Shown: in pieces, positions 1 through 44,859 of the stretch
Layout: every line of letters begins with the position of its first letter
Numbering within the stretch: position 1 is the stretch's first letter
IMG/VR virus record: IMGVR_UViG_3300027963_000114
Span: 1 to 44,859 of that record
Source of the DNA: a virus
DNA length: 44,859 nt
Direction: 5' to 3' (one strand)
Made by a program: the position numbers and the translations under genes
The notes under the pieces: model-generated
Database searches by the model: none
Seen by the model: only the letters and a program-made list of their open reading frames with translations
Told to the model about the DNA's origin: nothing

Positions 1-1789
1 TAGTTATTCTTGTTCCTACTGGAAAGGTGTGTTCTTGATATAAATCATATGTAGAGAATGGTGCAATAGTAGATGAACCAAAATTTGAATTAGTGTACAA
101 TGGTCCAGATGAATTACTAATCTGTAAAGCTATATAAAAATCAGAACCTAAGAATGTCGCATCTGTGAAATATCTACTATCAATAGATATTTCCAATGTA
201 TTTAGATTATCAACTACACGATTTGTATAAATTAAATTATCAGAAAAACCAATTGATGATTGGTCTATAGAGTATGTTGTTGTGTTAAGTCTAACCCAAT
301 TTGTTTTAAACATATCATTAATATCATCAACTAAAGAATACTCATCAATTGAACTCAATTGTTTAGCAATCTTTCTCTTATAGGCTAACCAAGTTCCACT
401 AGAATAATTAAACTCAATAAAAACACCAGCCTCACCACCAACATAGGCTTGATTAAAGTCATATTGAACAACTTTGTTATATGAATATAAATCAAATTCC
501 GGATAAGCAATTTTATACCAGTGGTCACCACCATCACTTGTCCAATAGATTGTATTATATTTACCAACAACCATACCATTCAAATTATTAAAGAATGAGA
601 TAGAAGTAAAATTAGAAGTTTCATTTAACTCAATTCTTTTAATTGAAAAGTCAATCTTAGAAACTCTTAAAAGTGTACCTTCATCACCACAAATCCAATA
701 ATAGTCATTAACAACCGCAACTGAGTTGAGATTAACTTTATACTTATTGTTCATTATGTGTGATTGACTATATGTTGCATTATTAGTCAATTGGTCTTGA
801 TTATTAATAATCATACCAAACTCGCCAACTGCAATAGTACGATTAGGTATAGAATAAGTAATACCATCAATTTCGCTATAAATTTCTTGTGATCCATGAG
901 TTAGTAAATCATAATAGTTAATATCATAGATATTATTATAATCAACTCTATTTCTTAACACCCAATTGTGTTTTTCTAAAAATTGTATATTTTGACCATC
1001 AATTGGATAGTATCCATCTAATAACCTTGATAAGTGATATTGTTTTTCTCTATTTGATGTTCCTAACTTAACAACAACACTATATCTATAAGCAGAATCA
1101 TATGTATCTAAATCACTTTCCTTAACTAGTTTATTATTAGTATAAATATAAATGCCATTATCACTATTATAATAATTATAAGTAATATCAGTTACAAAAT
1201 TTTCTATCTCATAATAGTTAGAAACTAATTGTGTTGTAGAAAAATAAGTATCCGGATCAGTAGATGTTGGAAGAGTTATTTGTGTTATCTGATCTTTAAC
1301 TAAAACTCTTTGACCTTCTTTTAATCTGATATTATCAATTGTTAGATTAACAACATTTTGTCCAATAGTAGTTAGTGCTTCTGTTGTTGCAACATCAACA
1401 TATAAATAATTATTTAATTGGTCACTAATTAGTTTACTTGGTGTAAATAAATTCTTTAAGGTAAAGGCATTTTCTGTTAAATACTTATTATAAAACTCAT
1501 CTGAATTAGATGAATTTAATGGAATAGGAGTAGGTAAACCAGGAGTAGATGGTCCATTATCAATATAGAACCCTACCTTATCTTGTCCTAAGACATCATA
1601 GATATTATCTAAATTGTTTATAGGCAAATAAGTAGATCCACTAAGACATTTAGAGTAAAGTTTTACTTTTTCTAAATCTTGTTTAAGAGAATCATATGAA
1701 TCTTTTGATAGAGTATCCTCTCTACTTGTCCATTTTCCGGTATCTGAATTACGAACCCAACTAATATTTCCCAGTGATGTTGATGCCAT
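1..1789 (-). CDS. Virion/tail-associated protein with YCF48/BNR-like repeats (3' part outside window)
   Basis: The frame is open from an ATG at 1789 (MASTSLGNISWV) to the window edge, about 596 codons, so the C-terminus is missing. The middle contains beta-propeller-like repeats of the type GEFGMI, CGDEGTLLRV and VGGEAGVF, and one clear Asp-box, WTSDGGDHW, at about residues 416-424. This pattern is typical of BNR/YCF48-like propellers, which occur in phage tail and baseplate proteins as well as in glycosidases. The N-terminal region is Ser/Thr/Asn rich with no signal peptide. I infer a structural or receptor-contact protein because tail-fibre genes occur elsewhere in the window on the same strand. 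An enzymatic role cannot be excluded. Stop codon is TAA for the following gene; this gene's own stop is not visible. Confidence 0.55.
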   Translation of the reverse strand, partial: MASTSLGNISWVRNSDTGKWTSREDTLSKDSYDSLKQDLEKVKLYSKCLSGSTYLPINNLDNIYDVLGQDKVGFYIDNGPSTPGLPTPIPLNSSNSDEFYNKYLTENAFTLKNLFTPSKLISDQLNNYLYVDVATTEALTTIGQNVVNLTIDNIRLKEGQRVLVKDQITQITLPTSTDPDTYFSTTQLVSNYYEIENFVTDITYNYYNSDNGIYIYTNNKLVKESDLDTYDSAYRYSVVVKLGTSNREKQYHLSRLLDGYYPIDGQNIQFLEKHNWVLRNRVDYNNIYDINYYDLLTHGSQEIYSEIDGITYSIPNRTIAVGEFGMIINNQDQLTNNATYSQSHIMNNKYKVNLNSVAVVNDYYWICGDEGTLLRVSKIDFSIKRIELNETSNFTSISFFNNLNGMVVGKYNTIYWTSDGGDHWYKIAYPEFDLYSYNKVVQYDFNQAYVGGEAGVFIEFNYSSGTWLAYKRKIAKQLSSIDEYSLVDDINDMFKTNWVRLNTTTYSIDQSSIGFSDNLIYTNRVVDNLNTLEISIDSRYFTDATFLGSDFYIALQISNSSGPLYTNSNFGSSTIAPFSTYDLYQEHTFPVGTRIT

Positions 1790-1792
1790 ATT

Positions 1793-2014
1793 TTATCTTT
1801 TTACTTTTAAGTTCCAAATTGCACTTTTTGTATCTAAGTCAACTTTTTGTTTAATAATAGACACTTTTGATTTTTTCAAAACACTTTTTATTTCATCTAT
1901 GAAACGGTCATACTTATAAACGTCTTCTATATACTCAGATATATCAATTTTATAGTCGATATTATCAGAGAATATCAAGTCATATATAAGTTTATCCTTG
2001 TCTTTCATATTCAA
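1793..2014 (-). CDS. Small hypothetical protein, 73 aa
   Basis: The product is a charged, Lys/Asp/Ile-rich 73-residue protein starting MNMKDKDKLIYDLIF. It lies three bases upstream of the virion gene on the same strand and is probably cotranscribed with it. It has no membrane segment and no motif that I recognise. An AT-rich TATATA block lies about 20 bases upstream of the ATG. It could be a small chaperone or assembly factor for the following gene, but that is only position-based. Confidence 0.6.
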   Translation of the reverse strand: MNMKDKDKLIYDLIFSDNIDYKIDISEYIEDVYKYDRFIDEIKSVLKKSKVSIIKQKVDLDTKSAIWNLKVKR

Positions 2015-2067
2015 AATACATATTATAAAACATATATATTAAACTTTGAATAGTCCTAAAAGGGAAC

Positions 2068-2880
2068 ATGAAAATATTAATAGATAATTTCACAAACAAA
2101 AAATCAAACCTTATGGCAAACAACAAACAAAAACAACTAGGAAGGAGAGAAATGGAAATAGAAGCACTAGAAATGCAGAAAGTTAGAGAGTTAAACTCCT
2201 CAAAAAGAGGTAGATTAACTAAACAAGAGTTAGAGCAAAGAAGAATTGAGCTAACACCAAGACAAAATGAACTCTATAAAGGAATTAGACATAATACCTT
2301 AACAGTTTGCCAAGGTCCAGCCGGTACATCAAAAACATTTACCGCTTGTTATACAGCGTTAGCACTATTAGCTGACCAAAAAATTGATAAGATCATCTTA
2401 ACAAAGCCTATACAAGAAAGTGGTGAGAACTTAGGATTCTTACCTGGAACCAAAGAAGAAAAAGTTGATCCATTTATGAAATCATACTCTTCTAACTTTG
2501 AAAAAATTATTGGAAAATCAACTTATGATTGGATGGTATCTAATCAACAGATTGTTATTGAGCCATTAGCTTATATGAGAGGTACAACTTATGATCACTC
2601 AATTATGCTATTAGATGAAGCTCAAAACTGCACAATGACCCAATTAATGTTGTGGGTAACCAGATTGGGACAAGATTCAAAGGCAATTATGATGGGTGAC
2701 GTTTCTCAATATGATATTAAGAAAAGAGATTCTAAATTTTTAGAATTCATTGACTTACACCAAGGTGGAAATCAAATCTTTAACTTTAAGTTTGAAGTAG
2801 AAGATATTGTAAGAAATAAATTCTTAATTGAAATGGTCAACCGATATGAGAAGTGGAAATCAGAGAATGATGTTAAGTAA
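2068..2880 (+). CDS. phoH: PhoH-like ATPase
   Basis: A 270-residue P-loop protein of the PhoH family, which is common in large phages; its role there is unsettled (RNA metabolism or phosphate stress are proposed). Walker A is GPAGTSKT at residues 83-90, Walker B is LLDEAQN at 181-187, and a sensor-like MMGDVSQ follows at 208-214. The length fits the single-domain PhoH core. An in-frame ATG at 2113 (MANNKQ) is an alternative start; the first ATG is preceded by AAAAGGGAAC. The stop codon abuts the stop of the convergent downstream gene. Confidence 0.9.
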   Translation: MKILIDNFTNKKSNLMANNKQKQLGRREMEIEALEMQKVRELNSSKRGRLTKQELEQRRIELTPRQNELYKGIRHNTLTVCQGPAGTSKTFTACYTALALLADQKIDKIILTKPIQESGENLGFLPGTKEEKVDPFMKSYSSNFEKIIGKSTYDWMVSNQQIVIEPLAYMRGTTYDHSIMLLDEAQNCTMTQLMLWVTRLGQDSKAIMMGDVSQYDIKKRDSKFLEFIDLHQGGNQIFNFKFEVEDIVRNKFLIEMVNRYEKWKSENDVK

Positions 2881-3879
2881 TTAATCTTCATCCCAAGACA
2901 ATTCCGCTCCATCATCATCATCATATTCTGGTTCTGGATCTGGTGGAGTCAATGATCCATTAGCTTGTACCAGTCTATACTCCCATTTAGAGTTATATTC
3001 ATCATTATATAAAACACCACTTGCTAAATCAAAGAAGGGGAAAGTATCTAAATATGGATAATATCTAAGATTCTTTTCTCTTATTTTGAGATTACATTTG
3101 ATTTTAATAGGATGTCCTTTAATATCAAAATATTGATGTGACTTGGCATTTTGTTCCCATTTGGTAATATAACCATTATCTTCTGCCCATTTCTTGAATG
3201 TCTTAACATCGGAGTCAAAAACAGAATAGATTCTATCCATAACTTTGATAGTTTCCGGTAGTTCAACTTGTGAATTAGCAACTCGAACATCATCCCAAAG
3301 AAGGGCTCTACATCTTACTTTCTCAACACCACCATAATTAACTAACACTACCAACATCTTAACATTTGGATTCTTACAATATAAGTCTAAATATGATTGT
3401 CTCTCACGGTATCTCATACAGGAATTCCAAATTGTTCCCATACAAGCACCAGATGGTGCAAAATAATTTTGGTCTAAATACCATTTTTTAATTTCATCAC
3501 CTTCAACAATTTTAAACTCAACATTTTCTTTATCAAACCAAGATTTATAATAATTAACAAAATCTTCTATTTGAGATTGCTTAACACCATATTGTTTAAG
3601 TTGTTCCTCGGTTATCAATTTTGAAACAACTCTACCAACTCTCATAAGAGACCTACCAACTTTTTCACCAAAAACATCAAATTCCATTTCATTTTTGAAT
3701 TTAGATTCTGGTAAATAAGAAATCATGTCACTTTTATCAGACGGCGATAAATAGTTAATACCACTCTCAGTATTAGCATTAAGGATTATACTGCAAATAA
3801 TATTGTTAGTATTTGCCAAGAAATCAAAAAAATCTCGGTGTACTACAAGATTGTTATTAACTCGAACTGTTTTAGCCAT
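2881..3879 (-). CDS. Hypothetical protein, 332 aa, acidic C-terminal tail
   Basis: A soluble 332-residue protein that I do not recognise by name. The middle has a Cys-containing block (GACMGTIWNSCMRY) followed by a beta-rich segment (VKMLVVLV, RCRALLWD) and VMDRIYSVF. The last 20 or so residues are very acidic with Pro (EPEYDDDD), as in proteins that bind basic or nucleic-acid-binding partners. It is convergent with PhoH and divergent from the small gene at 3901. I assign no function. Confidence 0.7.
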   Translation of the reverse strand: MAKTVRVNNNLVVHRDFFDFLANTNNIICSIILNANTESGINYLSPSDKSDMISYLPESKFKNEMEFDVFGEKVGRSLMRVGRVVSKLITEEQLKQYGVKQSQIEDFVNYYKSWFDKENVEFKIVEGDEIKKWYLDQNYFAPSGACMGTIWNSCMRYRERQSYLDLYCKNPNVKMLVVLVNYGGVEKVRCRALLWDDVRVANSQVELPETIKVMDRIYSVFDSDVKTFKKWAEDNGYITKWEQNAKSHQYFDIKGHPIKIKCNLKIREKNLRYYPYLDTFPFFDLASGVLYNDEYNSKWEYRLVQANGSLTPPDPEPEYDDDDGAELSWDED

Positions 3880-3900
3880 ATTATTTTAATATATAGTTTT

Positions 3901-4116
3901 ATGAAGTTTATATTAGAGTATAAAAGTTTTTATAAAGTTGATGATATTGTTTTAATTGAGTATTGGTATAACCACATGGTAACACCAGTTAAGATATTAG
4001 AAAAACGAGGCAGTAAATACCTCGTTTCACATAATGTCTCTGGGTCAAAGATAAAAAATGCTCCTGATGAATACATAAAAGTTTCTAAAATTATTTCAGT
4101 TTATAGACCTATTTAA
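3901..4116 (+). CDS. Small hypothetical protein, 71 aa
   Basis: Starts MKFILEYKSFYKVDDIV and is a basic, beta-rich 71-residue protein. The reading frame extends upstream to 3838, but that would overlap the divergent gene; the ATG at 3901 is preferred because a TATATA box lies five bases before it, as for several other genes in this window. Its last 8 bases overlap the end of the convergent peptidase gene. The KVDDIVLI...PVKILEKRGSKYLVS pattern resembles a small SH3/KOW-like barrel, which is a weak inference. Confidence 0.55.
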   Translation: MKFILEYKSFYKVDDIVLIEYWYNHMVTPVKILEKRGSKYLVSHNVSGSKIKNAPDEYIKVSKIISVYRPI

Positions 4117-5278
4117 GTAAGAATAACATTTCATCATAGAAAGCTTTATCACTTGGATCATCAATATCTAAATATTGATCCTTAATAATCTGAAAATCTC
4201 GAGAAGAAAGTCTATCATCAAATATAATCTGTTTTAAAGACTCATAGTATTTTTTACTTTTCAATTCAGATTCAATAAATTGATCAGTAATGTCGTTATC
4301 TAAATCATCATAGTAAACTTTACCACCTTTTGTAGAAGCTACTTTCTTTTTTTCCCAATTATGCTTTGGTGTTTGGTCATACCAATCATCATTATATCCA
4401 TATGATCTTGAATGTCCATGACTTCTGCCTCTTGAAGAATAAGATCTATCAGAGCTACCCCAAGAGTAACTATCATAATTGCCATAGTTATATTTAGATG
4501 AACTATCATAATTGCCATAGTTATATTTAGATGATCCAGTGTGACTATATGACTTATATTCTGTTGTTTTTGGATCTCTTTTAGTTGGTAAAGATTCCCA
4601 ATCAACTTTAACAGAAGCGTTACACAATTTAATCAAGTGTGAAATATCTTGACTTTCATCGTGTGTGTGTTCTTTGTAATAACCCACTGAAATGTTAGTA
4701 CACTCTGGAATAACACCAGTAAATTCAGCAGAGTCGGTATAAACACCGGTGTTGTCCGGAGACATCTTTAATCCATATTGATTAAAGTCTTTTGCTAAAA
4801 CTTTAGCAAATTCTTCGGAACAGCATCTTTTTGAAGATTGAAAAGTGATAATTGAATTAGTTCCTCTACGGTCAAATGAAATCATTCTATTGTAGTCTTT
4901 GAAGCTGGCATCTCTTGAAGCCAATCCAGAACCAATACAACCAACTTCTTCACCAAAGAAGAAACAGTAAAGTCCAGGAACATTCTTTTCAATCATATAC
5001 AATAAAACTGTTACACCAGCTTTATCATCGGCTCCTAAAATGGATTTACCATCAGTTTTAATGATATCTCCTTCAAATCTATGAATAACATCTACTTGGT
5101 CTTTACAAGCTGTATCTAAGTGACAAGCGAAAGCAGTTTTACTTTCACCTATTTTATAAAAATAGTTTCCGTGTTGGTCTTTATAGTGACCTTTTGGCAA
5201 AAAACTCACAAGCTCATCTTCAAATCCATATGGATATGTTTTACTTGTTAGAGCTAAAAATGTGTTTTTAATATTCAT
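4109..5278 (-). CDS. Zinc-dependent exopeptidase-like protein (M20/M28/M42 fold) with Tyr/Gly/Ser-rich insert
   Basis: A 389-residue protein with the metal-site signature of co-catalytic zinc peptidases: H53-x-D55 (ACHLDT), bridging D84 in GADDKAG, the catalytic/metal pair E110-E111 (FGEEVGCIGS), D136 (SFDRRG) and a late His in HTHDES. These enzymes remove N-terminal residues from peptides. After about residue 235 comes a low-complexity region with YNYGNYD repeats (see the repeat at 4468) and then a charged helical tail. Such a peptidase is unusual in a phage; it might trim virion proteins or scavenge amino acids, which is inference. It ends in TAG, followed six codons later in frame by TAA. 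A TATCTTTG box lies 49 bases upstream. Confidence 0.75.
   Translation of the reverse strand: MNIKNTFLALTSKTYPYGFEDELVSFLPKGHYKDQHGNYFYKIGESKTAFACHLDTACKDQVDVIHRFEGDIIKTDGKSILGADDKAGVTVLLYMIEKNVPGLYCFFFGEEVGCIGSGLASRDASFKDYNRMISFDRRGTNSIITFQSSKRCCSEEFAKVLAKDFNQYGLKMSPDNTGVYTDSAEFTGVIPECTNISVGYYKEHTHDESQDISHLIKLCNASVKVDWESLPTKRDPKTTEYKSYSHTGSSKYNYGNYDSSSKYNYGNYDSYSWGSSDRSYSSRGRSHGHSRSYGYNDDWYDQTPKHNWEKKKVASTKGGKVYYDDLDNDITDQFIESELKSKKYYESLKQIIFDDRLSSRDFQIIKDQYLDIDDPSDKAFYDEMLFLLK
4468..4533. repeat. Perfect 33-bp tandem direct repeat, two copies
   Basis: Positions 4468-4500 and 4501-4533 are identical 33-base units inside the exopeptidase gene. Each encodes an 11-residue unit of the form SSKYNYGNYDS, so copy-number change keeps the frame. 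The repeat lies in the low-complexity linker after the catalytic domain. Confidence 0.9.
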
Positions 5279-5326
5279 TTTATATTATATTATTAAAGTA
5301 CCAACATGATACTTTATTTCTTACTA

Positions 5327-5334
5327 CAAAGATA
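5327..5334 (-). promoter_or_regulatory. Bacteroidota-type -7 box (TATCTTTG) for the exopeptidase gene
   Basis: On the minus strand this reads TATCTTTG, matching the TAnnTTTG -7 consensus of Bacteroidota primary-sigma promoters. The gene start at 5278 is 49 bases downstream. Confidence 0.5.
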
Positions 5335-5366
5335 AGGTATATATTCAGTATTTCCAAATTTTATTG

Positions 5367-5397
5367 GAAAACCATATCATTATTTGATATGGTTTTC
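5367..5397. terminator. Hairpin, 13-bp stem, overlapping the stop of the 5380-5730 gene
   Basis: GAAAACCATATCA pairs perfectly with TGATATGGTTTTC around a 5-base loop. The stop codon of the leftward gene lies in the loop. The T-rich run is better on the plus-strand side, so it may work in both directions or only weakly leftward. Confidence 0.55.
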
Positions 5398-5730
5398 AAT
5401 TTTTTCTAAATTTTTCTTAGTTTGTTTAATACTTTTCACTTTTTTATCCAAAAATAATATATGACTAATTACACATTTAACATTATTTCCACAATACTTA
5501 ATATAATGGTCAATATCAATTTTTCTAACACTATCATTTTCTAAAAGATAATATCCGTCTTCTTTCTTAAATAACTTAAAGTAAGTAGTATTTTCATAGT
5601 CATATTCATAATAACCTGGTTTGTTGTGGTCACCCCATTTAAAAGTTGCTTTTGGCTTTAAGAATAAGTGATTTGTTGTTTTGTTTAAGTAATTGATTAC
5701 TTCTTGCTTGTTTTGTTCTACTGTTATCAT
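5380..5730 (-). CDS. Hypothetical protein, 116 aa
   Basis: Starts MITVEQNKQEVINYLNKTT. The middle is Tyr-rich and beta-like (GYYEYDYENTTYFKLF), and the C-terminus is a Lys-rich helix (KKVKSIKQTKKNLEKI). No motif is recognised. It lies downstream of the GIY-YIG endonuclease on the same strand and ends in a hairpin. Confidence 0.6.
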   Translation of the reverse strand: MITVEQNKQEVINYLNKTTNHLFLKPKATFKWGDHNKPGYYEYDYENTTYFKLFKKEDGYYLLENDSVRKIDIDHYIKYCGNNVKCVISHILFLDKKVKSIKQTKKNLEKIENHIK

Positions 5731-5746
5731 AATTAATTTTTATTTT

Positions 5747-6661
5747 TTATTTTTTGACATACCATCCTTTATAATTGGATTTTTTATTTTTATCAAAACA
5801 AAGATCTCTGATCGATGATACTGGTAGTTTTTTCTCTCTACAAAATTTAGTAAGGTTTCTTATATTTTTAAATTCATCACCATTCGGTGATATTAGAGTA
5901 AAATCATATTCTTTGGCATTTTTCTCCAGAGGTCTTATTGAATCTTCGGTATAAAGAGACCAGCCATTACAATATCTTGTCCGACCATTTATTATATTAG
6001 AAAAGACAGATGAATTTAAATTATGAACCCTTGAAAATTCTTCTAAATTGAATATAGGACCATATACTGAACCGTCAGGTCCCAAAAGCTTAACATCGTG
6101 AAATTTAGCACCTTTATTCTTAATCTTTCTATAGTTTTTATAGTCATAATCTTTATTTTCAATTGTTCTCCAACCCTTACAACTTTTATTTTTTCCACTC
6201 AGTAGTCTTGAGACAAATGATGATGAACAATTAATTATTCTAGCTGCCTCACATATGCTGTTAAACGATACTTCTTTATTCTCAGGATCTAACAGGGTAA
6301 TTGATTTTTTTCTACAATTATTATATTCAACAAGTGATTTATTTGGATCGGTTTCTTTGTTAATGTTGTAACATTTCGGACCAAAATATTTCTCAATATA
6401 TTTCAACTCTATCTCATAAATATTTTCAATACTGTCTAATATTTCAACAACTTCAAAAACAAATGAATCAGTACCATATTTGTTGTAGGAATTTTGCAAG
6501 TGTTGATTATCATGTTTATTTAATTTTAGATTTGAATAATGTGTTCTAAACCTATCATATAGATTATAAGCACTTCCAATATAAATATTATCATTAATGA
6601 TATTTTTTATTTGATAAATTCCAGATGAATAGTAATTATTTTTTGATATTAGATTTTTCAT
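5747..6661 (-). CDS. GIY-YIG homing endonuclease with NUMOD/IENR-like repeats
   Basis: A 304-residue free-standing homing endonuclease. The N-terminal nuclease domain has GIYQIKN then NIYIGSA, followed by the conserved Arg (YDRFRTH) and FEVVEIL. Three DNA-binding repeats follow, each with a beta segment (LLDPENKEV, LLGPDGSVYG, LISPNGDEF), a helix and a closing KGW or NGW, as in the IENR/NUMOD modules of SegA-like enzymes. These proteins nick or cut phage DNA and promote their own spread. It sits immediately downstream of the HD-domain gene. Confidence 0.88.
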   Translation of the reverse strand: MKNLISKNNYYSSGIYQIKNIINDNIYIGSAYNLYDRFRTHYSNLKLNKHDNQHLQNSYNKYGTDSFVFEVVEILDSIENIYEIELKYIEKYFGPKCYNINKETDPNKSLVEYNNCRKKSITLLDPENKEVSFNSICEAARIINCSSSFVSRLLSGKNKSCKGWRTIENKDYDYKNYRKIKNKGAKFHDVKLLGPDGSVYGPIFNLEEFSRVHNLNSSVFSNIINGRTRYCNGWSLYTEDSIRPLEKNAKEYDFTLISPNGDEFKNIRNLTKFCREKKLPVSSIRDLCFDKNKKSNYKGWYVKK

Positions 6662-6685
6662 ATAATTATATTTTTTAAGTATATA

Positions 6686-7279
6686 TTAATTTTCCGTTTT
6701 ATTTTTAATGAAATGGAGTATATTTTTACCTCTTTTAAAGATATTTTTTTTCTTTATCAAAAAAGATTGTGAACTTGTACCACCAAACATTTGTGAATTT
6801 GAGTGTGTTTCGGCTAATCCAGTTAACAATAAAGTTAGAGCATAAGGGTTCTTACTAAATTCTTCAACACCATCGGACTTCAATAAATGAATATCCATAT
6901 CATGTAGAATTAATTCAGCCGCGACCGGATTATTAAATACTTGTGTAAAATACTGGTAGGAAACTTGAGCATGATTAGGAAAATGTCTTTTTCCATCACT
7001 ATCTACCATAAGACAGAACGGCTTACCACAATCGTGATATGTGGTATAAAGTTCTAAGGTTTCATCATCTGTTAAAGATGATAGAATAAGGTCTTTATTT
7101 TCTAAGACCCAATCAGGTAACTTCCATTCATATTGTAATGTAGTTCCTGTTCGTAAATGATTAATAAGGTCAAAAAGGTAGTTCTTAACTGAAATACCGT
7201 GGTCTAAAACAGACTGACCTTTAGTCTGTTCACATTCAGACATTTTCTGAATGAGTTCTTGTTGTGTAATCTACATCAT
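6686..7279 (-). CDS. HD-domain phosphohydrolase-like protein with in-frame amber codon 3
   Basis: The protein carries the HD metal-site series: H in LDHGISV, HD in YHDCGKP, H in FPNHAQVS and a further His/Asp in LILHDMDIH. HD proteins hydrolyse nucleotides or phosphodiesters; the substrate here is unknown. The helix that should precede the motif is encoded upstream of the internal ATG at 7243 (QELIQKMSECEQ), and reading back reaches ATG ATG TAG ATT at 7279-7268. Full-length product therefore needs readthrough of TAG at 7271-7273, initiation at ATT 7270, or the shorter start at 7243 (185 aa). It is the second of two genes in this block with that arrangement; see the suppressor tRNA at 8368. 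Confidence 0.7.
7271..7273 (-). other. In-frame TAG at codon 3 of the HD-domain gene
   Basis: Minus-strand order is ATG, ATG, TAG, ATT, ACA, with the frame continuing open to 6686. The same context GTAGATTA occurs at the peptidyl-tRNA hydrolase-like gene start. Confidence 0.85.
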
Positions 7280-7280
7280 A

Positions 7281-7982
7281 TTATTTTAATTTAAATTTTG
7301 TTTTTAATTCTTTTAGTAAGTGTGGATGAGCCCATTTTTCATCCTTAATTTCAACTTCAACTACTTGATTATTAGGTATTAAGTTGTTTTTTAATTGGTA
7401 TGAGTCACCGTGAAACGTTGGCTCTGATGGTCCATTCACTCTGATAATATTACCATTTTCAAGTTGAATAAATAAAGTGCCTTTTTTATATTTGAATTTA
7501 CGACCATTTGAATAATCTACTTCAACATCTTCTTTAACTTTCCAACCTTTTATTTCATGTTTTTTAGGTTCTTTAGGTTCTTCCTCTTTTAGTAACTTAT
7601 CTATTTTGAAGTTTCTATACTCCATTTGATCCATCACATAAAGAGGTCTTACACGCCATTCAAATTCTTGTTTAGATGATGATAAGTAACATTTGTGTGC
7701 CGATTCATTTGCAACGTGAATAGAACTATAAATCTTATAATTCCAATAAGTCAACCACCCATACCAATCATCATTTTTGTTATCTCGCCACCTAACTTCT
7801 AATGTGTATCCATAGGGTCTTATGTCCTCAGCAGATGATTGAGATTGAAAAATAATTGATTTCTCAATAGCATAATCTTTTCTATTAATTGTATAATAGT
7901 GATTTGGTATAACTAAGTGTTCAGGTGAAGATTCTACAACTGGTTTAGGTTTATTTTTACGAAAAAAGTCTAAAATTCTCAT
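7281..7982 (-). CDS. Hypothetical protein, 233 aa
   Basis: Starts MRILDFFRKNKPKPVV. The first half is rich in Trp and Tyr (EVRWRDNKNDDWYGWLTYW) and the second half is a Lys-rich beta segment (HEIKGWKVKEDVEV). No known domain is seen. Its ATG overlaps the TGA of the upstream peptidyl-tRNA hydrolase-like gene (ATGA), so the two are translationally coupled, and it sits between the two amber-containing genes but has no in-frame amber itself. Confidence 0.7.
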   Translation of the reverse strand: MRILDFFRKNKPKPVVESSPEHLVIPNHYYTINRKDYAIEKSIIFQSQSSAEDIRPYGYTLEVRWRDNKNDDWYGWLTYWNYKIYSSIHVANESAHKCYLSSSKQEFEWRVRPLYVMDQMEYRNFKIDKLLKEEEPKEPKKHEIKGWKVKEDVEVDYSNGRKFKYKKGTLFIQLENGNIIRVNGPSEPTFHGDSYQLKNNLIPNNQVVEVEIKDEKWAHPHLLKELKTKFKLK

Positions 7983-8332
7983 ACGGCAACAGATTCTTTT
8001 TTGAGAGTTAGTGGCAAGTGCGATAAACTCTTACGGATTTTGGAATCGGCGTAGAGACAGATAGAAGTGAATTCATTTACATCTGGTTCAAAAAATTTGA
8101 CAATAGGTGTAATCTGAGAATACTTCTCAAATAGTTGTAATAAATGTTGTTCTGATTTTGCGGACAAACAGATAATGGAATTTGATTCTTCTTTCCATTT
8201 CTTAAATGTTTCTGTGTGTTCAAATGCGAAGTCCGCTAGTGAATGAGAGCTTTGCACACACTGATAACCTGGGTTGATGTCTTGTCTGGTTATAATGACA
8301 AGTTTCGATTCGTTTAAGTTAATCTACTTCAT
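7979..8332 (-). CDS. Peptidyl-tRNA hydrolase 2-like protein with in-frame amber codon 3
   Basis: The frame encodes 117 codons. After MK and TAG it reads INLNESKLVIITRQDINPGY, then QSSHSLADF, FKKWKEESN, FFEPDVNEFTSIC and a closing LSHLPLTLK. The order of first strand, PG-loop, QS-x-H helix, EPD and LPL ending fits the PTH2 fold, which cleaves peptidyl-tRNA released from stalled ribosomes. Between the TAG at 8324-8326 and the first strand there is no ATG, GTG or TTG; the next usable start is a GTG at 8257, which would remove the first strand and PG-loop. Production of a folded protein thus seems to need amber readthrough or ATT initiation at 8323. It ends TGA, overlapping the next ATG. Confidence 0.65.
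8324..8326 (-). other. In-frame TAG at codon 3 of the peptidyl-tRNA hydrolase-like gene
   Basis: Minus-strand order is ATG, AAG, TAG, ATT, AAC, with an open frame on to 7979. The suppressor-type tRNA lies 36 bases upstream of this ATG. Confidence 0.85.
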
Positions 8333-8367
8333 AATGTTTGTTTTTTATTTTTATATATTATAATTTG

Positions 8368-8448
8368 TGCGTCCCACAGGATTCGAACCCGAAAACACTT
8401 GGTTTAGAGCCAAGTCTCACTCGCCTGATAAGATTAAGTTCAAGACGC
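8368..8448 (-). tRNA. tRNA with anticodon CUA (putative amber suppressor)
   Basis: The anticodon arm is unambiguous: stem CTTGG/CCAAG around the loop CTCTAAA, giving U33, anticodon CUA and A37, the same loop as the classical supF suppressor. The T-arm contains GGTTCGAATCC. The acceptor stem is GCGTCTT/GGGACGC with two G-T pairs, discriminator A, and no encoded CCA. The variable loop is short (5 bases). Odd features are a D-region of about 24 bases between positions 9 and 26, with a near-duplication CTTAAT/CTTATC, G at position 8, and a T-T mismatch closing the T-stem. It could be functional or degenerate. The amino acid carried cannot be told. It is upstream of, and codirectional with, two genes having early in-frame TAG codons. 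Confidence 0.75.
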
Positions 8449-8467
8449 TTATTTGATTATTATAATA

Positions 8468-8475
8468 CAAATATA
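8468..8475 (-). promoter_or_regulatory. -7 box (TATATTTG) for the suppressor-type tRNA block
   Basis: The minus strand reads TATATTTG, matching TAnnTTTG, 20 bases before the tRNA 5' end. One transcript from here could carry the tRNA, the peptidyl-tRNA hydrolase-like gene and the HD gene. Confidence 0.5.
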
Positions 8476-8578
8476 AGTAGAAGTTTTTTATTTTACAAAT
8501 CTATTTATAAAAAAGATGGATAATTGAATATATAGTTTAATTGTTTAATAACAAGAAAAAAACTAATATTTAACAGTA

Positions 8579-8956
8579 ATGAAAGATGAACCATTCGGCC
8601 CCCATTTGACCTTAGATTTAAAAGGTTGTCCAAAAGAAATTTTGGAGAATTATAATCTACATTTTGATTATTTGAAAAAACTACCAGAGATGATTGGAAT
8701 GACACCAATTACTCAACCGTATGTTTTTCCTTATTCTGGATTAGTACCAGAAGATAAAGGTATCACAGGTATTGTGATTATTGCCGAAAGTCATTTATCT
8801 ATACACTCATTTGAAGATAAGGGATATACATTTATTGATATGTTTTCTTGTAAAAGCTTTGATGTAGAGAGTGCTATCAAATACACTCTAGAACTTTTCA
8901 AACCAGAAAGTTATGAAATGAAAATGGTAGAAAGAGGGAAAGATTTTCCAAGGTAA
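8579..8956 (+). CDS. speH: S-adenosylmethionine decarboxylase proenzyme (SpeH/SpeD type)
   Basis: A 125-residue protein with the core of prokaryotic AdoMet decarboxylase: ESHLSIHSFEDKGY, where cleavage between E and S yields the pyruvoyl cofactor, followed by DMFSCKSFD with the catalytic Cys. The enzyme makes decarboxylated AdoMet, the aminopropyl donor for spermidine. The length matches the small bacterial form. No aminopropyltransferase is seen in the window, so the product would be used by host enzymes or by genes elsewhere. It is a single gene closed by a strong terminator. Confidence 0.9.
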   Translation: MKDEPFGPHLTLDLKGCPKEILENYNLHFDYLKKLPEMIGMTPITQPYVFPYSGLVPEDKGITGIVIIAESHLSIHSFEDKGYTFIDMFSCKSFDVESAIKYTLELFKPESYEMKMVERGKDFPR

Positions 8957-8960
8957 ATAA

Positions 8961-8989
8961 AAACCCATCAAATAATTGATGGGTTTTTT
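8961..8989 (+). terminator. Intrinsic terminator after the AdoMet decarboxylase gene
   Basis: AAACCCATCAA pairs with TTGATGGGTTT around a 4-base ATAA loop, followed by a T-run. Confidence 0.85.
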
Positions 8990-9004
8990 AATATATATAC
9001 TTAC

Positions 9005-9250
9005 ATGAAATATTTAAAAACCTTTGAAGAACTTACTGAGAAAATTGTAGTTCCTGTTGAAGTTGGTGACACCATATATATGGGTAAATTTAAAAACAAG
9101 AAAACTGTTATCAAAGAAATTGGTGAAGATGAAACCGGTATGCCAACAATTAACAAGAAAAAGGTTGTTACTTTTAGAACTACTCCACCTAAAAAGAATC
9201 CTAATTTTAAGGGTTATAATAGATGGAAGAAGAAAAAGAAGAAAGACTAA
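9005..9250 (+). CDS. Small basic protein with N-terminal tag MKYLKTFEE, 81 aa
   Basis: Begins MKYLKTFEELTEKIV, a member of the tagged set described in the findings. The body has a small beta-like region (VGDTIYMGKFKNKKTVIKEI) and ends in a strongly basic tail (KKKKKKD). A TATATATA box lies at 8992-8999, five bases before the ATG. The basic tail suits a DNA- or RNA-bound or head-packaged protein, which is inference. Confidence 0.7.
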   Translation: MKYLKTFEELTEKIVVPVEVGDTIYMGKFKNKKTVIKEIGEDETGMPTINKKKVVTFRTTPPKKNPNFKGYNRWKKKKKKD

Positions 9251-9297
9251 ACAAAGAGATTAATTTACAATATATAACTTAGCTGTTCGCTACACTT

Positions 9298-9351
9298 ATG
9301 TCGGGTATCAGAAGGATGCCATTGAGATTTAGAAATGAATCAAAGATATAG
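9298..9351 (+). other. Possible short leader ORF (17 codons, ends TAG) in a 122-base gene-free leader
   Basis: The stretch between 9251 and 9373 is unusually long for this region. It holds MSGIRRMPLRFRNESKI ending in TAG, with four Arg codons, and a small hairpin GGTATC/GATGCC at about 9304-9320. An AATATATA box precedes it. It could be an upstream regulatory ORF or chance. Confidence 0.2.
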
Positions 9352-9373
9352 GCCAAAATAAAAATGAATAACT

Positions 9374-10303
9374 ATGGCAAAACAAATTGCAAGTAATTCC
9401 AAGCCAAATGCTTGGATCGTAACTCCTAACGACAAAGGGAGAAAATCAATTAAAAGTGGAAAAGTCTTCTTAGAAGATAATGAAGAATTTGAAATCGAAT
9501 TATTTAACCCACTAACCGTTTCAGTTCTCGCTGATATTAAATTAAACGGTCAATCAATCTCAAAAACAGGATTAGTAGTAAAACCAGGTCAAAGAGTTTA
9601 TCTCGATTGTTTTATTGACGATAAAAAGAAGTTCATATTCAAAACATATGAAATTGATGGTAGTCAAGAATCATTAGATGCTACACTAAACAATGGTCTT
9701 TTAGAAGTATTCTTCTATAAAGAAGATGTTATCACTTTAGATAACTGGCAAAGGAAGTTTGACAGAATCATTGTTGAAAAACATTACCCATACAATCCTT
9801 ATCCTTGGCGTAACCCATATACGGTTTTGTATGGTACAAGTCCTACTATTAATGGTACTTGTGTAACTACAAATCTATCTAATGCTATTATAGGAACAAC
9901 AACTACAAATACTTACTCAAGTAATAATATGATAAATTGTAGTTATACATCTGATGTTATCGTACCATATGGTGGAACTACAGTTAATAACTTATTTTCT
10001 AATAGTTTAGAAACCGGTAGAGTTGAAAAAGGTGAAAAGTCTAAACAAAAATTCACTGAGGTAGATATGGAGTTTGAGAAACATTATATCTCTTCAACTA
10101 TTATTCAAATATTACCTGAAAGTAGAAAACCAGCAGAAATCAATGAAGTTTCAAAATCTAAAAAGATTATGGAAAAGTTAAAATCTGAAGACTGGAAAGA
10201 TATAACCGAATTAATAAAAAAGTTAGCTGACTTACATTCAGCAGGTATTTTAACTGATGATGAATTCTCTAGTAAGAAATCAGAATTATTATCTAAAATA
10301 TAA
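9374..10303 (+). CDS. SHOCT-domain protein, 309 aa
   Basis: The N-terminal third (MAKQIASNSKPNAW to about residue 125) is beta-rich. The middle is Thr/Asn/Tyr-rich low complexity (TTTTNTYSSNN), as in exposed virion loops. The C-terminal 35 residues (ITELIKKLADLHSAGILTDD followed by EFSSKKSELL) are a typical SHOCT helix-turn-helix, a short oligomerisation or tethering domain. I infer a possible virion or membrane-associated protein; no enzyme motif is seen. A strong terminator follows. Confidence 0.65.
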   Translation: MAKQIASNSKPNAWIVTPNDKGRKSIKSGKVFLEDNEEFEIELFNPLTVSVLADIKLNGQSISKTGLVVKPGQRVYLDCFIDDKKKFIFKTYEIDGSQESLDATLNNGLLEVFFYKEDVITLDNWQRKFDRIIVEKHYPYNPYPWRNPYTVLYGTSPTINGTCVTTNLSNAIIGTTTTNTYSSNNMINCSYTSDVIVPYGGTTVNNLFSNSLETGRVEKGEKSKQKFTEVDMEFEKHYISSTIIQILPESRKPAEINEVSKSKKIMEKLKSEDWKDITELIKKLADLHSAGILTDDEFSSKKSELLSKI

Positions 10304-10324
10304 AAATAAATAAGTGAACAGCTT

Positions 10325-10354
10325 AAAAAGAGAGACAAAATAGTCTCTCTTTTT
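10325..10354 (+). terminator. Intrinsic terminator after the SHOCT-domain gene
   Basis: AAAAAGAGAGAC pairs with GTCTCTCTTTTT around AAAATA, followed by more T residues. The downstream TATATATA box begins at 10357. Confidence 0.85.
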
Positions 10355-10368
10355 TTTATATATACCAT

Positions 10369-10932
10369 ATGATTAAAAAGTGGTCGAAATTTAATGAATC
10401 ATCATCTGAGGCATTCACAGAAGAAATGGCTCAGGAGATTCTATATTTTTTTGGTGAAGATTCGATAGTATCAAAAGAACTTGAAAATTATTTTAACGAA
10501 ATTCATAGTAAATATAATTTAAATCAAATTGTTTTTTATGAAACAGGATATGATGAAATGAAAGAATTTACCAAATATCTGTTTGATAGAGCTAAAGAAA
10601 ATCCTGAACTCACACAAAATCTAATTGATTTATATCATAAAATTAGACAGAAAATCAGTATGTTTCCAGAGGTTTATCAAATTGAAGATATGTACTTGAG
10701 TATAATTGAAGATTTAAATTATGATTTTTATTTAGATATTGATTGTGCTAGAAATGAAATGGTAATTAAATTAAAGAAGTGGAAAGAATCAGAATTAAGT
10801 CAGTTTATAGAAACTTGTAAAATTGTTGAAGGAAGTCTTAAAAGATTAAAAAGTGATAAATATACCACAAAATTAGAATCTTGTGCATTCAATAGTAGTT
10901 ACATTGAGTTCGAAATTAATTTAAAAGCATGA
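10369..10932 (+). CDS. Tagged hypothetical protein, 187 aa
   Basis: Begins MIKKWSKFNESSSEAF, which fits the tag pattern shifted by one residue. The remainder is helical and acidic/charged with no recognised motif. A TATATATA box at 10357-10364 lies four bases before the ATG. Its TGA overlaps the ATG of the next gene, which carries the same tag, so the pair is translationally coupled. Confidence 0.7.
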   Translation: MIKKWSKFNESSSEAFTEEMAQEILYFFGEDSIVSKELENYFNEIHSKYNLNQIVFYETGYDEMKEFTKYLFDRAKENPELTQNLIDLYHKIRQKISMFPEVYQIEDMYLSIIEDLNYDFYLDIDCARNEMVIKLKKWKESELSQFIETCKIVEGSLKRLKSDKYTTKLESCAFNSSYIEFEINLKA

Positions 10933-12290
10933 TAAAGAGTTGGAAACAATTTAATGAGGATAAACAATTGGACTTATTCCAAAATACTCCGTATGCAAAG
11001 GCAGAGTTAACTCACAATAATCTTTACCCAATAGATGAAGATGATATTCGTGATTACTTAGCTGAAATAGAAGATGAAGGATATTCAATCACTGTTAATT
11101 TTGGATTTTTAGAATCATCAACCGGTAGATATACCGAATTAATCAACAGTTATGATGTTAGACCGTGTATATCAGTTGATATACAAACTATATCAACGAC
11201 TGGAAATGACGATGTTACTACTTGTTTAACTTCTTTTGTGAAAAGAGTTTCAAATAAGTTCAAAGAGATTAAAGTATTAGATAATGGTGGAGTACTAGAT
11301 ATCAATGATATAAAGTTACAAGGAGGCATTTCCATTAGATCGGAAGATATAGATGTTGAAGAACCATTATCTGTCTATTTAATTTGGTTTGAGGATGTCA
11401 ATTTAACAGATAAGATAATATATGAATATTATTCAATTCCGCAAGATATATACACAAGATTTACTGAAAAAGGTTCTGCTCAAATTGCTGTTCCACGTGA
11501 TAGGATATCTGATTGGATTATACCAAATAAATCCAACTATAAAGATATAATAGATGACCCAGATTATGATATTTATCAATGGTATCATGGTGGAGATTGG
11601 TATCCAGACCATGATTCATTTTTTACTTATCATTTAGAAAATGAAACAATTGACTTATTATTAAGATGTTGTTTTAATGAATTTGATGAATTAAAAGTAG
11701 AATACCCAGAATTTTTAGAAGAGTATAATTCATTAGAAGACTTTATTCAAAAAATAACTAAACCCAAAGAACGTTGGAGTAATAATTGGGGAAAACTTGG
11801 TAAATTTTTAGATAAAGAAGAATTAACAGGCAATATTTACAATGAATTAAGAAGTAAGTATGCTGATTACTCAATGCATGCGAAAGCTGATGAAGATTAT
11901 AAGGCGGTTATGAGTGATTTTGATGAATCGGTTGAAGAGGAATTAGGAACCACTATTATTGAAAAATTTAACCAAGAAGAGAAAAAAAGATATAGAACAA
12001 AAGACAGAGATGGTAGAGATGCCAATTTTTTTACAGGAAGTTGGAAAGAAACTACTTATGAAAGACCATATTATAGATTAAGTTTTAACTTAGAATGGTT
12101 AAGTAGATTAGAATCTAGTGACTTATTTGATTTGGGTAGTGTAGAAGATGAAATTGGTGAATGGTTTTATAATAATAAAGATAAGGTAGAACTTAATCCA
12201 AGACTATCGGATTATGCAGATGTTGATGATAAAGAGTTTAATAAAGAAGCAAGAGCTGATATAAAATGGCAAATGGAACACCAAAAATAA
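10929..12290 (+). CDS. Tagged hypothetical protein, 453 aa
   Basis: Begins MIKSWKQFNEDKQLDLF. A large acidic protein, rich in Trp/Tyr/Asp (DIYQWYHGGDWYPDHDSFF) with alternating beta and helical segments. No catalytic motif is recognised. Translationally coupled to the preceding tagged gene through ATGA. Confidence 0.75.
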   Translation: MIKSWKQFNEDKQLDLFQNTPYAKAELTHNNLYPIDEDDIRDYLAEIEDEGYSITVNFGFLESSTGRYTELINSYDVRPCISVDIQTISTTGNDDVTTCLTSFVKRVSNKFKEIKVLDNGGVLDINDIKLQGGISIRSEDIDVEEPLSVYLIWFEDVNLTDKIIYEYYSIPQDIYTRFTEKGSAQIAVPRDRISDWIIPNKSNYKDIIDDPDYDIYQWYHGGDWYPDHDSFFTYHLENETIDLLLRCCFNEFDELKVEYPEFLEEYNSLEDFIQKITKPKERWSNNWGKLGKFLDKEELTGNIYNELRSKYADYSMHAKADEDYKAVMSDFDESVEEELGTTIIEKFNQEEKKRYRTKDRDGRDANFFTGSWKETTYERPYYRLSFNLEWLSRLESSDLFDLGSVEDEIGEWFYNNKDKVELNPRLSDYADVDDKEFNKEARADIKWQMEHQK

Positions 12291-12860
12291 TTATTTAAGG
12301 TTTAAATATTCTTTAAATTTCATTAACATATATTCAGTCGTAAGATCCGAAGGATTTAGAGAAGATAAGTATTTAACATCTATTTTAGCTGTTTGACTTA
12401 AACTTTCCGCTCTTGTACCATCACCCTTGATAGCAATTTCATGATAATCATTTTCATTAAGTGGTAAAATACAAATATGACACTTAACAGAAGAATATTT
12501 TCCCAAGAAAAGTGGTTTATCAAATTCAATTCTAAAGTTATCTCTTAAAACTAAGCCAGCTTCTTCTTGTAATTCTCTTAAAAGAGCAACCTCAGGAGTT
12601 TCACCGATTTCAATACCACCACCAACACAAGATAAATGCAATTCTTGGCCTTCGATATATTTGAATGTTGGTATATATTCTTGTCTAATAATAAATTGAT
12701 TTAATTCAATTAGATATGGAATACATATAACACAATCTTTACCAGTCAAAACTGACCAATCTTCATACTTAACAATTTTTATATGTTCATCATCATATAA
12801 AACATCATCTTTTACAAATTTCTTTTCTTCCTCTGGTCTAATATTAGTAAATTTCTTCAT
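12291..12860 (-). CDS. Nudix hydrolase, ADP-ribose pyrophosphatase-like, 189 aa
   Basis: A complete Nudix box starts at about residue 93 (GGGIEIGETPEVALL then RELQEEAGL), with the metal-binding REXXEE core. The N-terminal beta region with DWSVLTGKDCVICIPYL is like ADP-ribose/NDP-sugar pyrophosphatases. Such enzymes hydrolyse nucleoside diphosphate derivatives. It is a single gene divergent from the one at 12940, with an AATATATA box in the shared upstream region. Confidence 0.88.
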   Translation of the reverse strand: MKKFTNIRPEEEKKFVKDDVLYDDEHIKIVKYEDWSVLTGKDCVICIPYLIELNQFIIRQEYIPTFKYIEGQELHLSCVGGGIEIGETPEVALLRELQEEAGLVLRDNFRIEFDKPLFLGKYSSVKCHICILPLNENDYHEIAIKGDGTRAESLSQTAKIDVKYLSSLNPSDLTTEYMLMKFKEYLNLK

Positions 12861-12939
12861 TATAATCTTTGTATTTTATTTATATATTAAAAATAAGTTT
12901 AGAAGAATTAATATATATGATTACAAAATAAGATATTTT

Positions 12940-13554
12940 ATGGATTATCAATATGAAGATTTTACACTTAACGACATGGAAAATGTATTAGAGTACTGGC
13001 AAGATGTGTCACAAGATCCAGAATTTATTTCTAAGGAAACTGACTTAGATTTAAATACAGTAATTCAAATATTACACACCTTACAAAAAAGAGGCGATAT
13101 TTCTGGATTCAATAAAATTGAAAGAAGAAGAAATTTAGATGAAAGTAAAGTTCTTTTATTTGAAGAGTTATTAGATCCAGAATTAGCAAAGGCTCTTAAA
13201 TTAGACCAATTAGCTAAAACGCATGATGATAAAGATTACTTCTTTGATGAAAAAGAAATTAACGAAGTATATGACGCACATATCTTTGAAGTAAAGGCTG
13301 TAAAGGTTGTTTTACAACAATCATTACTTATTATTCCATTAGAAGTAACAGCTAAAGGAAAAGATTATGATATGTTTATGGTTTATTCACCCGATGAAAA
13401 TGTTTACTATGGCAGTAAAGAAGGTGAAAAAACAGTACAGTCGCTTAGAGAAGTTTTAGGCAATAATTGGAATTTGTTTGATGAAGTAACTGAACAAATA
13501 TTAAATGACCACATCCCATTAGATTTTTGGGAAGTTAAGAATATACAAAATTAA
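12940..13554 (+). CDS. Hypothetical protein with possible N-terminal winged helix, 204 aa
   Basis: The N-terminal 60 residues (LEYWQDVSQDPEFISKETDL then NTVIQILHTLQKRGDISGF) look like a winged-helix DNA-binding unit, an inference from pattern only. The C-terminal half is a beta-rich region (VLQQSLLIIPLEVTAKGKDY) resembling a small compact fold with no catalytic residues that I can identify. The 3' end overlaps the convergent gene's stop by 4 bases. Confidence 0.65.
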   Translation: MDYQYEDFTLNDMENVLEYWQDVSQDPEFISKETDLDLNTVIQILHTLQKRGDISGFNKIERRRNLDESKVLLFEELLDPELAKALKLDQLAKTHDDKDYFFDEKEINEVYDAHIFEVKAVKVVLQQSLLIIPLEVTAKGKDYDMFMVYSPDENVYYGSKEGEKTVQSLREVLGNNWNLFDEVTEQILNDHIPLDFWEVKNIQN

Positions 13555-13856
13555 AATTTGATTATTGTTTCAATTTCATCATCTCTTTTATTTACTAAAA
13601 GTTGTGGCAAGTAAGCAATTGCACTTCTTAATGCCAATCCAAAGGTATTTCCCGAATGTTCATCCGATAGTCCTGGGACTAATTTCTTTTGTTCATCGAA
13701 ATCCAAATCTTTAAACTCTATAATTTTATCCTTGGTTTCTAAAGCTTCTGCAATTAAAATACCTTGTTCTAAAGCAAATATATTATATTTTTCACCAATT
13801 CCTCCGTTAAACTTAACACCCAAAGATTCAAAGAAATCTTTATCTTGTTTTTTCAT
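13551..13856 (-). CDS. Hypothetical protein, 101 aa
   Basis: Starts MKKQDKDFFESLGVKFNGG. It is mixed alpha/beta with no motif recognised. It follows the ligase-like gene directly (one base gap) and is likely its operon partner. Confidence 0.6.
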   Translation of the reverse strand: MKKQDKDFFESLGVKFNGGIGEKYNIFALEQGILIAEALETKDKIIEFKDLDFDEQKKLVPGLSDEHSGNTFGLALRSAIAYLPQLLVNKRDDEIETIIKF

Positions 13857-13857
13857 A

Positions 13858-14508
13858 TTAAAATTTGTAATTTTTTTCTGGCTTTCGACACTTTATTTGC
13901 GATCTCCAATTATTTTTTTCACCAGTTGAAATCTCAAGCTTAGCATTTTTTCTTTTTAGAACTAATCCTTCCACAAGCGGAATTTTTGTATAGATATCAA
14001 ACAAGGTTTTGAAATTATCATAATGTGACTTTATGTGGTATATATTATTAGATATACCGTGTAAGTATTCTTTATCAGATGATTTCTGTCCATACATAGA
14101 ATCAAGAATATCTATTCTCTCTTGGAAAGTTTTACCTACAAGGTATTCTGAATCAAATACTAAAATATCAAAAAGTATTAATTTTTGATTGAAGGTGAGT
14201 CCTCTCTCATCAAGTTTAGACTTATTTAATGTTTCACCATTCAAAACTATCCATTTTCCTTTAAGATTCAACGTGTTATATAAACCATCTATAATTTCGT
14301 CTCTTGAAATTTGAAAATTAGATAAAATTTGATTGTGACGACCCATAACACGAACAGTATCACCATTTGTGAAAATTAAAGTATTACTACCATTCATTTT
14401 CAACTGACCCAACATCAAATTTGATTTGTCCCAGTAGTTTAGTTCTTCCGGAGGAATTGCATTAGCTGGTCTACAAGGATAAATATATCTTAATGATTCA
14501 TATTTCAT
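13858..14508 (-). CDS. Polynucleotide ligase-like nucleotidyltransferase, closest by motif to Rnl2-type RNA ligases
   Basis: A 216-residue single-domain protein. Motif I is LKMNGSNTLIF at about residues 36-46, where the Lys would be adenylylated; K-x-N-G-S-N resembles K-x-H-G-T-N of T4 Rnl2 more than K-x-D-G of DNA ligases. Motif III is LNGETL, motif IV is EGLVLKRK and a motif V-like QIKCRK is near the end. The missing C-terminal domain makes it shorter than Rnl2 (about 330 aa). A role in RNA or tRNA repair is plausible beside the phage tRNAs; DNA ligase is the alternative. Confidence 0.65.
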   Translation of the reverse strand: MKYESLRYIYPCRPANAIPPEELNYWDKSNLMLGQLKMNGSNTLIFTNGDTVRVMGRHNQILSNFQISRDEIIDGLYNTLNLKGKWIVLNGETLNKSKLDERGLTFNQKLILFDILVFDSEYLVGKTFQERIDILDSMYGQKSSDKEYLHGISNNIYHIKSHYDNFKTLFDIYTKIPLVEGLVLKRKNAKLEISTGEKNNWRSQIKCRKPEKNYKF

Positions 14509-14512
14509 TACA

Positions 14513-14520
14513 CAAAGATA
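14513..14520 (-). promoter_or_regulatory. -7 box (TATCTTTG) four bases before the ligase-like ATG
   Basis: The box is so close to the ATG at 14508 that transcription starting about 7 bases downstream would give a leaderless or nearly leaderless mRNA. Confidence 0.5.
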
Positions 14521-14550
14521 GTTATTATTTTTAATATATACAATAAAATT

Positions 14551-15618
14551 ATGAACAATATGAAAACTATTTGGACTAAAGTATTATGTCAAAAAGAAGC
14601 ATCTAAATATGTCACTAAAAAAGAATTTATAATAAACTCACCTAGCGCATATAATAAATCTCGCTCTAATGGTTGGTTAAATGAAATATGTAGTCATATG
14701 TTTCAAATAAAGAAACCAAAAGAATATTGGACAAAAGAAAAATGTCAAGATGAAGCTCTAAAATTCAAAACTAGAAGTGAATTTTCTAAAGAAAGTGTTT
14801 CAGCCTATTCTAAAGCATGGGATAAAGATTGGCTTGATGAAATATGTCAACACATGAAATATTTCGGAAATAAATTCAAAAGATGTGTATATGTCTATGA
14901 GTTTTCAGATAAATTCGCATATGTTGGATTAACATTTAATATGGATTGCAGAGAAAAACAACACAATAAAAGAGGACCAGTATTTCAACATTCAAAAATA
15001 ACTCAAGATATTGCAATTCTCAAACAGCTCACTGATTATATTGACATCGAAAGTGCTAAAAATAAAGAATCAGAATACGCGAAGTATTATATAGATAATG
15101 GGTGGAAATTATTGAATTCTGCCAAAACTGGAGCATGTGGTGGAGGTATTAGAAAATGGACAAAAGAAAAATGTAAAATTGAGGCTTTAAAATATACAAA
15201 TGTTTCAGACTTTAAAAAAAAATCACTTGCATATAGAGCAGTGGTTAGAAACAAATGGTTAGAAGAGCTTTGTTCACATATGAATAGGACAAAAAAACAT
15301 TCCGGATACTGGACAAAAGAAAAGTGTAAAGAGGTAGCTGAGTTTTTTTCAAATAGGAAAGAATTTGGCGATGTTTATAGTTCTGCATACGGAGCGTGTA
15401 GGAAAAATAAATGGTTGGATGATGTTTGTGCTCATATGAAAAAAAAAGAAATTAAACCAAAGGGTTATTGGACCAAAGAACGATGTAAAGAAGAATCAGT
15501 TAGATATGAATCAAGAAGTGAGTTTCAAAAAAAATCCACTACCGCATATCAAATATCCTTACGAAGAAAGTGGTTAGACGAAATTTGTGAACACATGATT
15601 TGTAATTCAACAAAATAA
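14551..15618 (+). CDS. GIY-YIG nuclease inserted in an array of five WTKE-type repeats
   Basis: 355 residues. Five units of about 45 residues share WTKEKC, EA, SEF, AY and WL(D/E)E(I/L)C-x-HM. Two units precede and three follow a GIY-YIG-like core (RCVYVYEFSDKFAYVGLTFN) at about residues 110-180, with YVG in place of YIG and a conserved Arg in MDCREKQHN. The repeats are likely DNA-binding modules of a free-standing homing endonuclease. Unlike typical forms, the nuclease sits in the middle of the array. An AATATATA box precedes the ATG. Confidence 0.75.
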   Translation: MNNMKTIWTKVLCQKEASKYVTKKEFIINSPSAYNKSRSNGWLNEICSHMFQIKKPKEYWTKEKCQDEALKFKTRSEFSKESVSAYSKAWDKDWLDEICQHMKYFGNKFKRCVYVYEFSDKFAYVGLTFNMDCREKQHNKRGPVFQHSKITQDIAILKQLTDYIDIESAKNKESEYAKYYIDNGWKLLNSAKTGACGGGIRKWTKEKCKIEALKYTNVSDFKKKSLAYRAVVRNKWLEELCSHMNRTKKHSGYWTKEKCKEVAEFFSNRKEFGDVYSSAYGACRKNKWLDDVCAHMKKKEIKPKGYWTKERCKEESVRYESRSEFQKKSTTAYQISLRRKWLDEICEHMICNSTK

Positions 15619-15644
15619 AATTTGATAAAACAAATATATAGACT

Positions 15645-16175
15645 ATGAAATATTTAAAAAAATTTAACGAATCAGAGTCGGAAAACAAACACAATATGAT
15701 ACCAGATGGTTTTACTGGAAATGATATGAATCTTATTCAAGATATATCATCTGTTCGTAAACCAATGTCTTGGGAAGAAGTAGAAGAAAACGCTTCAGTT
15801 GATTTAGATGATTTAAGTGATGATGTATTAAAAGCCTTATTCAAACTTCCGGTTTATAATGTTACCGACTTAAATGAGGTCTTTGATAAACCAGAAAACG
15901 ATGGTTCTATAACAGATTTAGAATTTAAAACAATATATGATGAATTATATAGTGGTAATATAACTAAGAATAATTATATATTTTTTGAAACACTTAAAAT
16001 ACCATATCAAATATTTATCATCAGATTTCAAATGAAAAATATTGACTGTGGATTATTAGTGGACACACAAGGATTTAGTTATATGAGATATGTTTCTCTA
16101 ATTAAGGAATTTGGTGAAATGTATGATTACTATAAAAAAGATTTGGAGTTAAGAAACTCAACTCCAAATTCTTAA
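15645..16175 (+). CDS. Tagged hypothetical protein, 176 aa
   Basis: Begins MKYLKKFNESESENKHN, with an ATATATA box at 15634-15640 four bases before the ATG. The body is acidic and mixed alpha/beta (YQIFIIRFQMKNIDCGLLVD). No motif is recognised. Its 3' end overlaps the adenylate kinase gene by 18 bases, convergent, with a hairpin in the overlap. Confidence 0.7.
   Translation: MKYLKKFNESESENKHNMIPDGFTGNDMNLIQDISSVRKPMSWEEVEENASVDLDDLSDDVLKALFKLPVYNVTDLNEVFDKPENDGSITDLEFKTIYDELYSGNITKNNYIFFETLKIPYQIFIIRFQMKNIDCGLLVDTQGFSYMRYVSLIKEFGEMYDYYKKDLELRNSTPNS
16141..16169. terminator. Convergent hairpin in the overlap of two genes
   Basis: ATTTGGAGTT pairs with AACTCCAAAT around a 9-base loop. It lies within the 3' coding ends of both convergent genes. 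The T-tract is weak. Confidence 0.45.
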
Positions 16176-16718
16176 AATATTTTCTACCATTTCAAATACT
16201 TCATCAATTGACCCCTCACCATCAACATAAGTCAAAACTTTCTTAGCTTTGTAAAAATCAATTAAAGGAAATGTTTCTCCCTTAAATTGTTTAATTCTAC
16301 GTTGAATAATATCAACACTTTGATCATCTTCACGACCAGATGTTTTACCACGTTCTAAAATACGATCTTGGATAGTTTCATCAGTAACCTCTAAATAGAT
16401 TACTAATCCAACATCAGTGATTTTATCTAAAAATTCACCTTGTGGTACAGTTCTTGGAAAACCATCTAAGATAAATGGCTCTTTTGTCTTAGGAATTTCT
16501 TTTTGGATAATTTGATTTATCAATTCATCTGGTACAAGATTACCTTTTCCAATAAGGTTTTTAATTTGTTTCCCGATTTCAGAATCAGAATTTTTCTCAG
16601 CACGTAAAATGTCTCCAGTTGTGATAAGTGAATAACCATACTTTTCTTTTAATTGTTTGGCTAATGTTCCCTTACCACTACCCGGTTGTCCTAATAAAAC
16701 TATATTTCCTTTATACAT
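16158..16718 (-). CDS. adk: Adenylate kinase
   Basis: 186 residues with the P-loop GQPGSGKGT at 10-18, the nucleotide-binding TTGDILRAE, and DGFPRT at the NMP-kinase core. The LID region is short, with GREDDQ, as in short-type Adk. It interconverts ATP, AMP and ADP, helping nucleotide balance during infection. Complete compared with the short bacterial form; the C-terminus (ENILRIWS) overlaps the convergent gene. Confidence 0.92.
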   Translation of the reverse strand: MYKGNIVLLGQPGSGKGTLAKQLKEKYGYSLITTGDILRAEKNSDSEIGKQIKNLIGKGNLVPDELINQIIQKEIPKTKEPFILDGFPRTVPQGEFLDKITDVGLVIYLEVTDETIQDRILERGKTSGREDDQSVDIIQRRIKQFKGETFPLIDFYKAKKVLTYVDGEGSIDEVFEMVENILRIWS

Positions 16719-16721
16719 ATT

Positions 16722-17105
16722 TTAGATTTTGTTTTTTAGCACTTCATCTTTGAATAGATTCCACTTCCATTCATTCTCTGGTCCATCAAAATATTTGAGT
16801 TCTTCAGCTTCCCATTTCAAATTACTTAAAGCTCTTTGTATTGCTACACTAACATCATCTTTTAAGTAATCATAAACCAATTGTGATATCTCCTCAAAGT
16901 TTTCACCATTGAATTTTATATAATTCCAATTAGGATCTTTTATCCCTCTTTTAGTTATTTCTATTTTAGAACACCCACCATAGTAAAGATTATACAATTC
17001 ATCAGAATCATAAATTGATTTACTTGGGGTAAAGTTTAAAGACAAAGAACCATCCAATTCTATAGTTAGTTGGATGGCCTGTCTTACTTTTTCAAGGGTT
17101 ATCAT
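16722..17105 (-). CDS. Hypothetical protein, 127 aa
   Basis: Starts MITLEKVRQAIQLTIELDG. The sequence is acidic with Trp-rich C-terminus (LKYFDGPENEWKWNLFKDE). No motif is recognised. It lies between the yqeY-like and adk genes with 0-3 base gaps, so it is in the same operon. Confidence 0.65.
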   Translation of the reverse strand: MITLEKVRQAIQLTIELDGSLSLNFTPSKSIYDSDELYNLYYGGCSKIEITKRGIKDPNWNYIKFNGENFEEISQLVYDYLKDDVSVAIQRALSNLKWEAEELKYFDGPENEWKWNLFKDEVLKNKI

Positions 17106-17510
17106 TTATGCCATTTTCTTTTTAGCCAATTCTGATACCATTTTCTTATCAACTGGAAGTTGAGCGAACTCTTTCATAATTTGACCAATATTAGTAACAC
17201 CAGAAGCTAAGATTTCGTCTAACTTAGCATTAACTTCATCTTCACTCATTTGTTTTGGTAAATAAGATTCGATAATGGTTAATTCCATCTTAGATTTTTC
17301 ATCATTCATAAGGCGAATGTTTTCTTTAAGATTTTTGGCAAATTTACCTAAAATCTTAGTAGATTCTTCATCTGATAGATTTTCAACCACCAAATTCTTT
17401 TTCATAGTTTGCATTTCACCCTTTACTGTACTAAGTAAAGATTTTACTTCAGCATTCTTTTCTTTGAATGCTTTCATGAAGTCTGCTTCAATTCGTTTCT
17501 CGATTGTCAT
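17106..17510 (-). CDS. yqeY: GatB/YqeY-domain protein
   Basis: Starts MTIEKRIEADFMKAF, then NAEVKSLLSTVKGEM, a helical domain, and the tail pattern ESYLPKQMSEDEVNAKLDE with IMKEFAQLPVDKKMVSELAKK, diagnostic of YqeY. The domain resembles the tRNA-binding tail of GatB, part of the tRNA-dependent amidotransferase; the YqeY function itself is not settled. The frame extends back into the tRNA-Cys gene, so the ATG at 17510 is preferred. It is transcribed downstream of tRNA-Cys. Confidence 0.88.
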   Translation of the reverse strand: MTIEKRIEADFMKAFKEKNAEVKSLLSTVKGEMQTMKKNLVVENLSDEESTKILGKFAKNLKENIRLMNDEKSKMELTIIESYLPKQMSEDEVNAKLDEILASGVTNIGQIMKEFAQLPVDKKMVSELAKKKMA

Positions 17511-17528
17511 AATAATATGATTTATTTG

Positions 17529-17599
17529 AGGTCGGAGATAGATTTCCACTACCGTAAGAGACTTTGCAGGTCTCCGCCTAAATGCTCGGCCACCCGACC
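17529..17599 (-). tRNA. tRNA-Cys (GCA)
   Basis: Acceptor GGTCGGG/TCCGACC, anticodon stem GAGAC/GTCTC around CTGCAAA, giving anticodon GCA. The discriminator base is U, a Cys identity element. The D-stem has three G-C pairs. The T-stem GGTAG/CTATC carries a non-consensus loop TGGAAAT instead of TTCGAAT. CCA is not encoded. Confidence 0.85.
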
Positions 17600-17604
17600 A
17601 TATT

Positions 17605-17733
17605 TTATTTATTAAATTCTTCCATTAAAAGTTGTGCCTCAAACTCTTGAGACATAATCATTAAATCTCCAAATGAGTTTGTATCAAAATTTGGATTGTC
17701 TAAAATGTCCGAAATAACTGTATTGATATCCAT
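17605..17733 (-). CDS. Small acidic protein, 42 aa
   Basis: A 42-codon frame starts MDINTVISDILDNPNF and ends MEEFNK with TAA, just upstream of tRNA-Cys. It is acidic and helical. It is supported by a TATCTTTG box at 17751 and by its fit between the promoter and the tRNA. Function unknown. Confidence 0.55.
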   Translation of the reverse strand: MDINTVISDILDNPNFDTNSFGDLMIMSQEFEAQLLMEEFNK

Positions 17734-17750
17734 TGTTTTAATTATTTATA

Positions 17751-17758
17751 CAAAGATA
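17751..17758 (-). promoter_or_regulatory. -7 box (TATCTTTG) upstream of the 42-aa gene and tRNA-Cys
   Basis: Matches TAnnTTTG, 18 bases before the ATG at 17733. Likely drives the small gene, tRNA-Cys, yqeY-like gene and adk. Confidence 0.5.
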
Positions 17759-17766
17759 ATCATTTT

Positions 17767-18036
17767 TTACTTATCTCCAAAATCTTTTGGAAAAAAATCA
17801 CCTACTCTATTTTTCTTAGATATGTCCAAAAGTTCATCTATCTTCTCGTCTCTGAGTCTTTGTGGATCTTCTAGCCACATATCAAAGTAGTGACTGTAAT
17901 GATCATAGTGATCATCACTCGGATACCACCCATCATACCAAAATTCAAAAAAGTTAGAATAAGCTTCTTTTTCATCAAAGAATTCCTTCTTTGATAAGTC
18001 ATCTAATATTTCTTGTTTACTTTTATGATTCCTCAC
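17767..18036 (-). CDS. Hypothetical protein, 89 aa (GTG start)
   Basis: Acidic and His/Tyr/Asp-rich in the middle (SDDHYDHYSHYFDMWL). No ATG is available near the N-terminus; the GTG at 18036 overlaps the end of the upstream gene by 14 bases, which suggests translational coupling. Function unknown. Confidence 0.6.
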   Translation of the reverse strand: MRNHKSKQEILDDLSKKEFFDEKEAYSNFFEFWYDGWYPSDDHYDHYSHYFDMWLEDPQRLRDEKIDELLDISKKNRVGDFFPKDFGDK

Positions 18037-18379
18037 TTAATATGCTATTTAATAATAAATCTCTTACTTTTATCTTAAATTCAGAGAAGTCTGAACTATT
18101 ATCTAATTCAGTATGAATATCACTAACTAATGAATGCAATTCTTTTAATTTATTTACTCTTAATTTACCACCATAAACACATTCAATTTTAGATGGTTGT
18201 TCAGATGGAACAATCCAAAGAGTTACATTTTTTGGAAATACTCTATTAATTTGATGAGCCGTTTCTTCCAATCTCTGTCTCGTTATACCACGAGTATCTA
18301 AATAATAAACAAAAATAGGATTATCTAAATTTATTTCTTTTTCTTCAATTTCTACTTTATAATTATAATCACTAAACAC
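18023..18379 (-). CDS. Hypothetical protein, 118 aa (GTG start)
   Basis: Begins at GTG as MFSDYNYKVEIEEKEINLDN, overlapping the upstream P-loop gene by 8 bases. It has an alternating pattern (VYYLDTRGITRQRLEETAHQ, VTLWIVPSEQPSKIECVYGG) that repeats in unrelated form in other genes of the block, but no known motif. Confidence 0.6.
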   Translation of the reverse strand: MFSDYNYKVEIEEKEINLDNPIFVYYLDTRGITRQRLEETAHQINRVFPKNVTLWIVPSEQPSKIECVYGGKLRVNKLKELHSLVSDIHTELDNSSDFSEFKIKVRDLLLNSILSEES

Positions 18380-18947
18380 TTAACACTTCATTAATTTTTA
18401 TATCACGAATGATTTGAGCAACATCTCCTAAATTATATGATTCATTTGTATTATAGTTGTATACCAAAATATCATTATCATTTTTATAAGTATTAAAAAC
18501 CGAAATAGAGTTATCAGGTAGTAAAAATGAATCTCTATAATCTCTCAGTGTTTCATTTCTACACTCTATATTGGAGTAATCATCAATACTATTTGGATGT
18601 ATTTGCGTAGTAAAAAAGTAACGGTGGTTCTTTGGAAGAGATTGTACAAACATATAAAAATCATCTTTTTGTGAGGGTAGAACTGTAATTGGATCAATTA
18701 CTATATTCCACATTTCATATAGATTCTCATTAAAAGTACTAATATCTCTTAATAATTTACCAAAAGTTGGATTCTGTATAGTTATGGTAAATTGTTTACC
18801 ATTTTTTTCAGTTCCAGAAAAAAGACTTGTTCCATCTAAGTTATAATAAATTGTTTTATTAGCAAGACAATGAACTAACTTTTGTGTAAAAAGAGTTTTA
18901 CCAGAGACAGATCCACCTCTGATAAAGTTATATTGTTTAATTTTCAT
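18372..18947 (-). CDS. P-loop NTPase, 191 aa
   Basis: A Walker A-like GGSVSGKT lies at about residues 11-18, followed by a helix (LFTQKLVH) and a later WNIVIDP strand that may serve as Walker B. It resembles small nucleotide-binding proteins of phages; the substrate is unknown. It ends TAG followed immediately by TGA in frame, and the next gene begins inside its end. Confidence 0.6.
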   Translation of the reverse strand: MKIKQYNFIRGGSVSGKTLFTQKLVHCLANKTIYYNLDGTSLFSGTEKNGKQFTITIQNPTFGKLLRDISTFNENLYEMWNIVIDPITVLPSQKDDFYMFVQSLPKNHRYFFTTQIHPNSIDDYSNIECRNETLRDYRDSFLLPDNSISVFNTYKNDNDILVYNYNTNESYNLGDVAQIIRDIKINEVLSV

Positions 18948-19299
18948 TTTCTATTAAGTCGGATATTATAAAATCTCTTTGAGTTTGTAAAGGAACTTCC
19001 GTCAGGTCAAACCCTTCTATTTCTAATTTAAGTACCTTAAAGTTCCCACTTGTAGATAGTCCACGAACATTAACTATTTCAAAGTGAGCACTATAATAAT
19101 TGTTGTTAAATTTATAATTTGTAGTAAATCTACCCTTTAGCCTTTTAATATCAAAGTCTTTTGGAAATTTAATTTTAATTGAATAGTATTGAAAGTTAGA
19201 CCACATATTTCTCAGCTCCCTTTTACTTAAAGGTCCAATATATTTATGAGGCTGAACTACCTCAAACTTAGGCTCATTGTAAAATTGAATCCAATTCAT
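18937..19299 (-). CDS. Hypothetical protein, 120 aa
   Basis: Starts MNWIQFYNEPKFEVVQPHKY. Beta-rich and basic, ending DFIISDLIENEN. The ending resembles that of the gene at 27237 (DFRINTILENEI) and of the zinc-ribbon gene at 32455 (LRDITINKILK), suggesting a shared C-terminal helix. Overlaps its neighbours slightly on both sides. Confidence 0.6.
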   Translation of the reverse strand: MNWIQFYNEPKFEVVQPHKYIGPLSKRELRNMWSNFQYYSIKIKFPKDFDIKRLKGRFTTNYKFNNNYYSAHFEIVNVRGLSTSGNFKVLKLEIEGFDLTEVPLQTQRDFIISDLIENEN

Positions 19300-19724
19300 T
19301 AAATCATATTTAAAAGTGGTTGAAAACGAAAAAATATCTTATTCATAGCTTCTTCTTTTGTAAAGAATTTCGCATAGTCAATCTCAGTTGCTTGTAATTG
19401 TGACTTATCTAAAGTTTCATTATCGAGACCGATTTCGGAAAGTTCATTAATCTTAACAATGAAAATATAACATTTCTTAAATAATTCACCTTTCTTATTT
19501 ATATAAAGAAATTCTATTGGACTATCTAAATTAGATATTTGAGATGTGATAATATTAATACCTACTTCTTCTCTTGTCTCACGAATGGCCGCTTCTAAAT
19601 AAGTCTCACCTTCATCAACACCACCCTTTGGTGGAGAAAATGAATTCAACCAAGGCAATGAAGTTGGATGACCTAAAAGTATTTTATTTTTATAAAGGAT
19701 TGCTGTTCCTGCGCTAATTTTCAT
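19299..19724 (-). CDS. Nudix hydrolase, 141 aa
   Basis: A complete Nudix box (GGVDEGETYLEAAIRETREE then VGI) at about residues 34-57, preceded by SPPKGG. The length matches MutT/diadenosine-polyphosphate-type housecleaning enzymes. The substrate is undefined. It ends in a 4-base overlap with the next start and is the second Nudix gene in the window. Confidence 0.88.
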   Translation of the reverse strand: MKISAGTAILYKNKILLGHPTSLPWLNSFSPPKGGVDEGETYLEAAIRETREEVGINIITSQISNLDSPIEFLYINKKGELFKKCYIFIVKINELSEIGLDNETLDKSQLQATEIDYAKFFTKEEAMNKIFFRFQPLLNMI

Positions 19725-19733
19725 TTTTTAATT

Positions 19734-20201
19734 TTAAAGTAAGTGTCTTGGATCTTTTGCATCACTTTTTGGGTGATTGTTATGTGACCATAAACGACAA
19801 AATGGTGTCGTAAAGTAATCATTGTAAGCTGTTGTATCATCAATATGAAAGTCAATTCTTTCTCTACGACAATAATCTCCTTTTGTTTTATCCCATTCTT
19901 CATCACTAATCATTGGGAATCCATACTTTGGATGTGTTCCAGATGTTGGTGTGCCCCTTTCATTGTGATAATCAGTAATAGAAAAGAAGTGAGTATATTT
20001 AATTTTATATTGGTCTAATATTTTCTTATCATCATTTGTTAGACCACCTGTTAATATGTGTATCTCTCCTCCGGCTTTAATAATTGCAGATGTAAAGAAT
20101 GCAAAGAATTCCGGCATCGCATCTATAACACCATGAAAATCTAAACCAATCTTGACTGGATTTGAAGAACTTTCCATAATTTTTGAAAATTTGTTAATCA
20201 T
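19734..20201 (-). CDS. HAD-like hydrolase with N-terminal tag, 155 aa
   Basis: Begins MINKFSKIMESSSNPVKIG, a variant of the tag. The catalytic core follows at once: LDFHGVIDA (motif I-like D-x-H-G-V), LTGG (motif II-like) and HIDDT (motif IV acidic pair). The second Asp of motif I is His here, so it may not be a standard phosphatase. A TATATA box lies at 20209-20214, seven bases before the ATG, and a TATATTTG box at 20231. Confidence 0.65.
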   Translation of the reverse strand: MINKFSKIMESSSNPVKIGLDFHGVIDAMPEFFAFFTSAIIKAGGEIHILTGGLTNDDKKILDQYKIKYTHFFSITDYHNERGTPTSGTHPKYGFPMISDEEWDKTKGDYCRRERIDFHIDDTTAYNDYFTTPFCRLWSHNNHPKSDAKDPRHLL

Positions 20202-20255
20202 AATAAAGTATATATTAACTATATACTGTGCAAATATATTAACAAATTTCCACTT

Positions 20256-21518
20256 TTACAACTTTTCATCGATATTTGGCATGTACACTCTTATGATATC
20301 AACCAACTCTTTTTTAATCTCTGGTGTGATATTTTTTGTTCTATGTTGATTAACCAAAGTCATAAACTCACTTACTACTTTATTAAACTTAAACGTCTCA
20401 GTAAATCCAAATACTTTTTTTTTAAATGGTTCAATATCAATTACATCATCACCTTCTCTTGACATCCATTCCTTAAATCGATTTATAAACCTTTTAATAC
20501 CAGAGATATTTTGGTCTGACCAAGACCCACCATCAAAGTAGTGACCAATGAACATCATATAGAATCTCAATTCATCTGAATCATAATCATCTGGGTTAAT
20601 AACATTACCTTTGGTCTTACTCATTTTTTCACCATTGTTCAATATCATACCTTGGTGAATTACTTTCTTAAATGGTTCTTCTTCACTAACCACACCAATA
20701 TCATACAAGAACATATTAATAAATCTTGCATAAATCAAGTGCATACAAGCGTGTTCCGATCCACCAACATAAACATCAACTTGTTTATATTTTTCCTTAG
20801 AACAGATTTCAGTTTCGTTATTAGGATCACAATATCTAATAAAGTAAAATGAACTATCTACAAAGGTATCCAATGTATCTGTTTCACCATCAACTGGGAT
20901 TGGACAACCCCAACTTCTTTGACGAGACACACACCAATCATGCAAGTTTTCCAACCACATTCTTTGTGCATTTATGGTTGACTTTGGATAATCTATCCAA
21001 TCCAAGTTTTTAATCAAACGTTCTTTATAATCTGTAATCTTAAAATACCACTGATTCATTGACTTTATTTCTACTTTAGTAGAACATCTTTCGCAGTGGT
21101 CATCTTTTACTTGTTCACGGGCCAATACAGTTTCACAAGATGAGCACCAGTTAACTTCACCATCTTTCTTATAAGCCAATCCGTGTTCTTTCAATTTAGT
21201 AAATATCCACTGTGTCCACTTTTGATAAGAAGGATCAGATGTAATCAACAATTCTTGATATTGTGTATTCATCTTACTCATTTGTGAACGAAAACGGTCT
21301 ATGTTCTCATAGGTAACATCTCTTGGATCTCGACCAACTTTCTTAGCATAGTTTTCAGCTGGCAATCCAAAAGCATCATAACCAAATGGTTGGAATACTT
21401 CCTCACCTCGATATCTAAAGTATCGACAGTAAGAGTCCATAATTGCGTAATTATAAAAGTGTCCAATATGCAATCCGTTACCGGATGGATAGGGGAACAT
21501 AGGTGTAATATATTTCAT
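20256..21518 (-). CDS. leuS: Minimal leucyl-tRNA synthetase lacking the editing domain
   Basis: 420 residues, about half of the usual 800-880. It has PYPSG and HIGH (residues 17-20), a Cys4 zinc module (WCSSCETV, DHCERC), WCVSRQRSWGCPIPV, FVDSSFYF, VGGSEHACMHLIYARF and KMSKTKG in place of KMSKS. The CP1 editing domain normally inserted before the DW-VSRQR segment is absent: AQRMWLENLHDW joins directly. The anticodon-binding helix bundle is shortened and the C-terminal domain is missing. No remnant of the missing parts lies nearby, so this is a compact form, not a frameshift. It charges tRNA-Leu; proofreading should be absent. Expression appears to be controlled by the leader at 21543-21650. 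Confidence 0.92.
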   Translation of the reverse strand: MKYITPMFPYPSGNGLHIGHFYNYAIMDSYCRYFRYRGEEVFQPFGYDAFGLPAENYAKKVGRDPRDVTYENIDRFRSQMSKMNTQYQELLITSDPSYQKWTQWIFTKLKEHGLAYKKDGEVNWCSSCETVLAREQVKDDHCERCSTKVEIKSMNQWYFKITDYKERLIKNLDWIDYPKSTINAQRMWLENLHDWCVSRQRSWGCPIPVDGETDTLDTFVDSSFYFIRYCDPNNETEICSKEKYKQVDVYVGGSEHACMHLIYARFINMFLYDIGVVSEEEPFKKVIHQGMILNNGEKMSKTKGNVINPDDYDSDELRFYMMFIGHYFDGGSWSDQNISGIKRFINRFKEWMSREGDDVIDIEPFKKKVFGFTETFKFNKVVSEFMTLVNQHRTKNITPEIKKELVDIIRVYMPNIDEKL

Positions 21519-21542
21519 ATTCTTATTTTTATTTTTTAAACT

Positions 21543-21575
21543 AAAAAACCCTCAGTATTTACATACTGAGGGTTA
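21543..21575 (-). terminator. Attenuator terminator upstream of leuS
   Basis: On the minus strand AACCCTCAGTA pairs with TACTGAGGGTT, an 11-12 bp stem followed by a T-run, 25 bases before the leuS ATG. Its 5' arm can instead pair with an upstream TACTGAG at 21597-21603 (antiterminator). Confidence 0.88.
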
Positions 21576-21608
21576 GATTTTCATAGGCAAAATTCTCTCA
21601 GTACTCAG

Positions 21609-21650
21609 TTAGAGTAATAAGAGTAATAAAGATTTTGCGTTCTGTTTCAT
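21609..21650 (-). CDS. leuL: Leucine-rich leader peptide, 13 aa
   Basis: Encodes MKQNAKSLLLLLL then TAA. The last six codons are Leu (TTA TTA CTC TTA TTA CTC). The final Leu codons (TACTC, 21612-21616) can pair with GAGTA at 21602-21606, which overlaps the antiterminator strand TACTGAG. A ribosome stalled at Leu codons would cover the first arm and free the antiterminator; a ribosome reaching TAA would allow the terminator. This is the classical arrangement of leu/ilv operon attenuators. Confidence 0.85.
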   Translation of the reverse strand: MKQNAKSLLLLLL

Positions 21651-21664
21651 AGTTTTATATATTA

Positions 21665-21672
21665 CAAATATA
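21665..21672 (-). promoter_or_regulatory. -7 box (TATATTTG) for the leuL-leuS transcript
   Basis: Matches TAnnTTTG, 15 bases before the leader ATG. A TTTTG lies about 20 bases further upstream, at the position expected for the -33 element. Confidence 0.55.
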
Positions 21673-21745
21673 CGAATTAGTTTTCAAAATTTAAAAACTA
21701 TTTTTAATATATAGTTAAGGGGATAAAATAAAAAATAACTAAACT

Positions 21746-22288
21746 ATGGAAAAGGAAGTACTAGAAGATTATCTAAAAAAAGGACTATCAACAAATGATA
21801 TTGTTAAATTAGCCAATAAATCACAAACAACTATACTCTATTGGATAAAAAAACATGGTCTAAAAACAAATTTTATTAACTTTAAAGACCAAGGAATTAA
21901 AGAATACGGCGAGTATAGATTTTGCCCAAGATGTAAAAAAGACCAAAAAACATCAGAATTTTACAATAGACGAGGTAAAAAAAATAGTTCAGTGTATTGT
22001 AAGAGTTGCACCAGCGACCAAACATTAGAAAGAATGAGAGATTTAAAATCAAAAATGATTGACTACAAAGGTGGTTGCTGCACACAATGTGGTTACAATA
22101 AGTATTTTGGAGCATTAGAGTTTCATCATATAGATCCTAAACAAAAAGACTTTAACCCATCTCAACTAAAAAGATATAAATTTGATGATATGGTTAAAAA
22201 AGAATTAGATAAATGTATCCTTGTTTGTTCAAATTGTCATAGGGAAATACATGACCAAATTAATAGAAATAAAAAAGACCTCAATTAA
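21746..22288 (+). CDS. HNH endonuclease with N-terminal helix-turn-helix
   Basis: 180 residues. The first 40 look like a HTH (GLSTNDIVKLANKSQTTILY). The C-terminal half has the HNH core: CTQCGYNKYFGALEFHHIDP then CILVCSNCHREIH, with two CxxC pairs for structural zinc. A further CPRCK/CKSC pair lies in the middle. Likely a free-standing homing endonuclease; it sits between leuS and tRNA-Arg. The motif ATAGTTAAGGGGA lies 22-35 bases upstream of the ATG. Confidence 0.88.
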   Translation: MEKEVLEDYLKKGLSTNDIVKLANKSQTTILYWIKKHGLKTNFINFKDQGIKEYGEYRFCPRCKKDQKTSEFYNRRGKKNSSVYCKSCTSDQTLERMRDLKSKMIDYKGGCCTQCGYNKYFGALEFHHIDPKQKDFNPSQLKRYKFDDMVKKELDKCILVCSNCHREIHDQINRNKKDLN

Positions 22289-22302
22289 TTGAGGTCTTTT
22301 TT
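22271..22302. terminator. Bidirectional terminator between HNH gene and tRNA-Arg
   Basis: AAAAAAGACCTCAA pairs with TTGAGGTCTTTTTT around TTAA. It has T-runs on both strands, and it overlaps the 3' end of the HNH gene and follows the leftward tRNA-Arg. Confidence 0.85.
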
Positions 22303-22305
22303 TTG

Positions 22306-22376
22306 TAGTCCCAAGTGGATTCGAACCACTATACTAACTTTAGAAGAGTTATGTCCTTCCATTGAACGATGGGACC
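22306..22376 (-). tRNA. tRNA-Arg (TCT)
   Basis: Standard cloverleaf: acceptor GGTCCCA/TGGGACT, D-stem GTTC/GGAC with loop AATGGAA, anticodon stem TAACT/AGTTA around CTTCTAA, T-arm AGTGG-TTCGAAT-CCACT. The anticodon TCT reads AGA, which is abundant in these AT-rich genes. Discriminator A; CCA is not encoded. Confidence 0.93.
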
Positions 22377-22405
22377 ATTTGTCTTCTCTTGTCATTATTG
22401 TATTA

Positions 22406-22413
22406 CAAAGATA
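22406..22413 (-). promoter_or_regulatory. -7 box (TATCTTTG) for tRNA-Arg
   Basis: Matches TAnnTTTG, 30 bases before the tRNA 5' end. Confidence 0.5.
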
Positions 22414-22424
22414 GGACAAATTTT

Positions 22425-22844
22425 TTAACTTTCCAATAGTAAATTTATTTTATTATCTCTTTTAAATTCTAAAATCATTGATTCTACTTCTACATCGGCA
22501 TTATCACCATCAGAAGACACTCGAATATTTTCTCCAAAATATTCTTTAGCCAATAATAAACAAGCCAAAACATGACGGTCGTATGGTTTTCTTTGAGTTT
22601 TAGTAAATTGGAAACCAGTAGTTTCAGCACTAATACCAAATGTTTCGTGAGATAAATCACCTACTCCATTGAAAGAAATTGCATCATTTTCAAAACGAGG
22701 TTTGCCTTCACCATTCCACCCAGCTAATCCATGCCCAGTTTGTTTAGTAATCTCATCACAAACTACCTTACAATCTTCTGAATATTTTTCAAATTTCTGT
22801 AAATCAATTTGACCTTTTACTTCATAATATCTTGTGTAGCCCAT
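22425..22844 (-). CDS. Hypothetical protein of MGYT-type phage family, 139 aa
   Basis: Starts MGYTRYYEVKGQIDLQKF. The order of a MGYT-x-YY start, FNGVGDLSHETF and KPYDRHVLACLLLAKEYFGE is a pattern I associate with conserved phage hypotheticals, but no function is known to me. It overlaps the methyltransferase gene by 28 bases. Confidence 0.65.
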   Translation of the reverse strand: MGYTRYYEVKGQIDLQKFEKYSEDCKVVCDEITKQTGHGLAGWNGEGKPRFENDAISFNGVGDLSHETFGISAETTGFQFTKTQRKPYDRHVLACLLLAKEYFGENIRVSSDGDNADVEVESMILEFKRDNKINLLLES

Positions 22845-23575
22845 ATATGTAATGTTTGATTATAATATTCTTCTTTAATTTCTGATCCAATGAATTTACA
22901 ACTCATTGATAAACACCCCTTAGCAGTGGTCGCGATTCCCATAAAAGGATCATATATTATGGAGTTTTTAGGAAAGTAAATATCTATTAACTTTGTTACC
23001 AATTCGGTTGAATAAGTAGCTTTTAATGTTGATTTAACACCATCATTATTTTTTGCTTCTAAGAAATTAGTATAGTTTTTATAGAAACTTTGTCCGGTCT
23101 TTTGATTGACTTTACTTACTTGTTTATTAGTCTTAAAGTTAGACAATCTGTCTTTATTTACAAAAACATATATTGGTTCAACAATTCTACTTAACTTGGT
23201 TGGTGATGTTTGAAATGGAATAGCGTTATTCTTTTTCCAATAAATAACATCAGCAATAGTTAGATTAGTTTCACTAATAACTTTATTAATTAGTTGATAA
23301 GGTAAACTTGGATTCTCGTGTATATAAGAAATGTTATAAAGAATAACACCATCATCTTTAATAATACGTTGAAATTCTTTGAATTCATTTACTCTTATTT
23401 CTAAGTATTGTTCTGGAGTATGATTATCTATATCAGAGTATCCAGTATTGTAGTACATATCTTTTCTTTTAGAAGAGATATTATATGGCGGGCTCGTGAC
23501 AACACCATCAATTGATTTGGAATCCATTCTTTTCATGGTCTCCATATTATCTTCATTAAATATTTGATTTATCAT
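22817..23575 (-). CDS. DNA adenine-N6/cytosine-N4 methyltransferase
   Basis: 252 residues with motif IV TSPPYN near residue 28 and the AdoMet-binding motif IYDPFMGIATTA near residue 220, followed by FIGSEIKEEYY. This order (catalytic motif first, AdoMet motif last) is the beta class. It probably protects phage DNA from host restriction. No cognate endonuclease adjoins it. The gene starts in a 4-base overlap with the upstream one. Confidence 0.9.
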   Translation of the reverse strand: MINQIFNEDNMETMKRMDSKSIDGVVTSPPYNISSKRKDMYYNTGYSDIDNHTPEQYLEIRVNEFKEFQRIIKDDGVILYNISYIHENPSLPYQLINKVISETNLTIADVIYWKKNNAIPFQTSPTKLSRIVEPIYVFVNKDRLSNFKTNKQVSKVNQKTGQSFYKNYTNFLEAKNNDGVKSTLKATYSTELVTKLIDIYFPKNSIIYDPFMGIATTAKGCLSMSCKFIGSEIKEEYYNQTLHIWATQDIMK

Positions 23576-23754
23576 CTTGAGTAATTACTATTTACAATTT
23601 CTGTTATTTCGTTTATTCCTTCTATTATTTTAAGGAAAGGTTCATTAAGTATAGAAGGATCATCATAGAAAATATGACCATAATCTTCTATAAAGTGATA
23701 AAAGTCTATGATTTCTTGCATTTCTACTGATTTTATTTGTTTAATATCAGCCAT
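23572..23754 (-). CDS. Small hypothetical protein, 60 aa
   Basis: Starts MADIKQIKSVEMQEIIDFYH. It is acidic and helical, and overlaps both its neighbours (8 and 4 bases), as expected of a genuine operon member. No motif is recognised. Confidence 0.6.
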   Translation of the reverse strand: MADIKQIKSVEMQEIIDFYHFIEDYGHIFYDDPSILNEPFLKIIEGINEITEIVNSNYSR

Positions 23755-24277
23755 TTTGTAATATTTTCATTATATCATTTACAATTCTATCTAAATTTTC
23801 AATACCAGCTTCTAATTCAGTATATTCAATTTTATTATACTCAATAAGTTCTTTATAATCTCTATCAACTTGTTTAGCTCCTTCTAGTGATTGCATTCTA
23901 CCATTATCTACATATTCAAATGTTCTAACTAGGTAATAGTTTAAGGTATTTAATTGTTTGAACTCATACATTACTGTATCGGAGAAATGTGGGTTTTTTC
24001 CTTTATAGTAAACAATTGAATTAAGTAAAGGTGAGTCAGTGATAACAACATCAACTTTACCATTTAAACGGAAAAGTCGGTTTTGTTGTTTGCCAAAAAT
24101 ATAAACTTGATTTTTAATTTTCTCAAAAGATTCTTCCCAAACTAAATCTTTAACATACTCAAGAGCCATTTCACAATCAATTCCTTTTATTTTTAATTGT
24201 GAGAATATACCAGCACATAAAACCGATTTTCCAACACAAGGCCCTCCAAAAAGATTCACAAAAATAGTTTTTTTCAT
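23747..24277 (-). CDS. P-loop kinase-like ATPase (NadR/AAA_28 type), 176 aa
   Basis: Walker A is GGPCVGKS at residues 11-18. A strand VDVVITDSPLL provides a Walker B-like acidic site, and RTFEYVDNGRMQ has Arg residues suited to a lid. The layout resembles AAA_28/NadR ribosyl-nicotinamide kinase-like ATPases. The substrate is uncertain. Confidence 0.65.
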   Translation of the reverse strand: MKKTIFVNLFGGPCVGKSVLCAGIFSQLKIKGIDCEMALEYVKDLVWEESFEKIKNQVYIFGKQQNRLFRLNGKVDVVITDSPLLNSIVYYKGKNPHFSDTVMYEFKQLNTLNYYLVRTFEYVDNGRMQSLEGAKQVDRDYKELIEYNKIEYTELEAGIENLDRIVNDIMKILQNG

Positions 24278-24295
24278 ATTCTGTTATATTCGGAT

Positions 24296-24571
24296 TCAAG
24301 AAAGAAGTTCATCAATTTTAGAATCTCTTAAATACTGTTTAAACTCTGGTGAGGTTTTCATCCACTCTTCAATTGAATGTCTAAATACTCCACTCATTGC
24401 CTTTTTTGGGTGTCTAAATATATGTATTTGGTAATTTGGATAAAGCTTGTGATATTTAGCTATAAAATCATCTTGTGTTCCATTCCAAATATCTACAAAG
24501 TCAATAGTGAATCTAGTTCCCATCTTTTGAGATTTGGCTATAAAAATCCATTTATCATATAATCCTATCAT
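24296..24571 (-). CDS. Hypothetical protein, 91 aa
   Basis: Starts MIGLYDKWIFIAKSQKMGTR. Mixed alpha/beta with the pattern YQIHIFRHPKKAMSGVFRHS. No motif is recognised. Its ATG overlaps the end of the upstream YwbE-like gene by four bases. Confidence 0.6.
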   Translation of the reverse strand: MIGLYDKWIFIAKSQKMGTRFTIDFVDIWNGTQDDFIAKYHKLYPNYQIHIFRHPKKAMSGVFRHSIEEWMKTSPEFKQYLRDSKIDELLS

Positions 24572-24759
24572 AATATTATTTGTTGAACTCTTCCAATTTG
24601 TCCATCTTCTAAACGAACTTTAATACCTCTGTGGTGTTTAGGTACTTTTGTCAAAAGGTCTTTAACGACACCTTCAGTTAAAGTTCCAGTCTTTTGGTCT
24701 TTCTTCAAGACAATTAAGACTTTCATTCCTGGTTTAATATTTTCTCTTACTCTGTGCAT
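24568..24759 (-). CDS. ywbE: YwbE-family protein, 63 aa
   Basis: Matches the small YwbE/DUF2196 family along its length: IKPGMKVLIVLKKDQKTG, GVVKDLLT, HHRGIKVRLEDGQIGRVQ. The family has a KOW-like beta barrel of unknown function. Finding it beside GreA in an operon is consistent with a transcription or RNA-linked role, which is inference. Confidence 0.85.
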   Translation of the reverse strand: MHRVRENIKPGMKVLIVLKKDQKTGTLTEGVVKDLLTKVPKHHRGIKVRLEDGQIGRVQQIIL

Positions 24760-24760
24760 A

Positions 24761-25156
24761 TTAATAAACTAAATCTCTCCAATATGGATCCTCAACGTGT
24801 ATCAATAGTGTTGATGGATTCTTTTGTTGAATCACACCACATTCATACTCAGCATTTTCAAAATGAACTTCAATTCCTAATTCAAATACTTTTTCATGTT
24901 TTAACTCACGGTCAGTAAAGTAAACATTTTGAACACCTAATTGATTGGCTAACTCATAGACTTTTGCTGATTCACCATAACTTGGATGACCATATCTTTT
25001 AGTAATGATACAAACATCTTTACCTTGTCTTATCAATTCTTTACAAATTGACTGGACTTCTTCTTTTTGTTTATTTAGAGTTCCATCAAAATCATCTTCT
25101 AAAGTTCCGTCAAAGTCAAATGATATTTTGTTTTCTACAATTCTTACTTGATTCAT
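24761..25156 (-). CDS. HAD-like protein with a duplicated motif I, 131 aa
   Basis: Near the N-terminus the HAD nucleophile motif occurs twice in tandem: DFDGTLEDDFDGTLNK. Motif II-like IITKRYG follows, and a Lys/Glu-containing helix with FTDRELKHEKVFELGIEVHF. Only one motif can be the active one. It lies in the GreA operon, its ATG overlapping the GreA stop. Confidence 0.7.
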   Translation of the reverse strand: MNQVRIVENKISFDFDGTLEDDFDGTLNKQKEEVQSICKELIRQGKDVCIITKRYGHPSYGESAKVYELANQLGVQNVYFTDRELKHEKVFELGIEVHFENAEYECGVIQQKNPSTLLIHVEDPYWRDLVY

Positions 25157-25626
25157 TATCTACATCTTACATTTAGGATTTCTAATTCCAATTTACCAGC
25201 TGGAATATCAACTGATACAATATCACCTGATTTTTTACTCATAAGAGCTTTACCAATTGGACTTAGTGAAGAAATCTTTCCTTCTTTTAAGGAGATTTCA
25301 TGTTCTGGTACAATTTTATATTCGGTTTCAACTTTTGTTTTAAGATTTTTAAATTTAACATAAGTCAACATTTGTACTGTGCCATCATCAACTGCACCTT
25401 CAACAATTTGAACATTAGCCAACAATGTACTAATTTTAGACATTCGGTTATTCAATTCATCTAAGGCTTGTTTAGCAACTTCATATTCAGCATTTTCTGA
25501 TAAATCACCTTTATCACGAGCATCAGTAAGTGCTTGTAGGCATTCTTTCAATTCAACAGTTCTCATATGTTGATATTGTTCACTCATTTTGTTAAACCCA
25601 TCACGGGTCATTGGCACCTTTTCCAT
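25156..25626 (-). CDS. greA: Transcription elongation factor GreA
   Basis: 156 residues, the full bacterial length. The N-terminal coiled coil (residues 1-75) carries DARDKGDLSENAEYE with the conserved acidic tip that activates transcript cleavage by RNA polymerase. The C-terminal FKBP-like domain ends SPIGKALMSKKSGDIVSVDI. It acts in the host polymerase channel to rescue backtracked complexes. A host homologue surely exists, so this copy may tune host polymerase for phage genes. Confidence 0.95.
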   Translation of the reverse strand: MEKVPMTRDGFNKMSEQYQHMRTVELKECLQALTDARDKGDLSENAEYEVAKQALDELNNRMSKISTLLANVQIVEGAVDDGTVQMLTYVKFKNLKTKVETEYKIVPEHEISLKEGKISSLSPIGKALMSKKSGDIVSVDIPAGKLELEILNVRCR

Positions 25627-25659
25627 TGTAATATTTTAATTTAATTTTGTTTATATCAA

Positions 25660-26286
25660 TTATTGCTTAAAAGTTGTTTCATAAACTTCTCTAATGGCTT
25701 TTATACCTGCCTCATTTATTTGACGAGTGCCGATACCAGCAAAGTTCTGAGTTTTAATCTTTGGAGTTTCTTCTAACTCTATAAAACTCATAGATAAATA
25801 AGACCATCTAAACCATTTTAGTTTTATTTGATCATAGACATATATATCCTTCTTGTTTTGTATGGACATTGAAATTGCCCATCCAGTACCACCATCTACC
25901 GACTGATATTTAGCACAAGAAGCATATCCACGACTACCTTTTTGACCAGGGTTAACAATTTGACCAATGGCAAAAACTTGATTAGAGTATTTAACTTGAG
26001 CCCAATTACGAGCTAATAAGTTCATAAACTTATCAATTTTATATCTATTCAATATAATATTGGCCCTTTTAATTTCTTTTACACCATCTTCATAATCTTC
26101 ATCAGATATTTCAACCTTATTTGGTGATTGATGATACTTTGTTTTATAAGAGTAAGCATTGGTTTTAACACCAAATTCTTCTCCAATTTTTTCCCAATAA
26201 GTGTCTGCTCCTTCAGCACCACCAGAATGGTTTGTTAATTTAGTTAAATCTATTTTAGGTGTTTCAAATAAGTCTATCATATGCAA
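25660..26286 (-). CDS. SLOG/LOG-like nucleotide-binding protein, 208 aa
   Basis: The N-terminus has HSGGAEGADTYWEKIGEEFG, a LOG/SLOG-type nucleotide-binding loop, and the C-terminal region has FAGIGTRQINEAG, a second part of the Rossmann-like site. A central segment (GSRGYASCAKYQSVDGGTGW) closes the fold. Related proteins bind nucleotides or process them. It overlaps the DUF4326 gene by ten bases. Confidence 0.7.
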   Translation of the reverse strand: MHMIDLFETPKIDLTKLTNHSGGAEGADTYWEKIGEEFGVKTNAYSYKTKYHQSPNKVEISDEDYEDGVKEIKRANIILNRYKIDKFMNLLARNWAQVKYSNQVFAIGQIVNPGQKGSRGYASCAKYQSVDGGTGWAISMSIQNKKDIYVYDQIKLKWFRWSYLSMSFIELEETPKIKTQNFAGIGTRQINEAGIKAIREVYETTFKQ

Positions 26287-26645
26287 TATTTTCCAATTAG
26301 TTCTACAAGTACATCACCGTGGCAAGATTTTCCACCACCGCCTTCATTTTTACACCAACAACCAAGTACTTTATCTTTTAACTCGTGTAAGTCTTTTAAT
26401 AAGTGTTGACCTTCACCATGCTCTAAATACTCTCTGTACTTGCCAATGGCTTCTTTTCTGTTTTTACAAACATATTTAGCCAGTGTGTTTCTATCTTTTA
26501 TATGCGTAAAAGGACAACCCCATTTTGATGGGCGTGCAATAAACACATCATAGTCATCCTTTTTGTGATGCACTACGCGTGTTGTGTGTTTAACCCGTTT
26601 AATGGGTTTGAATAAGTCGTCAAATGGATCATTCATGGTGGTCAA
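26277..26645 (-). CDS. DUF4326 protein, 122 aa
   Basis: Matches DUF4326: VFIARPSKWGCPF, a charged helix, then KVLGCWCK and SCHGDVLVELI. The Cys/His pattern is likely a metal or nucleotide site. The function is unknown; the family is common in phages and often adjoins SLOG genes, as here. Confidence 0.85.
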   Translation of the reverse strand: MTTMNDPFDDLFKPIKRVKHTTRVVHHKKDDYDVFIARPSKWGCPFTHIKDRNTLAKYVCKNRKEAIGKYREYLEHGEGQHLLKDLHELKDKVLGCWCKNEGGGGKSCHGDVLVELIGKYCI

Positions 26646-27195
26646 CTGGTGAAATAATTTTTTTACTCATAATGTCTATTATTTCATTTATATGAAATGG
26701 TCTCCATTCGCCAAACATTCGATATGCAACATCCACTCCAACATCCATAGACTTGTTAAAGTCCTCAATTGAACCATGTGAATGACCATAAAGATGAATT
26801 ATTCCTTTGTGACTTCCATTCCAAACTCGATGTGAATAGTGCGATAAGAAAAATTTTGTTTTACCGTGTTGTATATTCAAGACATCTTGGATGCTACTGA
26901 ATTGATCTGAATATAAATCAATATGTTCATCATGATTTCCACGAATCAAATGGATTGTTTTAACATTCAAACCTTGACGATAAATTGGAGTTTTTTGATG
27001 TCCACCAAAACAAAAATCACCTAAATGGTAGAGAATATCTCCTTCTTTAACATATTTGTTAATAGTTTCAGTTAGTGTTTTGTTCATTTCGTGAACAGAT
27101 TCAAATGTTCTGAATCCAGATTTCCAATTTGAAATTTTTGGACCAGCTATATTAGTGTGTGAGAAATGCGTGTCTGATGTAAACCATATATTCAT
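26629..27195 (-). CDS. Calcineurin-like metallophosphoesterase, 188 aa
   Basis: Motifs in order: SDTHFSH, HLGDFCF, IRGNHDEH, LSHYSH and LYGHSHG. These are the five metal-binding blocks of the metallophosphoesterase family, complete. Likely hydrolyses a phosphomonoester or phosphodiester; the substrate cannot be read. Starts an operon running through SLOG and GreA; box TATATTTG lies 5 bases before the ATG. Confidence 0.9.
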   Translation of the reverse strand: MNIWFTSDTHFSHTNIAGPKISNWKSGFRTFESVHEMNKTLTETINKYVKEGDILYHLGDFCFGGHQKTPIYRQGLNVKTIHLIRGNHDEHIDLYSDQFSSIQDVLNIQHGKTKFFLSHYSHRVWNGSHKGIIHLYGHSHGSIEDFNKSMDVGVDVAYRMFGEWRPFHINEIIDIMSKKIISPVDHHE

Positions 27196-27199
27196 ATTA

Positions 27200-27207
27200 C
27201 AAATATA
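27200..27207 (-). promoter_or_regulatory. -7 box (TATATTTG) at the phosphoesterase start
   Basis: Five bases before the ATG, implying an almost leaderless mRNA. Confidence 0.45.
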
Positions 27208-27236
27208 CTGACTATTTTTTAAATAGACAACTTTTA

Positions 27237-27599
27237 TTAAATTTCATTTTCTAATATTGTATTAATTCTAAAATCTCTTATATCTACTTCATCCATCAAC
27301 TTACTCTTACCAGTTACTTTGAATTCAAAGTAGTCTTCATAACCCCAAATATTCTCATAAAAGCTAAAATCAACTACTGAGTTTGGATAAAGTGGTTCAA
27401 AACAGTAAAACTTACCTTCGGATTTATAAACTATTGAGAGTGGAATTTGTTTTAGGTCTTTTTCAAATAAATTGAGATGTGTTCTTGGAATTAGGAAATG
27501 TTGAGTGTTAAATTTATCAGAATGAAATTTATATGAGTATTCTTTACCATTAAGATAGAGATTGATTTCATTACTATATTTTATATTTCTTCTCAACAT
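27237..27599 (-). CDS. Hypothetical protein, 120 aa
   Basis: Starts MLRRNIKYSNEINLYLNGKE. A GTG at 27611 also is in frame, but it falls inside the TATATTTG box, so ATG 27599 is preferred. Beta-rich with LRRN start and YEDYFEFKVTGKSKLMDE near the end; no known motif. Confidence 0.6.
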   Translation of the reverse strand: MLRRNIKYSNEINLYLNGKEYSYKFHSDKFNTQHFLIPRTHLNLFEKDLKQIPLSIVYKSEGKFYCFEPLYPNSVVDFSFYENIWGYEDYFEFKVTGKSKLMDEVDIRDFRINTILENEI

Positions 27600-27610
27600 A
27601 ATTATTATCA

Positions 27611-27618
27611 CAAATATA
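27611..27618 (-). promoter_or_regulatory. -7 box (TATATTTG) for the 120-aa gene
   Basis: Lies 12 bases before the chosen ATG. Confidence 0.45.
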
Positions 27619-27682
27619 TAAAGAATAAATTAAATCATAAAATTAAAATTATTTATCCATTTTGTAATTTTATATATACAGT

Positions 27683-28306
27683 ATGAAATGGATAAAGAAA
27701 TACGAAAATTTTGTAACCGATAATAATCGTGATACAGCTGCAATTGACTTTTTACCTAAACATAATCCAGTAGTTAAACAACAAGCAACTGAATATGTTG
27801 ATGATAAATTAAAAAGTAATGATTTTGCAGATATGTTTAAAGTGGTTGGAATGGAACCACCAAAAGACCTTAAATCTGAAGAAATGGATTCACTTTTTGA
27901 TGAAGTAAGAGAAAAAGCAATTGAATATTTTGTTGAGAATCCAGAAGCTATTGGAAAAGATATCAAATTCTCTTCTATGGCAAATTCTGATAAACAAAAT
28001 CTATCTAATCAAAATGATAGAGTTCCTACTACTAATAATGTTGGCGGCACATCACAAACTGCATCTAGTAGAATTGGTGAGAGTAAAACAAACTTTGACT
28101 CTGAGATTGAAATAACAGAAGATGATATGAATAAATTCAATAGTGAAGAACCATTAGTTGAATTAATTAGAAATGGTAAAATTTCTTTAGGTAATAAAAA
28201 AGTTAGTTTTAATAAATCCGATAAAGAAACTATAGAAGTATTAGATATTTATTTTGAGTTTGACCAAAAAGATTTAGAATCCGATATAGAAGAAACAAAA
28301 GAATAA
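27683..28306 (+). CDS. Tagged hypothetical protein, 207 aa
   Basis: Begins MKWIKKYENFVTDNNRD, a tag variant with Tyr in place of Phe. It is acidic, with Ser/Thr/Asn linker (TNNVGGTSQTASS) between a helical N-half and a charged C-half. A TATATATA box lies at 27671-27678, four bases before the ATG. The next tagged gene follows after 12 bases. Confidence 0.7.
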   Translation: MKWIKKYENFVTDNNRDTAAIDFLPKHNPVVKQQATEYVDDKLKSNDFADMFKVVGMEPPKDLKSEEMDSLFDEVREKAIEYFVENPEAIGKDIKFSSMANSDKQNLSNQNDRVPTTNNVGGTSQTASSRIGESKTNFDSEIEITEDDMNKFNSEEPLVELIRNGKISLGNKKVSFNKSDKETIEVLDIYFEFDQKDLESDIEETKE

Positions 28307-28318
28307 TAAAAGAATATT

Positions 28319-28777
28319 ATGAAACATTTAAAACTATTTGAAGAATTAAATCCAGAGACTTATGCTTCTGCAGCTTCTAAGTTAAAAGAAAAAGGACATG
28401 AGAGAAGAGCTAAAGAATTATTCGATCACTCAATAAAAATGTCAAAAGGTACAATTGATAGAATAGATCCAAATGATTATGAAATATATTTTGATTGTGA
28501 TGATTTTGAGATCGATGGTACTTATAAAATAATAGAATGTGAAGAAGATGGAGATGGTGATGTTACAGTTACATTAACAAACGGACCATCTACTATCAAA
28601 ATATCTTCAAAATTTGAAGATAATGAGTTATGGATAAAACCATTTTTACCAGATGAAGATGAATATTGGCCTGGTTTTTTATTTCAAAATAGAAAAGACG
28701 CAAATAATTTTAGAAAGTTTGTAATTTCCGATACTGGTAAATGCCCAATATCAGTAAATGATATGTATCAAGATTAA
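28319..28777 (+). CDS. Tagged hypothetical protein, 152 aa
   Basis: Begins MKHLKLFEELNPETYAS. The N-third is a helical region (SKLKEKGHERRAKELFDHS), the rest is beta-rich and acidic. It has no TATATA box of its own and probably shares the transcript of the gene at 27683. A strong terminator follows. Confidence 0.7.
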   Translation: MKHLKLFEELNPETYASAASKLKEKGHERRAKELFDHSIKMSKGTIDRIDPNDYEIYFDCDDFEIDGTYKIIECEEDGDGDVTVTLTNGPSTIKISSKFEDNELWIKPFLPDEDEYWPGFLFQNRKDANNFRKFVISDTGKCPISVNDMYQD

Positions 28778-28800
28778 TTTCTAAACAGTAGAATAAATTA

Positions 28801-28826
28801 AAACCTCTCAATTTGAGAGGTTTTTT
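28801..28826. terminator. Bidirectional terminator between convergent tagged genes
   Basis: AAACCTCTCA pairs with TGAGAGGTTT around ATT, with T-runs on both strands. The stop codon of the PCD-like gene lies in it. Confidence 0.85.
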
Positions 28827-29071
28827 ATTTCATCTATTTCTTTTGCCATTTTTGTATCTTTATCAGTTACTTTACCTAAATCGTGTGTTACTAAAGTAAT
28901 TTTAACTTTGTTATAATTCCAAATAATTTGTGGATGATGATTATTTTTCTCAGCAATTTCAGCAACTTTATTTACAAAGTCTTTAGCTTTTTCAAAATTT
29001 GAGAAAGAATATTCCTTAACAAGTTCATCAGAACCAGACCAATCAGATTCAAATAGTTTTAAGTATTTCAT
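28808..29071 (-). CDS. Pterin-4a-carbinolamine dehydratase-like protein with N-terminal tag
   Basis: After the tag MKYLKLFESDWSGSDELV comes the PCD core: FSNFEKAKDFVNKV, the active-site block NNHHPQIIWNYNKV, THDLGKVTDKD and AKEIDEI. PCD dehydrates pterin carbinolamine, and some act as dimerisation cofactors. The tag replaces part of the usual N-terminal helix. A TATATA box at 29077 lies five bases before the ATG. Confidence 0.85.
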   Translation of the reverse strand: MKYLKLFESDWSGSDELVKEYSFSNFEKAKDFVNKVAEIAEKNNHHPQIIWNYNKVKITLVTHDLGKVTDKDTKMAKEIDEIKNLSN

Positions 29072-29087
29072 ATAATTATATATTAAA

Positions 29088-30134
29088 TTATGACTTCAAA
29101 TTATTCCAAAGGATTTGATAAATATCATCAATCTGGTCATATCTAATTCTAATTAGATTAATATAATTATCTTCACAATAATCGCTCTTTATTTTATCGT
29201 TTACTTTTAATGATTCATATGCTTTTAATCCACCAAAATGTTCTACTGGTTGAAAATGTTGTTCCCCATCGAATTCAATACATGTCCTCATAGAAGGAAT
29301 ATAGAAGTCAAATGGTAGTTGATATGTATTTTTACAATCTGGAAATTTATGCTGTCTATCATAATTTATATCATATTTACTAAGAAACTTTGTAATTTCC
29401 TTTTCACCCTTTGATTCATTACAATGTGGACAACCATTACCTTGTATATGTGAAAGCGGTCTTTGATTAAAATCACCGTGGATCGGACAGGTTATAATAA
29501 CTTTTATTTGATTCTTAATATATTCTGTTTTATCATAACTAAACTTATTATCATGTACTATATTTGCTTCTTTTATAAATTGTTCGGTGGTTTTTCTAAC
29601 TGATAATTTTATTTTCTCCGGAGAATTCAACAGATGACTATTCGGGGTTTGTTCATAAACATCACCATTATATAATATTTTAACTTTAGTTTTACAATTT
29701 ACATACTCAACAAGTGAGTAGTCATATTTATCTCCCCATTTATCTTTGGATTTTTTAATAAAATAATCCTGATTGGAATTATCCTCAGGTGTCATTTTTC
29801 TCAAGTGTGAAATAGCTACTTGTTCAAATACAATACCATCATATATAATTTTAACTTTATCTAAAGCTCCAATATATTCAGATAATGAATAGTCATATTT
29901 ATCTCCCCAAACTTTTCTAGCCTCTGATATAAATTGTTCGGTTGTTTTGGTTGGAGTATTCTTTTCTGGACATCTACCAAGTAAAATATGTTTAACAACT
30001 TTTTGTTTATATAAAACACCATTATATATAATATCTATATCTTCATTTGATAACACTTTGTCAGACAAATTGGGATATTGATATTTATATCCATGAACAT
30101 CTCTAGCTCTATCTAAAAATTCTTGTTTAGTCAT
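29088..30134 (-). CDS. Homing endonuclease: DUF723-like repeats plus PD-(D/E)xK-type nuclease domain
   Basis: 348 residues. Four N-terminal units repeat FI-x-A-x-x-V-x-G-D-K-Y-D-Y-S, with KVKI(I/L)Y(D/N)G, a known DNA-binding array of VSR-like homing endonucleases. A zinc-like CPHC precedes the nuclease domain, whose core is LPFDFYIPSMRTCIEFDGEQ (D, E-x-D then Q/H). A typical free-standing homing endonuclease. It is divergent from recA. Confidence 0.85.
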   Translation of the reverse strand: MTKQEFLDRARDVHGYKYQYPNLSDKVLSNEDIDIIYNGVLYKQKVVKHILLGRCPEKNTPTKTTEQFISEARKVWGDKYDYSLSEYIGALDKVKIIYDGIVFEQVAISHLRKMTPEDNSNQDYFIKKSKDKWGDKYDYSLVEYVNCKTKVKILYNGDVYEQTPNSHLLNSPEKIKLSVRKTTEQFIKEANIVHDNKFSYDKTEYIKNQIKVIITCPIHGDFNQRPLSHIQGNGCPHCNESKGEKEITKFLSKYDINYDRQHKFPDCKNTYQLPFDFYIPSMRTCIEFDGEQHFQPVEHFGGLKAYESLKVNDKIKSDYCEDNYINLIRIRYDQIDDIYQILWNNLKS

Positions 30135-30158
30135 ATATTATATATAAAATAATTATTT

Positions 30159-30208
30159 CCCCCTTTTAATATAATAACATAAAAATTATTAAAAATAGTT
30201 AAAGGGGA
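30159..30208. promoter_or_regulatory. Imperfect dyad CCCCTTTTAA...TTAAAGGGG between divergent recA and endonuclease genes
   Basis: The right arm contains ATAGTTAAAGGGGA (30195-30208). A near-identical ATAGTTAAGGGGA occurs at 21711, upstream of the HNH gene. Could be an operator or promoter element for phage-specific transcription. Confidence 0.35.
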
Positions 30209-30251
30209 GAATATATTATTTATATATAAAGTATAAAAATAATTAATTAAA

Positions 30252-31478
30252 ATGGCAAAAAAGGAAGTAAAAGAAGTCAAAAAGTTCGAATTCAGTAAGA
30301 TTGGTTCTATTTTAGATAATATAGCAAAAACAATTCCTATTCAAATTGAAAAGGAAATTAAAGAAAAGAAGTTCATCACAACAGGAGTTTATTTATTAGA
30401 CGCTGCTTTATCTGGTAGATTATTAGGAGGAGGTGTCGCTACTAATAGAATAACAGCATTTGCTGGTGAATCAGGAGCAGGTAAATCATTTATCGCTTAC
30501 TCTGTTTCTAAACACGCTCAGAGAGCAGGATATTCGGTTATCTATATTGACACTGAACAAGCAATTGACTTAGAAGATTTACCAAAATTTGGAATTGATC
30601 CATCTTTAGATAAATTTAGACTAATAAGATCTAACAAGGTTGAAGATGTCAATATGGTTCTGTCTCAACTAGTAGATGAATTAAAAACTCAAAAGTTAGA
30701 TGGTTATGAAATTCCAAAATTAATGATTGTTCTTGATTCACTTGGTCAAATGGCATCAAATAAAGAAAAGAATGATTTATTAAAAGGAGATATTAAACAA
30801 GATATGACTAAGGCTAAAGCTTTAGGGTCTATGTTTAGATCTATTAATACCGACCTAGGATACTTAGAAATACCTATGATCGTGTGCAACCATACATACT
30901 TGACTTTAGATCTCTATCCCGCTGAAAAATTAAAAGGCGGAAATGGTCTATTATACTCAGCATCAGTAATTGGATTTATGAGTAAATCAAAATTAAAAAC
31001 GGGAGAAGAAGATGATATGGACTTAGGTCAATCAGGTATATCAGTTTTATTTAAAACATCAAAAAACCGTATGGCCAAACCTAAAAAAATCAGATTTGAC
31101 ATCTCATTTGCACATGGTATGAACCCATTCACTGGATTAGACGCATTCTGTCGTCCAGAATATTTTGAAAAAATAGGAATCGCACAAGGTAAAGCAGAAG
31201 TTGATAAGAAAACTGGCGAATTTAACTTCATGCCTGGTGGAAACCGTTGGTATGTATCACATTTAGATAAGTCAGTTACAACTAAACAATTATTTACACA
31301 AGAAATTTTTACACAAGAAGTTCTTGAGAAAATGGCACCAATTGTTAATGATTACTTCCGTTTCAAATCACTTGATGAAATTGAGGAAACAGAAAAACAA
31401 TTTAATAAGATGATTGAAGAAGATGTTGATGATAATGGATTTTCTGATGATTTAAGTGCTGATGATTTATTCAACTAA
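30252..31478 (+). CDS. RecA/UvsX-like recombinase
   Basis: 408 residues. Walker A GESGAGKS at 72-79, a FAG start to the strand, the catalytic Glu in VIYIDTEQAIDLED and Walker B LMIVLDSLGQ at about 157-166. The region KSKLKTGEEDDMDLGQSGIS corresponds to the DNA-binding loops. The tail is acidic (EEDVDDNGFSDDLSADD), as in many RecA/UvsX proteins. It forms filaments on ssDNA for homologous recombination and replication restart. The start at MAKKEVKEVKK is preceded by AATTAATTAAA. Confidence 0.93.
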   Translation: MAKKEVKEVKKFEFSKIGSILDNIAKTIPIQIEKEIKEKKFITTGVYLLDAALSGRLLGGGVATNRITAFAGESGAGKSFIAYSVSKHAQRAGYSVIYIDTEQAIDLEDLPKFGIDPSLDKFRLIRSNKVEDVNMVLSQLVDELKTQKLDGYEIPKLMIVLDSLGQMASNKEKNDLLKGDIKQDMTKAKALGSMFRSINTDLGYLEIPMIVCNHTYLTLDLYPAEKLKGGNGLLYSASVIGFMSKSKLKTGEEDDMDLGQSGISVLFKTSKNRMAKPKKIRFDISFAHGMNPFTGLDAFCRPEYFEKIGIAQGKAEVDKKTGEFNFMPGGNRWYVSHLDKSVTTKQLFTQEIFTQEVLEKMAPIVNDYFRFKSLDEIEETEKQFNKMIEEDVDDNGFSDDLSADDLFN

Positions 31479-31494
31479 AAAATAACACCTCAAA

Positions 31495-31704
31495 ATGAAA
31501 CAAAAGGTTTACAATATTTTAAGAGAAAAAAATATTGATTATAAAAAATTAAATGTTGATATTCTATGTGAAGCAGGTATTAAGAATATCATAAATAATA
31601 TTGAATTCTACTATGATAAGCCTTATACCTGTGAATCTGTTCTTAAAGAACTTTTTACAAGAGGTGTTATAGACCAAATAAAAAAAACCCAATCATTAAC
31701 TTGA
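31495..31704 (+). CDS. Small hypothetical protein, 69 aa
   Basis: Starts MKQKVYNILREKNIDYKKLN. It is helical and basic. It follows recA after 16 bases, so it is probably cotranscribed. Its 3' half overlaps an opposing membrane-protein gene and ends in a terminator. Confidence 0.6.
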   Translation: MKQKVYNILREKNIDYKKLNVDILCEAGIKNIINNIEFYYDKPYTCESVLKELFTRGVIDQIKKTQSLT

Positions 31705-32156
31705 TTGGGTTTTTTAGGTCTTGTTATATACAAGAAATTCATAAAATTAAAACCGTGTGTTACAAATAACATACCACCACCAACAATACTTAAAAATGAT
31801 GTATGTAAAAATATATTTGATACTTGAACTATAATAGAGAAAAGAGAAAGATAAAGAAATGTATATTTCCATTTTTTGGAATAAACAAAATAAAATAAAT
31901 GTGTGTGTTTCTTTTCTAAAATCTCACCTAATATATCATCACGTTTACACTTTAAACAAAGTTCTCTTTTTGTGGATGGCGGCCAGTTTTGTAACTGATC
32001 ACTATCATAGTAAATAATTTCCTTACAAGAGCAACAAATAATACCGTGTTCTATTTCATAAGAAATCACCTCTCTTTTCTTAGATAAGATAGCTATTAGA
32101 GCAATAAATACAAGGCCACTTAAACAAAGTAGCAATCCAATTACGCTTAACATCAT
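31623..32156 (-). CDS. Multi-pass membrane protein with Cys motif, 177 aa
   Basis: An N-terminal membrane segment (VIGLLLCLSGLVFIALIAIL), then a soluble loop with CCSCKEII and CLKCKRD, a possible zinc site, then three further hydrophobic stretches. The 3' end runs through a terminator and into the opposing gene, so the last 30 residues may be variable. Function unknown. Confidence 0.6.
   Translation of the reverse strand: MMLSVIGLLLCLSGLVFIALIAILSKKREVISYEIEHGIICCSCKEIIYYDSDQLQNWPPSTKRELCLKCKRDDILGEILEKKHTHLFYFVYSKKWKYTFLYLSLFSIIVQVSNIFLHTSFLSIVGGGMLFVTHGFNFMNFLYITRPKKPNQVNDWVFFIWSITPLVKSSLRTDSQV
31682..31715 (+). terminator. Intrinsic terminator after the recA operon
   Basis: AAAAAACCCAATCA pairs with TGATTGGGTTTTTT around TTAACT. 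It overlaps the stop codon of the small gene. Confidence 0.85.
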
Positions 32157-32452
32157 GATATGATTTCATCATTTTTTAATGACTTACCTGGATACAAAGA
32201 ATTTTTGTGTAGAATAACACTAACTTCTACTAAATCCGGATCATCAGTTGGATTTAAATCTCTAACAACACCATCAAAAGATCTTTGTGATGAAAAGTGA
32301 ACTTCATCACCAACTTTCATTGTTGGTAGAAATTTATTTTTAGCCTTTTCATTTTGAATCACTTGGTAAATTGCGTAGAAGAAAAAAGTTGCCAACCCAA
32401 GAAATATAGCAACTATGATTAAATTAGTAAATAGTGTGTCGATGTTTTGCAT
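32153..32452 (-). CDS. Small membrane protein, YajC-like layout, 99 aa
   Basis: One N-terminal membrane helix (LIIVAIFLGLATFFFYAIYQ) followed by a small beta barrel-like region starting MKVGDEVHF, the order found in YajC, but the sequence match is limited. It overlaps the next gene through ATGA. Confidence 0.5.
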   Translation of the reverse strand: MQNIDTLFTNLIIVAIFLGLATFFFYAIYQVIQNEKAKNKFLPTMKVGDEVHFSSQRSFDGVVRDLNPTDDPDLVEVSVILHKNSLYPGKSLKNDEIIS

Positions 32453-32454
32453 TA

Positions 32455-32907
32455 TTATTTAAGTATTTTATTTATAGTTATATCGCGTAATGTTTGTTTA
32501 GATAATGATTTAGCGCATTCTGGTCCGAAACCAGTTTCAATAGAATCTGGTACAGTTAATTGTCTACCACACTTACCACATCTACCATCGTGATAGATTT
32601 CAATAAAGTCTGGTAAATTATTAGAAGCCAATTTATTTACAATATAGTTGAAAACTTTAACAGATTGAGCTTCATTTGAGATATTAGATTTAGGTGAGTG
32701 TTTATATACACCATCTCTAACAGTTCCAACAAAAGAATAAACATCTGGTCCGGTTAGAACATTAACAAAATAAATATCATCTTTTTTATGTTTAACCACC
32801 TTAAAAGTAAAACGGTTATCAGTTTTAGTATTTAAGAAAGTAACAAAAGATTTACCACCAAGGATAAACTTCAAAGCCAATTCATGTTTAATAATACCTG
32901 ATGTCAT
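32455..32907 (-). CDS. DUF6011-like zinc-ribbon protein, 150 aa
   Basis: The C-terminus has GRCGKCGRQLTVPDSIETGF then GPECAKSL, a CxxC-x17-C pattern typical of DUF6011 in phages. The N-terminal part is beta-rich (GGKSFVTFLNTKTDNRFTFK). The frame extends to 32931, inside the TATCTTTG box at 32929, so ATG 32907 (MTSGIIKHEL) is chosen. Confidence 0.75.
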   Translation of the reverse strand: MTSGIIKHELALKFILGGKSFVTFLNTKTDNRFTFKVVKHKKDDIYFVNVLTGPDVYSFVGTVRDGVYKHSPKSNISNEAQSVKVFNYIVNKLASNNLPDFIEIYHDGRCGKCGRQLTVPDSIETGFGPECAKSLSKQTLRDITINKILK

Positions 32908-32928
32908 GTTATTTCCGATTGATTTATA

Positions 32929-32936
32929 CAAAGATA
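32929..32936 (-). promoter_or_regulatory. -7 box (TATCTTTG) for the zinc-ribbon and membrane-protein genes
   Basis: Matches TAnnTTTG, 22 bases before the ATG at 32907. Confidence 0.5.
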
Positions 32937-32988
32937 AGAAAATATTTCCAATTGACCAACACTTATATCACTTTTAAATATAATTGTT

Positions 32989-33918
32989 ATGGAAAAAGAT
33001 TCAAGAATATTTGTTGCCGGACATAAAGGAATGGTTGGTTCAGCAATAGTTAGAAAACTAAAATCATTAGGTTATACAAATATTATAACCGCTGATAGAA
33101 ATCGAGTAAATCTAGTAAATCAATTTCATGTTCAATCATTTTTTGCTGATGAACAACCAGAATATGTATTTATGGCGGCCGCCAAAGTTGGTGGAATAAA
33201 AGCCAATAGTGACTACAAAGCGGATTTTATTTATGAGAATATTATGATTCAATCAAATATTATTAAGGAATCACATGATTTTGGTGTTAAGAAACTTATA
33301 TTTTTAGGAAGTTCTTGTATCTATCCAAAATTTGCTCAACAGCCTATTAAAGAAGAATATCTTCTAAGTGATTACTTAGAAGAAAGTAATGATGCTTATG
33401 CTATTGCTAAAATTACCGGTATTAAAATGTGTCAATCATTTAATAAACAATACGGCACCGATTTTATTTCTGTTATGCCTTGTAACTTATATGGTGTTGG
33501 TGATAACTATCATCCAGAGAAATCTCACGTATTTCCAGCAATTATTAGAAAGTTACACGAAGCTAAAATAAAAGGTGAAAAGGAAATACTATTATGGGGC
33601 GATGGTTCACCATTAAGGGAATTTCTTTGTTCAGATGATGTTGCTGACGCTTGTGTTTATTTAATGAATAGTAAAACTAAGTATGATATGATAAATGTTG
33701 GATCAGGTAGTGATTTATCAATTAAAGATTTAGCAGAGAAAATGAGAGATATAATCTATTCGGAGTGTCGAATAGTTTTTAATGGAGAAGTATCAATCAA
33801 TGGAACACCTAAGAAATTGATGGATAGTTCTAAGATTAATGAATTAGGATGGTTCCCTACAATTAGTTTAGAAGAAGGAATTAAATTATCTTATTCTGAT
33901 TTTTTGAGTAAAAACTAA
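32989..33918 (+). CDS. fcl: GDP-L-fucose synthase (NAD-dependent epimerase/reductase)
   Basis: 309 residues, the standard length. The N-terminal FVAGHKGMVGSAIVRKL is the Rossmann GxxGxxG site, AAAKVGGIKANSDYKADFIY is diagnostic for this family, and catalytic Ser in LGSSCIYPKFA and Y-x-x-x-K in DAYAIAKITG are present. It makes GDP-L-fucose from the 4-keto-6-deoxy-mannose intermediate. No GDP-mannose dehydratase is in the window. It may modify host or phage surface glycans. Single gene, its stop overlapping the convergent zinc-finger gene. Confidence 0.92.
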   Translation: MEKDSRIFVAGHKGMVGSAIVRKLKSLGYTNIITADRNRVNLVNQFHVQSFFADEQPEYVFMAAAKVGGIKANSDYKADFIYENIMIQSNIIKESHDFGVKKLIFLGSSCIYPKFAQQPIKEEYLLSDYLEESNDAYAIAKITGIKMCQSFNKQYGTDFISVMPCNLYGVGDNYHPEKSHVFPAIIRKLHEAKIKGEKEILLWGDGSPLREFLCSDDVADACVYLMNSKTKYDMINVGSGSDLSIKDLAEKMRDIIYSECRIVFNGEVSINGTPKKLMDSSKINELGWFPTISLEEGIKLSYSDFLSKN

Positions 33919-34091
33919 GATTCTCTTTCTTTACCAGCTCCGTTACAAGAACTACATTTTGGAATACGACCATTGAAACAGTGGTCATAGTATCCACTAC
34001 CATTACAAGCAGTACAAGGTTTTAATTTCTTCTTGTATTCATACTTTAGATATCTTTCGGTTCTGGCTAATTTTCTTTCTTTGAAGTCCAT
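33915..34091 (-). CDS. Small DnaJ-type zinc-finger protein, 58 aa
   Basis: Starts MDFKERKLARTERYLKYEYK, then CTACNGSGYYDHC and CSSCNGAGK, two CxxCxGxG halves as in the zinc centre of DnaJ. It ends TAG, with an in-frame TAA eight codons later. A TATCTTTG box lies five bases before its ATG. Confidence 0.75.
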   Translation of the reverse strand: MDFKERKLARTERYLKYEYKKKLKPCTACNGSGYYDHCFNGRIPKCSSCNGAGKERES

Positions 34092-34095
34092 ATCA

Positions 34096-34103
34096 CAAAG
34101 ATA
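34096..34103 (-). promoter_or_regulatory. -7 box (TATCTTTG) at the zinc-finger gene
   Basis: Ends five bases before the ATG at 34091, again implying a leaderless message. Confidence 0.45.
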
Positions 34104-34110
34104 CTAAAAT

Positions 34111-34464
34111 TTATACATTTTTCCAATATCTGTTAATATTAAAGTGACCACATAAGAAAAGATAAATCTTATTACAGGTAGATTCACTGATGAGTAATGG
34201 ACCAACTAAAGCACCAGTTTCATGATAAACATATAAGCTACCCTTTAGTTCCAATAAATTCATACTGGTATTTTTAGATTTATATTTTCTACCTTCAAAT
34301 TCAAAAGTAAAAGAAGGAGACTGTAGAAAAGATTGTTCTTCTGCGATTTGTTCAATATTTGTTACTTTGGAATTTTTTAATCCTTTTAGGATATCCTCAC
34401 CAATTCTTTCTTGTTTATTGAAAGCTCTTGAGAATAGTCCTTCAAATGTTTTTAAGTGTTTCAT
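34111..34464 (-). CDS. Tagged hypothetical protein, 117 aa
   Basis: Begins MKHLKTFEGLFSRAFNKQER. The body is a mixed alpha/beta region (SFTFEFEGRKYKSKNTSMNL) with a late Cys pair. A TATATA box at 34470 lies five bases before the ATG. No function is recognised. Confidence 0.7.
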   Translation of the reverse strand: MKHLKTFEGLFSRAFNKQERIGEDILKGLKNSKVTNIEQIAEEQSFLQSPSFTFEFEGRKYKSKNTSMNLLELKGSLYVYHETGALVGPLLISESTCNKIYLFLCGHFNINRYWKNV

Positions 34465-34497
34465 ATGATTATATATTAAAAGGGAAACATGACAAGT

Positions 34498-35703
34498 TTA
34501 TGGTAAAATATTTAATATACTATTAAGCACTTTATAGTTTTTATTGATTATAAATAAATAATTATATCCTAATTCTATACATTTATTCATCTTAGATATG
34601 TTTTGGTCTAAATATTTATTATAGTAATAGTGTGATTTAATTTCAATTATTAAGTTATACTTTTCAATGTAGAAATCAGGATAATGTATTTTATCTTTTC
34701 CTACAAAAAAATATTTTATTGATGATCCTCGTTGAACATTATCTAATAAGTTATTAGTATCCATGTACTCTAAAAAGTGTTTTTCATAACTACTTTGATA
34801 GTATAGTACATCATTGTAATATTTTATTTTTTTTGAATTTTTTTGTTGTTTTTCTAAAAACTCCAAAACTTGCATAGGATATTCAACGCCATATCTTTTC
34901 AAATTAGTCTCTCTAAGTTTTCTTTTGGATTCTTCTGATATTGAGTTTGATATGAATCCATACTTTTTAAGCATTGATTCTACTTTATTTCTTTTAACTA
35001 TATCAGCCATATTTGGACTTGGAACTCCATATTTTTTCATAGAAGTATTTTTTACTTTATCTGAGTATTCTTCAGTCTTTGTAAAAAAATCAAATCCATA
35101 TCTTTCCTTAGTTGTGTTTATTCTTTTTTCTTTTACATAATCTGAAGACCTAGAGTCTTCACAACCATATTTTTTTAAATTTGTGACTTTTGACTTTTCT
35201 TTGAACTCTTCAAATTCAAATGTATTTGTTTTTCCGTATCTTTCTAAATTTGTTGATTTGGCCTTTTCAATATTATTGTAATTGGCATCTCCATATTTTT
35301 TTAATTTTGTTTTTTTGGATTTTATTTTAAATTCATCCGTGGACATATAATTTTCAGAGCCGTATTTTTCAAATATTGTAGATTTTGATTTTTCAATATT
35401 TACATAATTTTTATTACCATATCTTTCTTCACAAGTCATTTTATTTTTAATATTTGAACATTTATTGCTACAACAATAGATATTGTGTTTTTTGACATTT
35501 TTGTTATATAAATTAAATTGTAGTTTTTTCACTGATCCACATATATCACATTTCACATTTACTGGAATATTTGATCCAAGCCATAGTTTATCAATTGGTA
35601 ATATAATTTTATCATTGATTTTTGATTCTATGCTTAATAATTTTAACTTATGAATTATAACAGATGATATTACAACTATTGATATCTCTTTATCTACTAT
35701 CAT
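34498..35703 (-). CDS. Putative homing endonuclease: KYG repeats plus PD-(D/E)xK-type domain
   Basis: 401 residues. About eight units repeat K-x-T-x-x-(K/E)-(K/R)-Y-G, for example FEKYGSENY, LKKYGDANY and LERYGKTNT; CDICG and CCSNKC lie near the N-terminus. The C-terminus has HYPDFYIEKYNLIIEIKSHY, a D-x(n)-E-x-K nuclease core. The layout resembles VSR-like homing endonucleases with a DNA-binding array. Its start overlaps the RuvC-like gene by 14 bases. Confidence 0.7.
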   Translation of the reverse strand: MIVDKEISIVVISSVIIHKLKLLSIESKINDKIILPIDKLWLGSNIPVNVKCDICGSVKKLQFNLYNKNVKKHNIYCCSNKCSNIKNKMTCEERYGNKNYVNIEKSKSTIFEKYGSENYMSTDEFKIKSKKTKLKKYGDANYNNIEKAKSTNLERYGKTNTFEFEEFKEKSKVTNLKKYGCEDSRSSDYVKEKRINTTKERYGFDFFTKTEEYSDKVKNTSMKKYGVPSPNMADIVKRNKVESMLKKYGFISNSISEESKRKLRETNLKRYGVEYPMQVLEFLEKQQKNSKKIKYYNDVLYYQSSYEKHFLEYMDTNNLLDNVQRGSSIKYFFVGKDKIHYPDFYIEKYNLIIEIKSHYYYNKYLDQNISKMNKCIELGYNYLFIINKNYKVLNSILNILP

Positions 35704-36385
35704 GTATTTCTTTTATTTTCAATTTACATGCAAATGTAGCATCTATAATATCTTCGATAGGATTAGGTATCTTATCCCTATCCATCAAATCTTTATATGA
35801 AATCAACATTTCATAAATTGGAGTATCTATATTACCTTCTATTAACGCTCTATACATTTGTGGTTTTTTAAATGAACCACCTGATATACCTTGATTATTT
35901 ATAAATTTAAGTTTTGGTTTTTTCTTACCAATATCTATTGGTTTATAAACCAGTTTACAAGTTTCTAGCTTTAATGTACTGGGTGAAATTATAGACAATT
36001 CTAAATTATCTATATCTTGCATTAAATTTGATCTTATCAGTGTTGAAAGTGATACTATATCTAAAATTGATGATGTGTTTTTTGAAAAAGAATATCCTTC
36101 TATTTGACAATGTGTTTTTTCACTTGTATCTATCAAATTAATGATTTCATTTGTTATTAATTTGGAAAGCATATTATAATGCTTTAGTTTGATTACTTCA
36201 TTTTTTGAATAATCATCAGACACCAATCTATTTAAGTGGAAGAACTTAACACCACATCTTACTAGCTCCTTCACATAAATATTATTATCTTTTTTATTAG
36301 TAAATGAAAGTATATACTTATTATTACCAGTTTCAATAAAAACAGCGGTGCTGTTTAAACTTATATCTATACCAATGTAATTCAT
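35690..36385 (-). CDS. RuvC-like Holliday junction resolvase, 231 aa
   Basis: RNase H-fold acidic residues in order: D in YIGIDISLNSTAVF, E in CQIEGYSFS, and D residues in PIEDIIDATFACK. These match RuvC-type nucleases of phages, which resolve branched DNA before packaging. The central region is longer than in bacterial RuvC. The next gene (a homing endonuclease) begins inside its end. An AATATATA box lies upstream. Confidence 0.75.
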   Translation of the reverse strand: MNYIGIDISLNSTAVFIETGNNKYILSFTNKKDNNIYVKELVRCGVKFFHLNRLVSDDYSKNEVIKLKHYNMLSKLITNEIINLIDTSEKTHCQIEGYSFSKNTSSILDIVSLSTLIRSNLMQDIDNLELSIISPSTLKLETCKLVYKPIDIGKKKPKLKFINNQGISGGSFKKPQMYRALIEGNIDTPIYEMLISYKDLMDRDKIPNPIEDIIDATFACKLKIKEIHDSR

Positions 36386-36465
36386 TATTTAATTTTTTAT
36401 TTAATACTATATATTAAATTGAAAAATTATATTTTTAGTATAAATGTTGGTGATTTTATTAAATC

Positions 36466-36771
36466 TTAAAAGCCATGTTCTTCTAAAAGTTGAATAAGTT
36501 TATATTTGAAATCAGATTTACCTTGTTCAGTTGCTAAAATTCCTTGAATTACTCTATCAGCTAAAATTCTTCTTTCTTCAACAATTTCATCTGTAGTTCT
36601 TCTCTTTTGAACATCCGTTTCTATTTTAGAAAGATGTTTACCAGAATGCTCTTGTCTATACTTTTCAATCTCTTCTTCTCTCTGTCTTTCGAATTCTTCT
36701 CTAGCTTTAGTTTGAGCTCTAAGTGAACTTAAATAATCTGCTTCTTCGTTGAATGGTTTAATATGTTTCAT
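36466..36771 (-). CDS. Tagged charged protein, 101 aa
   Basis: Begins MKHIKPFNEEADYLSSLRAQ and is otherwise a long charged helix (Glu/Arg-rich: REEFERQREEEIEKYRQEH), probably coiled coil. The TATATA box at 36776-36781 lies four bases before this ATG, so it is preferred over the upstream in-frame ATG at 36786. Confidence 0.7.
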   Translation of the reverse strand: MKHIKPFNEEADYLSSLRAQTKAREEFERQREEEIEKYRQEHSGKHLSKIETDVQKRRTTDEIVEERRILADRVIQGILATEQGKSDFKYKLIQLLEEHGF

Positions 36772-36794
36772 ATAGTATATATTCAATTTTAAAA

Positions 36795-39677
36795 TTAATA
36801 ATTGTAATTACTTGATGTATTTGGATCTTGTAGTAAACCACCATCTAAATAAGTAATATCAGATGATCCAGTTGGATAAACACTTGAGAAGTTTGAGCTT
36901 TTTTGTACTGAATTAGGTAATTGATTCACATATCTAACACCAATATTACTTCCACCGTTTCCTCTTTGACTAAGTAGGAGTAATTGATTTCTATTAGTAA
37001 CTGTACAATTACTTAATTTTGTGAAATTGGATAGTTTTTCAAATGTATCTTGGAAAGATATTGTATAGTTAGTTGTATTAGTTGACCTAATTTTTAGTAT
37101 ATTTTTTGAACTACCGTTGAAAAACTTATCCATTATTATAGTTGTTCCACCAGTAATTGAAACATTACCAAATCCAATCATCTCATTGAATCCTAAAAGT
37201 GTACAAGCACTATTTATTGTAATTGTTCCATTATTTATTTTTCCAGAATAATCTTTAGACTGTATTTTACCACTTATGTAAGAATAAGTTCCAGTACCCA
37301 ATGATAACCCAGGAAATCCAGAAGTAGAAGTTGGATCATAAAATGTTAACACACCATTGAAGTTAAAAGTTATATTATTATTTATTTGAACATTACTTGT
37401 AGTAATATTACTAGTAAAGGTAGATTGTCCAGATCCTCCAAACACGAAAGTAGAATTTCCACTTATGGAGGAACCACCACCAGCACTATTAACAAAATTT
37501 GCCATTACATTTTTACCTACATAGATATTTTTACCACCGTTTATAGTAAAAGCATTAGTACCATTTGGTGCAAATGTGAAAGTACCACCATCACAAATTA
37601 AATCTGAAAGAAGTGTAATGGTACCCGGTGAGGCTTGTGATCCAATTAATACACTCCAAAATGTAATATTTGGAAAATCAACGATAGTAGTATAGTTAGA
37701 AGTTGCATTTGATATACTAATAGCACTTCCTTGAGCTGGAAGAAATGTTCCAGATGTATAAGAAAATGTTAAACCAGTTGCATTAGCTCTTATTAAAAAT
37801 ACCGATCCAGTAGGAATAGTAACGGTTCCGGTGGTATTTATATTAACAATAGAAGAGGTCAATATTATTGAGTTTGCACCCATATTAATAGCACCACTAC
37901 CATTAAAAATAAGTGGACAGTTTATGGTTAGTGTTAATGTACCAGCAGTTGAAGTATAACTACCTATATAAACGGCATAAGTTGATCCAGATATAATAGT
38001 ATTTGTAGCCAATACTGTTAAGGTACCAGTAGCATATAAATTTGATAAAAGTGTATAAGTTTGAGCAGTTGTTGTTCCAAAAGTTATATTATTCCAAGTA
38101 ACTGGTTCAACATTCACACTACAACTAAGAGCTAAATGTAATGTACTGTTTGTTGTTGTAATAGGAACAGATATAATAAGTATACCAATTCCATACCCAA
38201 CAGTACCAGAAACAACAGTATTGGAGTTACTTATGGTAAGATTTGTTCTTAAAAGTCCAGTAGTTTGGCCAGGGTGGGACCAAGTTTGCACACCCGTTCC
38301 ATTCATGATTATACTAACATTTGTACTCAAAATTTGACCGGTGGTGGTACTTACTGTTAGATTACCACTCAAATAAATAGTAACGCCAGATCCGGCAGAT
38401 AATGTAGTATTAGTACCAGCACCAGCACCAACACGAAATGTTCCACTCAAATATAAATCACTACCTAAGGTATATGTTACAGCAGAATTCATTGTTACGT
38501 TATTCCAGTTTATTAAACTGGCGTTTAGTGTACACGCACCTACGCACAAAAGTGTACTACCACTAGCGGTAGCTGTTGTTAAAGCAGTAAGTGTACCAAC
38601 TGAATATCCAACAGTTCCGGAAATTATTGTATTTGGATTATTTATTGTTAAATTAATTCTAAGACTACCCAATGAGGTTTGACCGGGTTGTGACCAAATT
38701 TGTGATGCGGTACCATTCATAATAATAGAACCCGTACCACCTTGAATTACGGCACCAGATGTAGGGTTTAAATAAAGATTTCCTTTAAGATTAATATTAT
38801 TTGAACCTAATGCCAAGGTTGTAGTCACGTTGGTTGAACCAAGTGAAAAAGTTCCACTTATATTTAGACTATCACCAAAAGTGTAAGTAGTAGCACCTGG
38901 TAAAGTAACATTACTCCAAGTACAACTTCCAATATTTAATGTGGTGGATACACTTGATGGACAAGCTAGTGTACTACTGGTAGTTATAACATCGGTTGTT
39001 GTAGTTAGTGTAGATGAGTCAAAATTTACAGTACCAGAAACTACAGCATTCGAATTACTTATAGTTAGTGGTGTTCTCACAATACCATTTAATAGAGCAG
39101 ACCAAGTTTGTGTACCAGTACCATTCATAATTATAGTTGGTGGATTCACACCACCATTAAACGCAGTTGAAGTTGTATTAACTACCAAATTACCTTTTAA
39201 ATTTATAATCAAGCTAGAAGTAAGACCAGATAATGTATGAGAGGTAGCCCCTCCACCACCACCCATTAATGTCCCGTTAATGGTCCAACTATCACCAAAT
39301 GTTTTAGTTAAGTTACCTGAGATTTGAACATTTGGATTCCAAACGCACCCATTACTAGTAAGTGTTTGTGTACCAGTTAAACTAACAGTTCCACTACCAG
39401 TAGCAATCATAGTGGATGATAAAGAAAATGTTCCACCTAAAGTTAATGTATTATTTAGAGTAAATGTCTTATTATAATTACCAGCACCTACTCCACTAAA
39501 TAGTAGCATAACAGCATTCGCATTAGCTGAAGTAGAACAAGTTGCACTATTGGATGTGAAATAAGCATTGTCGGTTGCTAAAGGAACAGTTCCACTAGCC
39601 GTTCCACCGTCGGTCAAACTCCAGTTTGCGGCTGTATTCCAATCTGTACCTGAATTTCTAAAATAATAAGTTGCCAT
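36795..39677 (-). CDS. Large repetitive tail-fibre or receptor-binding protein, 960 aa
   Basis: Starts MATYYFRNSGTDWNTAANWS. Nearly all of it is Thr/Ser/Asn/Gly-rich, with units such as LTISNSNTVVSGTVGY, YTLLSNLYATGTLTV and SIIMNGTGVQTWSHPGQT repeated four to six times, as expected of a parallel beta-structure stalk. No enzymatic motif is seen. The C-terminal 100 residues are less repetitive and may form the tip. Three structural genes follow on the same strand. Confidence 0.8.
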   Translation of the reverse strand: MATYYFRNSGTDWNTAANWSLTDGGTASGTVPLATDNAYFTSNSATCSTSANANAVMLLFSGVGAGNYNKTFTLNNTLTLGGTFSLSSTMIATGSGTVSLTGTQTLTSNGCVWNPNVQISGNLTKTFGDSWTINGTLMGGGGGATSHTLSGLTSSLIINLKGNLVVNTTSTAFNGGVNPPTIIMNGTGTQTWSALLNGIVRTPLTISNSNAVVSGTVNFDSSTLTTTTDVITTSSTLACPSSVSTTLNIGSCTWSNVTLPGATTYTFGDSLNISGTFSLGSTNVTTTLALGSNNINLKGNLYLNPTSGAVIQGGTGSIIMNGTASQIWSQPGQTSLGSLRINLTINNPNTIISGTVGYSVGTLTALTTATASGSTLLCVGACTLNASLINWNNVTMNSAVTYTLGSDLYLSGTFRVGAGAGTNTTLSAGSGVTIYLSGNLTVSTTTGQILSTNVSIIMNGTGVQTWSHPGQTTGLLRTNLTISNSNTVVSGTVGYGIGILIISVPITTTNSTLHLALSCSVNVEPVTWNNITFGTTTAQTYTLLSNLYATGTLTVLATNTIISGSTYAVYIGSYTSTAGTLTLTINCPLIFNGSGAINMGANSIILTSSIVNINTTGTVTIPTGSVFLIRANATGLTFSYTSGTFLPAQGSAISISNATSNYTTIVDFPNITFWSVLIGSQASPGTITLLSDLICDGGTFTFAPNGTNAFTINGGKNIYVGKNVMANFVNSAGGGSSISGNSTFVFGGSGQSTFTSNITTSNVQINNNITFNFNGVLTFYDPTSTSGFPGLSLGTGTYSYISGKIQSKDYSGKINNGTITINSACTLLGFNEMIGFGNVSITGGTTIIMDKFFNGSSKNILKIRSTNTTNYTISFQDTFEKLSNFTKLSNCTVTNRNQLLLLSQRGNGGSNIGVRYVNQLPNSVQKSSNFSSVYPTGSSDITYLDGGLLQDPNTSSNYNY

Positions 39678-39682
39678 ATTTT

Positions 39683-40111
39683 TTAATAGTCTGAAGAGTA
39701 TGCTATTGCATCAAATTGGTCTTGCACACCAGCATAAACCGATTGACATACTCTTAAAAGTTGACCACTTCTAAGAATTAAAGGTTGGTCAAAAGTAATT
39801 ATTGATGTTGCGCCAATTGCTGAAACAGAACGAGTAGCAGTAGCAGTTGCGACCTCACCAACTAATGTTGGATTTGTACCAGAAGCATCTGTTACAAAAA
39901 CACGATGAACCATAGCAGATGATGCTGCTGCCGTTGCTTGTGAGTTACGAAAACGAACTGCATCAACACGAGTTCCATTTGTAGCACCCGTTGTAAGTGT
40001 ATATAGTGTACCAGAACCATCTGATGCGGTGTTAGCCGCAACAAGTCTATTGGTTGATGTTGGTACCATATTACCGGTTAGAATGAAAATTGGTGATGTA
40101 TTTGCTGGCAT
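39683..40111 (-). CDS. Virion-type protein, 142 aa
   Basis: Starts MPANTSPIFILTGNMVPTST. Ala/Thr/Ser-rich, beta-like, with ATATATRSVSAIG and FDQPLILRSGQLLRVCQSVY. Its composition and place between two fibre genes suggest a tail or decoration protein. Confidence 0.65.
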   Translation of the reverse strand: MPANTSPIFILTGNMVPTSTNRLVAANTASDGSGTLYTLTTGATNGTRVDAVRFRNSQATAAASSAMVHRVFVTDASGTNPTLVGEVATATATRSVSAIGATSIITFDQPLILRSGQLLRVCQSVYAGVQDQFDAIAYSSDY

Positions 40112-40128
40112 TTTTTAATTTTAATTTT

Positions 40129-40368
40129 TTATAAATTCGTAAAATATTGTTGTATTTCACTTTCAGTTTGTTCAGTTATAGTTACAGTCATTTGTTCATT
40201 TTCTATAACTCTAATTATTTTAATCTGTTGAAGAGTGTTATCTGTTCTACTAGACGTCTCATAACTAGTGAGAGTACCATTGCTAAGTCCTAAAGCAGGA
40301 CAAGTATAAGTAACTGAGTTATCAGGAATCGACTCTAAAATTGTACCATCTATACACGGATATTTCAT
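40129..40368 (-). CDS. Hypothetical protein, 79 aa
   Basis: Starts MKYPCIDGTILESIPDNSVT and is Thr/Glu-rich. It sits inside the tail-fibre block. No motif is recognised. Confidence 0.6.
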   Translation of the reverse strand: MKYPCIDGTILESIPDNSVTYTCPALGLSNGTLTSYETSSRTDNTLQQIKIIRVIENEQMTVTITEQTESEIQQYFTNL

Positions 40369-40397
40369 AATATATTTATTTATTTTTTTGTCTTTCT

Positions 40398-42668
40398 TTA
40401 TATAAAATTATAGTAATTAAATAGGTTCACTGACGGATATGGAGCAGATGAACCAGTTGCACCAATTGGTCCAGATGATCCAGTTGGTCCTTGACGACCT
40501 TGATAACCCTGCGGGCCCTGTACACCTTGAGATCCTTGTGAATAGACACCCAAGAATAATTGATGATTATCTGTAAAGTTACTATACCCAACACCAGTTG
40601 CTGTTATCAAAGTAACCGGTACATTCCAATATGAAGTTGTAGATCCAGCATTTATATTACTAGGAGTTCCACTAATAGTCCATCGTTGATAATTACTAGA
40701 CACATTTCTATCTTGAACATAAAGTTGTTGATTTTGAGCCAATAATGACAAAATTATATCCACATCATTTCCACCCTCATCATAATGTGAAATACTTATT
40801 TGTGTTGCACTTCTTTGTGTGGTATTATTCCAAATAATAGATCCATCACCTGGATACCCAGATGTTGATGCCGTATTCGCCAAATAGTTAAATAGATTGG
40901 TTGAGGCACCATCTGGTCCTTGAGGTCCAGTAACTCCTTGTGGACCTGCATCTCCATTTATTATAATAATTACAGAACATATATCATTAGTAACAAAAGA
41001 AGTAATTCCACCATTTGTCAAGACTAATCCAGTAAATAGGTAATCACCACTAGAATAAGTAATATTTGTGAACTGATAAACATCAACCTTCGGAGACCCG
41101 TTTGTATTGTAAGTTATTGTTAAATATCCACTTTTGCCCAAAATACTTGAGAAGTAATCAGAAATATTAGCACCATCATATGTAGTAGGATTAAGTTTAA
41201 GATTGTACATGAATTCTCCATAATTATAAGTAAAATTACCAGAAGTTGTCGAAGTACCAATTCCTTGATAATTGTATATAAATCCACCTTTATCACCTTG
41301 TGAACCAGTTAATCCCAATCCCTGAGGACCTTGATCACCTTGTGTACCAGTTGCTCCTTGAAATCCTTGGTCACCTTGTGGTCCTTGGTCGCCTTGAAAT
41401 CCTTGGTCGCCTTGTGGTCCTTGGTCACCTTGTGGTCCTTGGTCACCTTGTGGTCCTTGGTCACCTTGTGGTCCTTGGTCACCTTGAGGGCCTTGGTCGC
41501 CTTGAAATCCTTGGTCACCTTGTGGTCCTTGGTCACCTTGTGGACCAGTTGCTCCTTGAAAACCTTGTGGACCTTGTGGTCCTTCTATACCAATTGATAA
41601 AGGTATAAATATTATATCGTGGCCATTACTAAATGAATATCCACCAGTCACATATGTAACTGGTATTGAAACATAATCATTAGGTATAATTGTAGGTGTA
41701 CCACTTACGGTCCATTTTTGAAAGTTATTAGAATTATTTTCATCTTGTATAATTATACTATCACCAGTTTTAATCAATGCTAAGAATACATCAATATCTA
41801 CATTATCTCTTGTTAAATGGTCAACATATAATATAGTTGAATTTATCTGTGTTGCATTATTCCACATAATTTGTTTAGCACCAGGAGGTGATGTTTGTGA
41901 ATTCGTTCTTGCATTATATTTATAATATGAAACTGATATACCATTCTGACCTTGTGGACCAGTTGCTCCTTGAAATCCTTGATCACCTTGTGTACCAGTT
42001 GCTCCTTGAAATCCTTGGTCACCTTGTGGTCCCTGGTCACCTTGAAATCCTTGGTCACCTTGAAATCCTTGGTCACCTTGAAATCCTTGGTCACCTTGGA
42101 AGCCTTGGTCACCTTGGAAGCCTTGGTCACCTTGTGGTCCCTGGTCACCTTGTGGTCCCTGGTCACCTTGTGGTCCCTGGTCACCTTGTGGTCCCTGGTC
42201 ACCTTGGAAGCCTTGGTCGCCTTGAAATCCTTGGTCACCTTGTGGTCCCTGGTCACCTTGTGGTCCCTGGTCACCTTGAAATCCTTGGTCACCTTGTGGT
42301 CCGGTTGGACCTTGTCCACCCGACACAGTTCCACCTCCTGGTGGACCAGCTGGTCCTTGATATCCTTGGTCACCTTGTGGACCTTGGTCACCTTGAAATC
42401 CTTGGTCACCTTGTGGACCAGTTAATCCCTGACCCTGATATCCTTGAAATCCTTGAGATCCAGTTGTTCCTTTTAATCCTTGAGCACCTTGTGGTCCTTG
42501 TGATCCTTGAGTACCTTGTGGTCCTTGGTTACCTTGATAACCCTGTGGACCTTGTGATATTAAAACATTACCATTACCATCATAAAATACACCATCTTTA
42601 TATTGAACTATCCTTGGAAATAGTTCCGGTACAATCTGTTGAATTTTATATTTATTCTGCTTAGCCAC
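40398..42668 (-). CDS. Collagen-like tail fibre protein, 756 aa (GTG start)
   Basis: The N-terminal 38 residues ([20 protein letters not shown]) are non-collagenous. Long Gly-X-Y arrays follow, mostly GPQGDQ and GFQGDQ, in two main blocks broken by three beta-rich domains. Two of these (ending [15 protein letters not shown] and [13 protein letters not shown]) are clear homologues. The C-terminus ends [12 protein letters not shown]. The triple-helical arrays should form an elongated trimeric stalk. GTG is the only plausible start. Confidence 0.9.
41330..41580. repeat. Tandem 9/18-bp repeats coding Gly-X-Y, block 1
   Basis: Repeated units such as CCTTGGTCACCTTGTGGT on the plus strand, coding GPQGDQ or GFQGDQ on the minus strand. 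In-frame slippage could change stalk length. Confidence 0.85.
41950..42440. repeat. Tandem 9/18-bp repeats coding Gly-X-Y, block 2
   Basis: Same unit type as block 1, with variants that differ at synonymous sites (TCC, AAA and GAAG forms), suggesting local duplication. A short [10 protein letters not shown] break interrupts it. Confidence 0.85.
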
Positions 42669-42755
42669 TTAGATTTAATTATAGTTTGACTTATATATAA
42701 ATTTTTCACTCATCACTAATAAACAAACAACAGGTTTTGAGTATAAATTATTGAT

Positions 42756-43268
42756 ATGAAAACTAAAAAAATTAAAAAATTAGCAAAACTCATCTTCGAT
42801 GAAGTAGAAGAGAATAATAGAAAACAAAGATTGAAATCGGAACTTATGCCGGTAACAGAATCATACACACATACATATTGTGAATATGACCAAGAAGTGT
42901 CTGATAAATTTTTCAATTTTGTTTGTAATCTAATTAAACTAAAAAGCCACTTATCAATTGAAATATGTGAAGATTACATAAATATTGGAGGTGACTTAGA
43001 TAGAGTTAAGTATTCAAATTCACCAAGTAAATATAACTCTGAGGATATTATTGAAATAAAAATTGATAAAAACGGATTTAGAGTCCGTAGGTCATATGGA
43101 AATTATCTAAATTATTTAGATAGTGAGATGCTCCAAAAACTAAAACCAATGTTAGTTGAGAAAAATAAAGTTATATCAAAAGAAATGATTATTGATATAA
43201 TAGATGATATAATGGTCAAAACCAATCTATCAAGAGAAAATAATTTAGACGAACTTCTAAAAGGATAA
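42756..43268 (+). CDS. Hypothetical protein, 170 aa
   Basis: Starts MKTKKIKKLAKLIFDEVEEN, helical and charged with a middle beta region (DIIEIKIDKNGFRVRRSYGN). The C-terminal helix ends in NNLDELLKG. It lies 15 bases before the SbcC-like gene, so it is likely an operon partner. No function is recognised. Confidence 0.65.
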   Translation: MKTKKIKKLAKLIFDEVEENNRKQRLKSELMPVTESYTHTYCEYDQEVSDKFFNFVCNLIKLKSHLSIEICEDYINIGGDLDRVKYSNSPSKYNSEDIIEIKIDKNGFRVRRSYGNYLNYLDSEMLQKLKPMLVEKNKVISKEMIIDIIDDIMVKTNLSRENNLDELLKG

Positions 43269-43283
43269 AAATAAATAACAAAA

Positions 43284-44859
43284 ATGTTAATTAATGAAAT
43301 AGGAATTAAAGGATTTAAATCATTTGGAAATAATGAACAATCACTTAAACTAAATACAGAAAAAGGTGAATTAATACTTCTAACTGGATCAAATGGAAAT
43401 GGTAAATCATCATTTATAGAAAGCTTTGAATATGTTCTTTACGGTAAAGTAAAGTCTATGAAGCGAAAAAAATGGGCCACTCTAAATACACTACCAAATC
43501 GGATTAATAACGAATTACAAAATCGAATTAAGTTCATCTCTAACGGAACAGAAGTAGAGATTATCAGAGGTATTAATCCAAGTACTCTTAAACTAATTGA
43601 AAATGGTATTGAAAATGACCGAGCTGGTAAAGCCAATCTAGATGAAAAGATTGAAGACTATATCGGAATGGATATTGAAACATTCAAGTCATTTATCTCA
43701 ATGTCTATCAATGACTTTAAGAATTTCATTTCACTTTCTAATGATGAGAAACAATTACTTCTAGATAAATTATTTAATTTAGAAGTAATTAATATCTTAA
43801 ATCAAATTCTTAAAGATTTAAATAAAGCAAATAAACTTCAACTAACTAGACACGATTCTGAAATATCAACTCTTAGCGATTCAATAGAATCAATTAGAAG
43901 AAGTATAGAAAAATCAATTGAAAAAGAAAAGTTAAATATTCAATCAGAAATTGATACCATCAAAGAACAGATGGAATCAAAAAAAAGTGATTATCAATTG
44001 TTAAAAGAGAAAGTTGAAAAAATTAAATCAAAAGAAAATGAACTTAAATCAGAATTGGATAAAGAGAAAGAACAATATATTACTCTTAACTCCGAGATTA
44101 AATCAGCTCAAAAAGATATTGATTTATATGACTCAGGAAAATGCCCTACTTGTGGAACAGATTTTGATAATGACCATTTTCATAATCTCAAGGATGTTCT
44201 CTTAGAAAAAAAGAAATCAGTTGAAGCAATTAGATCTGAAATTGAAAGTAATATTAAATCAATTAGAGAAAAACAAACTAAGTTACAAGGTATTTCTGAT
44301 ACAACCACAAAAACATTCAATGATATTACTTATTTATTAAAGAACTATAAATCACAAATCGATCGTCTTCAATCACAAAAAGATAAAGAATCTGGTCAAT
44401 CAAGTACCAATGTTTCTGAATTTGAGAATACAATTGTTGAATTAGAATCTAAAAAAGAAGTTAGTTCTGAATATCAAACCACTTGTAGAGAGAAGGAATC
44501 TTACTACAAAGAGTTAACTAAGGTATTTGGTGAAGATGGTGTTAAACGTAGTATCATTGCTAGTATTATTAAGCCAATTAATCACTTTATCAATGAAAAT
44601 GTTAGAAAGATGAATCTTCCTTTTCAAGTTCAATTAGATGAGACATTCACTGCACAAATCAAACAGTTTGGTGCACCAATTGAACACGATAGTTTAAGCA
44701 CCGGAGAAACACGGAAAATAAATATTAGCATTTTAATTGCTTACTTAAAGTTAATTAGAACTAAGAAACACATCAATATTTTGTTCTTGGATGAAGTTTT
44801 TTCAAGTATAGATATAGAAGGTTGTGAGGATATTTTGAACCTCTTAAAATCATTTGCAA
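43284..44859 (+). CDS. SbcC/gp46/Rad50-like recombination ATPase (3' end outside window)
   Basis: About 525 codons are visible. Walker A GSNGNGKS at 35-42, then a coiled coil of about 200 residues interrupted by the zinc hook CPTC at 287-290, a second coil, signature-like SLSTGETRKINISILIAYL and Walker B NILFLDEVFSS. The protein works with an Mre11/gp47-type nuclease in DNA end processing; that partner is not in the window. Nearly complete at the cut. Confidence 0.92.
   Translation, partial: MLINEIGIKGFKSFGNNEQSLKLNTEKGELILLTGSNGNGKSSFIESFEYVLYGKVKSMKRKKWATLNTLPNRINNELQNRIKFISNGTEVEIIRGINPSTLKLIENGIENDRAGKANLDEKIEDYIGMDIETFKSFISMSINDFKNFISLSNDEKQLLLDKLFNLEVINILNQILKDLNKANKLQLTRHDSEISTLSDSIESIRRSIEKSIEKEKLNIQSEIDTIKEQMESKKSDYQLLKEKVEKIKSKENELKSELDKEKEQYITLNSEIKSAQKDIDLYDSGKCPTCGTDFDNDHFHNLKDVLLEKKKSVEAIRSEIESNIKSIREKQTKLQGISDTTTKTFNDITYLLKNYKSQIDRLQSQKDKESGQSSTNVSEFENTIVELESKKEVSSEYQTTCREKESYYKELTKVFGEDGVKRSIIASIIKPINHFINENVRKMNLPFQVQLDETFTAQIKQFGAPIEHDSLSTGETRKINISILIAYLKLIRTKKHINILFLDEVFSSIDIEGCEDILNLLKSFA

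Follow-up and report, generated by a model that had tools for sequence, protein, structure and literature searches.

Release factor 2 (prfB) is autoregulated by an early in-frame UGA and uses +1 frameshifting. We describe in large phages an arrangement that resembles prfB in that an early in-frame stop would sense a translation factor and control a translation-related protein, and that differs from it in that the frame is unchanged and the cognate tRNA is encoded. Decoding of UAG by a phage tRNA is familiar from recoded phages (crAss-like phages using code 15, Lak phages and others), whose CUA suppressor tRNA has been proposed to act as a regulatory switch (PMC9523058, PMC13037316, PMC10879173). 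As in those phages, a phage-encoded suppressor tRNA is predicted to read UAG in phage genes; unlike them, the genomes considered here place one stop at or near the start of two tRNA-related genes, keep the standard code in the remainder, and also use the arrangement in a UGA/UCA form. A synthetic counterpart is the suppressor-tRNA feed-forward "leak dampener", in which a nonsense codon and a separately expressed suppressor tRNA gate expression (Ho et al. 2020, PMC7969014). That circuit is engineered, whereas the arrangement here is natural and its targets are putative tRNA-handling enzymes.

Targets of such tRNAs have been sought before. The authors of the XacN1 genome read through 18 amber stops in search of genes served by its CUA tRNAs and found none (PMC5852040), and the purpose of the tRNA of phage Summit is described as unknown (PMC9022506). 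PTH2 has been recorded across jumbo phages, with a proposed role in hydrolysing peptidyl-tRNA linkages during ribosome rescue (Iyer et al. 2021, PMC7824862); in a term search of that article suppressor tRNAs go unmentioned and "amber" occurs in the title of a reference and nowhere else. Searches of the open-licence literature turned up no account of phage Pth2 or HD genes with an early in-frame stop. We propose, with high confidence, that large phages use their own stop-reading tRNA as a translational lock that gates Pth2-like genes and HD genes of the CCA-enzyme type. The decoding step, a phage suppressor tRNA reading stops, is of a known kind, and the circuit built on it appears to be new. 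We suggest that the target in XacN1 was overlooked because the amber codon precedes the annotated start or leaves one gene annotated as a pair of hypothetical proteins.

Layout of the locus and its CUA tRNA

The window, by which we mean the whole 44,859-base stretch analyzed, is a piece of a large phage from an IMG/VR virus record; its nearest named relative is LR745206, an uncultured phage of 634,780 bases. A promoter-like box, a CUA tRNA, a Pth2-like gene, a 233-aa ORF and an HD-domain gene follow one another on its minus strand. The box (TATATTTG, 8468..8475, minus strand) was read directly, belongs to the TAnnTTTG type (Bacteroidota-like), lies 20 bases 5' of the tRNA and may serve as a promoter. 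The Pth2-like gene (7979..8332, minus strand; phrog_1866) reads MK[TAG]INLNESKLVIITRQD... and ends in TGA; its frame opens with ATG AAG TAG ATT at 8332-8321, where the TAG is codon 3 (8324..8326), and then runs for 114 sense codons. The HD gene (6686..7279, minus strand) reads MM[TAG]ITQQELIQKMSECEQTKGQ... and ends in TAA; it opens with ATG ATG TAG ATT at 7279-7268, again with TAG as codon 3 (7271..7273), and continues for 194 codons. Between them, the 233-aa ORF (7281..7982, minus strand) overlaps the Pth2 stop (ATGA), matches no family and contains no in-frame amber. ATG-NNN-TAG occurs 30 times in the window and opens a long frame in these two cases only. A previous, sequence-only reading of this DNA had pointed to the ATG-NNN-TAG-ATT opening of both genes and to the absence of early ambers from the other window genes, and both observations hold. 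It had also set box, tRNA and both genes on the same strand, which is correct; to that account we add the 233-aa ORF between the two genes.

Two neighbors flank this module. A GIY-YIG/NUMOD homing-endonuclease-like gene (5747-6661, minus strand) lies directly 3' of the HD gene, and an S-adenosylmethionine decarboxylase gene (8579-8956, plus strand; Pfam 90.9 bits) is divergent from the CUA tRNA.

The tRNA itself lies at 8367..8448 (minus strand). Its anticodon arm is CTTGG-CTCTAAA-CCAAG, whose loop CTCTAAA gives the anticodon CUA, as previously read; it has a 7-bp acceptor stem (GCGTCTT/GGGACGC), a 5-bp D-stem and a canonical T-loop (TTCGAAT). Neither ARAGORN nor Rfam (E≤1) calls it, because a linker of nine bases, GAACTTAAT, parts the acceptor stem from the D-arm. 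The linker consensus GARNTTAAW and the 5-bp D-stem are common to this tRNA and to the CUA tRNAs of three related phage loci, L030 (5425-5506), L032 (1708-1788) and L038 (5509-5590), all missed by ARAGORN, located by hand search and a covariance model and, in L030 and L038, lying immediately 5' of Pth2. This recurrence argues that the unusual D-arm region is a conserved feature and not a defect. The window tRNA scores 90.9 bits in cmsearch, a partly circular value given that the model was built from it and its three relatives; the model also matches ordinary tRNAs, and CUA matches alone were therefore used. ARAGORN, put forward as a check in the sequence-only reading, did not call the tRNA; the acceptor stem, anticodon arm and T-arm are sound, and the linker is kept in relatives. 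Further variant CUA tRNAs lie just upstream of Pth2 or of a fusion gene in L028, L037, L092, L045, L051, L058 and L065; those of L045, L051 and L065 are D-arm-poor.

Conservation of the stop and its match to the anticodon

As a single-protein query, the window Pth2 found no viral relatives, and it was the HD query that opened the family. The first HD search returned 15 homologues at 38-80% identity, and in nearly all of them an in-frame TAG immediately precedes the conserved domain; with the scan widened, we obtained 80 viral loci plus two good matches in contigs of bacterial MAGs. The final homologue set holds 92 phage loci in 66 clusters (<80% HD identity). An in-frame stop in Pth2, HD or their fusion is present in 61 of the 66 clusters (59 TAG, 2 TGA), and it falls at codons 2-5 in 77/87 cases and at codon 3 in 43/87. 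The sequence-only reading had named conservation of the TAG in homologues as a test of its interpretation, which this result leaves unrefuted. Cultured phages with the lock are GAP32, Serratia phage BF, XbC2, XacN1, RAS14, pT24, ME3 and Arash.

The stop persists in both Pth2 subfamilies and in each of three gene arrangements. Pth2 and HD are adjacent in L030, L031 and the GAP32 group and fused in others, and each fusion carries one N-terminal stop whichever domain comes first: pT24 (Pth2 first) and XacN1 and RAS14 (HD first) each have one TAG, at codon 3. The position of the stop can shift while its identity is kept. In GAP32-type phages the Pth2 TAG is codon 4, and the HD stop is codon 47 in GAP32, Serratia phage BF and XbC2, which is why annotators split HD there into two ORFs; comparison of the GAP32 and BF HD genes reveals coding-type substitutions on both sides of this TAG. 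The lock is absent from L041, L086 and L091, and L041 nevertheless has two CUA tRNAs nearby. In L045, the CUA tRNA and the Pth2-HD fusion are separated by an extra 322-codon ORF (4690-5655) that starts MKNM[TAG]IKV, which has the look of a copied MKNT[TAG]IK, the start in the sister locus L065.

The identity of the stop matches the anticodon of the phage tRNA across lineages, and a cognate stop-reading tRNA is encoded by the same genome in seven phages and in the window. In L044 and L053 codon 3 of HD is TGA, and UCA tRNAs number one and two, respectively, on contigs that encode no CUA tRNA; as sisters (73% HD identity), they represent one switching event. Agrobacterium phage Atu_ph07 has TGA before Pth2 (MIGEHF[TGA]INYEEL), one UCA tRNA and no CUA tRNA; its UCA opal suppressor was published independently (PMC6102473). 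Its relative Phosso reads MKY[TAG]VEEK and encodes two CUA tRNAs and no UCA tRNA, and GAP32, Serratia phage BF and XacN1, all with TAG, encode a CUA tRNA and no UCA tRNA. RaK2 and Munch, in which Pth2 starts at an ordinary ATG, have no stop-reading tRNA in the whole genome. The fully scanned genomes thus divide into four TAG/CUA versus three TGA/UCA, small counts that include two independent opal switches. The one exception is L057, whose 262-kb contig yielded no CUA tRNA call although HD has TAG; the HD gene (~5920-6579) contains two in-frame TAGs, and there is one poor UCA-like tRNA without U33.

Among the 59 TAG clusters, ARAGORN finds a local CUA tRNA in 33, and CUA tRNAs that it missed are present in ~9 more, the window included; in ~17 none was recognized in a search mostly within ~6 kb of the genes. 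As an out-of-sample case we considered Stenotrophomonas phage DLP5 (NC_042082), a relative of Summit. It has a CUA tRNA (L333, 2270-2343) and neither a Pth2 nor an HD gene, nor any convincing target of that tRNA, and such tRNAs can therefore serve something else.

Chance does not produce this pattern at an appreciable rate. We scored frames in which an ATG precedes the upstream stop by at most 4 codons and the 8 codons after that stop include no start codon. Such early stops occur in 42/59 Pth2 and 40/66 HD representatives, versus 13/928 (1.4%) of the other ORFs of at least 100 codons in the same loci, where the stop is TAG in only two. Other ORFs of these loci that show an early stop either lack conservation or have an ordinary Met beyond it. 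The base that follows the early TAG is strongly biased (A66/G15/C5/T0; purine in 81/86) relative to that after terminal TAGs (A33/G23/T29/C28). In E. coli, a purine 3' of UAG favors suppression over termination. A genome-wide comparison of GAP32 with Serratia phage BF found 378 conserved TAG columns. We report the filtered scan, because antisense shadows and UTR stops ahead of a normal ATG otherwise dominate. Of the 13 columns left after filters, two, those of Pth2 and HD, lie in coding sequence without a following start, and an ordinary start follows each of the others. GAP32_082 was considered as a third amber gene and rejected, as it has an ordinary GTG start. The corresponding scan of Atu_ph07 against Phosso yielded no conserved TGA/TAG pair, at a sensitivity too low to pick up even the N-terminal Pth pair already known.

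These comparisons strongly support a stop that is conserved, lies inside coding sequence and matches the anticodon of a phage tRNA, and they also strongly support its being read by the phage's own tRNA. The dependence of full-length products on the phage CUA tRNA, as proposed in the sequence-only reading, is strongly supported by the 61/66 clusters, the co-switching of stop and anticodon, the ordinary Pth2 starts of two tRNA-less phages and the 3' context.

Two candidate tRNA-handling proteins and a proposed mechanism

The Pth2-like product matches PF01981 (PTH2) at 26 bits (cutoff 23), and PDB entries 24bt and 2zv3 are also matched. The family comprises two subfamilies, pthA, to which the window protein belongs, and pthB (L046, L055, L060, L066). 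PthB keeps the lysine of the GK motif and has an early in-frame stop too; in pthA the GK position reads GYQ/EQ/AQ and the lysine was not found. This lysine, in the active-site helix, we take to be the catalytic Lys of Pth2. We therefore call the window protein Pth2-like rather than Pth2, its catalysis being uncertain. Past the TAG, its first in-frame ATG/GTG/TTG is a GTG 22 codons on, inside the conserved core.

The HD protein has the H...HD...H...D motif, with H24, H79-D80, H100, D124 and H128 invariant. Its Pfam HD match is weak. Its profile and predicted structure agree on the best relative. Among solved structures the profile's best match is the tRNA A-adding enzyme 3wfo-3wfs, listed as a poly(A) polymerase/tRNA processing enzyme (E 6e-5), and the AlphaFold model (pLDDT 96.6) aligns with the same entries at Z 15.0 and 2.8 Å over 160 residues, ahead of PhnZ at 10.5. 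Foldseek alone gave no significant match for this model; TIGR02692 (tRNA_CCA) is matched in 9/17 HD proteins. Profile and model thus liken the HD protein to the HD portion of bacterial A-adding/CCA tRNA nucleotidyltransferases. Unlike those enzymes, it is free-standing or fused to Pth2 and without the nucleotidyltransferase head. Both proteins point to tRNA, Pth2 to peptidyl-tRNA and HD to tRNA 3' ends.

The two genes differ in how much protein lies beyond the reach of a later start. The sequence-only reading had held that such a start loses conserved protein in both, which is borne out for Pth2, whose GTG is inside the core, and needs correcting for HD, where a nearly invariant in-frame Met lies ~10 codons past the TAG. 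Just ~10 residues of HD therefore depend on upstream initiation, and a shorter, near-complete form could start at the internal Met without readthrough.

We propose that the phage encodes a tRNA reading UAG (UGA in a few lineages) and carries the matching stop in frame, usually at codon 2-5, in its Pth2-like and HD genes or their fusion. With no stop-reading tRNA, ribosomes would terminate after a few residues; once the tRNA had been transcribed, processed and charged, some of them would read through and yield the Pth2 and HD proteins. Both proteins would then probably be made only when the phage tRNA is present and working. We infer that readthrough occurs and is set by tRNA level and, more weakly, that it serves to make production of tRNA-handling enzymes contingent on the presence of functional phage tRNA. 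The simplest idea is feed-forward, in which tRNA-servicing enzymes would be made only when there are phage tRNAs to service; feedback on tRNA or peptidyl-tRNA level is an alternative purpose. The sequence-only reading had envisaged a timing or host-dependence switch. Since both targets look like tRNA-handling proteins, coupling to tRNA supply or quality is just as likely.

Competing explanations and what the lock would mean

Negative feedback is the main alternative to feed-forward and a variant of the lock, with the same decoding and another purpose: the locked proteins would reduce the amount of suppressor tRNA or its charging (or the level of peptidyl-tRNA), suppression would be self-limiting and terminal UAGs would be spared. 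The resemblance of both proteins to tRNA-acting enzymes fits this, with the stop reader as sensor. However, action of either protein on the suppressor tRNA is unsupported, and the phage's retention of the tRNA would be unexplained unless the proteins have another job; we consider this purpose doubtful. A more distant explanation takes ATG-NNN-stop as a minimal upstream ORF, a leader after which the protein starts by reinitiation or at a non-AUG codon (ATT). Regulation would then sense peptidyl-tRNA or termination, which suits a Pth gene and recalls the bar minigenes of lambda, by which tRNA is sequestered as peptidyl-tRNA. The stop is indeed mostly codon 3, ATT comes next in 37/86 cases, and the conserved HD Met lies where such a start could be. 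Yet the putative leader is always in frame with the gene, most Pth2 genes have no ATG/GTG/TTG before the conserved core, the codon after the stop varies (GTT, AAC, ACC, CTG), the GAP32-type HD stop at codon 47 is within coding sequence, and the early stop is UAG or UGA in accord with the phage tRNA and not UAA. A leader ORF is thus unlikely, though less so than any of the readings that follow.

Genome-wide reassignment of UAG (code 15), known from some crAss-like and Lak phages, would make the two genes merely two among many. CUA tRNAs are present and UAG is the least used terminator, but it still ends 108 of the 928 background ORFs, the GAP32/BF comparison leaves two genes with a conserved in-frame UAG, and the other long genes of the window have no in-frame TAG. 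Recoding was rejected as very improbable, since neither the GAP32/BF comparison nor the window genes show UAG used as a sense codon in many genes. Insertion of pyrrolysine or selenocysteine in place of ordinary nonsense suppression is suggested by ARAGORN's labels ("Pyl" for CUA, "SeC" for UCA), which are assigned by anticodon alone. tRNA-Pyl and the longer tRNA-Sec differ from ordinary class I tRNAs of 71-79 nt, and it is to this ordinary class, with normal T-loops, that most of the stop-reading tRNAs belong. The position of the stop relative to the protein domain varies, and a PylS-type synthetase exceeds the cut-off in 0/9 phage genomes while control genomes are matched. We rejected pyrrolysine and judge this class of explanation slightly less probable still than recoding. 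Least credible of all are gene decay and sequencing error. In GAP32, Serratia phage BF and XbC2, annotators did split or truncate the genes at the stop, but the same kind of stop recurs in 61/66 clusters from independent assemblies with purifying selection downstream; pseudogenes are contradicted by this conservation and were rejected.

We put at about even the chance that the translational lock is a widespread natural circuit undescribed in the open-licence literature, in which a dedicated suppressor tRNA is the key and two tRNA-maintenance proteins are the conserved targets bearing the matching stop. It would show a natural nonsense codon acting as an expression gate, much as in synthetic leak-dampening circuits. 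The annotation of a conserved Pth2/HD module is corrected, and candidate targets occur in phages that can be grown (GAP32, XacN1, pT24, ME3, Arash, Atu_ph07). Suppressor tRNAs in standard-code jumbo phages had no known target, and Pth2/HD is a concrete candidate, XacN1 included; if the lock operates as proposed, the seemingly purposeless "Sup" tRNAs of several jumbo phages would be explained, and synthesis of Pth2 and HD would be a direct readout of how much functional phage tRNA there is.

Follow-up and report, generated by a model that had tools for sequence, protein, structure and literature searches.

The question raised by this locus is whether expression of a phage leucyl-tRNA synthetase gene, leuS, is tied to the supply of charged tRNA-Leu through a translated leader. 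The whole stretch of DNA analysed, referred to below as the window, is a 44,859-b IMG/VR virus record. A first-pass annotation had proposed that the DNA 5' of leuS is an attenuator of the leu/ilv type, in which shortage of charged tRNA-Leu would switch on the synthetase. We consider it very likely, on computation from the sequence and with no expression data, that the element is indeed a ribosome-mediated (leader-peptide) transcription attenuator of leuS. Below, we describe the anatomy of the leader, related elements in other huge phages, the mechanism that they suggest and the alternatives to it.

Anatomy of the leuS leader

The features of the locus, all of which lie on the minus strand, are as follows.

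20256..21518, minus strand: leuS, encoding a 420-aa leucyl-tRNA synthetase with HIGH and KMSK motifs (Pfam PF00133/PF09334)
21665..21672, minus strand: predicted -7 promoter box TATATTTG, Bacteroidota sigma-A type, TAnnTTTG (sequence)
21609..21650, minus strand: leader peptide ORF MKQNAKSLLLLLL, stop codon at 21611-21609 (sequence)
21587..21638, minus strand: region 1:2 hairpin, outer pairing GCAAAAU/AUUUUGC, inner pairing CUCUUA-UACUC/GAGUA-UGAGAG (RNA fold)
21603-21597, minus strand: region 2, UACUGAG (TACTGAG), pairing with CUCAGUA of the terminator 5' arm (sequence)
21564..21603, minus strand: antiterminator (2:3), UACUGAG-AGA-(A)-UUUU ... AAAA-UCU-CUCAGUA (nascent-RNA fold and position-dependent model)
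21547..21574, minus strand: intrinsic terminator stem (3:4), AACCCTCAGTA-TGTAAA-TACTGAGGGTT (fold; also detected blind)
21543..21548, minus strand: T-run of the terminator (sequence)

Read along the minus strand, the order is therefore TATATTTG, leader ORF, region 2, terminator and leuS, which starts at 21518, just past the terminator. The box lies ~15 nt 5' of the leader ATG; it is a predicted promoter, the activity of which has not been shown. TAnnTTTG is the flavobacterial promoter consensus (PMC9723704), and such a box also precedes most of the related leaders described below. The leader is encoded by ATG AAA CAG AAC GCA AAA TCT TTA TTA CTC TTA TTA CTC TAA, with six Leu codons in a row at 21629-21612. 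Three mutually exclusive RNA pairings can be drawn between the promoter box and leuS, the last of them being the intrinsic terminator.

RNA folding gives the leader a minimum free energy of -36.3 kcal/mol (z = -5.4; 0 of 200 shuffles were equally stable) and recovers the GCAAAAU/AUUUUGC outer pairing, the UACUC/GAGUA leader hairpin and the terminator stem. The region 1:2 hairpin alone amounts to -15.7 kcal/mol and would mask region 2 when no ribosome occupies the leader. The 2:3 antiterminator is worth -8.4 kcal/mol before the 3' arm of the terminator exists, compared with -18.5 kcal/mol for the terminator itself. It is inferred that the antiterminator would need to act before the terminator is complete, which is the usual kinetic logic of attenuators. 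When a structural detector that is blind to composition was run on shuffled 44.9-kb windows, the chance expectation was 0.005 such arrangements per window, and a run of four identical residues within one was seen in none of 200 shuffles.

Most of what the first-pass annotation had read here was confirmed. The promoter box, the leader peptide and the terminator with its T-run before leuS all stand, on the minus strand; the TACTC/GAGTA and outer GCAAAAT/ATTTTGC pairings are borne out by RNA folding; and the TACTGAG/CTCAGTA pairing of regions 2 and 3 also held, being longer than the 7 bp noted by virtue of AGA-AUUUU/AAAAUCU. Folding of the leader in its alternative states, proposed at that stage as a check, yielded all three structures.

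The synthetase and the relatives of the window

The best PDB matches of the 420-aa product are LeuRS proteins; aligned with eight other phage LeuRS sequences, it shows 62-85% identity. It has about half the usual length of a LeuRS, and the CP1 editing insertion is apparently absent, as inferred from length and motif order. The same seems to be true of a phage LeuRS family of ~406-421 aa (window 20256-21518 plus relatives L003-L036). A short LeuRS, complete in length and sharing 62% identity with the phage protein, is encoded by a 26-kb contig from a bacterial assembly labelled Microvirga soli (L180, NZ_JAERQE010000055.1); possibly this contig is itself phage. When genome contigs were scanned using the LeuRS alignment, the hits were for the most part ordinary bacterial LeuRS.

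Proteins of the window match those of several huge phages across dozens of genes, in partly collinear order. The relatives sharing proteins with it are LR745206.1 (634,780 b), G001 (476 kb), G004 (a 507,910-b IMG/VR contig), G002 and G003. Phages of >634 kb were predicted to infect Bacteroidetes in a 2020 study of huge phages (PMC7162821). The window also encodes tRNA-Arg (22305-22376) and tRNA-Cys (17528-17599), at neither of which was an attenuator detected; the tRNA-Arg has a TAnnTTTG box of its own. A long collagen-like repeat protein (GPQGDQGFQ...) is encoded at 40398-42668.

Leaders at leuS in other phages

A leader belonging to leuS itself was found at three of the ~35 phage leuS loci fetched, the window included; the other two are in different huge phages. 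In LR745206.1 (L011), a Leu-rich leader, MINNNVNILLLPLT, lies 5' of leuS and is followed by GUACUGAG and by AACCCUCGGUAC...GAGGGUU. Folding shows that this locus forms all three alternative structures, the region 2/3 pair being GUACUGAG/CUCGGUAC, and a small gene sits between the terminator and leuS. In G004 (L012), the Leu-rich leader is MITTMNTNLLLLADS and the terminator lies 44 nt 5' of leuS. The attenuation logic has thus been kept, with changed sequence, at leuS of two other huge phages, and leuS occupies a different place in each genome. Elsewhere, leuS is found within larger units: in G001 and G008 it closes a tRNA array, and the leader in front of that array names Leu; in LR756501.1, five tRNA-Leu genes and then a LeuRS-like gene come after a leader rich in Leu.

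The first-pass annotation had named loss of the leader in homologous phages as an observation that would refute its reading. Some related leuS genes do lack one: in G002/L004, L005 and L033 no leader is present at leuS, and a TAnnTTTG box stands directly 5' of the gene instead. Leaders were missing from most of the first leuS relatives, and refutation on this ground was considered; it was overturned by LR745206, by a wider scan and by the occurrence of leuS inside attenuated tRNA operons.

Leaders at tRNA arrays

A whole-genome scan of LR745206.1 for a box, a short ORF and a terminator in succession revealed leaders whose residues match the tRNAs downstream, and leaders of these types are found again in G001, G002, G003, G004, G006 and G008. 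The recurrent types are H/K/F/W, S/R, Y/E/G(A), N/L/M/T/V/I(R), P/Q/D and Q, with diverged peptides. For example, HKNFSKSHKWF precedes tRNA-His/Phe/Trp/Lys and PQPQDQDP precedes tRNA-Pro/Asp/Gln. The leuS leader of the window, which the first-pass annotation treated by itself, would thus belong to a regulon whose main targets are tRNA arrays.

Regions 2 and 3 co-vary. In the N/L/M (NLMTVI) group the pairs are CTGAGGGTT/AACCCTCAG, GAATCTGGGTT/AACCCAGATTC and TGGACAGGATT/AATCCTGTTCA, and in the HKFW orthologs GTTCGG/CCGAAC is replaced by the compensatory TATCGGGGTT/AACCCCGATA. The compensatory change that the earlier reading predicted for related phages is therefore found, in L011 and in both of these ortholog sets. 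Pairing of region 2 with upstream RNA in the absence of a ribosome is possible in many of the tRNA-array leaders.

Because the structural detector itself requires region 2, its output cannot be used without circularity to ask how often region 2 occurs by chance. We therefore took 30 terminators solely because they lie 0-125 nt 5' of a tRNA in seven related contigs, ignoring region 2 and composition. These sites are L043-L045 and L037 (LR745206.1), L065-L068 (G001), L075-L081 (G004), L092-L095 (G002), L100 (G003), L103 and L105 (G008) and L108 (G006). A region-2 match and a matching leader ORF were both present at 30/30; among 441 other terminators, 33% had a region-2 match. With the leader taken as the longest non-tRNA ORF, the fraction of sensing residues cognate to the downstream tRNAs was 0.564, compared with 0.169 on permutation, and none of 200,000 permutations gave a value as high. 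It should be noted that this pooled value is too strong, since leaders orthologous between phages are not independent; tests within a genome, where the leaders are not orthologous, are safer. With a slightly different set of 24 leaders, the true assignment of leaders to tRNAs was the best of 720 permutations in LR745206, of 120 in G001, of 120 in G004, of 24 in G002 and of 6 in G008.

Several other features of these arrays may be recorded. Attenuators can occur in tandem, a P/Q/D leader opening the array and a further leader with a run of Gln (e.g. MRTTTQYQQQQQINPTD) preceding internal tRNA-Gln genes (L045:14703 and LR745206 407720; G001 271214/272015; G002 171205/172591; G004 391714/394022). 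In the 735-kb LR756501.1 (L267), of which 41 kb was read, matching leaders stand before tRNA groups for H/K/F/W/S, Leu x5 + LeuRS, I/C/D/N/Y and M/Q; the 636-kb LR756504.1 has a tRNA cluster without a leader in the stretch examined. A shared GGGA...CTTTTTAATATATA-like stretch lies shortly 5' of several leader ATGs (L044:44600-44700, L043:48300-48380, L045:14600-14700 and L003 near 1740) and might be a phage promoter or a 5' UTR element. Promoter-like TAnnTTTG boxes are also found before the tRNA-Met that precedes the HKFW attenuator (L004:8452-8660, two in tandem; L009:7400-7700). Degenerate DNA patterns for two of the leaders matched just three contigs and one contig, respectively.

Leaders at synthetase genes

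Leaders naming the enzyme's own amino acid also precede stand-alone synthetase genes, the identities of which were checked with NCBIfam. Those at valS are NLVVVNVSV and NNVVVVNRNPV; that at ileS is MNFN(T/S)IIIIR, in two phages; hisS has NTHFHFHF, aspS has NDD or ADD (two cases) and asnS has NNRN. No relatives of the IleRS were found in the viral scan. Further cases occur in LR756501.1 and other contigs. Some leaders are weak: that of hisS in LR745206 has one His, that of aspS in L176 has one Asp, and that of valS in L260 has a poor T-run. Synthetases within tRNA operons also fit their leader, with LysRS and HisRS behind H/K/F/W, SerRS behind S/R, ProRS behind P/D/Q, ThrRS and AsnRS behind N/L/M/T/V/I, and a GlyRS-like protein behind Y/E/G/A or I/G/A.

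Ribosome position and the proposed mechanism

In a simple position model, a translating ribosome is taken to cover the RNA as far as 12 nt beyond the beginning of the A-site codon. With the ribosome at the sensing codons, the modelled antiterminator is free to form, and in most leaders this is lost soon after the ribosome has passed them; the modelled switch falls close to where those codons end. Cognate codons make up 56% of the positions that permit antitermination, compared with 17% elsewhere in the same leaders (Fisher p = 9e-28). In the window, this crude footprint leaves the antiterminator about half-formed when the ribosome is at the stop codon, and the OFF state would therefore rely on the 1:2 hairpin after ribosome release.

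The scheme proposed for the window is as follows. RNA polymerase would start at the TATATTTG promoter and a ribosome would translate MKQNAKSLLLLLL. With ample Leu-tRNA, the ribosome would reach the stop codon, partly cover region 2 and then be released, so that region 1 would capture region 2; region 3 would then pair with region 4 and transcription would halt 5' of leuS. With Leu-tRNA in short supply, the ribosome would stall on the Leu codons, 2:3 pairing would preclude the terminator and leuS would be transcribed. Equivalent switches carrying other codons would, in the related huge phages, turn on the tRNAs and synthetases whose codons stall ribosomes. The control must act on transcription, because its targets include tRNAs.

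The sequence itself establishes the anatomy, the mutually exclusive pairings, their conservation with changed sequence and the match of codon to target. The window meets the tests of an attenuator in having a promoter box, a run of cognate codons, an intrinsic terminator and competing 1:2 and 2:3 pairings, and the further test of compensatory change that keeps the pairings is met in its relatives. The leu/ilv-type reading is thereby supported by conserved logic, cognate codons, the link between codons and tRNAs and the RNA model, without evidence from expression. The causal step from stalling to antitermination during infection is inferred and not shown, as is the identity of the trigger as amino-acid shortage or loss of tRNA. 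Defences that cut tRNAs are a natural candidate trigger, given the established ability of phage tRNAs to counter such defences (PMC10264068, PMC11555353).

Alternative explanations

It could be argued that the leader governs translation of leuS, through ribosome delivery or reinitiation, and that the hairpin merely ends upstream transcription. Reinitiation from leader ORFs can boost translation of the next gene (PMC4833913), and only a short distance separates leader and leuS in the window. However, the same element fronts tRNA arrays, where there is nothing to translate; the 5' arm of the terminator is the pairing partner of region 2, and a T-run follows each hairpin; and in L011 a small gene separates the terminator from leuS. 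We regard this explanation as very improbable.

There is still less room for the other two. T-boxes control many bacterial aminoacyl-tRNA synthetase genes, and a T-box, or another riboswitch binding tRNA or a metabolite directly, might regulate leuS; but the leader codons track the target gene at many loci, which a T-box does not need. An Rfam search of the window gave no T-box and no amino-acid operon leader family (e.g. the Leu leader) at gathering score, the sole match being a tRNA, and a T-box identity was dropped for want of a match. Finally, a Leu run might arise by chance in AT-rich DNA beside the ordinary terminator of an upstream gene, given that TTA is common in AT-rich genomes and terminators are frequent. 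Against this, the promoter box separates the upstream region from the leader, shuffled windows almost never give such a detection, the leader is kept before leuS at different loci in other genomes, and cognate matching extends over the 30 tRNA-proximal leaders. Both possibilities can be set aside with near certainty, and leader-peptide attenuation remains the preferred reading.

Relation to known systems and significance

In E. coli, the leu, ilv, trp, his and thr operons and pheST use leader-peptide attenuators, pheST being the known example for a synthetase. The phage elements resemble these in having a short ORF with regulatory codons, exclusive 1:2, 2:3 and 3:4 pairings, an intrinsic terminator and a cognate gene downstream. 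They differ in being phage-borne, in targeting phage synthetase genes and mostly tRNA arrays, in that the array leaders mix codons for several amino acids and in that region 2 is often inside the leader ORF. Leader-peptide attenuation has also been suspected for amino-acid biosynthesis operons of Flavobacterium (PMC9723704), which share the TAnnTTTG promoter with the phage elements and come from the phylum predicted to host phages of >634 kb (PMC7162821), although there it is host biosynthesis operons, and not tRNA or phage genes, that are controlled. T-boxes sense uncharged tRNA and act at a terminator, as the phage leader would, but the phage leader would do its sensing through translation of codons.

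The first-pass annotation knew of no phage gene described as subject to peptide-mediated attenuation. In the full-text literature that we searched, which leaves out most subscription-journal papers and preprints, there was no report of phage tRNA arrays or synthetase genes under such control. The huge-phage paper describes many tRNAs and synthetases (PMC7162821), and neither 'attenuat' nor 'leader peptide' occurs in its text. Phage tRNAs, the same target genes as here, replace host tRNAs cut by defence systems (PMC10264068, PMC11555353); a term search of these two papers did not find attenuation of arrays, and one of them reports a strong phage tRNA promoter (PMC11555353).

A bolder reading, which we think likely although it too lacks expression data, is that huge Bacteroidota phages possess a genome-wide regulon that senses shortage. 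Transfer RNAs and synthetases would be grouped behind leaders whose codons name the amino acids of the group, and stalling on any one of these would switch on the matching genes, giving a codon-specific response to starvation, host shutdown or tRNA-cutting defences; leuS of the window would be one member. To explain why phages carry dozens of tRNAs, codon supply and evasion of tRNA-cutting defences have chiefly been proposed (PMC10264068, PMC11555353). The elements described here suggest a testable answer, namely that ribosomes stalling at particular codons gate the expression of phage tRNAs, the leader spelling out which amino acids are sensed. If this is correct, the reach of leader-peptide attenuation goes beyond amino-acid biosynthesis and takes in tRNA genes and viruses, and leaders of mixed codons are natural sensors of several amino acids. 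From its leaders one could also predict the tRNAs whose loss a phage anticipates, and the suggestion is that giant phages may make tRNAs solely when ribosomes run short of them.
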